A stretch of 44,116 nt of DNA from an uncultured Thermomicrobiaceae bacterium. Lineage in GTDB: Bacteria; Chloroflexota; Chloroflexia; Thermomicrobiales; Thermomicrobiaceae. The DNA is taken from contig CALKCJ010000030.1 of NCBI GenBank assembly GCA_938082375.1, forward strand, positions 1-44,116. The letters run 5' to 3'. Positions 1-44,116 of the stretch are shown in pieces (position 1 is the first letter of the stretch; every line of letters begins with the position of its first letter). The notes below the pieces were generated by a model, which made no database searches, was not told the DNA's origin, and saw only the letters and a program-made list of their open reading frames with translations. The position numbers were made by a program, and so were the translations under genes.

Positions 1-105
1 CTCCACCAGGAGATGTGCCTGAACCTGCACGACGAGCTGGTCGGCGTGCGAGGCGGGAAAGTCGAGGTCATCTGGCCGGTCGCTGGGCGTGGGAAGGTGA
101 AGTAG
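1..105 (+). CDS. 3' end of an unidentified gene
   Basis: Frame 1 is open from the window edge to a TAG at 103-105 and gives 34 residues ending in VAGRGKVK. Third codon positions are almost all G or C, as in the confirmed genes, so this is probably a real C-terminus rather than chance. The tail is moderately basic and has no domain I recognise. It is convergent with the methionyl-tRNA synthetase gene on the other strand, and the 137 bases between them hold no gene. Function cannot be stated from this fragment. Confidence 0.55.
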   Translation, partial: LHQEMCLNLHDELVGVRGGKVEVIWPVAGRGKVK

Positions 106-242
106 CGCATGATCTCCATGACCAGCAGGGAGCCGACTCCGCCGTTCGCTCAAGCCTGTCGGCTCACCGGTCTGGTCGCTGGGAAGGGCACGCCCCCTGG
201 CGATCGGTCTCCGCACCACTGCCAGGCGAGTGCTGGTACTGG

Positions 243-2000
243 CTACCTGCGCGCCTGCACGAGGAGCCGCTGGCGCTCCGCTTCGACCACCGACTCGTCG
301 AGCTTCTGGTAGAGCACGACCGGCTGGTTCAACGGTCGCCCCGGTTCCAGCTCACTCGGCCGCCAGCGGTCTTTGCCCTCTGCTGCCGCCGGCCGGTAGG
401 TCAGCACCTCGTGGCCACCGCTCGCGGTGCCCGGTTCGATGACCTGCCCGCCGAACAGCGGCGACTCGTAGCCGAGGAAGCGGTGTACCTGCTCGCTGCT
501 GAAGGGGAGTACCGGCGCCAGCAGGAGCTTGAGCGAGTCGATCGCCCGCAGCGCGACGAAGACAGTGGTCGCCGCCGCTTCCCGGTTCTCGCGGATCTGG
601 AACCAGGGCGCCTTCTCATCGAGGTAGCGGTTGACCTCCCGGGCCAGGGCCATCGCCTCGCGCTGGGCCGCTTTCAACTCCACGCGCGCGTACAGCTCGC
701 CGACTGCCTCGAATCCTCGGCCGATCCGGGCGAGCAGCTCATGGTCACGCTCCGAGAGCGGGCCTGGTGCCGGCACACGCCCCTCGAAGTTCCGGTAGGC
801 CAAGCTGACGACCCGGTTAACCAGGTTGCCCCAGGTGGCCAGCAGTTCGTTGTTGTTGCGATCGACGAATCCCTGCCAGGTGAACTCGCTGTCGCGCGTC
901 TCCGGCGCGATGCTGGTCAGGTAATCGCGCAGAGGGTCGGGCGCGTAGCGGTCGAGGAAGTCGGGCACCCAGACGGCCCAGTTGCGGCTGGTGCTGAACT
1001 GTTGCCCTTCCAGGTTAAGGAACTCGCTCGCCGGGATATCGTAGGGCAGGTTGAGCGATGGGTCGTAGCCCATCAGTTCGGCGGGCCAGATGAGCGCATG
1101 GAAGGGGATATTGTCCTTGCCGATGAAGTAGTAACCCCGCGCGGCCGGGTCGCGCCACCAGGCCTGCCAGGACTCGGGGTCGCCGTGGTGGCGCGCCCAC
1201 TCGATGCTGGCCGAGAGGTAACCGATGACCGCCTCGAACCAGACGTACATGACCTTGTGCTCGTAGCCCGCAACGGGGATCGGGATGCCCCAGTCGAGGT
1301 CGCGGGAGACCGGCCGCGGCTTTAGCCCCTCCTGGATGAAGTTGCGGACGAAATTGTGCACGTTGGGACGCCAGTGCGTCTGTCGCTCGATGTAGGCCAG
1401 GAGCTGGTCACTGAAGGCCGGCAGGTCGAAGAAGAAGTGCTCGGTCTCGCGCAGCACCGGCGGGCGGCCGCAGAGGCGGCAGCGGGGCTCGATTAGCTCG
1501 ATCGCGTCGAGCGTGCGCCCGCAGTTGTCGCACTGGTCTCCGCGGGCGCTCGGAAAGCCACAGTAGGGGCAGGTGCCCTCGACGTAGCGGTCGGGCAAGA
1601 AGCGGCGGTCGTACTCACAGTAGAACTGCGTCTGCATCCGGGTGAAGAGGTAACCTCGCTGGTTGAGCGTGCGGAAGATCTCTTGTGAGACAGCGAAGTG
1701 ATTCTCTGTATGAGTATGGGTGAAGAGGTCGAATGTGATCCCCAGCCGTCGGTAGGTCTCCAGGAAACGGTGGTGATAGCGCCGGAAGATCTCCTCCGGC
1801 GAGACCCCTTCGCGGTCGGCCGCCACGGTGATCGGTGTACCGTGGGCATCGCTGCCGCTGACCATCAGCACCTGGTTGCCGCGCAGGCGGTGGTAGCGGG
1901 CGAAGATATCAGCCGGGATATAGACTCCGGCCACGTGGCCCAGGTGGAGATCGCCGTTGGCGTACGGCCAGGCAACGAAGATGCCGATCCGTTCAGCCAT
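243..2000 (-). CDS. metG: methionyl-tRNA synthetase
   Basis: Charges tRNA-Met with methionine in the cytoplasm (class Ia aminoacyl-tRNA synthetase). The 585-residue product has the HIGH-type motif HLGH at residues 19-22. Its connective-peptide zinc site has cysteine pairs at 144/147 (CPYC), 157/160 (CDNC) and 174/177 (CRLC). The KMSKS loop is degenerate: QFSTS at 334-338, so the usual second lysine is Thr. Degenerate versions such as KFSSS are known in some bacterial MetRS, so this need not mean inactivity. A C-terminal EMAP/Trbp111 tRNA-binding domain is absent, and the protein ends after the anticodon-binding helical domain. Purine-rich GAGAGGA lies about 12 bases before the ATG. The gene lies 168 bases downstream of a phosphoribosyltransferase on the same strand. 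Confidence 0.95.
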   Translation of the reverse strand: MAERIGIFVAWPYANGDLHLGHVAGVYIPADIFARYHRLRGNQVLMVSGSDAHGTPITVAADREGVSPEEIFRRYHHRFLETYRRLGITFDLFTHTHTENHFAVSQEIFRTLNQRGYLFTRMQTQFYCEYDRRFLPDRYVEGTCPYCGFPSARGDQCDNCGRTLDAIELIEPRCRLCGRPPVLRETEHFFFDLPAFSDQLLAYIERQTHWRPNVHNFVRNFIQEGLKPRPVSRDLDWGIPIPVAGYEHKVMYVWFEAVIGYLSASIEWARHHGDPESWQAWWRDPAARGYYFIGKDNIPFHALIWPAELMGYDPSLNLPYDIPASEFLNLEGQQFSTSRNWAVWVPDFLDRYAPDPLRDYLTSIAPETRDSEFTWQGFVDRNNNELLATWGNLVNRVVSLAYRNFEGRVPAPGPLSERDHELLARIGRGFEAVGELYARVELKAAQREAMALAREVNRYLDEKAPWFQIRENREAAATTVFVALRAIDSLKLLLAPVLPFSSEQVHRFLGYESPLFGGQVIEPGTASGGHEVLTYRPAAAEGKDRWRPSELEPGRPLNQPVVLYQKLDESVVEAERQRLLVQARR

Positions 2001-2148
2001 AGTTGTGTGTCGTCCTCTCGTCGTCGGTTCAGCAAGCCGGCAGTCGCCACCCCCGGCTTTCTCTGATTAAAGCACGAAATCGCGCTCGAAGCGCTTCGTG
2101 GCGGGGTGCGTTTGGCCTGCTCTCGGCTCGCGTGCCCCGTTCCAGAAG

Positions 2149-2169
2149 GCCGGGTGGTCGTCACCCGGC
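2149..2169 (-). terminator. hairpin at the stop of the phosphoribosyltransferase gene
   Basis: On the minus strand GCCGGGT (2169-2163) pairs perfectly with ACCCGGC (2155-2149) around a 7-base loop. The stem begins at the stop codon of the phosphoribosyltransferase gene. No U-tract follows. It may be a U-less terminator or a 3' stabiliser separating this gene from metG. Confidence 0.4.
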
Positions 2170-2879
2170 TACGTTGTGGTCGTCTCCTCCGCTGGCGCCG
2201 AACCGGCGTGCTCCTCTGCGGCCTTGCGGAGCAGGTCGAGCACCTCGTCGTCGTCCACCTGGTGGAAGTCCTCGTACCAGGCGCCGACACCGTCGAGGTG
2301 CTCCGGCTCCAAGAGGACGGTGACGCGATCGACTTTCTCCGCCAGGAGGCGCACCGCCTGTGGGGGCGCCACCGGCAACGCCACGATGACCGAGGCCGGC
2401 TGCTGGTCTTTGACGGCGGCGATCGCGCCGAGCATTGTGAACCCGGTCGCGACGCCATCGTCGACCAGGATGACCGTCCGTCCGCTCAAGGGCGGCAGTG
2501 GACGGCCGCCGCGATAGAGCTGGCGACGCCGCGTCAGCTCTCGCAGGTTCTCCTTGATCGCTTGTTGCAGGTACTCCTCGGTTGCGACTCCGAGTTCGAT
2601 CTCTCGCTGGTTGACCGACACGAAGCCGTTCTCGGCCACCACGCCGATCGCATACTCCGGGTTGAACGGCGCGCCGATCTTGCGCGTCAAGATGACGTCG
2701 AGCGGCAGGTGAAGGGCGCGAGCGATCTCGTAACCGACCAGCACGCCGCCGCGCGGCAACGCTAGCACGATCCCATCTTGGATAACCAGACCCTTCAACC
2801 GCTCGGCGAGCAGCCGCCCAGCTTCGAACCGGTCTCGAAAACGTACCCCAGCCATCTCGTCGAAGCGTCCTCGCCACAT
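2169..2879 (-). CDS. phosphoribosyltransferase family protein
   Basis: A 236-residue type I phosphoribosyltransferase fold. The PRPP-binding loop VILVDDGVATG is at residues 136-146. Upstream are the segments LALPRGGVLVGYEIA (about 39-53) and DVILTRKIGAPFNPEYAIG (about 61-79), characteristic of the stand-alone PRTase-like proteins often annotated as predicted phosphoribosyltransferases. The substrate base is not identifiable. Two starts are possible. I chose the ATG at 2879 because GAGGTG sits 4 bases upstream; an in-frame ATG at 2855 lacks a well-spaced site. A longer reading frame extends upstream but is not conserved in character. The gene is divergent from RNase J. Confidence 0.85.
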   Translation of the reverse strand: MWRGRFDEMAGVRFRDRFEAGRLLAERLKGLVIQDGIVLALPRGGVLVGYEIARALHLPLDVILTRKIGAPFNPEYAIGVVAENGFVSVNQREIELGVATEEYLQQAIKENLRELTRRRQLYRGGRPLPPLSGRTVILVDDGVATGFTMLGAIAAVKDQQPASVIVALPVAPPQAVRLLAEKVDRVTVLLEPEHLDGVGAWYEDFHQVDDDEVLDLLRKAAEEHAGSAPAEETTTT

Positions 2880-2976
2880 GTGCCACCTCGTCGAGTTCCT
2901 GATACGGGCGGGCCACCAGAAGAGGTCCTGTGCGCGGCTTGCGCACGCTCGGCGTCGCCTGTGGAATGCCGACCGT

Positions 2977-2982
2977 ATTCTA
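2977..2982 (-). promoter_or_regulatory. possible -10 box for the phosphoribosyltransferase gene
   Basis: TAGAAT on the minus strand (5 of 6 to TATAAT), 98 bases before the chosen ATG, in the divergent gap with RNase J. I see no convincing -35 box 17 bases upstream. Confidence 0.35.
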
Positions 2983-3107
2983 CCCCAGCCCCGCCAGATC
3001 TCGCCTCCGCCGCGACGAGACGGGGAAGGGCCATCGGCTATGTATGATTGAGATGACTGCAAGGCGGCCTCGATGACGGGGGTCGCTATTCAAGGGAGTT
3101 ATCGTCT

Positions 3108-4772
3108 ATGGCACGACCGCGGCTGCGTGTCATTCCGCTCGGTGGCGTTGGCGAGATCGGAAAGAGCCTCACCGTCTACGAGTACCGGGGAGACCTCGTC
3201 ATCGTCGATGCCGGTGCCAAGTTTCCCGGAGAAGACTTGCGTGGCGTCGACCTGATCATCCCGGACGTAAGGTATGTCAAAGAGCGATTATCGAAACTGC
3301 GGGGAATCCTGCTCACGCATGGACATGAAGACCACATCGGGGGCATCCCGTTCCTGCTCTCCGAGCTCCGACCGATCGCCCCGATCCCGGTCTACGGGTC
3401 TGAGCTGGCCGTGGCGTACGCCCGGACGAAGGTCGAGGAGCTGGGCAACCCGAAGCTGGCCGACTTTCGGGTCGTCAAGCCGCGCACCCGGTACCGGCTG
3501 GGTCACAACTTCGAGGCCGAGTTCATCCCGGTGACGCACAGCATCCCCGGCAGCTACGCCGTCGCGCTCAGGACGCCGCTCGGCTGGGCCGTGCACACCG
3601 GGGACTATAAGTTCGACCCGACGCCACCACTCGGGCCGATGACTGACCAAGAGCGCCTTCGCACTATCGGCCGCGAAGGCGCCTTAGTGCTCCTGTCGGA
3701 TGCCGTACGGGTCGAGCGACCGGGTCATACGCCGTCCGAGGCGGTCGTCAGCGAGACGCTCGACCGGATCATCGGCTCGGCCCAGGGACGGGTGATCCTG
3801 ACCACCTTCGCCTCGAATATTACGCGGCTTGACCAGGCGATCCGCGCTGCTCACCGCCACGGGCGCAAGGTGGCGATTTCCGGCCGGAGCATGGAGCAGA
3901 GTACCCGGGTCGCCATGGAGCTGGGCTACCTTCGCCCGCCCGATGGGGTGGTCGTCCCGCTGGAGATCGTCACCGCGCTGCCGCGCACGCAGTCGATGAT
4001 CCTCACCACTGGTAGCCAGGGCGAGGCGACCGCCGCGTTGGCCCGTATCGCCAGCGGCGACCACCCACACATCAAGCTCGCCGAGGGCGACATGGTCATC
4101 TTCTCGGCTACCCCGATCCCGGGGAACGAGGAGACGGTCAGCCAGACGATCGACCAGCTCTTCCGGCAAGGCGTGCGCGTCATCTATCCCGAGATCGAGC
4201 CAACTGTCCATGTCTCCGGCCATGCCAGCCGCGACGAGCTGAAGCTGATGCTTCGGCTGGTGCACCCGCGCTTCTGCGTGCCGATCCACGGGGAGTACCG
4301 GCACCTGGCGCTCTACCGCGACCTGGCGGGGGAGCTCGGCTACTCGCCCGACCGCGTACTCATCCCCGAGCTCGGCAGCGTGCTGAGCTTTGGGCATGAC
4401 GACGCCCGCCGTGAGGGCACCGTCGACACCGGGCCGATCCTGGTCGACTTCGTCACCAGCCAACAAGCCATCCTCCGGCGCCGTGACGAGATCGCCACGA
4501 GCGGCGTGATCATCGCGACCTTCGTCATCGACCGCGAGACCGGTGGGCTGATCGCTGGGCCCGAGGTCAGCGCGCAGGGGCTCAACGGGCAGATCAGCGA
4601 TGAGGTGCTGGAGAAGGTGACGGACGAGTTCCGTCGCTTCCTGCAAAAGCACCAGAAGGGTGGCTTCAGCCACGGCTACCTGGTAAGCCGAACGAAGACC
4701 GTGCTTGGACGGCAGATCTACCGCCGGGCTAAGACTCGTCCGTTGATCCTGCCCATCATCAGCGAGCTGTAG
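3108..4772 (+). CDS. rnj: ribonuclease J
   Basis: Metallo-beta-lactamase/beta-CASP ribonuclease for mRNA decay and rRNA processing. Length is 554 residues, normal for the family. The zinc motif HGHEDH is at residues 71-76, followed by H144 (PVTHS), D198 (LLSD) and late histidines in SGHAS and PIHGEY; a C-terminal domain follows. The stretch after D198 reads AVR where many RNase J proteins have STN, while the metal aspartate itself is kept. AAGGGAG lies 8 bases before the ATG. It stands alone on the plus strand, divergent from the phosphoribosyltransferase gene. The call is firm; whether it is J1-like or J2-like cannot be told. Confidence 0.95.
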   Translation: MARPRLRVIPLGGVGEIGKSLTVYEYRGDLVIVDAGAKFPGEDLRGVDLIIPDVRYVKERLSKLRGILLTHGHEDHIGGIPFLLSELRPIAPIPVYGSELAVAYARTKVEELGNPKLADFRVVKPRTRYRLGHNFEAEFIPVTHSIPGSYAVALRTPLGWAVHTGDYKFDPTPPLGPMTDQERLRTIGREGALVLLSDAVRVERPGHTPSEAVVSETLDRIIGSAQGRVILTTFASNITRLDQAIRAAHRHGRKVAISGRSMEQSTRVAMELGYLRPPDGVVVPLEIVTALPRTQSMILTTGSQGEATAALARIASGDHPHIKLAEGDMVIFSATPIPGNEETVSQTIDQLFRQGVRVIYPEIEPTVHVSGHASRDELKLMLRLVHPRFCVPIHGEYRHLALYRDLAGELGYSPDRVLIPELGSVLSFGHDDARREGTVDTGPILVDFVTSQQAILRRRDEIATSGVIIATFVIDRETGGLIAGPEVSAQGLNGQISDEVLEKVTDEFRRFLQKHQKGGFSHGYLVSRTKTVLGRQIYRRAKTRPLILPIISEL

Positions 4773-4821
4773 GCGCCTTGACCACGCTGGCGCATCTTGT
4801 CGACGGCGAGCCGCGGTGCGC

Positions 4822-5172
4822 TCAGCGGGCGCGGGCGATCATGACGGCGGTTAGGACGAGGACGGCGACGACCAGCGCGGTCACCGCGGTCGCGTTGGCC
4901 CGGCCTAGCCGTGGGCGAAGCAGGATGGTCAGCCCGAGCGCCGCCAGGGCGAGCAGCCCGGCGAACGGGTGCCACCACGTCATGATGTTGGGGGCCCGTA
5001 CGAAGAGCGTCACGCCAATGAGTACCTGGGCCGCGAGCAAGGCATGCGGAATACCCGCCAGCCAGGCCGGTAGGCCTCCCTGCCGGCGTCGCAGGTAGGA
5101 ACCGGCCGCGACCAGAAGGTACAACAACGCCAGTGACTCTCCCAACATCCCATGGATCGCGCTCATCGACAT
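4822..5172 (-). CDS. small four-TM membrane protein
   Basis: A 116-residue hydrophobic protein with about four membrane helices (roughly residues 8-25, 40-58, 66-86 and 95-113). Histidines H7, H43 and H68 lie at helix edges, and the pattern of helices with single histidines loosely recalls small heme-binding membrane proteins. I cannot assign a family. Third positions are G/C-rich, supporting coding. It is convergent with RNase J, with 49 bases between stops. The start at 5172 is the first of several ATGs, and one a few codons later is also possible. Confidence 0.65.
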   Translation of the reverse strand: MSMSAIHGMLGESLALLYLLVAAGSYLRRRQGGLPAWLAGIPHALLAAQVLIGVTLFVRAPNIMTWWHPFAGLLALAALGLTILLRPRLGRANATAVTALVVAVLVLTAVMIARAR

Positions 5173-5497
5173 CCCTTCCCTAATAGACCCTCACCGCGGG
5201 CGGCTTTGCCCGTCCGAGTATAGCCGAGGCAGAGGCTACACGATCATTGTTTGGAGGGCGTCCTGCCCGCGGCTTGGACGGAAGGGATGCTGTCCGTGAC
5301 AAGGAGAGCGAGCCGGGGTGATGGTAGAAGCCAGCGTAGCGAAGAGTCGGGCTCCTCAGCCCTCCGCTGTTATCCCCACCTCAGCAGGGCATGCCAGATC
5401 CGGCGTCGGCACACGGCAGAAGCGCGGCGGTGGATTCTACCCTGTGGTCAGGGTCTGCCTGACGCACTTTGCTGGCATAGCTCCCCGCCAGCGCTCC
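5173..5497. other. intergenic region, no gene seen
   Basis: 325 bases between two minus-strand membrane-protein genes. Short open frames here lack the third-position G/C bias and resemble no family. Two weak hairpins are visible (CGGGC/GCCCG near 5199-5214 and GGGCT/AGCCC near 5350). It probably carries the promoter of the 4822-5172 gene, but I could not fix one. Confidence 0.5.
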
Positions 5498-6103
5498 CTA
5501 CTGTGACGGCAGCGGAGGGGAGCTGGCCGCCAGGAGACGGCCGAAGATTGCCAGGCCGGCGGTGAGCAGGAAGCAGACCGGGTAGGCGAGCGCATACACC
5601 CGGCGCGGGTGCAGGGCGGGCGCGCCCCCTGTCCCCAGGTCGCGCAGCAGGTGAGACGCAAGGCCCAGGAACAGTCCCAGCCCCAGCCCACGCCAGGGCC
5701 GCAGCCCGGCTAGCCCGAGCGAGGCGAACAGGATGAACAGGAACGAGTGCGTAGGAGGCCGTGCGGGCATCGTCATGCAGCGCTCCAGTCGTATTGACTG
5801 TGCTGCCACGATGTGGTCGAGGTCGAGGGCCAAGCTCCCGGCCAGTCCGGCCAGGACAAACCAGCGAGGGTCGGGCACGAGCGGCACTGCCGGCAGCGTG
5901 ACGGCGAGGGCCGCGCTGCCGTGGCTGAGTCCATCGAACAGTGCGCGTCGGGGAGAGCCGTTTCCGGCTCGCGTCCAGGCGCGGTGGCAGAGCAGGTGCA
6001 CGGCTCCGGCGAGGCCAGCGGCGAGAACATACGCCGCCGGGCGTGCGGCCGGTAGTGTGGTGACCCTGGTGTGGTGACGTCCTGACCGCGCAGAGAGCCC
6101 CAT
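5498..6103 (-). CDS. YdjM-like membrane-bound metal-dependent hydrolase family (DUF457)
   Basis: A 201-residue integral membrane protein. The family pattern of acidic and histidine residues at helix ends is visible: LSHGSAAL (H61), ALDLDHIV (D94, D96, H97), PPTHSFLF (H119) and GLASHLLRDLGTGG (H151, D155). These resemble the conserved sites of the YdjM/DUF457 family, annotated as inner-membrane metal-dependent hydrolases; the substrate is unknown. The open frame extends upstream to 6913, but that part is antisense to the amidohydrolase gene. I chose the ATG at 6103 because GAGGGGG lies 6 bases before it. Confidence 0.75.
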   Translation of the reverse strand: MGLSARSGRHHTRVTTLPAARPAAYVLAAGLAGAVHLLCHRAWTRAGNGSPRRALFDGLSHGSAALAVTLPAVPLVPDPRWFVLAGLAGSLALDLDHIVAAQSIRLERCMTMPARPPTHSFLFILFASLGLAGLRPWRGLGLGLFLGLASHLLRDLGTGGAPALHPRRVYALAYPVCFLLTAGLAIFGRLLAASSPPLPSQ

Positions 6104-6275
6104 TACCGTCCCCCTCGAACGATACCGGCTGCGCCGGCGTCTTGCTAAGGATACGCAGGCGACGCTCTCGTGTCTGCTGTCTCGCGAACCAGGCCTTCTC
6201 TTCCTACAAGCGAGGTCGTACTGTCTCCAGAAGGAGAGCGTTGCCCAGAATGCATGGGCATGAAGGAGGACAGGT

Positions 6276-7487
6276 ATGGTGCATCGCGTGGTGCTACTCT
6301 GTGGACGCGTGCTCACGATGACCGGATGGGAGCCCCAGGGCCAGCAGATCGTCGAGATCGTTGAGGGGCGGATCGAGGTTGTACGCCCGCTGCGCGAGGT
6401 CGCGCCCGAGCGCCTGCCCACGATGCTCGACCTCTCGCGCTTTACAGTGCTGCCGGGTCTCATCGACGCGCACAGCCACCTGGAGCTGGACGTGATGGCA
6501 GGAAACGAGGCCCTCCAGGTACAGGCATCAGATGCCGCTCTGGCGCTGCGTGCCGCCGCACACGCCGCCGTGAACCTGCGCCACGGCGTGACCACCATGC
6601 GGCTGGTAGGGGAAAAGAACTTCATCGACGTGCCACTGCGCCAGATGATCGACGCCGGCCACCTGCCTGGCCCACGCCTAGTGACAGCCACGCGCGGCTT
6701 ACGCCCAAGCAACGGCCACAGCGTGACCGCTGTGACGGTGGACGGGGTCGAGGCCGTCGTCCGCGCCGTGCGGGAGAACCTGTTTCGCGGGGCCGACTTG
6801 GTCAAACTCTTTGTCACCGGTGGAGTGGCGACGCCAACGACCGATCCGGTGACCCCTTGCTTCAGCCGGGAGGAGATCGCGGCGGCCGTTGCGGTCGCCC
6901 ACCAGGCGGGCAAACCGGTCTGTGCGCACGCCTACGGCGGGGCGGGGGTCGACTTCTGCCTCGAAGCTGGTGTCGACCACATCGAGCACGGCACCTATAT
7001 GCGCCCGGACCAGTTCGACCGCCTGGCCGAACTGGGATGCTGGCTGGTGGGCACGCTCGGTGTCTTCCTGACCGAGCCGGGCCCTGCCGAGAACCCGAGT
7101 TGGCCGGAGCCAGTTCGCCAGAAGTTCCTTCGCGCCCGCGAGGCGACGCCGCGCGTCATTGCCGAAGCGAAGCGCGCTGGTGTCAAGCTGGCGCTGGGCA
7201 CCGACGCCATCCATGGGAGAGTGGCAGAAGAGGCGATCTACGCCGCGGCTGCCGGGCTGACGAATCGCGAGGCGCTGGCCGCGATCACTTGCAACGCCGC
7301 CGAGCTCTGTGGGCTCACCGGACGTGTCGGCGTGATCGCCCCTGGGGCCTGGGCGGATCTGATCGCGGTCGAGGGAGACCCACTGCAGGATCTCCGCGTC
7401 CTCCGCTCGCCGGCCCTGGTGATGAAGGGCGGCGAGGTTGTCCAGGCAACTGCGCCGCTGGCACCGGTAGCCGCCTCTAGGGGATAG
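6276..7487 (+). CDS. amidohydrolase, imidazolonepropionase/Xaa-Pro dipeptidase-like
   Basis: A 403-residue amidohydrolase-superfamily enzyme with a complete binuclear metal centre: HSH at 66-68, the candidate carboxylated lysine K177 (DLVKLFVTGG), H218 (CAHAYG), H238 (HIEHG) and D310 (LGTDA). The order and spacing fit the subgroup that includes bacterial prolidases and N-acyl dipeptide hydrolases as well as imidazolonepropionase-like enzymes. A C-terminal return of the small beta domain (GRVGVIAPGAWADLI) completes the fold. It likely hydrolyses a C-N bond of a small peptide or amide in the cytoplasm; the exact substrate cannot be read. GGAGGA lies 5 bases before the ATG. An extended -10-like TGCTAAGGA is seen about 130 bases upstream. 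Confidence 0.88.
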   Translation: MVHRVVLLCGRVLTMTGWEPQGQQIVEIVEGRIEVVRPLREVAPERLPTMLDLSRFTVLPGLIDAHSHLELDVMAGNEALQVQASDAALALRAAAHAAVNLRHGVTTMRLVGEKNFIDVPLRQMIDAGHLPGPRLVTATRGLRPSNGHSVTAVTVDGVEAVVRAVRENLFRGADLVKLFVTGGVATPTTDPVTPCFSREEIAAAVAVAHQAGKPVCAHAYGGAGVDFCLEAGVDHIEHGTYMRPDQFDRLAELGCWLVGTLGVFLTEPGPAENPSWPEPVRQKFLRAREATPRVIAEAKRAGVKLALGTDAIHGRVAEEAIYAAAAGLTNREALAAITCNAAELCGLTGRVGVIAPGAWADLIAVEGDPLQDLRVLRSPALVMKGGEVVQATAPLAPVAASRG

Positions 7488-7650
7488 CCGGCCGTGCCGC
7501 GATCCTGGCAGGAGGCTGGCGTCAGCGCGCCTTGCTGGCAGTCGCGCACCGGCAGGTGCGCGGTCGCCTGTGACGTCGCCAGAGATCGGGTTGTGCTAGG
7601 GTACTGGTAAGCGTGGTGGCTCGCGAGAAGGTCGCGGAGGTGTTGACGAT

Positions 7651-8355
7651 GTGAGCGAGAGGCAACGACAGGCGGTGGGGAGAGCCGTCGTCCTGCTCTC
7701 GGGCGGACTGGACAGCACCACGGCCGCCTACCTCGCCCGCGCCCAGGGATACGCGCTCTATGCCCTCTCGTTCGACTATGGGCAGCGCCACCGGCGCGAG
7801 CTGGAGTCGGCGGCGGCCGTCGCTCGCGCGGTCGGTGCCGTCGAGCACCGGGTTGTCACCATTGACCTAGCCCAGTGGGGCGGCTCATCGCTGACGGGCG
7901 CCGGGCCCATTCCCACTGAGCCGACGGTGGGCATCCCGTCGACCTGGGTGCCGGCCCGCAACCTGATCTTCCTTGCCGTGGCTTCCGGTTACGCTGAAGT
8001 GATCGGAGCGAGCGCGATCGTCATCGGCGTCAGCCAGGTCGACTACTCGGGCTACCCCGACTGCCGCGGCGAGTTCCTCGAGGCCTACCAGCGCGCCGCC
8101 GACCTGGCCAGCAAGCAGTTTGTCGAGCAGGGCAAGCGGATCCCGGTGCTGGCGCCGTTCCTCCACTTGCCGAAAGCGGGGATCATCCGGCTGGGACTGG
8201 CGCTTGGCGTGGACTACAGCCTCACCTGGTCGTGCTACCAGGGCGGCGCGCAGCCGTGCGGCGGCTGCGACTCCTGCCGGCTACGGGCGAAAGCGTTCGC
8301 CGAGGCGGGAGTGCCCGACCCGCTTCTCTCGCCTGAGCGCTCAGGCACGGGCTGA
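7651..8355 (+). CDS. queC: 7-cyano-7-deazaguanine synthase
   Basis: Converts 7-carboxy-7-deazaguanine to preQ0 with ATP and ammonia, a step towards queuosine. The 234-residue product has the PP-loop SGGLDS at 17-22 and the zinc-binding cysteines C195, C203, C206 and C209 (CGGCDSC). The start is GTG at 7651 with GGAGGTG 8 bases upstream; the overlapping ATG leads straight into a stop. No other queuosine or archaeosine gene (queD, queE, queF, tgt) is in the window, so the rest of the pathway must lie elsewhere. A weak extended -10 (TGCTAGGGT) ends near 7602. A 13-bp hairpin follows the stop immediately. Confidence 0.95.
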   Translation: MSERQRQAVGRAVVLLSGGLDSTTAAYLARAQGYALYALSFDYGQRHRRELESAAAVARAVGAVEHRVVTIDLAQWGGSSLTGAGPIPTEPTVGIPSTWVPARNLIFLAVASGYAEVIGASAIVIGVSQVDYSGYPDCRGEFLEAYQRAADLASKQFVEQGKRIPVLAPFLHLPKAGIIRLGLALGVDYSLTWSCYQGGAQPCGGCDSCRLRAKAFAEAGVPDPLLSPERSGTG

Positions 8356-8356
8356 G

Positions 8357-8385
8357 ACATCGCTCGAGCAGCGCTCGGGCGATGT
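8357..8385 (+). terminator. 13-bp hairpin after queC
   Basis: Arms 8357-8369 and 8373-8385 pair over 13 positions (12 Watson-Crick, one U-G) around the 3-base loop AGC. It starts one base after the queC stop. No U-tract follows; a smaller hairpin (CTCAC/GTGAG) comes next. Most likely a U-less intrinsic terminator or 3' end stabiliser. Confidence 0.6.
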
Positions 8386-8403
8386 AGCTCACGCCGTGAG
8401 ACG

Positions 8404-8412
8404 TGGTACAAC
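8404..8412 (+). promoter_or_regulatory. possible extended -10 box before ychF
   Basis: TGGTACAAC fits an extended -10 element (TG, one base, TACAAC) just after the queC hairpin and about 70 bases before the ychF ATG. No good -35 is visible. Confidence 0.3.
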
Positions 8413-8482
8413 AGGGCTCGGCCGCTCCCAGCCTGCGGGCCGGGAGCCAGGCCGGGAGAGATTGACCGTCCCTGGAGGCACG

Positions 8483-9589
8483 ATGGCAGTGCAGCTTGTC
8501 CTCATCGGCCTGCCGCGGAGTGGCAAGACCACTGTCTTCAACGCGCTGACCCGAGCGCAGGCGACGACCGGTGGCTTCAGCGGCGCCGAGGAAGAGCCCA
8601 ACCTGGCGACCGTGAAGGTGCCCGACCCGCGGCTGGACACCCTCACCCGCCTGTTCCACCCGCGCCGTACAGTGCCCGCCGAAGTGCAGTACTACGACGT
8701 GGCCGGGTTGGCCAGAGGCGTACACGAGCGTGGCCTGAGCGGGCGGCTGCTGGGCTACCTCAGTCAGGCCGACGCGCTGGTGCATGTGGTGCGTGCCTTC
8801 GACGACCCGGCCGTGCCCCACCCCGAGGGGTCGGTTGATCCTCTGCGGGACATCGAAACCATCGATCTTGAGCTGGCCTTCTCCGACCTGAGCATCATCG
8901 AGAAGCGGCTGGCTCGCATCCGGTCGATGCTCGGCAAGGTGCGCGGGGCTGAGCGCGAGGCGCAGGAGCGGGAAGCCGAGCTGCTGGGCCGGCTCCAGGC
9001 CGCCTTGACCAGTGGGACGCCGATCCGCGAGGTCGAGCTTTCGGTCGAAGAGGAGAAGATGCTCCGCGGCTTCGGCTTCCTGACCGCCAAGCCGCTGCTG
9101 ATCCTACTCAATCTTGGCGAAGAGCTGCTCGGCCGGCTCGCTGAGCGCCTGCTGGCGGAGGCGAGTGAGCGCTATGGTCGCCCGGGCGTCGCGGTGGATG
9201 CCCTGCCGGGGAAGCTGGAAGCGGAGATCGCGCAGCTTCCGGAGGAGGACGCCCGGGTCTTCATGGAGGAGCTGGGGATCCAGGAGCCGGGGCGCGACCG
9301 GGTGATCCGCCTCTCCTACACGCTGCTCGGGCTGATCTCGTTCTTCACCGTCGGCCCGGACGAAGTGCGGGCCTGGACGATCCGGCGGGGCACCACAGCG
9401 GTGGAAGCAGCGGGGGCGATCCACAGCGACATGCAGCAAGGCTTCATCCGCGCCGAAGTCGTCTCCTACGACGACCTGGTGCGGACGGGGAGCCTGGCCG
9501 AGGCCCGGCGAGCCGGGGTGCTGCGGCTGGAGGGGAAGCAGTACGTCGTGCAGGACGGCGACGTGCTGCACATCCTGTTCAACGTGTGA
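8483..9589 (+). CDS. ychF: redox-regulated P-loop ATPase/GTPase YchF (OBG family)
   Basis: A 368-residue OBG-family NTPase linked in other bacteria to ribosome function and stress. The P-loop GLPRSGKTT starts near residue 9, the switch-region DVAGL near residue 73, and a coiled-coil segment rich in Arg/Glu spans about 135-170. The G4 position reads NLGE rather than NKxD, the hallmark of YchF that favours ATP over GTP. A TGS domain forms the C-terminus. GGAGG lies 4 bases before the ATG at 8483; a longer open frame upstream overlaps queC out of frame and is not coding. The downstream membrane-protein gene starts 18 bases after the stop, suggesting co-transcription. Confidence 0.93.
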   Translation: MAVQLVLIGLPRSGKTTVFNALTRAQATTGGFSGAEEEPNLATVKVPDPRLDTLTRLFHPRRTVPAEVQYYDVAGLARGVHERGLSGRLLGYLSQADALVHVVRAFDDPAVPHPEGSVDPLRDIETIDLELAFSDLSIIEKRLARIRSMLGKVRGAEREAQEREAELLGRLQAALTSGTPIREVELSVEEEKMLRGFGFLTAKPLLILLNLGEELLGRLAERLLAEASERYGRPGVAVDALPGKLEAEIAQLPEEDARVFMEELGIQEPGRDRVIRLSYTLLGLISFFTVGPDEVRAWTIRRGTTAVEAAGAIHSDMQQGFIRAEVVSYDDLVRTGSLAEARRAGVLRLEGKQYVVQDGDVLHILFNV

Positions 9590-9607
9590 GGCCGGGGAGA
9601 GCGTGCC

Positions 9608-12061
9608 TTGGCCCCAGAGCTTGCGGTTCGGACGGGCGGGCTGATCCCGTTCTGGGCCCTGCTGGCCCTGGCCGGGCTGTGGGCCAGTGGACTGCTAGCC
9701 GCTGGCCCGCTCCGGCGACGCTGGCCGTGGCTGGCCGGCGAACTGGCCGCGCTCGGCGGGCTTGTGCTGGCGCACGTCCTGTTCTTCTGGCGCCCCCTGC
9801 TGACGCCCGCTCAGGTACCGAAGGGCGGCGGTGACCTCAACTCCTTCTTCTTCCCCCTGCACGCCTTCAGCGCCCGCACCCTGCAGCAGGGGGAGCTTCC
9901 GCTCTGGAACCCTCACCTCTTCAGCGGCATGCCCCACTTCGCCAATTACCAGGCCGGCCTGCTGTACCCACCTAACTGGATCGCCTACCTCCTGGCTCGC
10001 CCCTTCACCTACGGCACGCTCGAGCTGATGGCCCTGGGCCACTACCTGATCGCCAGCCTCGGCGCTTACACGCTGGCGCGGGTCACGCTCGGCGCCAGCC
10101 GGATTCCGGCACTGGTGGCCGGCATTATCTTCCCCTACAGCGGCTTCCTGGTGGCCCACCTAGGCCACTACTCGATGCTCTCAGCGGCCGCCTGGGCACC
10201 CTGGATCTGGCTCGGCCTGGCAGAGGCGGCGCGGCGCGTCTCCTGGCTGTGGGCGGCTGCAACCGCTGGCTTCGTCTTCCTGCTGACGACTGGCGGGCAC
10301 CAGCAGACGGTGCTCTACGCGCTGACCGCCTCGGCGGCCTGGTGGCTCTTCTGGATGGCCGTGCGCCATTTCGCGGCCTTCCACGAGCTGTGGAGCGGGC
10401 TCACGCCAGGACAATGCCCCTCGGTCGCGTCGCTCTGGCGTGCGCTCCGATCACCTCTGGCCGACGCCCTGCGGGCCGGGCTGGCGGTGGGGAGCGGGCT
10501 GGCGCTAGCGATGCCGGTGCTCCTGCCCTCGCTGGAGCTCGCGCGGCGCTCGGTGCGAGCCGGCCGGCTGACCTACGAGCAGGCGACCGAGTTCAGCCTC
10601 CAGCCGGTGATGCTCGTTCATGCCTTCCTGCCCAAGCTGTTCGGCAGCAACCCGACCAACTACTGGGGGCCGTTCTCTAGCGGCGAGGTCTGGTTCTACG
10701 CCGGGGTGATCCCGCTGCTCCTGGCCGGGCTGGGCCTGGCGCTCCGCCCCGAGCCCGCGCGCTGGTTCCTGGCCGCGCTGGGGCTGGTCGCGCTGCTGCA
10801 CGCGATGGGGCCGTACACACCGGTGCACGGCTGGGCCTACCGTGCCCTCCCCTTCGCCGACCTACTCCGGGTGCCGGCCCGCTCGCTTCTGTACGTCGAC
10901 CTGGCAGTCGCGCTGCTGGCCGCAGTCGGCCTGAACGACGTGCTGGCGGTCACGCGAACCGGGCAGACCCGCCTCGCGCGTCTCGCCCTGCGGTCGGCCC
11001 GGCGGCTGCTGGCGATCGCACTCGGCGCACTGGTCTTGCTGGTCGCGCCCCTCTTCTACCGGGTCATCCTCAGCGGGCCGGAGCTGCCCGAGCGCGCGGT
11101 GATCGCGCTCGACGGGCTGAACCTGCTGGTGCTGCTGCTCGGCCTGGCGCTCCTCTGGCTCTGGGCGGTCGAGCGCGCGCGGCTGCCGGGCGCGGCAGCC
11201 GGCCTGCTGGCGCTCGGGCTGATCGTGGTCGACCTCTTCAGCGCCAACGCCACCTTCAACCCGACGCTCGACGACCTGAACGTCGACTTCCGCCACCCGC
11301 AGATCGTCGCCTACCTCCGGGAGCGCGCCAAGACTGAGGGGCCGACCCGCATGATCTCGCTGACCATCCGCTGGCAGCCGAGCGCGGCCGCCGTGGTCGG
11401 GCTTGACGACGCTGGCGGGCTCTTCGACCCCATGCAGCCGGCCGGCTACGCCGGCGTGCTCGACTTCGCCCGCAACAACCGCGACCATGGGGCTCTCGAC
11501 CTCCTGAGCGCACGTTACCTGATTAGCCGGGCCGACGCCGGGTCGCCCGGCTCGCGCTTCCGGCTACTGCTGACCACCCCGGAAGGATTGACGCTCTGGG
11601 AGAACCCGCGGGCCATGCCGCGCGCCTGGCTGGCCGGCAGCGCCGAGATCGTCGACCGCGAGACCGCGCTGCAGCGTATCCGCGAGCCGGGCTTCGACCC
11701 GCGCCAGCAGCTCTACCTGACCGGCGAGCTGCCACCGGCCGACCCGGCCGCCGGCGGCCGGGATGAGTTCACCGCCTACCGGCCCAACCGGGTGGAGATT
11801 GCGGCCGAGGCGACCGTCCCGGCCTACCTGGTGCTGGCCGACAGCTACGATCCCGGCTGGCGAGCAACGGTCGACGGCCGGCCGGTATCGGTGGCGCTGG
11901 CCGACGGCATCTACCGGGCCGTGTGGGTACCGCCCGGCCGGCACGAGATCGTTTTCACCTACCGGCCGCCGTACCTCGTGCCCGGCCTGGCCGCCGCGGC
12001 AACCGGCGCGCTGGCCCTGCTCGCAATCCTCCTCCTGGCCTGGCGCCAGCGCCGGGGCTGA
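9608..12061 (+). CDS. YfhO-type large membrane protein, probable GT-C-like
   Basis: An 817-residue protein with about 12-14 membrane helices and a soluble C-terminal domain (about residues 540-790) before a last helix and a basic tail. The early loop KGGGDLNSFFFPLHAF and the later LLRVPARSLLYVDLA match the layout of bacterial YfhO-family proteins, thought to act in glycosylation of cell-surface polymers; the substrate is unknown. The C-terminal stretch DSYDPGWRATVDG is also typical of the family. The start is TTG at 9608 with GGGGAG 8 bases upstream. It follows ychF by 18 bases. The start choice is less certain than the family. Confidence 0.85.
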   Translation: MAPELAVRTGGLIPFWALLALAGLWASGLLAAGPLRRRWPWLAGELAALGGLVLAHVLFFWRPLLTPAQVPKGGGDLNSFFFPLHAFSARTLQQGELPLWNPHLFSGMPHFANYQAGLLYPPNWIAYLLARPFTYGTLELMALGHYLIASLGAYTLARVTLGASRIPALVAGIIFPYSGFLVAHLGHYSMLSAAAWAPWIWLGLAEAARRVSWLWAAATAGFVFLLTTGGHQQTVLYALTASAAWWLFWMAVRHFAAFHELWSGLTPGQCPSVASLWRALRSPLADALRAGLAVGSGLALAMPVLLPSLELARRSVRAGRLTYEQATEFSLQPVMLVHAFLPKLFGSNPTNYWGPFSSGEVWFYAGVIPLLLAGLGLALRPEPARWFLAALGLVALLHAMGPYTPVHGWAYRALPFADLLRVPARSLLYVDLAVALLAAVGLNDVLAVTRTGQTRLARLALRSARRLLAIALGALVLLVAPLFYRVILSGPELPERAVIALDGLNLLVLLLGLALLWLWAVERARLPGAAAGLLALGLIVVDLFSANATFNPTLDDLNVDFRHPQIVAYLRERAKTEGPTRMISLTIRWQPSAAAVVGLDDAGGLFDPMQPAGYAGVLDFARNNRDHGALDLLSARYLISRADAGSPGSRFRLLLTTPEGLTLWENPRAMPRAWLAGSAEIVDRETALQRIREPGFDPRQQLYLTGELPPADPAAGGRDEFTAYRPNRVEIAAEATVPAYLVLADSYDPGWRATVDGRPVSVALADGIYRAVWVPPGRHEIVFTYRPPYLVPGLAAAATGALALLAILLLAWRQRRG

Positions 12062-12435
12062 TACCGCGTCCTGCCTCTCGTCCGTACTGAGAGCTTCTCG
12101 GGCAGAGAAGGGAAAACAGGATTACTCTCACTGGTGCCAGAAACTTTTGCGCTCCAGAGTTGTAGAGGCGTATGGGGAGAGAACTGGGTGGCGGGAGCGT
12201 GGGCAAAGGCTGATGAACCCATCCGGCGAGCTGGTCGGCAGAGCCTCGCTGCCGAGAGCACGGGCACCCCTGAAGTCCCTCGCCGGCCCGCACGTCACGT
12301 CGCTCAGCAGGAGTGGAACAGCGACCCGCCCGTGGCTCCACGGGCTGTTCCCGGCCCTGGTAGACTGGACGGAGCAACTCCGCGACTGAGCCTGCGGCAG
12401 TTCCGGCTCCGTCCGCTCGTGATGGGAGCAAGAAA
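12062..12435 (+). other. structured intergenic region upstream of the VOC gene
   Basis: 374 bases without a gene. Two strong hairpins are present. The first is TCGGCAG/CTGCCGA (12235-12255, 7-base loop). The second is a two-tier element in which GGAACAG (12315-12321) pairs with CTGTTCC (12345-12351) around GCCCGTGGCTCCACGGGC (12328-12345), whose 8-base arms are complementary. GAGTGGAACAGCG at 12311-12323 partly resembles the T-box core, but the match is incomplete and the downstream gene is not an amino-acid gene. It may be the terminator of the ychF operon plus the VOC leader. Confidence 0.4.
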
Positions 12436-13326
12436 ATGCCCGCGCAACCGCGTTTGCCTGGCGACACCTCCCTCGGCTGGGTCAAGCTCCGAGTTGCCGA
12501 CCGGGAGCGTTCGCTCCGCTTCTACCGCGACGTGCTCGGCTACCAGGCCGACCTGCCGGACGATCGAACCGCCTGGCTCCGGCCGGCGGCCGATCGCTCC
12601 GCTCACTTCGTCCTGGTGGAGCTTCCCGGCGCCGTACCCCGCCCACGGCGCTCGACCGGGCTGTACCACGCGGCCATCCTGCTGCCGCACCGCCGGGAAC
12701 TCGCCCGGGTTATCCGCCGGCTAGTCGACACCGGCTGGCCCATTGGCGGCGCGGCCGACCACGGGGTGAGCGAGGCGATCTACCTCGACGATGCCGAAGG
12801 CAACGGGCTCGAGATCTACGCCGATCGCCCGCGCAGCGCCTGGCCGACACAGGGCCAACAGGTCGCGATGTACACCGACCCGCTCGATATCCCTGATCTC
12901 CTGCGCGAGCTCGAGGCCGACCCGCGACCCTGGTCGGCGATGCCCGCCGAGGCGGGCATCGGGCACGTCCACCTGCAGGTCAGCGACCTCGACCGGGCGG
13001 AGGAGTTCTACTGCGGTGTCCTCGGCTTCGAGGTGACACAGCGCAGCTACCCCGGCGCGCTGTTCGTCTCCGCCGGTGGCTATCACCACCACCTGGGGCT
13101 GAACATCTGGCACAGCCGGCACGCCGGGCCGCCGCCGGAGGACGCGGCCGGTCTCATCGCCTTCGCCGTCGTGATCCCTGACCAGGCGGCCTGGGAAGCC
13201 GTGGTTGAGCGCCTGCAAGCGGCTGGCCTGTCGGTCGAGGAGGGGCTACACGGCGAGTACGGCACCGGCGTCGCGACGCGCGACTTCGACCGGATTGGCG
13301 TCGAGCTCTGGACGCCGGTCGGCTGA
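12436..13326 (+). CDS. two-domain VOC family protein, catechol-2,3-dioxygenase-like
   Basis: A 296-residue protein with two glyoxalase/bleomycin-resistance/dioxygenase modules (about residues 10-130 and 170-295), the layout of extradiol dioxygenases of the CatE type. The second module carries the likely metal ligands: a His in IGHVHLQV, a His in GYHHHLGLN and a Glu in GVELWT. The first module has WVKLRV where the second has HVHLQV, so it is probably structural, as usual in two-domain VOC enzymes. It may cleave an aromatic ring or act on another small molecule; the substrate is unknown. GGGAG lies 8 bases before the ATG. It is convergent with the next gene, with only 7 bases between the stops. 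Confidence 0.82.
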   Translation: MPAQPRLPGDTSLGWVKLRVADRERSLRFYRDVLGYQADLPDDRTAWLRPAADRSAHFVLVELPGAVPRPRRSTGLYHAAILLPHRRELARVIRRLVDTGWPIGGAADHGVSEAIYLDDAEGNGLEIYADRPRSAWPTQGQQVAMYTDPLDIPDLLRELEADPRPWSAMPAEAGIGHVHLQVSDLDRAEEFYCGVLGFEVTQRSYPGALFVSAGGYHHHLGLNIWHSRHAGPPPEDAAGLIAFAVVIPDQAAWEAVVERLQAAGLSVEEGLHGEYGTGVATRDFDRIGVELWTPVG

Positions 13327-13333
13327 CACGGCC

Positions 13334-14695
13334 TCACCCAGGCAGCGGCGAAGCCGGAGGACCCATCGCTGGCTCCTCAACTCGGTAGCGCCGGCTGAGC
13401 TGATCGCCCAGCCACGCGATCGTGACCAGCCAGGCAGGGAGCGACAGCAGCCAAATAAAGATTTGTCTCTCCAAGGGTGACAGCGCCTCCGGTAGCCAGC
13501 CGCGCATGAGGCTCATCAGGTAGGTGCCCTCGAGCAGCAGCGCGACCATCCCAGCATACCAGCGCAGCGGGCGAAACTGGCGCGCCAGCAGCGCGAGCGG
13601 CACGATCCAGCCCAGGTACTGCACGCCGAAGCCCGCCGTGACGGTAAAGAGCAGCAGGATGACGGTCAGCATGCCGTCCAGGACATCCCGCCTGTGCCCC
13701 AGGGTCAGGTAGAAGATCCCCAGCGCCGCCAGCGTGGCGTACGCCCCGGACCGCTCGGCGAGCGCGAAGAGGGCTGCCGGCTCCAGCGGTCGCAGCCAGG
13801 CGAAGCCAGACTGCCAGGCCGCCGCCTTGAGCAGGTTTAAGACCGCGGTGTAGCCCCACCACCCCGCGACCGCGTGGTAGCCCAGCACGGTCCCGAGTAC
13901 ACCCCACAGCGTACCGGGCCAGAAGGCCAGATACACCGCGAGGCCGGCTACGACTGGGAGCGCCGCGCTGGCTGCCAGGCGCGCCTTCGCAGCCACGCCG
14001 TGCAGGCGCAGCAGGAAGAGCGGCAGGAAGATGACCGGCCACGTCTTGTCGAGGATGCCGAGCCCGAGAAAGAGGCCTGTCGCGAGCTGTCCACCGGCCG
14101 CCGCACCGTGAAACCGATACCAGTACCAGGCCAGCAGCGCACAGAGCAGCGGGAGTGCGTCGAACTGCCCGTGGTAGGCAGCCACGTAGAGCGGGATCGG
14201 ATTGAGTGCGTAGAGGAGTGCCAGGAAGGTTGCCGGGTCGGGAGCGGGTGGCGCCTGCGCGGGGTCATTCGCTGGCAGCTCCCGCGCGCCCCAGAGCTTC
14301 CGGCCCGCCTGGTAGAGGAGCCCGGCGATGGCAGCGTCGGCCAGGATCGGCGGCAGTTTGACTAGCAGCGCGAAGGGCAGGTCGAAGGAGAGCGACAGCC
14401 AGCGCGCCAGCGCCATCACGTACATCTGGAGCGGGAGATATGGATGGCGGCTCTCGGCGTCGGGGTGCGTGTAGACGTCCTGGTTGGCCCGCACCAAATC
14501 GGCCACGATGCGGTACGACTCCATGTCGAAGACGGCTCCCGAGGGCAGGACGACCGCCGGGAGCAGGCGCACGGCCAGCGCGAGCAGGACGATCGTCGCC
14601 GGCCGCAGACACAGTCCTGGCCGGCGGAAGTCGAGCGCGAAGTAGGCCGTGGTGACCACGACGATCCAGATGAAGCCAACCAGAGCCGGGCTCAT
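13334..14695 (-). CDS. GT-C type membrane glycosyltransferase-like protein
   Basis: A 453-residue integral membrane protein with about 11-12 helices. The first extracytoplasmic loop holds FDMESYRIVADL, an acidic pair like the catalytic Asp/Glu of GT-C lipid-phosphate-sugar-dependent transferases (GT87/DUF2029-like). The later segments YHGQFDALPLLCALLAWYWY and LDKTWPVIFLPLFLL also fit mannosyltransferase-like members. Donor and acceptor cannot be told. It lies 84 bases downstream of murJ on the same strand, consistent with an envelope-polymer operon. The ribosome-binding site before the ATG is weak (GGGGGC). Confidence 0.8.
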   Translation of the reverse strand: MSPALVGFIWIVVVTTAYFALDFRRPGLCLRPATIVLLALAVRLLPAVVLPSGAVFDMESYRIVADLVRANQDVYTHPDAESRHPYLPLQMYVMALARWLSLSFDLPFALLVKLPPILADAAIAGLLYQAGRKLWGARELPANDPAQAPPAPDPATFLALLYALNPIPLYVAAYHGQFDALPLLCALLAWYWYRFHGAAAGGQLATGLFLGLGILDKTWPVIFLPLFLLRLHGVAAKARLAASAALPVVAGLAVYLAFWPGTLWGVLGTVLGYHAVAGWWGYTAVLNLLKAAAWQSGFAWLRPLEPAALFALAERSGAYATLAALGIFYLTLGHRRDVLDGMLTVILLLFTVTAGFGVQYLGWIVPLALLARQFRPLRWYAGMVALLLEGTYLMSLMRGWLPEALSPLERQIFIWLLSLPAWLVTIAWLGDQLSRRYRVEEPAMGPPASPLPG

Positions 14696-14779
14696 GCTGC
14701 CCCCATTCCAGGCTACGAGGCCGGCGATCAGGGCAACTGCTCGTCGCTCTGCGGGGGATGTAGCTCGCCGGAGTGCCCT

Positions 14780-16417
14780 TCACCGCGGCTGGCGCCCGGC
14801 AACCGCCAGGAGCAGCGTCGCGCGCGCCCGGGCCGCCTGCCAGAGCAGCCGGGCCTCCTCCACGCCCAGGAGCCGCAGCCCGAGCCAGTAGACCGCGGCG
14901 CCGCTGGCAACCGGGATCGCCACCTGGAGCAGTCGCCAGCTCAGGCCTGCCTGCTCGGGCGGCCGGATCCCGGCGAGCGCCTGGGTCATCAGCAGCACGA
15001 GCAGCGCCATCGCGCCGCCGGCCAGCAGTGCCGATCGCAGTGTCGGCATGACCGTGCCGTCGCCCACCCGGCCCAGTGCCCGGCGGAGCAGCAGCCACAT
15101 GACGAGCGTGTGCGCAATGAACTGGGCTGAGTTTCCCAGCACCAGCCCCAACATGCCCAGCGGCCGCACCAGGCTGAGCGCCACCGCGAAGTAGACCACC
15201 ACCGAGAGCAGGCCGACGAGCACCGGCGTCCGCGTGTTCTGGCGCGCATAGTAGGCGAAGATCAGCACCTGGTCGAACGCGGCGAAGAAGGTACCGGGCA
15301 AGTAGCCCAGGAGCGCGATCCAGATGGCCCGCGCGCCCTCCAGGTCGGTCGCCCCGTGGTAGAAGAGCAGGGCAACCGCTGGCCAGCCGATAGCGGCCAG
15401 CCCGAGCGTCGCCGGGGCGACCATGACTGTCACCAGCTTCAGCCCGGTGGCCAGCGTGCGCTGGTAGGCATCCTCGTTCCCATCGGCGAAGTGGCGCGAG
15501 AGCGTCGGCAGCGCGGCCAGCGAGGTCGCTGCCGCCACCAGGCCGAGGATCATCTGGTTGAGCGCGGTGGCGTAGCGCATCGCCCCTAGCGCGTGCTCAT
15601 CGACACCCCAGGCCAGGTTGCGGTCGACCACCAGCGCCACCGTGTTGGCGAACAGGCCGAGGAAGATCGGCAGGTAGAGGAGTAGGACCCGCCGGATGGC
15701 CGGATGGCCGAAGCCGACGTTGAGACGTGGCATGGCGTCGCGCAGCCCGCTGAGCTGGATCAGGGCCAGCAGCCCCGCTCCGGCCAGGATGCCGATCACC
15801 AGGCTGGCCACGCCGAGCGAGCGCCCGAGCGTCAAAGCGGCCGCCACGATCGCCGCGTTGCGGACGGCCAGCGAGAGCGAGGGTTGGGTGAAGCGCTGGA
15901 GGGCGTAGAGGGTCGACATGAGGATCGTCGAGAGCGCCAGCAGCAGGACTGCTGGCAAGATGAGTCGCACTAGCCGGATGGTGAGCTCGACCGTCTCCGG
16001 GCCACGCGCCTGCTCGCCGCCGCCGAGCGCGGTCATGCCGGCCACGATCCAAGGGGCGAGCAGCTCCATAACGAGGACGACGCCCCCGACCACGACCAGC
16101 GCCAGGGTGAGCAGCGCGCCGACGATCCGGCGCAGCTCCTCGCGCTGCTTCGGCGCCGCGTAGGCACTGAGGACGGGCACCAGCGCGGCCTGCATCATGC
16201 CGCTGATCACCAGGTCGAAGAGCATGGTGTGGACGTTGTCGGCGATGGTGAAGGCGGCCACCGCATCACCAGTGCCGAAGAGCACGGCAGTTACCTGCTC
16301 CCGCGCCAGCCCGAGCACGCGGCTCAGGATGACCCCAAGCATGATGATCCCGGCTGCCCGGGCGATCTCGGCGCGCTCGGCGCGCTCGGTGGGGGGAGCG
16401 AGGTCGGCCGCGCTCAC
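14780..16417 (-). CDS. murJ: lipid II flippase MurJ
   Basis: A 545-residue member of the MOP/MviN superfamily with about 14 membrane helices, which flips lipid-linked peptidoglycan precursor across the membrane. The N-terminus shows the conserved LSRVLGLAREQVTAVLFG and then ADNVHTMLFDLVISGMM, both typical of MurJ. The start is GTG at 16417: GGGAG is 5 bases upstream, and the GTGA overlaps the TGA of the preceding gene by 4 bases, indicating translational coupling. The same frame stays open further upstream, but that part is antisense-like overlap with the nucleotidyltransferase gene. Confidence 0.92.
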   Translation of the reverse strand: MSAADLAPPTERAERAEIARAAGIIMLGVILSRVLGLAREQVTAVLFGTGDAVAAFTIADNVHTMLFDLVISGMMQAALVPVLSAYAAPKQREELRRIVGALLTLALVVVGGVVLVMELLAPWIVAGMTALGGGEQARGPETVELTIRLVRLILPAVLLLALSTILMSTLYALQRFTQPSLSLAVRNAAIVAAALTLGRSLGVASLVIGILAGAGLLALIQLSGLRDAMPRLNVGFGHPAIRRVLLLYLPIFLGLFANTVALVVDRNLAWGVDEHALGAMRYATALNQMILGLVAAATSLAALPTLSRHFADGNEDAYQRTLATGLKLVTVMVAPATLGLAAIGWPAVALLFYHGATDLEGARAIWIALLGYLPGTFFAAFDQVLIFAYYARQNTRTPVLVGLLSVVVYFAVALSLVRPLGMLGLVLGNSAQFIAHTLVMWLLLRRALGRVGDGTVMPTLRSALLAGGAMALLVLLMTQALAGIRPPEQAGLSWRLLQVAIPVASGAAVYWLGLRLLGVEEARLLWQAARARATLLLAVAGRQPR

Positions 16418-16935
16418 GGTTCTCCCGATCCCGGCCCGGCCATCGCCAGGATGCGCCGGACAAGCTCGCTCGTCGAGCGGCCGGGTGTCAGCGGCACCGT
16501 TACGACCTGCCCACCGTAGGAGCGCACGATGGCGGCTTCGGGCAGGGGCTGCTTGCCAGCCGCTCGCTCGGCCTCGTCCAGCGCGTAGTCGCCGCCCTTG
16601 ACGTAGATATCTGGTCGTAGCCGGCGCACGGCTTCCTCGGCCGTGTCGCCGGGGAAGACCGTCGCATAGTCGACGCAGGCCAGCGCCGCCACCAGCTCGG
16701 CCCGCTCCTCGGCCGGCACGATCGGCCGGCCGGGCCCCTTGCGCTGGCGCGTCGACGCGTCGTCGTTCACGGCGACCACCAACACGTCGCCGAGCGCGCG
16801 GGCAGCCTGGAGGTAGCGCACGTGGCCGACATGCAGCAGGTCGAAGTGGCCGTTGGTGAAGATGACGCGCTTGCCCTCGGCCCGCAGCCGGGAGCCCAGC
16901 GCCTCGAGCTCGTCGAAGGGGATCACCTGGCCCAC
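16414..16935 (-). CDS. RfaE/HldE-type sugar-phosphate nucleotidyltransferase domain
   Basis: A 173-residue cytidylyltransferase-fold protein matching the C-terminal (nucleotidyl-transfer) half of HldE, with TNGHFDLLHVGHVRYL at 27-42 including the HxGH motif at 35-38, and VYVKGGDY-like IYVKGGDY later. In Gram-negatives this activity makes ADP-heptose; here the kinase half is absent, so it is a stand-alone transferase whose sugar is unknown. I chose the GTG at 16935; an ATG at 17034 would add a non-conserved arginine-rich tail. Its stop overlaps the murJ start by 4 bases, linking it to the envelope operon. Confidence 0.85.
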   Translation of the reverse strand: MGQVIPFDELEALGSRLRAEGKRVIFTNGHFDLLHVGHVRYLQAARALGDVLVVAVNDDASTRQRKGPGRPIVPAEERAELVAALACVDYATVFPGDTAEEAVRRLRPDIYVKGGDYALDEAERAAGKQPLPEAAIVRSYGGQVVTVPLTPGRSTSELVRRILAMAGPGSGEP

Positions 16936-17170
16936 TGGATCGTCCGCTCCGGAGCGTGCCGCGGGATGCCACCGGTCGCTCGCCCGCGTGCAAGCCGGTA
17001 CCCGGCCTGTCGGTCGACTATCGTAGCACAGCACGGGCGGCTGCCAGCGGGCGCGAGCCGCTCCCTGTTGAGCTGAGACCGGCGGGTATTACCTGCCCAG
17101 CCTGCGCTCCGCTGAAGGTCACGGTTCGGCAACGATTCTCGCTCGCACGCGCACTATCGTCTCCCTCGGG

Positions 17171-17187
17171 CTCTGGCGATGCCAGAG
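17171..17187 (+). promoter_or_regulatory. inverted repeat before the peptide-type ABC operon
   Basis: CTCTGGC (17171-17177) and GCCAGAG (17181-17187) are perfect 7-base arms around GAT. The repeat ends 22 bases before the GTG start of the first permease. It could be an operator or a short leader hairpin; no regulator gene is adjacent. Confidence 0.4.
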
Positions 17188-17209
17188 GGAACCGGGAGAA
17201 CACGGTACG

Positions 17210-18130
17210 GTGGTGCGCTACACCCTGACACGGCTGCTCCGAGCGATCGGGACGCTCTGGCTGGCGGTGACGCTCGTCTTCGTCGGGCTGCGCCTCTCCG
17301 GTGACCCTGCAGCAGCGCTGCTCGGCCCGGAAGCGAACCCCGAGGCCGTCGAAGCACTGCGCCGGGCCTGGGGATTAGATCGGCCGCTTCCTCTCCAGTA
17401 CGCGACCTATCTCTCGAACCTTGTGCATGGCGACTTTGGTCGCTCTCTCCGCGATCGACGCCCCGCCACCGAAGTGGTGCATGAGCGGTTGCCGGCCACC
17501 GCTCGGCTGGCGGCGGTTTCGCTCGCGCTGGCCGTGGCGATCGGCGTCCCGGCTGGCGTGCTGGCGGCGTTCCGCCACGGGAGGATCGCCGACCGGCTGG
17601 TGATGGCCGGTGCGCTGCTCGGCCAGGGGCTGCCGAACTTCGTGCTCGGACTGCTCCTGATCCTGCTCTTTGCCTTCTACCTGCGCTGGCTGCCCAGCGG
17701 TGGGCAGCACGGTGCCAGCAGCATGATCCTGCCAGCGCTCACCCTGAGCACCTACGGGGTCGCCAGCCTGGCCCGCTTTACTCGCTCGGCTGTGCTGGAG
17801 GTGATCCACCAGGACTACCTACGGACGGCCTACGCCAAGGGGCTGCCTACCCGCCGAGTCCTGGTCGACCACGTGGGCCGCAACGCCGCGCTAACGCTGG
17901 TGACCGTGCTGGGGCTGCAGCTCAGCGTCGCCATCGCCGGGGCGGTCGTGACCGAGACGGTCTTCGCCTGGCCGGGGATGGGACGGCTGCTAGCACAGGC
18001 GACGGAGCAGCGCGACTTCCCGGTCGTGCAATACGGCGTCTTCGTGGTCGTCCTCTCGGTGGTCGCGGTCAACTTCGTCGTGGATCTCCTCTACGGGATC
18101 ATCGACCCGCGGATCAGGTCAGGAGTATGA
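17210..18130 (+). CDS. ABC transporter permease, DppB/OppB-like
   Basis: A 306-residue permease of the dipeptide/oligopeptide/nickel type with six helices. It opens with YTLTRLLRAIGTLWLAVTLVF as expected for DppB, has FGRSLRDRRPA in the first periplasmic segment, and carries the ATPase-contact loop (DYLRTAYAKGL, about 203-213). The likely cargo is peptides or similar solutes. The start is GTG at 17210 (another GTG follows directly) with GGGAGAA 9 bases upstream. It is the first gene of an operon with a DppC-like permease and a binding protein. No ATPase gene is present in the window. Confidence 0.9.
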   Translation: MVRYTLTRLLRAIGTLWLAVTLVFVGLRLSGDPAAALLGPEANPEAVEALRRAWGLDRPLPLQYATYLSNLVHGDFGRSLRDRRPATEVVHERLPATARLAAVSLALAVAIGVPAGVLAAFRHGRIADRLVMAGALLGQGLPNFVLGLLLILLFAFYLRWLPSGGQHGASSMILPALTLSTYGVASLARFTRSAVLEVIHQDYLRTAYAKGLPTRRVLVDHVGRNAALTLVTVLGLQLSVAIAGAVVTETVFAWPGMGRLLAQATEQRDFPVVQYGVFVVVLSVVAVNFVVDLLYGIIDPRIRSGV

Positions 18131-18141
18131 GGGGAGGACGG

Positions 18142-19056
18142 ATGGTCCAGTCGCTGGCGCGCCAGCAGACGCACACCGGACGCTCTGAGGCGACAGGCAC
18201 GGTACGGCGACCCCAGGTCGCAGCCCGGCGTGCGGTGCCTGGATTCCTGCTCGTCGTCTGGGTTTTCCTGGCCGCGGTGGTCATGTCCAGCCTGGCGCAA
18301 CCCTGGCTCGGTCTGCCTGACCCGACGGCGCAGCGCTTGACGGCTCGACTCCAGCCGCCGATCGGCTTCGGCGGGACGTGGGCCCATCCGCTGGGCACTG
18401 ATCACCTGGGCCGTGATCTGCTCAGCCGCCTCCTCGCTGGAGCGCGCGTCTCCCTGGGGCTTGCAAGCCTGGGCGTCTGCATCAGTCTCGCTGTGGGCAC
18501 GACACTCGGCCTGCTGGCTGGCTTTCGCCGGGGTGTACTCGACCAGGCGGTCATGTTCGCGGTCGATGTCCAGTTGTCCGTTCCCTTCCTGGTAATGGCG
18601 CTGGCAGCACTGACGCTCTTCGGCACCGGCTTGCCAGTACTGATCGCGCTGCTCGGGCTCAGCGGCTGGGAGCAGTATGCGCGCCTGGCCAGAGCGCTTA
18701 GCCTGCGCGCGAGCCAGGAGCTCTACGTGGTGGCGGCGCGTAGCCTGGGGGCTTCAGCCGCCCGCGTCCTCAGGCGGCATGTTCTGCCTAACGTCCTGGC
18801 GCCGCTGCTTGTGCTGGCGACGCTCCAGTTCACCAGCCTGCTGCTGCTCGAGTCGTCGCTCAGCTTTCTAGGGCTCGGTGTCCAGCCGCCGACTCCGAGC
18901 TGGGGCAACATGCTCGGTGACGCCCGCAATTATCTGCAGCTTGCCTGGTGGGCGGCCGTCTCCCCGGGCCTGGCCCTGCTCCTGGTGACGCTGGCGGTTA
19001 ACACGACCGGTGACTGGCTGCGTGACGTGACGGATCCAGCACTGCGGAGACGGTAG
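18142..19056 (+). CDS. ABC transporter permease, DppC/OppC-like
   Basis: The partner permease, 304 residues. It has the conserved HPLGTDHLGRDLLSRLLAGAR after the first helix and the ATPase-contact loop ELYVVAARSLGASAARVLRRH, with LSFLGLGVQPPTPSWGNML near the end, all diagnostic of DppC. An ATG at 18127 overlaps the stop of the previous gene (ATGA), but its purine-rich stretch is too close. The ATG at 18142 has GGAGG 4 bases upstream and is preferred. Cargo is presumably the same as for the neighbouring binding protein. Confidence 0.9.
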   Translation: MVQSLARQQTHTGRSEATGTVRRPQVAARRAVPGFLLVVWVFLAAVVMSSLAQPWLGLPDPTAQRLTARLQPPIGFGGTWAHPLGTDHLGRDLLSRLLAGARVSLGLASLGVCISLAVGTTLGLLAGFRRGVLDQAVMFAVDVQLSVPFLVMALAALTLFGTGLPVLIALLGLSGWEQYARLARALSLRASQELYVVAARSLGASAARVLRRHVLPNVLAPLLVLATLQFTSLLLLESSLSFLGLGVQPPTPSWGNMLGDARNYLQLAWWAAVSPGLALLLVTLAVNTTGDWLRDVTDPALRRR

Positions 19057-19104
19057 GGTGGGAGAACGATGATCGTCGAGAAGAGAGGGCGAAAGGAGCG
19101 AGCG

Positions 19105-20805
19105 ATGAACGGTTTGACCCGTCGGCGCTTGCTCGGCCTGCTGGCGGTCGGTGCCGGTAGCGTCGCGCTGTCGCCAGCGCTGGCGGCCTGCCAGGCGACG
19201 CAGCCGGGCCAGCCGGCCTCACCAGAGGCTACCGGCGCGAGCAGTTCGAGCGCCTCCCCAGTACCTGCCGCCGGACGCACCCCGAGCGCGCCCGGCACGT
19301 CTCAGGTGGCGCCCAGCGCCACGCCAGCGACCGAGCGCGAGCGGCCTGACCTGGTCGTCGGTGTCCAGGGCCTGCCGGCGGTGCTCGACCCTCACCAGGC
19401 TCTGTCGAACGTGGGCACGCGCGTGACCTACTCGATGTTCGACTACCTGATCAAGCGGAATTTTCTCTCCGGCCCGACCCCTGGCACGGGCTTCGAGCTC
19501 ATCCCGCAGGTGGCACAGGAGTGGAAACGCCTTGACGACCTGACCATCGAGTTCAGGTTGCGCGAGGACGTCCGCTTCCACAACAGCGACCGCCTGACGG
19601 CTGAGGACGTCGTGTTCACGTTTGAGCGTCTCTTCAAAGACACGCCGGACGCGCTGCGAGAGGCGAAGTCGTACTTCAGCACGGTGAGCGGCGTCGAGGC
19701 GGTGGACGAGTATACCGTCCGCTTCACGACAGCCTATCCAGATCCGGTCTTCGAGAAGCGTGTTTCCTCCTGGGGCGGTTGGCTGCTCCCCAAGCGCGCC
19801 TACGAGGAGGTCGGGTTCGATGCGTTTGCCCTCCGCCCGGTCGGAACCGGTCCCTACCGGCTGGTGGAATTCCAGCCCGATGACCACCTCACGCTGGAGG
19901 CGTTCGACGAGTACTTTGGCGGGCGTCCGACGGCACGGCGAGTCATCTTCCGCGTCATCCCGGAAATCCAGGCGCGGGTCACGGCGCTGGCGAACGGCGA
20001 GGTCGACATCATCACCAATGTGCCGCCCGACCAAGTGCCAGTGCTCAAGCAGCTCCCCGGCGTGGAGGTGCGCAGCGTCCCGCTGGCTAACTGCCACGTC
20101 CTCCGTTACAACTGCAACCGGCCGGAGCTGCGCGACAAGCGTATCCGCCAGGCGCTCAATCTAGCCATCGACCGCAAGCTGCTCGTCGAGACGCTGTGGG
20201 GCGGCCAGGCCCTGCTGACCCGCAGCCACCAGTTCGAGGACTACGGACCGCTCTACAATTCGAACCGGCCCTACACGCCGTACGATCCAGAGCGCGCCCG
20301 GGCGCTGCTGGCAGAGGCTGGCTACGCCGGCCAGACTATCCGCTACAACGTCAAGCCTGGCTACTACACGCTCGGCGTCGAGGCTGCCCAGGCCATCGCC
20401 GAGATGTGGAAGGCGGTTGGGATCAACGCCGAGGTGCAGCTCATCGACTGGGCGGACCTGCCGAAGGAGGAGCGAATGGTCGGCTCGTGGTCGAACTCCA
20501 ACTACCTGGCCGACCCCGAGGGTGCCTTCTGGAACCGCTGGGGGAAGGAACAGGCGACCCAGCGCGACTGGTGGACCCCGGAGAATCCGCGCTTCAACGA
20601 ACTGGGTGACCAGCAGCGGCGGACGCTCGACCAGGAGTTCCGCTACCGGGCCTTTCAGGAGATGCTTGATATCTGGGAAGACGAGGCACCCGGCACCGTC
20701 CTCTACATCCCGATCGAGCACTACGGAGTCCGCCAGGGAGTCGACTGGACGCCGTACTCCTTCTACTACATGGATCTGCGGCCGGATAACCTGCGGTTCT
20801 CCTAG
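19105..20805 (+). CDS. ABC transporter substrate-binding lipoprotein, family 5 (peptide-type)
   Basis: A 566-residue extracellular solute-binding protein of SBP family 5. The N-terminus TRRRLLGLLAVGAGSVALS is a twin-arginine-like signal followed by the lipobox ALAAC with C29 as the lipidation site, then a long Ser/Pro/Ala-rich linker. Family features follow: LVVGVQGLPAVLDPHQALSN, EFRLREDVRFHNSDRLTAEDV and VGTGPYRLVEF. I prefer the ATG at 19105 (AAAGGAG 6 bases upstream, signal at the very start), although the ATG at 19069 also has a plausible site. Peptides are the commonest cargo of this family. It is the third gene of the operon. Confidence 0.9.
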   Translation: MNGLTRRRLLGLLAVGAGSVALSPALAACQATQPGQPASPEATGASSSSASPVPAAGRTPSAPGTSQVAPSATPATERERPDLVVGVQGLPAVLDPHQALSNVGTRVTYSMFDYLIKRNFLSGPTPGTGFELIPQVAQEWKRLDDLTIEFRLREDVRFHNSDRLTAEDVVFTFERLFKDTPDALREAKSYFSTVSGVEAVDEYTVRFTTAYPDPVFEKRVSSWGGWLLPKRAYEEVGFDAFALRPVGTGPYRLVEFQPDDHLTLEAFDEYFGGRPTARRVIFRVIPEIQARVTALANGEVDIITNVPPDQVPVLKQLPGVEVRSVPLANCHVLRYNCNRPELRDKRIRQALNLAIDRKLLVETLWGGQALLTRSHQFEDYGPLYNSNRPYTPYDPERARALLAEAGYAGQTIRYNVKPGYYTLGVEAAQAIAEMWKAVGINAEVQLIDWADLPKEERMVGSWSNSNYLADPEGAFWNRWGKEQATQRDWWTPENPRFNELGDQQRRTLDQEFRYRAFQEMLDIWEDEAPGTVLYIPIEHYGVRQGVDWTPYSFYYMDLRPDNLRFS

Positions 20806-20838
20806 CGCGGCGGAAAAATCGGACGAAGGGGGTTCGCC

Positions 20839-22308
20839 GTGCCAGCGGTTACGCGTGTCCTGATCGTGACGCTCGACGGCCTGCGCCCCGACCTCATCAC
20901 TCCAGAGCGCATGCCCCATCTTGCATCGCTTGCCTCGGCCGGCGCGCTGCTGACCGATTACCACGCTGCCTACCCGGTGCACACGCGCGTGCAGGTCTCG
21001 ACCCTGGCCACCGGTACCTATCCCGGGCTGCACGGTTTGACCGCCAACGTCATGGTCATCCCTGGGGTCGAGGATGGGGTCGTGGACACCGGCGACTACC
21101 GCCACCTGGAAGCGCTTGACCTCGCTACCGGAGGATGTGCTCTCCTCCGCCCGACCCTGGGCGAGCTGCTGGCCCGAGAAGGCCGCCGCTTGGCCGTGGC
21201 TGGCAGTGGCTCGTCTGGCTCGACGTTCCTCTGGACACGCCGGCACCCATACCGGGTAGTGAATCCGCGCACCGCCTTCGGTCGCCCTGACCTCTACGCC
21301 CTGCGTGCCAAGCTGGGCGACCCGCCGGAGCCGATCGCTCCGGCCTTCGAGCTGGTCTCCTACGCCCTACGCGCCGCGACCGAGTTGTTTCTCGATGACC
21401 CGGAAGTCGCCGTGACTGTGCTCTGGCTGCACGAGCCGGACGCTTCTCTCCACCGGTACGGCCTCGGCGCGCCGGAGGTAAGTGAGGTGCTCCGCTGGCT
21501 CGATGAGCTGCTGGCCAGGTTGCTCGAGCTGCTCGAACGGCGGCGATTGCTCGACGAGGGCGTCGTCGTCTTCCTCTCCGACCACGGCCATTCCACGCCT
21601 CAGAGCGGGCGCTCGCTGGCTGAATCGCTGGCAGAGGCACCGCCAGCGGTGCAGCGGGCCGCAGCGCCGCTCCGACCGAGCAGCGATTTCCTCTACCTCC
21701 GCCCGGAGGCCTCGCGCCCATGCCCGCGAGATCTGCACCCGCTGGTAGAATGGTTGCGGCGCCAGCCCTGGGCTGGCGCCGTCTTCGCTCGGCCCGAAGA
21801 TGCCTCCGAACTCCCCGGCACCTTGCCGCTTGATGCGCTTTGGGGAGACCGGATCGCGGAGGATGCGGAGTCGCGCCTCCCCCTGCTGGCGGTCAACCCG
21901 CGTTGGAGCGACGAGCCGAACGCCTACGGTGTCCCTGGCACCGTCGCGGCGCTCACCGAGCAGGTCGCGCTTCGCTCAACCCACGGCGCTGCCTCGCCGT
22001 ATGACCTCCACGCGTTTGCCCTCTTTCTCGGCACAGGCATCCAGGCTGGCGCCGTCAGCGCTCTCCCGGCCGGCGCGGTTGACCTGGTGCCGACCGTGCT
22101 GGCGCTGCTCGGTCTGCCGGTGCCCGAGCACGTCCAGGGGCGCGTGTTGCACGAGGTGCTGGAGGAGGTGCCCGGCGAGCTACCCCAGCACCACCGGGAA
22201 CGAGTGACGCCACCAGCTCCGGCGAGCGAGGGCAACCCCGTACTGGTTCGGGAGCGGGTCGGCTCCACGACGTACGTCCACCTCGTCGAGTCAGCTCCTG
22301 GTGACTGA
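20839..22308 (+). CDS. alkaline phosphatase superfamily hydrolase (phosphodiesterase/nucleotide pyrophosphatase type)
   Basis: A 489-residue enzyme with the two-metal alkaline phosphatase fold: D13 (VTLDGLRPD), a nucleophile Thr at 49 (YPVHTRVQVST), HEPDASLHRYG and the metal motif SDHGHS (about 257-262). This fits the type I phosphodiesterase/nucleotide pyrophosphatase branch, which hydrolyses phosphate mono- or diesters. No signal peptide is seen, so it is probably cytoplasmic. The start is GTG at 20839 with AAGGGGG 6 bases upstream. It follows the binding-protein gene by 33 bases and is probably in the same operon, hinting that the transporter cargo may carry a phosphate ester. Confidence 0.83.
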   Translation: MPAVTRVLIVTLDGLRPDLITPERMPHLASLASAGALLTDYHAAYPVHTRVQVSTLATGTYPGLHGLTANVMVIPGVEDGVVDTGDYRHLEALDLATGGCALLRPTLGELLAREGRRLAVAGSGSSGSTFLWTRRHPYRVVNPRTAFGRPDLYALRAKLGDPPEPIAPAFELVSYALRAATELFLDDPEVAVTVLWLHEPDASLHRYGLGAPEVSEVLRWLDELLARLLELLERRRLLDEGVVVFLSDHGHSTPQSGRSLAESLAEAPPAVQRAAAPLRPSSDFLYLRPEASRPCPRDLHPLVEWLRRQPWAGAVFARPEDASELPGTLPLDALWGDRIAEDAESRLPLLAVNPRWSDEPNAYGVPGTVAALTEQVALRSTHGAASPYDLHAFALFLGTGIQAGAVSALPAGAVDLVPTVLALLGLPVPEHVQGRVLHEVLEEVPGELPQHHRERVTPPAPASEGNPVLVRERVGSTTYVHLVESAPGD

Positions 22309-22340
22309 GCGGGCGGTCGTGGACTCCGGCGAGATCTCCG

Positions 22341-23099
22341 TCAGGCCAGTGGTACCCCACGCGTGCCCAGGGCTGCTCTCAAGCGCGTGGCGTCCTCGAT
22401 CGCGTGTGCCCAGGCATCGTTATTGAAGTAGACGTAGCCCTCGCGTCCACTTGCTGCCAGCTGCTCCAGCCGTCCGGCCAGCGCGGCGATCTCCTCATCG
22501 GTCAGGCCGATCCCGAATGCGCCGTGGTGCACCCGCACATAGCCGAACGACCCGGTGAACGGCAGCTCCTCTGGCGTCGGGCAGCGGCCGCCCAGTGCTA
22601 CAACCACCGCTCCGCCGGACGCGGCGACGAGGTCCAGCACCGCCGGCTCGAACCAGCTCGGGTGGCGGAACTCGATGGCGAACCGGGGTCGCTCGGGCAA
22701 CAGGCTAAGGAAGTCGCGCAGCCGCTCGAGATCGCGTGCGAAGCCCGGCGGGAGCTGGAAGAGCACCAGCTCCAGCGCCGGGCCCAGTCCACCGGCCGCC
22801 TCGAGCAGTCGCTCCAGCTCCTCACCTGCATCAGCCAGCTGCCGGGCGTGGGTGATCAGGCGGCTGGCCTTGACCGCGAAACGGAAGCCGGGCCGCGCCG
22901 CAGCCACCTGCGCCCAGCGGGCAAACTGCTGGCGCGAGGGCAGACGGTAGAAGCTCGCGTTGATCTCCACCGTCGGGAAGTGTCGGACGTAGTAGGCGAA
23001 CCACTCGAGCGGCGGCAGCTCGGGCGGGTAGAACCGTCCCAGCCAGTGCCGGTACGACCAGCCCGAGGTGCCGACCCACAGCATGGCTGCCCGTTCCAC
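22341..23099 (-). CDS. DUF72 (YecE-like) family protein
   Basis: A 252-residue TIM-barrel protein of the DUF72 family. The N-terminal WVGTSGWSYRHWLGRFYP, TVEINASFYRLPS, FRFAVKASRLITH and the late VYFNNDAWAHAIEDA are the hallmark blocks of the family. The biochemical function is not established. The start is GTG at 23099 or the in-frame ATG at 23084; neither has a strong binding site. It is convergent with the phosphodiesterase gene and probably follows the M20 peptidase gene (47 bases between). Confidence 0.85.
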   Translation of the reverse strand: MERAAMLWVGTSGWSYRHWLGRFYPPELPPLEWFAYYVRHFPTVEINASFYRLPSRQQFARWAQVAAARPGFRFAVKASRLITHARQLADAGEELERLLEAAGGLGPALELVLFQLPPGFARDLERLRDFLSLLPERPRFAIEFRHPSWFEPAVLDLVAASGGAVVVALGGRCPTPEELPFTGSFGYVRVHHGAFGIGLTDEEIAALAGRLEQLAASGREGYVYFNNDAWAHAIEDATRLRAALGTRGVPLA

Positions 23100-23145
23100 C
23101 GCTTCCGCGCCTCACCAGCCGGCGTTCGGCTGCGAGGGGCGGTGC

Positions 23146-24435
23146 TCAGCCGCGCTCTGCTACCGGTTGTAGCACGTCGAGCAGGATGAGCGCCAGCACC
23201 TTGGTTCCCGTGACCAGCTCCTCCACCGTGATGTACTCGTCCGACTGGTGCGAGGTGCCGTTCGACGCCGGCCCGTACAGGATGCTGTTGGTGATCCCGG
23301 CCCCGTGCACCACGAAGCGCTGATCGTGGCTGCCGGCGGAGATCATGACCCGCGGGGTCATGCCCATCTCCCGGATCGCCCGCGCCGCGGTCTGCACGAG
23401 CGGCTCCCGCTCGCCGACTAGCGTCGGCGGTGTGGCGTACCGCTCCTCGTAGCTCCAGCGCAGTCGCGGCTCCTCGACGCGCAGGGCCTCCAGCAGCTCG
23501 AACAGCTCCTGTCGGGCCTGATCGAGCGTCTCCGGCGGAACCAACCGGCGGTTGAAGGTGACGGTGCAGCGGTCGGGGATCACGTTGGTGGCCACTCCGC
23601 CCTCGATGGTGTCGAAGGAGAGCGTCGCCGTTTCAGTGCCAGGCGTCGCGAGCAGCAGCTCGGTGCGGCGCTGGCGGAGCCGCGGCTTCAGCTCCGACTC
23701 AGCCCGGCAGAGGAAGCGCGCGGCCAGCTCCACCGCGTTCACGCCCAGGTGCGGAGCGCTGCCGTGCGCCTGTTTCCCATACAGGGTGAACGCTCCCCAG
23801 AGCGCGCCCTTGTGCCCGACCCCGATGCCGTCCAGCCCGAACGGCTCGGTGATGATCACGCCGTCGGTATGCTCGCAGCTGATCACGCCCTGCTCCACCA
23901 GGAAGCCGGTGCCGGCGTTCCGGTTGCCCACCGTCTCCTCGTCGGGCACGAAACTGTGCGTCACCTCACCGGCCCACTCGATCCCGGCCCGGCGTAGCGC
24001 CTCGACCGCGTAAACCTGGGCGACCAGCCCGCTCTTCATATCGCAGGCGCCGCGGCCGTAGACGCGCCCAGCGACGAGCTCGCCACCGAAGGGGTCGCGT
24101 GTCCAGTCGTGGCCGGCCGGAACGACGTCGTAGTGGCCGTTCAGGTGCAGGCGAAAGCCTGGCCCGGTTGGGCCCGAGAGCCGGGCCAACAGGCTCGGCC
24201 GGGGCAGCCCTTCGCCGAGCGGGGCCAGTACCGGCAGCAGCTCGTCCGGCACCCGCACCACCTCGGTGGCGTAGCCCAGCCGGTCGAGCAGCCCCTTCGC
24301 CAGAGCCACGAACTCCTCGTAGGCTTCGCCCGGCGGGTTCACCGTCGGAACCCGGATGAATGCCTGCAAGGTCTCGACCATCTCACCGGCTAGCACGTCC
24401 ACCGCCGCGCAGACCGCTCGCTGGCGCTCGTCCAT
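23146..24435 (-). CDS. M20 family metallopeptidase (ArgE/DapE-like)
   Basis: A 429-residue zinc aminoacylase/peptidase. The metal and catalytic pattern is complete: LNGHYDVVP (His and catalytic Asp), GRGACDMKSG (bridging Asp), FVPDEETVGN (catalytic Glu and ligand Glu), a Glu in IITEPFG and a final His in GTSHQSDEYI. A dimerisation domain sits in the middle (about 190-310). The class removes acyl groups from amino acids or splits small peptides; the closest named relatives are acetylornithine deacetylase and succinyl-diaminopimelate desuccinylase, but the substrate cannot be assigned. GGGGAGGTG lies 4 bases before the ATG. Confidence 0.9.
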   Translation of the reverse strand: MDERQRAVCAAVDVLAGEMVETLQAFIRVPTVNPPGEAYEEFVALAKGLLDRLGYATEVVRVPDELLPVLAPLGEGLPRPSLLARLSGPTGPGFRLHLNGHYDVVPAGHDWTRDPFGGELVAGRVYGRGACDMKSGLVAQVYAVEALRRAGIEWAGEVTHSFVPDEETVGNRNAGTGFLVEQGVISCEHTDGVIITEPFGLDGIGVGHKGALWGAFTLYGKQAHGSAPHLGVNAVELAARFLCRAESELKPRLRQRRTELLLATPGTETATLSFDTIEGGVATNVIPDRCTVTFNRRLVPPETLDQARQELFELLEALRVEEPRLRWSYEERYATPPTLVGEREPLVQTAARAIREMGMTPRVMISAGSHDQRFVVHGAGITNSILYGPASNGTSHQSDEYITVEELVTGTKVLALILLDVLQPVAERG

Positions 24436-24466
24436 CGGTCACCTCCCCTTCCTTCCCATCGCGCGA

Positions 24467-26368
24467 CTACTCGGCCCAGGGCATGCGCACTGTGACGACC
24501 ACCGGCCGGTGATCCGACGACCAGCGGTCGAGGACGCGTGCCTCCAGCACGGTGATCTCTGGCGAGACCAACACGTAGTCGATGCGCCGCCCGTCGTCCG
24601 AGGTCGTCGCCTCCGGGCCCAGGCCGAGAGCGGCATCGACCAGTCCTGCGTCCAGCAGCCGGGCGATCACCGCATCCCCCGGCTCGGCGTTGAGGTCGCC
24701 GGCGATCACGACCGGGGTGCGGCCCGCCCAGAAGGCCAGGAGTTCCTCGACCTGTGCTAACCGGACAGCTCCGGCTCCCCGCGGGTCGTCCAGGTGCGTG
24801 CCGATGACCCACAGCGAGCTGCCGTCGGTCTCAATCCGCACCGCGAGCGCCGAGCGTCGCAGGTTCTGCGTCTGCGAGAAGCGCCAGAGCTCCTGAGCGG
24901 AAACCGGCGCCCGGGTGAGGATCGCGTTGCCCCAGAGCCCGTCGGCAGAGGCTGGCCCCCAGGCGGCCTGCATCCCCAGCCGGCGGCTCAGCCAGAGCAG
25001 GTTGTCGGCCCCGTTGGTCACCAGCCAGCCGCGGCTCACTTCCTGGAGTACGACGATATCGGGCTGGGCCGCCTCGATAGTGCGGGCGGTCTCCTCCAGG
25101 CTCCAGCGGTTGTCGAGGGCGAAGCCGGACTGGATGTTGTAGGTCATCACCGTCACTTGGCCGGACAGCGGGGCTGCGGACAGCGCCGCTGGCGCGCGGA
25201 GTCCCTGCCAGCCGGCGGCGAGCGCGACCAGCACTCCGGCGGCCAACGCAGTCGAGTAGACCGGGACGCGGTCGGTTCCTGGCTTTCGGCTCGGCCACCA
25301 CACTGTCGCCCCCAAGGTCGTGAGGAGCCAGGCCGCGCCGAGATAGAGCCCGCTGCCGGTGGCGGTGTAGTAGCGAAACAGCAGGCCGACCAGGAGCACC
25401 ATCCCCAGCGTGAACCCCAGCGCGACTCGCTCGATGCTTCCCTTATGCCGCCCCTCGCTGCCGCCGAGGAGCACGCCAGCGAGCAGCGCGGCGATACCCG
25501 TGCAAGCGAGCAGCAGCCCGGCGACTGCCCCGCTCGACCCGTGCCAGGCGAGCCAGAGCCCCAGCCCGCTGGCCGCCGTTCCGGGCAGCCAGCCGGCCCA
25601 GTGGCTGGCGAGAAGCCGGCCGAGTGCCATGCCGCCCGCGAGGCCCAACCCGAGGGTGAGCGCGGCCTCCGGCAGTCGCAGTCCTGCCTGCACTTGGGCC
25701 AGCCCGAGGTTTCCTAGCACGAGGTGGAACAAAGCCAGGAACGGCCCGATCAGGAGCGCCCGGGTACCTGGGAGCGCGACGGTCTCGTCTTCCTCCCACT
25801 GTGCCGCCAGCAGCGACAGCGCACCCGCGCCGATCAGGAGAGCCGTCGCGATGTGAGCCGCTGGCCCCGGCGTCCACGGCAGGTCGACTGTCAGCCAGGC
25901 CGTCCGGAGCGCCAGGTCGAGCACGCAGCCGGCGAGCAGCCCAGCCCCGGCCGAGCGTCGCTCCAGGCTCAGCAACCCGACCAGCAGCCAGCCCCAGCCG
26001 GCGAGGCCGATCGCGCCGAGGAGCACGCGCAGCGGCGGGTCATCGGTCACCTGTAAGGCCAGGCGACTCAGCCAAAGCGCTCCGGCGCTCGTGAGTAACA
26101 GGCCCCGGCGGCCGAGCGCCAGGGTTAACGGCCCCGCCAGCAGAGGTGTGGAGAAGGCACCGAGGTTGTAGAGCGCGAGCGCCGTTCGCCGGCTCTGGTC
26201 GACCACGAACAGCAGGTCGGCGACGAACACCCTCGTCGCTTGCAGCCCCAGCGCCATCGCGGTGGCGGCGAGCACCACGACCCACCATGCCTCCGCGCTC
26301 TCCATCGCGAGGCTGAGCCATCCGGCTCGACCAGCTTCGCGGCCCGCCGGCCTCAATGGGCTCGTCAC
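24467..26368 (-). CDS. multi-TM membrane protein fused to an endonuclease/exonuclease/phosphatase domain
   Basis: A 633-residue fusion. Residues about 22-385 form ten or more membrane helices; the first part (RVFVADLLFVVDQSRRTAL) has a faint transporter-like look. Residues about 400-633 are an EEP-fold hydrolase with all key motifs: TYNIQSG, VLQEVSRGW, GDLNAEPGD (about 553) and a final SDHRPV (about 618). EEP enzymes cut phosphodiesters in nucleic acids, lipids or sugar phosphates. Multi-TM plus EEP is the layout of eukaryotic CWH43/PGAP2IP, which remodel GPI lipids; homology of the membrane half is not shown. The start is GTG at 26368 with GGAGG 8 bases upstream; the next ATG (26305) lacks one. 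A longer open frame upstream overlaps the beta-lactamase-like gene and is not coding. Confidence 0.8.
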   Translation of the reverse strand: MTSPLRPAGREAGRAGWLSLAMESAEAWWVVVLAATAMALGLQATRVFVADLLFVVDQSRRTALALYNLGAFSTPLLAGPLTLALGRRGLLLTSAGALWLSRLALQVTDDPPLRVLLGAIGLAGWGWLLVGLLSLERRSAGAGLLAGCVLDLALRTAWLTVDLPWTPGPAAHIATALLIGAGALSLLAAQWEEDETVALPGTRALLIGPFLALFHLVLGNLGLAQVQAGLRLPEAALTLGLGLAGGMALGRLLASHWAGWLPGTAASGLGLWLAWHGSSGAVAGLLLACTGIAALLAGVLLGGSEGRHKGSIERVALGFTLGMVLLVGLLFRYYTATGSGLYLGAAWLLTTLGATVWWPSRKPGTDRVPVYSTALAAGVLVALAAGWQGLRAPAALSAAPLSGQVTVMTYNIQSGFALDNRWSLEETARTIEAAQPDIVVLQEVSRGWLVTNGADNLLWLSRRLGMQAAWGPASADGLWGNAILTRAPVSAQELWRFSQTQNLRRSALAVRIETDGSSLWVIGTHLDDPRGAGAVRLAQVEELLAFWAGRTPVVIAGDLNAEPGDAVIARLLDAGLVDAALGLGPEATTSDDGRRIDYVLVSPEITVLEARVLDRWSSDHRPVVVTVRMPWAE

Positions 26369-26504
26369 CGTTTCGGCCTCCGTTCGACCGAACCGTGATG
26401 CGGTACTCCATCCGCAGTAGGTGACTCCGGGGAAGAGTACGGCAGCGCCGAGCATCTCGACAATCCCTGGCCGGGTACAGGCTCCGGCCACCGCGCGCCG
26501 AGAG

Positions 26505-27395
26505 CTAGCTCTCGACCTGGTCGATGGGGCCGACGAAGTGCTCGTAGACGGCGCGGGAAGCGCGGGCCAGGAGCTGGGTGGCCGCGTAGCCGTCGCGGGC
26601 GCGCTTGGTGAACAGCGCGACGGCGTAGACGACGTCGCCGGCGTAGACGAGGCCCGCGTCATTGCGCACCCCGCGGATCGATCCAGTCTTGTGCGCCACC
26701 TGGACGCCGAAGGGGAGCAGCGCTGGGATCCGCTCGCGGAACTTCTGGCGTTTGAGGATAGCGAGGACAGCTTCGCGCGCGGCCGGGCTCAGGCCCTCGC
26801 CTCGTTCGATCGCCTCGTAGAGGCGCACCATGTCGCGGGGTGTGGTGATGTTGTTGTCCGGCGTCTCGCGCGCGGCCCGGCAGTCGAGCGAGGCCAGGCG
26901 CGAGGCGAGGCGTGCCTTGAGTGCCTCATAGGTCAGCGATGGGTCGTCGGGGTCGAGGTCGTGGAGCCCGGCCAGGATCTCCCAGGTATCGAGCGGCAGC
27001 GAGGTTCGGCGCATGTCCAGCTCGCGCAGCGTCTGAGCGACTGCCGCGCGACCGAGCAGGTCGTAGATCAGGTCGGTCGCCATATTGTCGCTGACCGTAA
27101 TCATCAGGGTCGCGATATCTTTGACTGTGAGCGCGGCGCCGGGGTCGAGGTCTTGGAGCACGCCGGAGCCTGGAACACGCTGTTTTGCATGGAGCGTGAT
27201 CCGCTGCGCCAGGTCAATCTGCCTGGCGTCAGCCTGGCGATACAGGGTGTATAGGAGGACAGTCTTGAACGTCGAGGCCGTGGGGAAGACCTCGTCGGCG
27301 TTGTAGGCGAGCTCCGCTTCGGTATCCAGCCGTTTGGCCGCGATGCCGAGTACGCCGTCGAATCCGCGGGCCAGTTGCTCGAACCTCGCCGTCAT
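26505..27395 (-). CDS. class A beta-lactamase-like serine hydrolase
   Basis: A 296-residue protein of the class A beta-lactamase/transpeptidase-like fold. STFK at 41-44 supplies the nucleophile Ser41 and Lys44, SDN is at 102-104 and KTGS at 236-239. Trp138-Glu139 aligns with the Ω-loop Trp165-Glu166 of TEM-type enzymes. The residue matching Asn170 is Gly143, and the loop is about 25-30 residues longer than in TEM. No signal peptide is present at the chosen ATG, so either the enzyme is cytoplasmic or the true start is missed. GGAGG lies 10 bases before the ATG. Antibiotic hydrolysis is possible but not shown; a general serine hydrolase role is equally plausible. Confidence 0.8.
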   Translation of the reverse strand: MTARFEQLARGFDGVLGIAAKRLDTEAELAYNADEVFPTASTFKTVLLYTLYRQADARQIDLAQRITLHAKQRVPGSGVLQDLDPGAALTVKDIATLMITVSDNMATDLIYDLLGRAAVAQTLRELDMRRTSLPLDTWEILAGLHDLDPDDPSLTYEALKARLASRLASLDCRAARETPDNNITTPRDMVRLYEAIERGEGLSPAAREAVLAILKRQKFRERIPALLPFGVQVAHKTGSIRGVRNDAGLVYAGDVVYAVALFTKRARDGYAATQLLARASRAVYEHFVGPIDQVES

Positions 27396-27468
27396 CGTCG
27401 TTCTGCCTCCTCGTCCCCGTGCCGGTGCCTGCTCGGCAGGCTACCACCCGGGTGGCAGGCCGGCAAGC

Positions 27469-27482
27469 GTCGTCGCGACGAC
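27469..27482. repeat. 14-base perfect palindrome with GCGACGAC half-site
   Basis: GTCGTCGCGACGAC is self-complementary. The same half-site, GCGACGAC or its complement, forms the outer arms of the hairpin at 27653-27690, so the region carries four copies in two inverted pairs. A protein-binding operator is a reasonable guess. Confidence 0.5.
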
Positions 27483-27652
27483 CAGCTTCGCGGCGATCGG
27501 CACAAAAGGGGAGACATCATAGCCGGAGAGGGATCGATGGTTTTCGCCTCTTGCCCAACCGGCGCGTCCGTGTGAGACTTCGGTCCAGGGGTACAGTCGG
27601 TTCCGCTCTCGTCGACACAGCGGTGCTGCACTGCACCTATGGAGTCAAGTCG

Positions 27653-27690
27653 GCGACGACGCCGGCGTTGTCTCGGGCCGGCGTCGTCGC
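27653..27690 (+). promoter_or_regulatory. 14-bp hairpin in the aminotransferase leader
   Basis: GCGACGACGCCGGC (27653-27666) and GCCGGCGTCGTCGC (27677-27690) are perfectly complementary around a 10-base loop. The structure ends 21 bases before the aminotransferase ATG. No U-tract follows, and the upstream gene is transcribed away, so it is not a terminator of a plus-strand gene. It should either bind a regulator as DNA or control translation as RNA. Confidence 0.6.
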
Positions 27691-27711
27691 AAGAACAATG
27701 GGGGTGCCCGT

Positions 27712-29109
27712 ATGGATGGTACGGTCGAGACTCTGGGTGCGAGCAAACTGCCGGCTCCTGAACTGGAGCGGGAGGCCCTCGAGCATGTCTGGATCCACTC
27801 GGCTGAGTGGGTTCGCATCGCCGAGGAGCGAGGGTTCCGCGTCTTCGAGCGGGCCTATGGGAGCACGCTGGTCGACGTCAACGGGCGAGAGTACATCGAT
27901 GGGCTCTCCGGGCTCTGGGTGGTGAACGCGGGCCATGGCCGCCAGGAGATCGCTCAGGCCATGGCTGAGCAGGCAGCCCGGATCGCCTACGTCTCCTCGG
28001 CGAACCACACGACGGTGCCCACAGTTCAGCTCGCGAATGTGCTGGCCGGCCTGACGCCAGGGGACTTGAACCGCATCTTCTTCTGCTCCGGCGGCTCGGA
28101 GGCGGTCGAGAGCGCGATCAAGATTGCCAAGCAGGTTCAGGCGATGCGAGGTTTTCCCAAGCGGTACAAGGTCATTGCCCGCCGGGGCAGCTACCATGGC
28201 ATGACCTACGGTGCGATGAGCTTGACCCAGGCGCGCAACGAGAAGTTCTTCGGGCCGTTCATGTATGGGGTCTCCTATGTGCCCTCGCCCAACCGCTATC
28301 GCAACGACTTCGGTCTCGAGGGGGAAGAGGGCGACCTGATGTGCGCCAACTACGTCGAGCAGGAGATCCAGTACCAGGATCCGGAGACGGTCGCGGCGGT
28401 GATCGGCGAGCCGATCTCCACCTCGAACGGCGTCCATGTGCCCTCGCCCAAGTACTGGCAGCGCCTACGCGAAATCTGCGACAAGTACGGCGTGCTGCTG
28501 ATCATGGACGAAGTCATCAACGGCTTTGGTCGCACCGGCACGATGTTCGCCGCTGAGCACTTCGGAGTCGTGCCGGACTTGATGACGATGGCCAAGGGGC
28601 TGACCTCCGGCTATGTCCCAATGGGGGCGGTCGCGGTCAGCGAGAAGGTCTTCGAGATCTTCCGCGAGCAGAAGGACGTACCGCTCGGGCACCTGCTCAC
28701 CTTTGGCGGCCATGCGGTAGCTGCGGCTGCGGCGCTCAAGAACCTCGAGATTTTCCAGCAAGAGCACTTGGTGCAGCAGAGCGCCGAAAAGGGACAGTAC
28801 CTGCTCACGCAGCTTAGGGAACTCCTGCACCATCCGACGGTCGGTGATGTCCGAGGGCTCGGGCTGATGTGCGGCCTGGAGATGGTCAAAAACAAGGCGA
28901 CCAAGGAGAAGTGGCCGCGCAACTCCGCCTTCATCAAGACGCTCGAGCGGCGGATGAACGAGAAGGGGTTGCTGACCCGCGTCTGGGAGATCGTCCATGT
29001 CGCGCCGCCGCTGGTAGTGACTTACGAGGAGCTGGATCGCATCGTCGAGATCATCGACGAGTCGCTCACCGAGGCCGAGAACGAGTTCGCGAGCGAGATC
29101 GGCGTCTGA
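27712..29109 (+). CDS. class III PLP-dependent aminotransferase
   Basis: A 465-residue fold-type I aminotransferase of class III. Visible are the phosphate-binding SGGSEA at 126-131, YHG at 161-163, D266 (IMDEVINGFGRTG), which pairs with the pyridine nitrogen, and the Schiff-base lysine K295 (MAKGLTSGYVPMG). The overall pattern is closest to omega-amino-acid:pyruvate aminotransferases, which use beta-alanine, GABA or diamines; the exact donor is not readable. The ATG at 27712 has GGGGGTG 5 bases upstream. It is a single-gene unit between a strong leader hairpin and a strong 3' hairpin. Confidence 0.93.
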   Translation: MDGTVETLGASKLPAPELEREALEHVWIHSAEWVRIAEERGFRVFERAYGSTLVDVNGREYIDGLSGLWVVNAGHGRQEIAQAMAEQAARIAYVSSANHTTVPTVQLANVLAGLTPGDLNRIFFCSGGSEAVESAIKIAKQVQAMRGFPKRYKVIARRGSYHGMTYGAMSLTQARNEKFFGPFMYGVSYVPSPNRYRNDFGLEGEEGDLMCANYVEQEIQYQDPETVAAVIGEPISTSNGVHVPSPKYWQRLREICDKYGVLLIMDEVINGFGRTGTMFAAEHFGVVPDLMTMAKGLTSGYVPMGAVAVSEKVFEIFREQKDVPLGHLLTFGGHAVAAAAALKNLEIFQQEHLVQQSAEKGQYLLTQLRELLHHPTVGDVRGLGLMCGLEMVKNKATKEKWPRNSAFIKTLERRMNEKGLLTRVWEIVHVAPPLVVTYEELDRIVEIIDESLTEAENEFASEIGV

Positions 29110-29127
29110 GCCGAGAGCGTGCTGGTA

Positions 29128-29164
29128 ACGAGGGGGTGCCGCCTGGCAAGCTGCGCCCCCTCGT
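29128..29164 (+). terminator. hairpin after the aminotransferase gene
   Basis: ACGAGGGGG (29128-29136) pairs perfectly with CCCCCTCGT (29156-29164) around a 19-base loop, starting 19 bases after the stop. No U-tract follows. The position suggests transcription termination. Confidence 0.6.
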
Positions 29165-29171
29165 CCGCTGG

Positions 29172-29683
29172 TCACTCCTCGATGCGTCCAGCCAGGCGCT
29201 CGGCCAGGCCGCTCACTGGCTCCACGGCTGCTTCACCGTCTACCGTACCGTCCCCTTCCGCTCGGCGAATCTCGACTGTGATCCGGTAGTACTCAGGTCG
29301 CATAGGAGAGCTTGTTCCTCGCCTGGTCAGGAGTCGCCAGAAAGCGCCTCCACCGTTTCTCCATCATCCGTTGTGAGGACGACGTCGATCTGAGCATCCT
29401 CGACGATCTCCGGCGAGCCCGGACGCTAGAGCAGGACGCTGATATCGACCTCGCCAGCCCGGAGCGGTGCCGGACTGGTAAAGACCGTCACCTCGAAGGG
29501 CCCGGCGCGCTCGGCTGCGACGTGCACCTGGCTGCCATTCGCCAGCGCTCCGGCGGTGAAGGCGAGCGAGAGCACCAAAAGACCAGCCAGCAGCGCCGGC
29601 CGGCGAGTTCCTGCGAGCCGCAGAAAAGGGAAGAGGTAGTCGGCACCCAGCGACGCATGCGTATGTGCTAGCCAGTCTTGTGT
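29172..29683 (-). pseudogene. decayed FixH/CopC-like exported protein gene
   Basis: Read on the minus strand, one frame gives a signal-like segment (RRPALLAGLLVLSLAFTAGALA) followed by AGPFEVTVFTSPAPLRAG and VDISVLL. A TAG at 29428-29426 interrupts it, and the same frame then continues with RPGSPEIVEDAQIDVVL to a TGA at 29329-29327. The next expected block, ATPDQARNKLSYAT, is in a second frame, and the last, YYRITVEIRRAEGDGTVDG, is in a third, ending at 29172. Together they read like one protein of the FixH/CopC-like type seen near cytochrome or copper genes. One C-to-T change (CAG to TAG) and two frameshifts would explain it. No in-frame start codon remains before the signal segment. It lies 49 bases after the DinB-like gene on the same strand. 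The last block could alternatively be a free 43-residue ORF starting at the ATG at 29303. Confidence 0.7.
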
Positions 29684-29732
29684 CTACCCCGCGAGATAGC
29701 CCCACAGCGTCAAGGCCTGCGTGCCCGGCGCG

Positions 29733-30206
29733 TCAGAGGAGCGCGTCCCGCAGGCGCTGATAGGCGTCCTGGTCGTACTGAGCCAGCCGCTGGATCAGCT
29801 CGGCGAGGGTGACCTGGCCGAACTCCGGGTGCTGGGCAGCGCGTTGCCACTGGTCTTCGCTGAGCTGGTTCAGCCGCTGTACCAGCTCATGGCGTAGCTC
29901 GCGGAAGGCCGCGAGCGCCTCGAACGGATCCTCGCGGGCGTAGCCGCGCTCGATCGCCATGAGATCTGGATCGAACTCGCTGATCTCGGGCTCATTCTCG
30001 GCCAGGATCCGTTCCAGTCGCTGCAAGGTCTCGGCATCGAAGTCGCGCAGGTAAGCGAGGATCTCGACGGCACCCCATTGCCCGCCGCACCCAGCCTTCC
30101 GCAGCGCCTCGCCTGAGAGATCCTCGACCAGGTTAGCGACCCGGTCCGGGAAGCGGCGAAGCTGGTCCAGAAGCTCCTCTCGGTCGGCGTTTTGGTCACT
30201 GAGCAT
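29733..30206 (-). CDS. DinB-like four-helix protein
   Basis: A 157-residue helical protein of the DinB/YfiT type. The pattern ELLDQLRRFPDRV, WGAVEILAYLRDFDAETLQRLERIL and LAELIQRLAQYDQDAYQRLRD matches the four-helix bundle, with likely metal-site positions in the second and last helices (Asp and Gln where His is usual, so metal binding is doubtful). Function is unknown; relatives include thiol-dependent transferases. The ATG at 30206 lies inside the end of the racemase gene (11-base overlap), implying translational coupling. A longer open frame upstream is racemase antisense. Confidence 0.75.
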   Translation of the reverse strand: MLSDQNADREELLDQLRRFPDRVANLVEDLSGEALRKAGCGGQWGAVEILAYLRDFDAETLQRLERILAENEPEISEFDPDLMAIERGYAREDPFEALAAFRELRHELVQRLNQLSEDQWQRAAQHPEFGQVTLAELIQRLAQYDQDAYQRLRDALL

Positions 30207-30939
30207 GTCGGTAAGCCAGCCCCTTCGACGGCAGCAGGCGCTGCCCAAGGGCAACAGCGACCGCGGCTTCGGCCAGTACCCGCGTCGGGTCGATCAGCGG
30301 CACTGGCACGTCTTCCGCCCGCAGAGCCAGCGGCAATTCGGTGCAGGCGGCCACCACCGCCTGCGCACCGCGCCGCGCCAGCTCCAGTGCCGGGCCGAGT
30401 ACGAGCTCCGTCGTCGACCGCCCGAGCTTTCCGGCTTTGACGGCGGTGATCGCCCTCGAGACCAAGGCCTGCTCGTCCTCCGGAGGGCTCATCGCCCGCA
30501 ACCCACGCTCGGCGAGCGCCCGGTGGTAGAGCCCAGAGGCAATGGTACCGGCAGTCGCCAGGATACCCACCGTCGCTCCGGCTGGTAGCGCCTCGGCCAG
30601 CCGGTCAGCGGTCTCATCGATCATACTGAGAAAGGGTATCGCGATCTCGGGCTGCACTCGCGGGAGAAAGGCATGGGCGGTGTTGCAGGGCATGACGATG
30701 AAGGACGCGCCAGCGCTGGCCAGTCGACGCGCGCTGGCGATCAGCCACGGCGTTGGGTCGGGCCCACCGTGTAGGAGCGCTTCCGTCCGGTCTGGCACGG
30801 ATGGGTCGGCATCGATGATCACGTGCAGGTGCTCCTGGTCTCGGGTCGCTGGCGTGGCTTCGATGATCTTGCGGTACAGGTCGACTGTCGCTAGTGGGCC
30901 CATGCCGCCGAGCACACCGATCACCTGGCGTTCGGCCAT
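30196..30939 (-). CDS. aspartate/glutamate racemase family protein
   Basis: A 247-residue cofactor-independent racemase. The two catalytic cysteines are C85 (VMPCNTAH) and C199 (AACTELPL), each in its conserved block, and the N-terminal GVLGGMGPLATVDLYRKI is typical of aspartate racemases (RacD/YgeA type). It interconverts L- and D-Asp or a related acid in the cytoplasm; D-Asp may serve the cell wall. GAGGA lies 10 bases before the ATG. It is first in an operon with the DinB-like gene and the pseudogene, with a promoter candidate near 31130. Confidence 0.92.
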   Translation of the reverse strand: MAERQVIGVLGGMGPLATVDLYRKIIEATPATRDQEHLHVIIDADPSVPDRTEALLHGGPDPTPWLIASARRLASAGASFIVMPCNTAHAFLPRVQPEIAIPFLSMIDETADRLAEALPAGATVGILATAGTIASGLYHRALAERGLRAMSPPEDEQALVSRAITAVKAGKLGRSTTELVLGPALELARRGAQAVVAACTELPLALRAEDVPVPLIDPTRVLAEAAVAVALGQRLLPSKGLAYRHAQ

Positions 30940-31258
30940 GGTTCTCTGTCCTCGACTCTCTTCCTCACGTTTTGCCTCGCGCGGCTCGCTGGGCGAACGT
31001 CGAAGAGCGAGGCGAATCAGCGATCACCATGCCCGCCTCCAGGCCGGGTGTTCACGATGCTACCCGCACGCGCTCACGGGTCATGGGACAGTGGGAGCAG
31101 CCCGAGCCAGCGGAGGGGTCATCGGTGGCATTATAGCACCATGGGTGAGCAGCGCCGGATTGCTCCGTACACTTGGTACCTGGGCTTCGCGCGGAGAGCA
31201 CCCCAGGTGAGGCAGTTTGCAGGCTCGTGATCACGAGGCAATGAGCGGGGAAGCAGCG
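30940..31258. other. divergent intergenic region
   Basis: 319 bases between the racemase and monooxygenase-like genes. It holds the extended -10 promoter candidate at 31130-31138 facing the racemase. The rest has no coding bias and no clear structure beyond an imperfect repeat (TGCTCCG near 31159 and CGGAGAGCA near 31192). Confidence 0.45.
31130..31138 (-). promoter_or_regulatory. extended -10 promoter candidate for the racemase operon
   Basis: On the minus strand TGCTATAAT is a perfect TATAAT preceded by the extended TG. The -35 position (CCGGCG with a 17-base spacer) is poor, as allowed for extended -10 promoters. It lies about 190 bases before the racemase ATG. Confidence 0.5.
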
Positions 31259-31552
31259 ATGTTCATCGATTTGAGCTTCTTCGAGGTCGAGGAGGGAATG
31301 CAGCACGTCTTCGAGCGCGCCTTTCGCGTCCTGATCGAGGAAGCGCGGCAAGCCGACGGCTGTCTCTCCTCGGAGCTCGTCCGCCTCGACGAGGATCGGC
31401 GCTATGTCTGGGTGGAGCGCTGGTCTTCCCGCGAGGCGCACAACCGGTTCAACCAGCTCCTCTTTGGGCAGTTGTTGCCGCGCTTGCCCGACCTTGAACG
31501 CTACGCCCAGCGATTGATTGACCGCGATGCCGAGGGCTACGTCGTGCTCTGA
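31259..31552 (+). CDS. ABM-type monooxygenase domain protein
   Basis: A 97-residue dimeric alpha-beta barrel protein resembling the antibiotic biosynthesis monooxygenase family: FIDLSFFEVEEGMQHVFERAF, ADGCLSSELVRLDEDRRYVWVERW and FNQLLFG follow the strand-helix-strand order. Such proteins are small oxygenases or stress-related heme degraders; the substrate is unknown. The ATG at 31259 begins the domain and has GGGGAAG about 8 bases upstream; a TTG at 31217 and an ATG at 31241 are alternatives. Its last 16 bases overlap the 3' end of the PFK gene on the other strand. Confidence 0.7.
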   Translation: MFIDLSFFEVEEGMQHVFERAFRVLIEEARQADGCLSSELVRLDEDRRYVWVERWSSREAHNRFNQLLFGQLLPRLPDLERYAQRLIDRDAEGYVVL

Positions 31553-32754
31553 GGCCGGTACGGCAGATCTGCCAGCCGTGCGAAGGGCGGGAGTGGGCCG
31601 CCGAGGAGCGGCAGCGCGTAGCGGCGGTAGGCCGCAGTCACTGACCGCCCGTCCGAGGCGATGTACTCGTCGGGCAGCAGACGTTCCCGGTTCGCGATCG
31701 CTCTCAGCGGTACCGCGCTGAAGCGCACCCGGTACGGCTCATCAGAGACCCGCTCCAGCGACACCATCACCTCCGACGCGCCGGCGCCGAGCAGAGCGAC
31801 CGCCGTCGCGCCAGCGTCATACGCCTCCTGCCAGTCCACCGGCGAGACGCACGACATGAACATGCGGGCGATCGTGCCTGGCTTGTCATAACGTGTCCGC
31901 AGGCGGAGGCGACGCTCGATCGCGCGCGCTAGCACCGGAGCTGGCCCCGGGTAGTAGGGATGCCCGAACGGGTCGATCCAGTGCGCCTGCTCCCCGCCGA
32001 GCGGTCGGCCCTGGGCGTCGCGCAGGGTTTCGGGAACGACGGCGACCACCCGCCCGAAACGGTTGTAGGCGGTCGCGATCTCTTCGAGGAAGGCGTCAAG
32101 GCTCGCTGGCGGCCGCTCTGGGAAAAAGACCAGGTGGGGGGCGTCGGCCGGTTCACTCTTGGCGAGCGCCGTCGCGGCGGCGACCCAACCAGCATTGCGC
32201 CCCATTACCTCGATGAGCTTGACCGGGTAGAGTCCGGCTGTGGCCTCGGTGTCGAGCCCGGCATCGCGGGTCGCCAGTGCCAGGAAGCGCGCAATCGAGC
32301 CGTATCCCGGGCAATGGTCGGTCGCCGGCAGGTCGTTGTCGATCGTCTTCGGTACCACGACCACCTGAAGCGGGTAGCCGGCACGCGTAGCCGAGGCCCC
32401 CAGCCGGAGCGCGGTCTCCGCCGAGTCGTTGCCGCCGATGTAGACAAAGGCGCCCACCTCGTAGCGAGCCAGGATCTCGAGGGCGAGCTGGGTTGTCTCG
32501 GGAGAAAGCCGCAGGCGGGTGACGCCCAGGGCAGCCGAGGGGGTATGGGCGACCTGCTGGAGCACCTCGTGTGGCTGAGCGCCGAGGTCGACGAAGTCCT
32601 GCCGCAGCACGCCTTCGATGCCGCGGCGAGCACCGATGATTGCCCGGTAGCGACCACTCTCGCGCGCCGCCTCGACGACGCCGACGAGGCTGCTGTTGAT
32701 CACCGCCGTCGCTCCACCCGCCTGGGCTACGAGGAGGTTCTGTTGGCTTCTCAT
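31537..32754 (-). CDS. pfp: 6-phosphofructokinase, PPi-dependent type
   Basis: A 405-residue phosphofructokinase phosphorylating fructose 6-phosphate in glycolysis. The N-terminal QAGGATAVINSSLVGVV and PKTIDND at 135-141 (with a Lys where ATP enzymes have Gly) are hallmarks of pyrophosphate-using forms. GGNDS at 107-111 has the PPi-type Asp at the second position, but the preceding residue, usually Asp, is Asn. MGRNAGW is intact. A PPi-PFK is reversible and may serve gluconeogenesis too. The start is the ATG at 32754 with AAGGGA nearby; a longer open frame upstream overlaps the SDR gene and is not coding. Its 3' end overlaps the monooxygenase-like gene by 16 bases. Confidence 0.88.
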   Translation of the reverse strand: MRSQQNLLVAQAGGATAVINSSLVGVVEAARESGRYRAIIGARRGIEGVLRQDFVDLGAQPHEVLQQVAHTPSAALGVTRLRLSPETTQLALEILARYEVGAFVYIGGNDSAETALRLGASATRAGYPLQVVVVPKTIDNDLPATDHCPGYGSIARFLALATRDAGLDTEATAGLYPVKLIEVMGRNAGWVAAATALAKSEPADAPHLVFFPERPPASLDAFLEEIATAYNRFGRVVAVVPETLRDAQGRPLGGEQAHWIDPFGHPYYPGPAPVLARAIERRLRLRTRYDKPGTIARMFMSCVSPVDWQEAYDAGATAVALLGAGASEVMVSLERVSDEPYRVRFSAVPLRAIANRERLLPDEYIASDGRSVTAAYRRYALPLLGGPLPPFARLADLPYRPQSTT

Positions 32755-32792
32755 GTCCCTTCCCTGCCGTGTCCGCTTCGCGTATTGGCGTG

Positions 32793-33563
32793 TTAGCGTG
32801 CTGTCCAGCCTCCGTCGACCACCAGCGCGGCGCCGGTCATGAACGACGAGTCGTCGCTGGCCAGGAAGAGGGCTGCCCGCGCGATCTCCTCCGGTTGCCC
32901 GATCCGCCCGAGCGGCATCCGGCTCACAATCTCGGCCCGATACTCGTCGATACTCATGCCCAGCCACTCGGCCGAACTCCAGAGCAGTGGCGTGTCCACC
33001 GCGCCAGGACACAGGCTGTTGACCCGGATCCGCTGCTTTCCGTGGTCGAGCGCAAGCGCGCGCGTCATCCCCAGCAGCGCCGCCTTCGACGCGCAGTATG
33101 CGGCTCCCCCTGGTGCGCCGACCAGGGCGAGTTCGGAGGCGGTGAAGATGACCGAGCCGCCACCCGACCTCGCGATAGACGGGATCGCGTAGCGTGCGCA
33201 GAGAAAAGCCCCGCGCAGGTTGACCGCCATGATCCGGTCGAAGTCCTCGAGCAGCATCTCCGGTGCCAGCCCGCGACCGCTGATGCCGGCGTTGGCAAAC
33301 AGCACGTGCAGGTGCCCGAACTTCGCGATCGTTGCATCGACCGCAGCGGCCACTTCGGTCGGCACGGCGACGTCGGCCTGCGAGCTGATCACTTGCGCCC
33401 CGCTACCTTCGAGTTCTTCGACGAGGGTTGCGAGCGCCCGGGAGTGTACATCGACCAGGGTGAGACGGGCTCCCTCGGCCGCGAACAGCCGGGCGCTGGC
33501 GGCTCCGATACCCGACGCCGCGCCGGTAATGAGCGCGACCTTGCCCTCCAGTTTCCCGGCCAC
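32793..33563 (-). CDS. short-chain dehydrogenase/reductase
   Basis: A classical SDR of 256 residues. The cofactor motif TGAASGIG is at 13-20, NAG at 91-93, and the catalytic residues N115, S143, Y156 and K160 are all present. Asp38 after the second strand (LVDVHS) suggests NAD(H) over NADP(H). The substrate is an unknown alcohol or ketone. The start is GTG at 33563 with AGGAG about 10 bases upstream. It precedes the PFK gene on the same strand with 38 bases between, so the two may be co-transcribed. Confidence 0.92.
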   Translation of the reverse strand: MAGKLEGKVALITGAASGIGAASARLFAAEGARLTLVDVHSRALATLVEELEGSGAQVISSQADVAVPTEVAAAVDATIAKFGHLHVLFANAGISGRGLAPEMLLEDFDRIMAVNLRGAFLCARYAIPSIARSGGGSVIFTASELALVGAPGGAAYCASKAALLGMTRALALDHGKQRIRVNSLCPGAVDTPLLWSSAEWLGMSIDEYRAEIVSRMPLGRIGQPEEIARAALFLASDDSSFMTGAALVVDGGWTAR

Positions 33564-33872
33564 GTCCTTGCTCCTCTATGGTCTTCCCGGCTTCGTATGC
33601 CTATAGCTAGGACGGTAGAGGGTACCTCCCCGTTGAGTCAAGCGAAGCACCGAAACTTGAACGATGTCGCACCAGCCGCGAGGTTGACCGCGGACTCCGC
33701 TGAGAAACCCTCGTCAGCGGACGCCGGTTTGCACGGAGCCGGTGCACAGGACTCACTTCGGCATTTCGGCTGTCCGGTATCGATGATTCCCTCGAGCACA
33801 CTCGCTGCTTTAGTGTGGCAGTCACGGGTCGAGCGCACAGGCAGGCGGCACCCCGGTGCCGCCTGCGCGGGC
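33564..33872. other. intergenic region with a strong terminator-like hairpin
   Basis: 309 bases between the SDR start and the M28 stop, both on the minus strand. The left part should hold the SDR promoter; none stands out. The right end carries the hairpin at 33841-33866. Short open frames here lack coding bias. Confidence 0.5.
33841..33866 (-). terminator. hairpin after the M28 peptidase gene
   Basis: GCAGGCGGCACC (33841-33852) and GGTGCCGCCTGC (33855-33866) are perfect 12-base arms with a CC centre (11 pairs with a 4-base loop when folded). It starts 6 bases after the stop of the M28 gene. No U-tract follows. It probably ends the sugar-type ABC operon transcript. Confidence 0.6.
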
Positions 33873-35651
33873 TTACGGCAGCATCTCGGCGATGCGGCGG
33901 TGGGCCTGGCGCAGGCTCCAGACCACGTAGTTTTGCCCGCGCGCCAGATGCGTGCGCAGCGTGTGCCAGCGGTCGCTCTCCGCTGGAACCTGTCCAAGCT
34001 CGGTAGCCGGGGCGACCTCTGGTAGTGGTGGGATCTGCTGTGCCGGGTCATGGCGGAACCGGCCAGCCCGCACGTATCCCAGCGGCACCAGATGGCGTGC
34101 CAGTGACCGCTGGGCTGCGTTCACCCGACGCACCTCCGGGTCATCGACCTCGCGGTCGAGGAGGCTCTCGGCCAGCTCGTAGAAGCGGTCGAGGGTGACG
34201 AGCAGGTTTCCAGCTGCCTGGAGCGAGGGCCGGAAATCGAACGCGTCACCGGCCGCCTCCTGGTAGCGCTGCAGGTACGATTCGATCTCGCGCACGGTGG
34301 CCCGGTAGTCGAAGGGATGCACCGGCGCGTTGAGCGTGCGCAGTAGCACCGCGGCGTAGACGCGCATGTCGCGCAGTAGGTTGTCGGAGTCGGCGATCTC
34401 GAGAGTATCGTCCTCGGTATGCCACTGGATATTGCCGCCGCAGCCGCCGACGGGGTAGTACCCCTTCTCGCGGATCAACGACTCGGGCATAGTCGAGGAG
34501 AGCATAAAGTAGGTGGTCACCCCCAAGTTATTGAACGAGCAGTCGCCGGCGCGCAGAGGGCGGGAGATGCTGGGCTCCTGGCCGGTGAGGTCGCGGACGG
34601 TCGCGCGCACCAGTTCGGTCGCTTCGGCCATGCAGGCTACGTCGCGGTACTCGGTGGCCCAGCGACAGCCGGGCGAGTCGCAGTTGACGTGCGCGATGCA
34701 GTTGGGCATCAGATCCTGGGCGAAGGTGTCGGCATACCAGGTCGAGCCGGCGTAGCGGCCGTGCGAGTGGCCCGACCACCAGGCGATCCGCAGCGTGCGA
34801 CGCAACCGGTCGCGGTGCTGCCAGAAGACGCGGGCGATCTCGAGCAACGTGGCGTCGCCGGTCGCGTTGTCGCCGATACCGACGTGCCAGGAGTCGAGGT
34901 GGCCGTGGAAGAGGACGAACTCGTCGGCGGCCTGGGTGCCCGGGATCTCGGCGACCACGACGGGGATCGGGCGCCAGCCAGTGTCGACCTCGGTGGAGAA
35001 GGCGACCTGCACCGTTCCCCGTGCGAGCTCGGCCTTGAGCGCCTCGCCGTCGGGTCGGTTGATTGCCAGGATCGGCACCGGCGGCACCCGGCCGAGCGAG
35101 TCGAGGTCGGGCGAGCCCCAGGAGGTGGTCGCGATCCCCTCGTGGATGTACTGGCCGGGGTTAATGAAGATGGCGCCGATGGCGCCGGTCTTCGCCAAGT
35201 CGAGGCCGCGGGCGGCCAGCCCCAGTCCCTCGGTGAGGATGACCTTACCGCGCAGATCCTGCTCGATTGGTGGCCTGGCGGGGCCGAGCAACTCGGCCAC
35301 CCCGCGAGCGTGCGCGGAGGGAACATAGACCAGCTCGCCGGTGATCTCGGCACCCTCGGTGGAGGGCGAGAAGGAGAGCGTCTTGGCCCGGATGGGGCGC
35401 GGGTTTGGGCTGATGACCCGCAGAGTGGCCCGCAGCGGGATGCTGATGAGGCAGACAGGGTGATGGACGCGGTGAGGGACGCCCCAGGCGTCGAGCCGGC
35501 CGGTGAGGTAAGCGACGGCTTCCGCTTCGTCACGGCTGCCGGAGAGCCGCACGAGGGTGTTGAAGCGCTCGAGCAGCGCCCACGGCTCCTCAACACTGAT
35601 GGCACCGAGGATGGCGCGCTCGGTGTCCGGATCGTGCCAGGTGATAGCCAT
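33873..35651 (-). CDS. M28 family peptidase-like protein with altered catalytic pair
   Basis: A 592-residue protein with an M28 zinc-peptidase core around an inserted PA-like domain (about residues 100-225). Metal-site candidates are H251 (HGHLDSW), D261 (GDNATGD), D325 (NCDSPG) and a late His in QWHTEDDT. Where active M28 enzymes have Glu-Glu (W-x-G-E-E), this protein reads WWSGHSHGRYAGS, with H295-S296 in place of the two glutamates. No signal peptide is seen. I chose the ATG at 35651 (AGGAG 8 bases upstream) over 35666, which would contain the binding site. It is the last gene of the sugar-type ABC operon. It may be an enzyme with changed chemistry or a non-catalytic relative. Confidence 0.82.
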   Translation of the reverse strand: MAITWHDPDTERAILGAISVEEPWALLERFNTLVRLSGSRDEAEAVAYLTGRLDAWGVPHRVHHPVCLISIPLRATLRVISPNPRPIRAKTLSFSPSTEGAEITGELVYVPSAHARGVAELLGPARPPIEQDLRGKVILTEGLGLAARGLDLAKTGAIGAIFINPGQYIHEGIATTSWGSPDLDSLGRVPPVPILAINRPDGEALKAELARGTVQVAFSTEVDTGWRPIPVVVAEIPGTQAADEFVLFHGHLDSWHVGIGDNATGDATLLEIARVFWQHRDRLRRTLRIAWWSGHSHGRYAGSTWYADTFAQDLMPNCIAHVNCDSPGCRWATEYRDVACMAEATELVRATVRDLTGQEPSISRPLRAGDCSFNNLGVTTYFMLSSTMPESLIREKGYYPVGGCGGNIQWHTEDDTLEIADSDNLLRDMRVYAAVLLRTLNAPVHPFDYRATVREIESYLQRYQEAAGDAFDFRPSLQAAGNLLVTLDRFYELAESLLDREVDDPEVRRVNAAQRSLARHLVPLGYVRAGRFRHDPAQQIPPLPEVAPATELGQVPAESDRWHTLRTHLARGQNYVVWSLRQAHRRIAEMLP

Positions 35652-35814
35652 CGGACTACTCCTCATTTACGATCGTTGCGTACTCCTAGCTGACCTCGTG
35701 CCGGGCTTACCGACGGTCGGCCGCTTCACCGCGTATGCTAGCGTAGCTCGTGCCGAGGCTGAAGGGGAGGGCAGGGGTGCGCCAGGGGAAGCGGAGAAGT
35801 GGGCAGCACGTGCC

Positions 35815-36717
35815 CTAGCCTTTGAGAGCTCCCTCCTGGAGCCCGCGCATGTACCACCGCTGGGTAATGGCGAAGGCGATCAGCGCAGGAGCTACCGCCA
35901 TGACATAGACTGCGGCGATCCGCGGCCAAGCCCATTGGCCCATCCCCCCGGAGGCCGCTGCCAGCACAACTGGAAGCGTGCGCACTTCCTGATCGTTGGT
36001 CAGCGTCGTAGCCAGGAGGTACTCCCCCCAGGCGGTCACGAAGTTCACGACGATGACGACAACGATGCCGTTGCGTATTAGTGGCAGCATTACCTGCAGG
36101 AGCATCCGCCACGGCCCACAGCCATCAATGCGCGCTGCGTCCACCAGCTCACGCGGAATCACTTCAAAGATCCCACGCATGATAAAGACGCTCAGTGCGA
36201 GTGAGAGCGTGACATACGGGAAGATCAACCCGTATGTCGTGTTCAGCATCCCGAGCTGCTTCTGAATCTCGTAGACGGCAATAAGCGACGTGATGCGCGT
36301 AGGGAAGAACATCGAGGCAACCAGCAGCGCAAAAACCACCACGCGCCCCGGTGTCTCTAGGTGAACCAACGAATAACCGGCGAGCACTGCGCAAATTGTC
36401 GCCAGCACGACTGTCGCCGAGGTAACAAAGATGCTGTTTAGGACGTTTCGCGGTAGTGTCGAGATGTGGGTCATCGCGTAACCGTAGTGACTGAAGTCAA
36501 ACTCCGACGGCCAGATCCGATTCGTGTAGGCATCCGGCAGTGATTTCACCGAGAGCAGGACAACCCAACCGAGTGGGAACAGGACGATTGCGCAAAAGAG
36601 CAAAAGCACAGCGTGCCGCAGGATAGCTCCCCACGGAAGTGGCCGGCGATGCTGCGGACGCCACGCTACCGCGTCCGGGCCTGGAAGCGGAGCCTTCGAC
36701 GCAAGTCGTTCAGCCAT
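35815..36717 (-). CDS. ABC transporter permease, MalG-like (CUT1)
   Basis: A 300-residue sugar-type permease with six helices. The ATPase-contact EAA loop is EVIPRELVDAARIDGCGPW (about 186-204), and the protein ends in RWYMRGLQEGALKG, the classic C-terminus of MalG-like proteins. It imports a carbohydrate or similar solute with its partner permease and binding protein. The ATG at 36717 is 13 bases after the stop of the MalF-like gene, so the two are tightly coupled. Base composition here is visibly less GC-rich than in the flanking genes. Confidence 0.9.
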   Translation of the reverse strand: MAERLASKAPLPGPDAVAWRPQHRRPLPWGAILRHAVLLLFCAIVLFPLGWVVLLSVKSLPDAYTNRIWPSEFDFSHYGYAMTHISTLPRNVLNSIFVTSATVVLATICAVLAGYSLVHLETPGRVVVFALLVASMFFPTRITSLIAVYEIQKQLGMLNTTYGLIFPYVTLSLALSVFIMRGIFEVIPRELVDAARIDGCGPWRMLLQVMLPLIRNGIVVVIVVNFVTAWGEYLLATTLTNDQEVRTLPVVLAAASGGMGQWAWPRIAAVYVMAVAPALIAFAITQRWYMRGLQEGALKG

Positions 36718-36730
36718 CGGCTCTTCTCTC

Positions 36731-37678
36731 CTAATCCCGTGGGCGGAAAAGCCAGAACAGGAACCCCACTACGACAAGCATCAACAGTGCTCCGATCCAG
36801 CCAACCGCTGCGGCGTACGATTGCCGCCAATCCCCGAGCTGGAAGGCGAGATCCCACATATAGACCGTCCACGTGTAGGTGGGCAGAGCACGGTTAAAGC
36901 CTCCGAAGATCAGGTACTCGTCGATAACGGCCATGGCGGTACCGAAGCGGAGGACGACAAGAACAAGCAAGACTGGGCGGAGGCGCGGCAAGGTAATGCT
37001 CCAGAACATGCGCCACTCGCTGGCACCATCGACCCGTGCAGCCTCGAAGAGCTCCCGGGGAATCGCTGCCAAGCCGGCGAGGAAGAAGATGGTATGGTAG
37101 CCCAATCCCCACCACCACTCCATAACTGCAATTGCCAGGAAAGTGAGCTGTGGATCGCCGAGCCACTGCGGCGCATTGTAGATAGTGAACACGTGCAGCA
37201 CGTCAACGAGGAGGTAGTTGATGGGGCCGATCGTGTAGCTATACATCCACTTCCACAGGACGAAGATGAGCGGTCCTGGGATCATTGCTGGGATCAGCAG
37301 GATGACCCGATAGATGGTCGCAAGCCGCTGATTTCTCACGCGGTCGATGAGGATTGCAGCGATGAGTGGGATGATGATCATCCCGGGGAGGAAAATTGCC
37401 GTGAAGGCTAGGGCGCGTAGTAGTCCCTGGCGGACCAGCGGATCGGCCAGGGCTTCGCGATAGTTCGCCAGCCCGACCCAATGAACAGTTTCACCGACCC
37501 GGAGATAGTGGTAGTCGGTGAAACTCAGCCACAGGACGCGGAGGATCGGATAGAGCTGCCAGCCCACAAAGAAGACGATGGCGGGCAAGAGGAAAGGCCA
37601 GGTCGTCACGAACCGGTGGATGGCCCCCTTCCGCCAATGCGCCGTCGCCTCGGCTCGCCCCCTGGCGAGCACAGCCAT
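36731..37678 (-). CDS. ABC transporter permease, MalF-like (CUT1)
   Basis: A 315-residue partner permease. It begins with a basic cytoplasmic tail, then WPFLLPAIVFFVGWQLYPILRVLWLSFTDY, typical of MalF-like proteins, and carries the EAA loop IPRELFEAARVDGASEWRMF. The ATG at 37678 has AAGGGTG 6 bases upstream; the open frame continues further but without conserved sequence. It is the second gene of the operon, 110 bases after the binding-protein gene, and that gap contains a strong hairpin. The ATPase subunit is not in the window and must be encoded elsewhere, possibly a shared MsiK/MalK-like protein. Confidence 0.9.
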   Translation of the reverse strand: MAVLARGRAEATAHWRKGAIHRFVTTWPFLLPAIVFFVGWQLYPILRVLWLSFTDYHYLRVGETVHWVGLANYREALADPLVRQGLLRALAFTAIFLPGMIIIPLIAAILIDRVRNQRLATIYRVILLIPAMIPGPLIFVLWKWMYSYTIGPINYLLVDVLHVFTIYNAPQWLGDPQLTFLAIAVMEWWWGLGYHTIFFLAGLAAIPRELFEAARVDGASEWRMFWSITLPRLRPVLLVLVVLRFGTAMAVIDEYLIFGGFNRALPTYTWTVYMWDLAFQLGDWRQSYAAAVGWIGALLMLVVVGFLFWLFRPRD

Positions 37679-37719
37679 CCGGATCACCCTTTCATTGACG
37701 GATAGAGTGCATCGCTCGA

Positions 37720-37772
37720 CATGGGCCGGACGATTCTCGGAGGGCCCGGCGCCACGCGGCTCCGGGCCCATG
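37720..37772 (-). promoter_or_regulatory. alternative hairpins between binding-protein and permease genes
   Basis: On the minus strand GGGCCCGG (37769-37762) pairs with CCGGGCCC (37749-37742), extended inward by two G-C pairs past one mismatch. A competing pairing joins CATGGGCC (37772-37765) with GGCCCATG (37727-37720); it uses the same upstream arm, so the two folds exclude each other. Position after the binding-protein gene fits a partial terminator or RNA stabiliser that gives more binding protein than permease. Confidence 0.55.
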
Positions 37773-37788
37773 GATCTTCCTATTTCGC

Positions 37789-39213
37789 TCAGCCGCCCTG
37801 CTTTTTGAGCTCGGCCAGCACCGCATCGCGTGCCTCCTGCAGCGCCTGCCGTGGGTTACTGACCTCTCCCTTAAGGTACTTTTCCCAGTGTGGCTGGCCA
37901 ATCATGAATTGAGAGAGACCAAACTTGTGCGTGCGGATCGCCTTACTCACCTTGAGCTGATCGACGACGAAAAAGGCCCAGTCCTGCATCCACTCCGGCG
38001 GGTTCCGCCGCCAGGCGTCCCAGAGCGACTGGTAGACCGGAAGCTGGCCGACTGCCTCGCGTCCGCCACCGATCGAGTGCGCCCAGATGCGCTCGTCATA
38101 GGTGAGTGCCTTCATGTACTCGGCCGCGATCTCCTTGTTCTTGCCCCACTTGAAGAGGGCTGCTCCGGTGTTCCAGAAGACCGTCGCCCCCTCCCCGCCA
38201 GAGGGCAGCGCTCCGAGGCGGAGCTTTGATGGATCACGCCATACTCCGGCGAAGCGGATCGGTGCATTCTGGTACTTCACGTAGTAGGCAACCTGCTCGG
38301 CTCCGAAAACTGCCTCGTCCGGCGTGTCGTTGACCCCAGCGTCGCTCTTGCCTGGGTTGAGCACGTCTGGATTGGCGAGTTCCATCATCTGCTTCATGAG
38401 CTCGAGCGCCTGCACGGCAGCGTCGCTCGTGAAATCGAACAGCCCGTCCTCGGTGTATACGTTGGTGCTAATCGAGTGAGTGATTGGCGCCAGCGAGCGC
38501 CAGCCGTGGGCATCGAAGGTACACCCGAAGGGTGCCGCACCACTATCCTTGACCTTGCGCGCGGCTACCAGCAGCTCGTCCCACGTTTTCGGCGGCTTCT
38601 CCGGATCCAGACCCGCCTTCTCCACGATGCCGGCATGCCACCCTAGCACGATGACGTCCAGCAGGAACGGCCAGTTGTAGATCTGCCCTTGATACGTCGC
38701 CTCCTCGAGGATCGAGGGGATGAAATCCGTCTTCACATCATCGGGGAGGTATGGATCCCAGGGCTCAATCACCTGAGCCTCGACAAGCTGCGCCATCTCA
38801 ACGAATGGTGTCATCCCGACATACACATCCCAGGTGCTGGACTTGTCACGGGCTTCGGCGACAAATCGCTCGATACCAAATCCCTGCACCGGCGCGATCT
38901 TCGAGTCGATCGGGTGCTGTTTGGCAAAGTCGGGATTGACACCCTTCTCAATATCCGGATGCAAGTTGATGATCCACTGGTAGAAGGTCGGCGTGAAGGG
39001 GCGCTCCCCACCGCCCGGGGTCGCCCCGCTCGCCGAGGGCTGGCCGGCGGTCGGAGCGGGCGTGGTACCACCGCTCTCACCGCGGCATGCGCTGAGCAGC
39101 ACCCCGAAGCTCGGACCAAGAATGCCGAGCGCAGCAAGTCGCCTGAGCAGCTCACGCCGCTGCATGCGTTCCTCGAGCGACCAGTGCTGCGATTCGCCGA
39201 CGGCGTTGCTCAC
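37789..39213 (-). CDS. sugar-type ABC transporter substrate-binding lipoprotein (family 1)
   Basis: A 474-residue extracellular binding protein of SBP family 1. The N-terminal segment has MQRRELLRRLAALG (an Arg-rich n-region), a hydrophobic core and the lipobox LLSAC with C43, followed by a Gly/Pro/Ser/Thr linker. Family blocks include DVYVGMTPFVEMAQL, YNWPFLLDVIVLGWHAGIVEKAGLDPEKP and TVFWNTGAALFKWGKN. Binding of an oligosaccharide or polyol is expected from the family; the ligand is unknown. The start is GTG at 39213, chosen because AGGAGGTG lies 5 bases upstream. It is the first gene of the operon, with a good promoter at 39273-39301. Confidence 0.9.
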   Translation of the reverse strand: MSNAVGESQHWSLEERMQRRELLRRLAALGILGPSFGVLLSACRGESGGTTPAPTAGQPSASGATPGGGERPFTPTFYQWIINLHPDIEKGVNPDFAKQHPIDSKIAPVQGFGIERFVAEARDKSSTWDVYVGMTPFVEMAQLVEAQVIEPWDPYLPDDVKTDFIPSILEEATYQGQIYNWPFLLDVIVLGWHAGIVEKAGLDPEKPPKTWDELLVAARKVKDSGAAPFGCTFDAHGWRSLAPITHSISTNVYTEDGLFDFTSDAAVQALELMKQMMELANPDVLNPGKSDAGVNDTPDEAVFGAEQVAYYVKYQNAPIRFAGVWRDPSKLRLGALPSGGEGATVFWNTGAALFKWGKNKEIAAEYMKALTYDERIWAHSIGGGREAVGQLPVYQSLWDAWRRNPPEWMQDWAFFVVDQLKVSKAIRTHKFGLSQFMIGQPHWEKYLKGEVSNPRQALQEARDAVLAELKKQGG

Positions 39214-39272
39214 AACCTCACCTCCTAATCGATGCATCTCCTCCAACCTCGACCGAGTGCTCTATCTAAAAA

Positions 39273-39301
39273 AGAATACCGACACGACAGTACCGTGTCA
39301 A
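39273..39301 (-). promoter_or_regulatory. promoter of the sugar-type ABC operon
   Basis: On the minus strand a perfect -35 TTGACA (39301-39296), a 17-base spacer and the -10 TATTCT (39278-39273, 4 of 6). The -10 lies 60 bases before the GTG start of the binding protein. This is the best promoter match in the window. Confidence 0.75.
39281..39299. promoter_or_regulatory. inverted repeat overlapping the -35 and spacer, operator candidate
   Basis: GACACG (39281-39286) and CGTGTC (39294-39299) are perfect 6-base arms around 7 bases. The right arm covers most of the -35 box, so a bound protein should block RNA polymerase. No regulator gene is adjacent. Confidence 0.5.
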
Positions 39302-39452
39302 TAGATTAAGCTCTGTTTCATTGATCGAAATGCGTTGGCAAGTTTCCCATAGCCTCAGAGCATCCGTTGTCACGCCCGATAGTAGGGTTCAACTGGAGCG
39401 CGAATGGCGAGGGAGGCATCAAAACCCCGAGATAGGCCTCAGGTGGCAGCGA

Positions 39453-39470
39453 GGCTGTGGATCCACAGCC
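39453..39470. repeat. 18-base perfect palindrome
   Basis: GGCTGTGGATCCACAGCC is fully self-complementary with no spacer, at about 160 bases from the sugar-operon promoter. Its symmetry suits a dimeric DNA-binding protein. Confidence 0.5.
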
Positions 39471-39591
39471 GCCATCGCGTCTGCCCCTATCCGGGCTCAG
39501 CTCATTCCCCCGCGTGTCCCATTAGCTCACAAAGATGGTCACCGTTTCTGTGTCGTCTACCTTGAGCCACGTCCTTCCTGGTTGGTCTGGG

Positions 39592-39605
39592 CCAGGCTAG
39601 CCTGG
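39592..39605. repeat. 14-base perfect palindrome
   Basis: CCAGGCTAGCCTGG is fully self-complementary. It lies in the same gene-poor region as the 18-base palindrome but has a different sequence. Confidence 0.4.
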
Positions 39606-39645
39606 ACGCTAGCCAACGTCGCGATGGATCGTCGATCACTTAGCG

Positions 39646-39670
39646 GCCCGTGGATTCCGCCCGCACGGGC
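39646..39670. repeat. 7-bp inverted repeat
   Basis: GCCCGTG (39646-39652) and CACGGGC (39664-39670) pair perfectly around an 11-base loop. Function unknown. Confidence 0.35.
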
Positions 39671-40163
39671 GAGTCCTGGGGGAAGCCGGCTCACCTCAAA
39701 CTGGAGGAGAATCGCTAGCCTGTATGGCTTAGTCCCAGTGAAAGTACAGCGTGGCCAGCAGTGCGCGCCGGGCCTGTTGCCCAGTCCTCGCGGAGGATCG
39801 TAAGACGGGCGTCTCGGGGAGGCCGCTCTCGATCAGGCGCGGGCGCTGCGGCAAAAGCTCCCCGGGGAATGCCATACCAGAGCGATGCAGGTAAACGTAA
39901 CAACTTCCATGTCGGCTGACTGCGACAAACACTCAGCAAGGAGCATGGTCACAGGGTCGCATAACCTCTCAACGACCATCCCTGGCTTGCAGTTTCGACA
40001 GTGGAGCGGTCCTCGATAAGCGATGTTTTGGAGCAGGAGGTACGGCGAGGAGCACAACGGCCGGCGTATTCCCGGTCTGGCCTGCTAGACGGGGTGTGGC
40101 TCTCGTGTCACAATTAGTCATCGATACCGGCCACGCCACGCGTGGTGACTCAGGAGTTCAGCC

Positions 40164-40940
40164 GTGTCAGACGAACCCGCGCGCGAGGGCCAACCGGCCG
40201 AGGATGACCTGTTCGAGGCGATCCAGCGTTTCCTTGCCGAGCAGTCCGGCGACGCGATCGATGGCGAACTCCGCGCTGCCTTCCAGGAGGCCCGTCGCTT
40301 CGTCCATCGGGAGCTGCGCGGGCGTCCAGAGTATGACCGGATGCTGCGGTCACTCGAGCGGCTGCTCGAGGACGAGTTCCCTGGCCTGTTCACCGCTCCG
40401 GTACGCGCGCACCTCGCCGAGACGCTCTACCTCTACGGCCTGGCCCACTTCTCTCTGCTCCAGGGCCAGGGGCCGGCCGGCTTAACCTCTGGCGAAGCGG
40501 TCGAGGAGGGCGAGGAGGAGGAAGAGGCTGAGGCCCGGCCCCTCGTGATCTACGACCTCTGGTTCCCGCAAGATATCGCGCTTGAGCACGCCGAGGACGG
40601 GTACTACCTGCACGTCAGCGATGGCCGCATCGACCTGGCGCTCTACTTGGGCACCGAGCCGAATGAGCGCGGCGCGCTGAGCGACCTCCTGAGTCACCTC
40701 CGCTACGCGCTCACCCACGCGCCGCCCGGCGAGCCCGCACACCAGAGCGACCGGATCACACCGGTCCTCACCGTCGAGCTCGATTACAGCGGCTCCGAGC
40801 TGATCGAGGCGAACGACCACGTCGATATCCTCTTCCTCGACCCCGAGGGCGAGCCCATCGTCCGCATGCACGCACGCTCGACCGAGCTGCGCCTGATTGT
40901 GGACGAGATCCAAGCTCGTGGCCGGGACGGCGGGTTCTGA
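40164..40940 (+). CDS. acidic protein of unknown function
   Basis: A 258-residue soluble, acidic protein that I do not recognise. The N-terminal part (about 1-100) looks helical, with the segments FEAIQRFLAEQ and YDRMLRSLERLLEDEFP. A Glu-rich linker (EEGEEEEEAEARP, about 114-126) follows. The C-terminal part (about 127-258) alternates strands and turns (YYLHVSDGRIDLALYLG, LTVELDYSGSELIE, VDILFLDPEGEPIVRM). Third positions are strongly G/C, so it is a real gene. The start is GTG at 40164 with AGGAG 8 bases upstream. It is 185 bases before the S9 peptidase gene on the same strand; a link is possible but not shown. Confidence 0.75.
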   Translation: MSDEPAREGQPAEDDLFEAIQRFLAEQSGDAIDGELRAAFQEARRFVHRELRGRPEYDRMLRSLERLLEDEFPGLFTAPVRAHLAETLYLYGLAHFSLLQGQGPAGLTSGEAVEEGEEEEEAEARPLVIYDLWFPQDIALEHAEDGYYLHVSDGRIDLALYLGTEPNERGALSDLLSHLRYALTHAPPGEPAHQSDRITPVLTVELDYSGSELIEANDHVDILFLDPEGEPIVRMHARSTELRLIVDEIQARGRDGGF

Positions 40941-41125
40941 GGACAGGCACCGGCCTGCCAGCCCCAGCACCTTCGCCGCTGCACGCGTTACGCGCAGCGT
41001 GTCTTGCTTCCGAGCCAAACGCGCCCCCGTTTGCTCGCCGACGCCGACTGCGCAGGGGGTTGCCACACACGCGTCGCTGAGGGAAAGTAGGGCGACGGTC
41101 CGCTGTGTGCGCGAGGGGGAGAGTG

Positions 41126-43024
41126 GTGCGCCGCTATACGCCGGAGCTCGCAGTCAGCTTGCAGATACCTGGCGACGTGCAGGTCTCGTCGGATGGCCGC
41201 TGGATCGCCTGGGTGACCGCGCCGATCGGCCACACGCAGCCGCTGCCGACGTCATCGCTCTGGCAGCGCCAGGTCGACGGTAGCGACGAGCCACGCCAGC
41301 TTACAGTGGGCGACGCAGAGGATCGCGCCCCACGCTGGTCGCCCGACGGCCGGCTGATCGCCTTCCTCTCCGACCGCGAGCAGCGCGCGCCGGCTGAGCG
41401 TACCCACCAGCTCTGGGTCATCCCCGCCGAAGGTGGCACTGCCCAGCGGCTAACCGGCTTTCGCCGTGGCGTCGATCTCCCCGCCTGGTCTCCTGACGGC
41501 CGCGCTTTGACCGTGACCGTCGACCGCCTGGTGCTGGCCGGGGCGGAAGATTCGCCAGTCGATGTCCGGGTTGCCAGCCTGCTACCCCGGCCACGTGCCA
41601 TCGTCCGCGTGCCGCTCGACGGTGGAGCGCCGGGCGTCCTCGGCCCGGCCGCCGGCCACGTTTGGGACTACGCCTGGTCTCCGGGCGGGCGCGAGCTGGC
41701 GGTGGTCACCTCGCCGAGCGATCTGCTGGACTCGACGCCCGACCAGACGCGCGTGCTCCTGCTCGACGCGAGCACGCGGGCGGAGCGCGAGCTGCTGCGC
41801 CTAGCCCGCCTCCCGGCCTCGCTTGCCTGGTCACCGGATGGACGCCGGCTAGCAGTCGTTGGTATTCTCCCGAGCAACGCCGACGACCAGCGGGTGATCC
41901 TGCTGGATCTGTCGCGGGGCCACATCACCACGCTCGACCCCGGCCAGAGCACGCCGCTGTGGGCGGGCTGGCTCGGGGAGCGGACGCTGCTCGTCCTCTC
42001 GGCCGCCGGGCTCTGGACACAGTTCACGCGCTACGACCTGGAGACCGGCTTGGCCTGCACGCTGGAGCCGGTACCGGCCGGTGGCTGGGTCACCCCGCCG
42101 GCCAGCTTGAGCCTCGACCGGCGGACGTTGGGGCTGATCCGGCAGTCGCCCCTCAGCCCGCCGGAGGTCTGGGCCGGGCGATGGGACGAGGGGCTACGCT
42201 GCCTCACCGCGCTGAACCCGCAGCTTGCTGGCGTGGAGCTGGCGCCGATGGAGCCGGTGGAGTGGCGGGCAAGCGATGGGCTGGCCATCCAGGGCTGGCT
42301 GCTCACTCCGCCCGGGGCTGGCCAGGGGCAGCGCCTGCCGCTGGTCGTCGACATCCACGGCGGGCCGAGCGCGGTCTGGGGCGCGACATTCCACGCCACC
42401 TGGCACGACTGGGGGCAGGTGCTGGCCGGGGCCGGGTTCGCCGTGCTGCTGCCCAACCCGCGCGGCAGCATCGGCCGGGGAGTCGCCTTCACCGCCGCCA
42501 ACCGCAACGACCTCGGCGGCGGCGACGCCGACGACGTGCTGCGCGGCGTCGACTGGTGCGTGGCCCAAGGAGTGGCCGACCCCGAGCGGCTGGGCGTCGG
42601 CGGCTGGAGCTACGGCGGCTTCCTCACCGCCTGGCTGATCGGGCACACCGACCGCTTCCGGGCTGCCGTCTGCGGCGCCGCCGTGACCGACTGGGTCAGC
42701 AAGGTCGGCACAACCGACATCCGTCCGCTCAACGAAGATCGCTTCCCTGGCCCGCTCCACGAGCAGCCAGACGCGTACTGGGAGCGCTCGCCGGTGCGCT
42801 ACCTCGGGCGGATCACGACGCCGACCTTGGTCGTCCACGGCGAGGCCGACCAGCGGGTGCCGCCCGGACAGGGGCTGGAGCTGTACCTCGGCCTGCGCGA
42901 GCGCGGCGTGCCCACGGAACTCGTGCTTTACCCGCGGCAGAAGCACGCGTTCCACGAGCGGGCCCACCAGCTCGACCTGCTGCAGCGCATCGTCGCCTGG
43001 TACGAGCGCTGGCTCACGGCGTGA
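41126..43024 (+). CDS. S9 family prolyl oligopeptidase (acylaminoacyl-peptidase-like)
   Basis: A 632-residue serine peptidase. The N-terminal half (about 15-370) is a beta-propeller built from repeats of the WSPDGR type. The C-terminal half is an alpha/beta hydrolase with the triad Ser495 (GWSYGGF), Asp575 (GEADQRVP) and His607 (QKHAFHE), and the oxyanion-region DIHGGP. It cleaves short peptides or N-acyl peptides in the cytoplasm; no signal peptide is seen. Of several close GTG codons I chose 41126 (GAGGGGGA 5 bases upstream); 41123 and 41105 are possible. The EamA transporter gene follows after 28 bases. Confidence 0.92.
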   Translation: MRRYTPELAVSLQIPGDVQVSSDGRWIAWVTAPIGHTQPLPTSSLWQRQVDGSDEPRQLTVGDAEDRAPRWSPDGRLIAFLSDREQRAPAERTHQLWVIPAEGGTAQRLTGFRRGVDLPAWSPDGRALTVTVDRLVLAGAEDSPVDVRVASLLPRPRAIVRVPLDGGAPGVLGPAAGHVWDYAWSPGGRELAVVTSPSDLLDSTPDQTRVLLLDASTRAERELLRLARLPASLAWSPDGRRLAVVGILPSNADDQRVILLDLSRGHITTLDPGQSTPLWAGWLGERTLLVLSAAGLWTQFTRYDLETGLACTLEPVPAGGWVTPPASLSLDRRTLGLIRQSPLSPPEVWAGRWDEGLRCLTALNPQLAGVELAPMEPVEWRASDGLAIQGWLLTPPGAGQGQRLPLVVDIHGGPSAVWGATFHATWHDWGQVLAGAGFAVLLPNPRGSIGRGVAFTAANRNDLGGGDADDVLRGVDWCVAQGVADPERLGVGGWSYGGFLTAWLIGHTDRFRAAVCGAAVTDWVSKVGTTDIRPLNEDRFPGPLHEQPDAYWERSPVRYLGRITTPTLVVHGEADQRVPPGQGLELYLGLRERGVPTELVLYPRQKHAFHERAHQLDLLQRIVAWYERWLTA

Positions 43025-43052
43025 GCCGGCGGGCCTGCGGAGGCAGCCGCCC

Positions 43053-43916
43053 GTGACGCTCTTTGCCCTCGGCCTTGTCCTGCTGGCGGCCTTCGGCCAC
43101 GCGAGCTGGAACGTCCTGGCCAAGCGCGTCGGCAGCGGCGCGCCCTTCGTCTGGCTTTTCGGGACACTCGGAGCCCTGATCTATGCTCCGCTGGCTGTTG
43201 GGATCATCCTCGTCCAGCGGCCCGAACTGGGATTGCCCCAGCTCGCTTTCATCGTCGGCAGCGCGCTGCTGCACATCGCCTACTTTCTGCTGCTTCAGCA
43301 GGGCTACCGGATCGGCGATCTCTCGCTGGTCTACCCGCTGGCTCGTGGCACCGGGCCAATGCTCTCGACGCTCGGCGCCATCGCGCTCTTCGGTGAGCGC
43401 CCCAGCCCGATCGCGCTGGCCGGCGCCGCGCTCATCATCGGCTGCATCTTCCTGCTGACCGGCGGCGCCCGGCTGCTCCGGCCTCCGCACTTCGCCGACG
43501 GCGTGGTCGCCTTCGGCCTGCTGACCGGCATGCTGATCGCGACCTATACCCTGTGGGACAAGCACGCGGTAAGCGCGCTGCTGGTCCCGCCGGTGGTGCT
43601 CGACTGGGCGACTGCAGTTGCCCGCTCGCTGCTGCTGACGCCGATCGCCGCGCGGCGCTGGGGCGAGGTGCGGGCGCTCTGGCGCGAGCACCGGCTATCG
43701 GTCCTGGGAGTGGCGGTCCTCACCCCGCTCGCCTATATCCTGGTTCTCACCGCCATGCGCTTCACGCCGGTGAGCTACGTCGCTCCGGCGCGAGAGATCA
43801 GCATCCTGATCGGCACGGCCATGGGCGCGCGCCTGCTCGACGAGAGCGACGGCGGCCGCCGCCTGCTGGCCGCGAGCGGCATGGTGCTGGGCCTCGTCGC
43901 CCTGGCCCTCGGCTAG
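43053..43916 (+). CDS. EamA/DMT family transporter
   Basis: A 287-residue membrane protein with ten helices in two EamA repeats (about 1-138 and 147-287). GHASWNVLAKR near the start and LSLVYPLARGTGPMLSTLGAIALFGERPS in the first repeat, with SYVAPAREISILIGTAMGARLLDE in the second, are typical. These proteins export amino acids, nucleosides or other metabolites; the substrate is unknown. The start is GTG at 43053 with GGAGG about 9 bases upstream. It follows the S9 peptidase gene and may be co-transcribed, which would fit export or uptake of peptide breakdown products. Confidence 0.9.
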   Translation: MTLFALGLVLLAAFGHASWNVLAKRVGSGAPFVWLFGTLGALIYAPLAVGIILVQRPELGLPQLAFIVGSALLHIAYFLLLQQGYRIGDLSLVYPLARGTGPMLSTLGAIALFGERPSPIALAGAALIIGCIFLLTGGARLLRPPHFADGVVAFGLLTGMLIATYTLWDKHAVSALLVPPVVLDWATAVARSLLLTPIAARRWGEVRALWREHRLSVLGVAVLTPLAYILVLTAMRFTPVSYVAPAREISILIGTAMGARLLDESDGGRRLLAASGMVLGLVALALG

Positions 43917-44116
43917 CCGGGCAAGCGGCCTGGACCGCTGGAGACCGGCGCGTGAGCGCTGCCACGGTGGAGCGCAGTTTGGGCTGCCACGGGCTGGTCA
44001 CGAACAAGGCCTGCGCGAGATCGCCGAGAGCGAGCACGCCGCTGTCTGGAAGCGGAGATTGTGGACGGGCCGAGCAGGTTGCCTAGGCACAGTGGACTCC
44101 CCGGCAACCGGCTGAG

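Follow-up and report, generated by a model that had tools for sequence, protein, structure and literature searches.

Almost certain remains of a ytkA-like and sco1 gene pair in a Thermomicrobiaceae genome

In Bacillus subtilis, CtaK (YtkA) acts together with Sco in assembling the CuA site when copper is low, and the YtkA domain of a second protein, YcnJ, is partly redundant with CtaK (PMC9145763, PMC13344008). Here we describe a locus on the minus strand of a 44,116-nucleotide stretch of DNA (the whole stretch analysed, hereafter the window) from an uncultured Thermomicrobiaceae bacterium. Sequence comparison indicates that this locus is almost certainly a true pseudogene, left over from a ytkA-like gene and an adjoining sco1 that stand intact at the same place in relatives.

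Three-frame translation of the minus strand between 29172 and 29683 gives the blocks of one protein in order but in three frames: the first holds LLAGLLVLSLAFTAGALANGSQVHVAAERAGPFEVTVFTSPAPLRAGEVDISVLL, a stop codon and RPGSPEIVEDAQIDVVLTTDDGETVEAL, the second LATPDQARNKLSYAT, and the third PEYYRITVEIRRAEGDGTVDGEAAVEPVSGLAERLAGRIEE, closed by a stop. Joining these blocks and searching them against relatives, the check proposed in a preliminary description of this DNA, retrieved a gene that stands unbroken at this position in two genomes of the same genus as the window genome, Thermalbibacter longus (L033) and HRbin26 (L034), with E about 2e-43 and 67–68% identity; identity to other genera of the family is 41–50%. 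Judged by its E value, the match to the intact same-genus gene is far beyond chance. The preliminary description had proposed one protein spread over three frames, interrupted by a CAG to TAG change; translation together with the intact same-genus matches bears out the first, and translation with the aligned relatives the second. Its further statement, that a start codon is missing, applies only to the frame that it used: an ATG aligned to the HRbin26 start survives at 29658-29656, and falls outside that frame because a 7-bp difference separates the two. This difference was seen against HRbin26; the T. longus alignment is poor there. Most of the blocks do derive from one protein, as had been supposed, but the last ~13 codons (about 29210–29172) come from the neighbouring sco1, whose end they form. 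The features are collected in Table 1.

Table 1. Lesions of the pseudogene and the genes that flank it, in window coordinates
Feature	Position	Strand	Evidence or remark
YtkA-like signal/TM-anchored protein pseudogene	29217..29658	-	Interrupted; 67–68% identical to intact same-genus genes
Pseudogene parts in order: start region, 7-bp difference, TAG, one-base insertion, 20-bp gap, truncation after beta-domain	29217..29658	-	
In-frame TAG	29426..29428	-	Q of 'VLLQR' in 7/7 intact relatives aligned
Extra base causing a frameshift	29347..29354	-	GGTGGAGG vs GGTGG-GG in relatives
20-bp gap vs intact genes, approximate place, after TCCTATGCG	29298..29300	-	Alignment to relatives
~780-bp deletion junction	29204..29217	-	GCCTGG or close form at both ancestral break sites
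sco1 remnant: last codons (LAERLAGRIEE) and stop	29172..29210	-	Matches sister's sco1 end
DinB-family gene, intact, upstream (flank control)	29733..30206	-	
Asp/Glu/hydantoin racemase gene, intact	30196..30939	-	
Class-III aminotransferase gene, intact, convergent	27712..29109	+	

In both T. longus and HRbin26 the gene order is racemase, DinB, ytkA-like and sco1, followed by the convergent aminotransferase. The stop codon of the ytkA-like gene overlaps the sco1 start in HRbin26 and nearly does so in T. longus. Because the pair adjoins the aminotransferase gene not only in these same-genus genomes but in Thermomicrobium genomes as well, the intact arrangement is ancestral. The intact ytkA-like product comprises a signal/TM segment, a beta-domain and a C-terminal TM segment. 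The relatives' downstream gene is a clear SCO1/SenC member (PF02630, E 1.4e-33) and, in T. longus, HRbin26 and the sister genome (G003, locus L032, about 93% identity to the window genome), carries the CxxxC and His of that family as CPDxC and VGHTTV, which the window has lost. Alignment of the window against both same-genus genomes leaves a gap of about 780 bp, and beyond it the last ~13 codons and the bases downstream match the sco1 end of the sister. The tail of the locus thus reads as the SCO1 end because the deletion removed sco1 down to those codons, together with the terminal part of the ytkA-like gene. This deletion, and the loss of sco1 that came with it, had been overlooked in the preliminary description. 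In relatives, GCCTGG or a close form of it occurs at both break sites, which makes a deletion between short repeats of this type plausible.

The ytkA-like gene of this lineage has acquired a nonsense codon and frame-breaking indels, and a deletion of ~780 bp, possibly between two of the short GCCTGG-type repeats, has brought its beta-domain up against what is left of sco1, the last ~13 codons; both genes are almost certainly dead at this locus.

The preliminary description had left two explanations standing, a recent pseudogene or several errors in the sequence. That sequencing or assembly errors, possibly including an artefact at the junction, conceal an intact gene is something that the draft state of the assembly (61 contigs) and the crowding of several breaks might suggest. 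However, across 14 flanking genes compared with the sister (16,923 coding bases) we found two indels, of 3 bp and 9 bp, neither of them frame-breaking, and the flanking aminotransferase, DinB and racemase genes have open frames and clear family matches. Within the remnant, moreover, the changes specific to the window fall about equally on codon positions 1, 2 and 3 (11/14/15), whereas most changes in intact copies are at position 3. Set against three flanking genes, the ratio of changes at positions 1 and 2 to those at position 3 is raised in the remnant (25:15 versus 62:151; Fisher p about 1e-4, from ~340 comparable bases and three taxa), a pattern that, as read from these substitutions, is that of relaxed selection. 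Base-calling error cannot account for a 780-bp deletion, and the ytkA-like gene is absent from the sister as well. An origin in errors, which we consider very improbable, is contradicted by the undamaged flanks and by changes that fall evenly on the codon positions; both support the recent pseudogene. Even more remote is continued expression of the remnant as a short fused peptide with a new role (for example the 43-aa frame MRPEYYRITVE...GRIEE): in its last block the frame stays open between an ATG and the stop of SCO1, but the signal/TM segments are absent and little of the beta-domain is left, the codon-position pattern looks neutral and the sister has no counterpart. With intact orthologues at the same place in relatives and stops and frameshifts here, the pseudogene is a case of ordinary gene decay, of a kind already known. 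Near the locus, the window also encodes a beta-lactamase enzyme family protein (26505–27395; PF13354, E 1.4e-64).

The lost protein had been described as FixH/CopC-like. Neither FixH (PF05751) nor CopC (PF04234) matched the window blocks or the relatives at E values up to 1, and we reject both identities. The best profile for the intact orthologues of the genus is YtkA-like (PF13115), with E about 0.001 and 15.8–20.2 bits, below the cut-off of 25.9, and on these profile scores the protein weakly resembles YtkA rather than FixH or CopC. In a model of an intact relative (pLDDT 72, moderate confidence), a beta-domain lies between an N-terminal and a C-terminal helix. At that confidence the model matches CrdA best; DUF4426 and FtrA/P19 follow, and unrelated beta proteins are among the matches too. 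A sequence search of solved structures returned nothing significant. The earlier label was roughly of the right kind, given the weak YtkA-like profile and a modelled fold that may be of the copper-handling type seen in CrdA. The invariant columns of the alignment of intact YtkA-like proteins include none of the conserved His or Met residues expected of the CtaK copper chaperone, so that only context suggests a copper role for them. By analogy with Sco and YtkA/CtaK of B. subtilis, the intact pair probably helped to supply the CuA site of cytochrome c oxidase with copper.

Other copper genes persist in the window genome. Contig 27 carries genes for PCuAC, SCO1 and a SCO1-like protein, contig 15 carries another SCO1, and contig 52 (L102, 64-2301) encodes a CopC-CopD-YtkA fusion that is intact and has its domains in the same order as YcnJ of B. 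subtilis. Because PCuAC, SCO1 and CopC-CopD-YtkA genes remain elsewhere, the pair was likely lost as redundant, and its loss was probably tolerated through the PCuAC-SCO1 cluster and the fusion, whose genes are present and would presumably suffice. We also considered loss of the haem-copper oxidase as the cause of decay and found it unsupported, as the genome keeps four subunit I hits, the same number as G001. A candidate YtkA paralogue on contig 26 was rejected, its match being antisense to a histidine-biosynthesis gene cluster.

The pair seems to decay repeatedly, with three cases: both genes here, the ytkA-like gene in the sister and sco1 in HRbin27 (L037; Bacterium HR27), a Thermomicrobium. 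In the sister, sco1 is intact and about 100 bp are left between it and DinB (L032, 7124-7229), part of which may be the 3' end of the lost ytkA-like gene. In HRbin27 the ytkA-like gene is intact and the adjoining sco1 appears broken; that sco1 (L037, 3113-3790) contains two stops, lacks the CxxxC motif and has a frame problem. Whether such repeated, piecemeal loss in the Thermomicrobiaceae marks a branch of copper delivery that is dispensable, with PCuAC-SCO1 and CopC-CopD-YtkA as its backup, is in our judgement evenly balanced.

The locus offers a small and clean example of gene decay, probably in respiratory copper delivery, and touches no larger open question. For annotators, a gene call here is unwarranted, and the local loss of sco1 need not mean the loss of every Sco-family gene. 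Like YtkA/CtaK of B. subtilis and the YtkA-like family (PF13115), the intact protein has an exported beta-domain of similar size, with a weak profile match, and its gene adjoins that of Sco, the functional partner of CtaK in CuA assembly (PMC9145763). Unlike YtkA/CtaK, the intact relatives have a C-terminal TM segment in place of the lipoprotein anchor, score under the Pfam cut-off and lack invariant His or Met, and the window copy is broken. Whereas the relatives' downstream gene belongs clearly to SCO1/SenC (PF02630), the window keeps only its last ~13 codons. In fold, although identity is 18% and model confidence only moderate, the intact relative most resembles H. pylori CrdA (9ll2), with a TM-score of 0.72 by target length.
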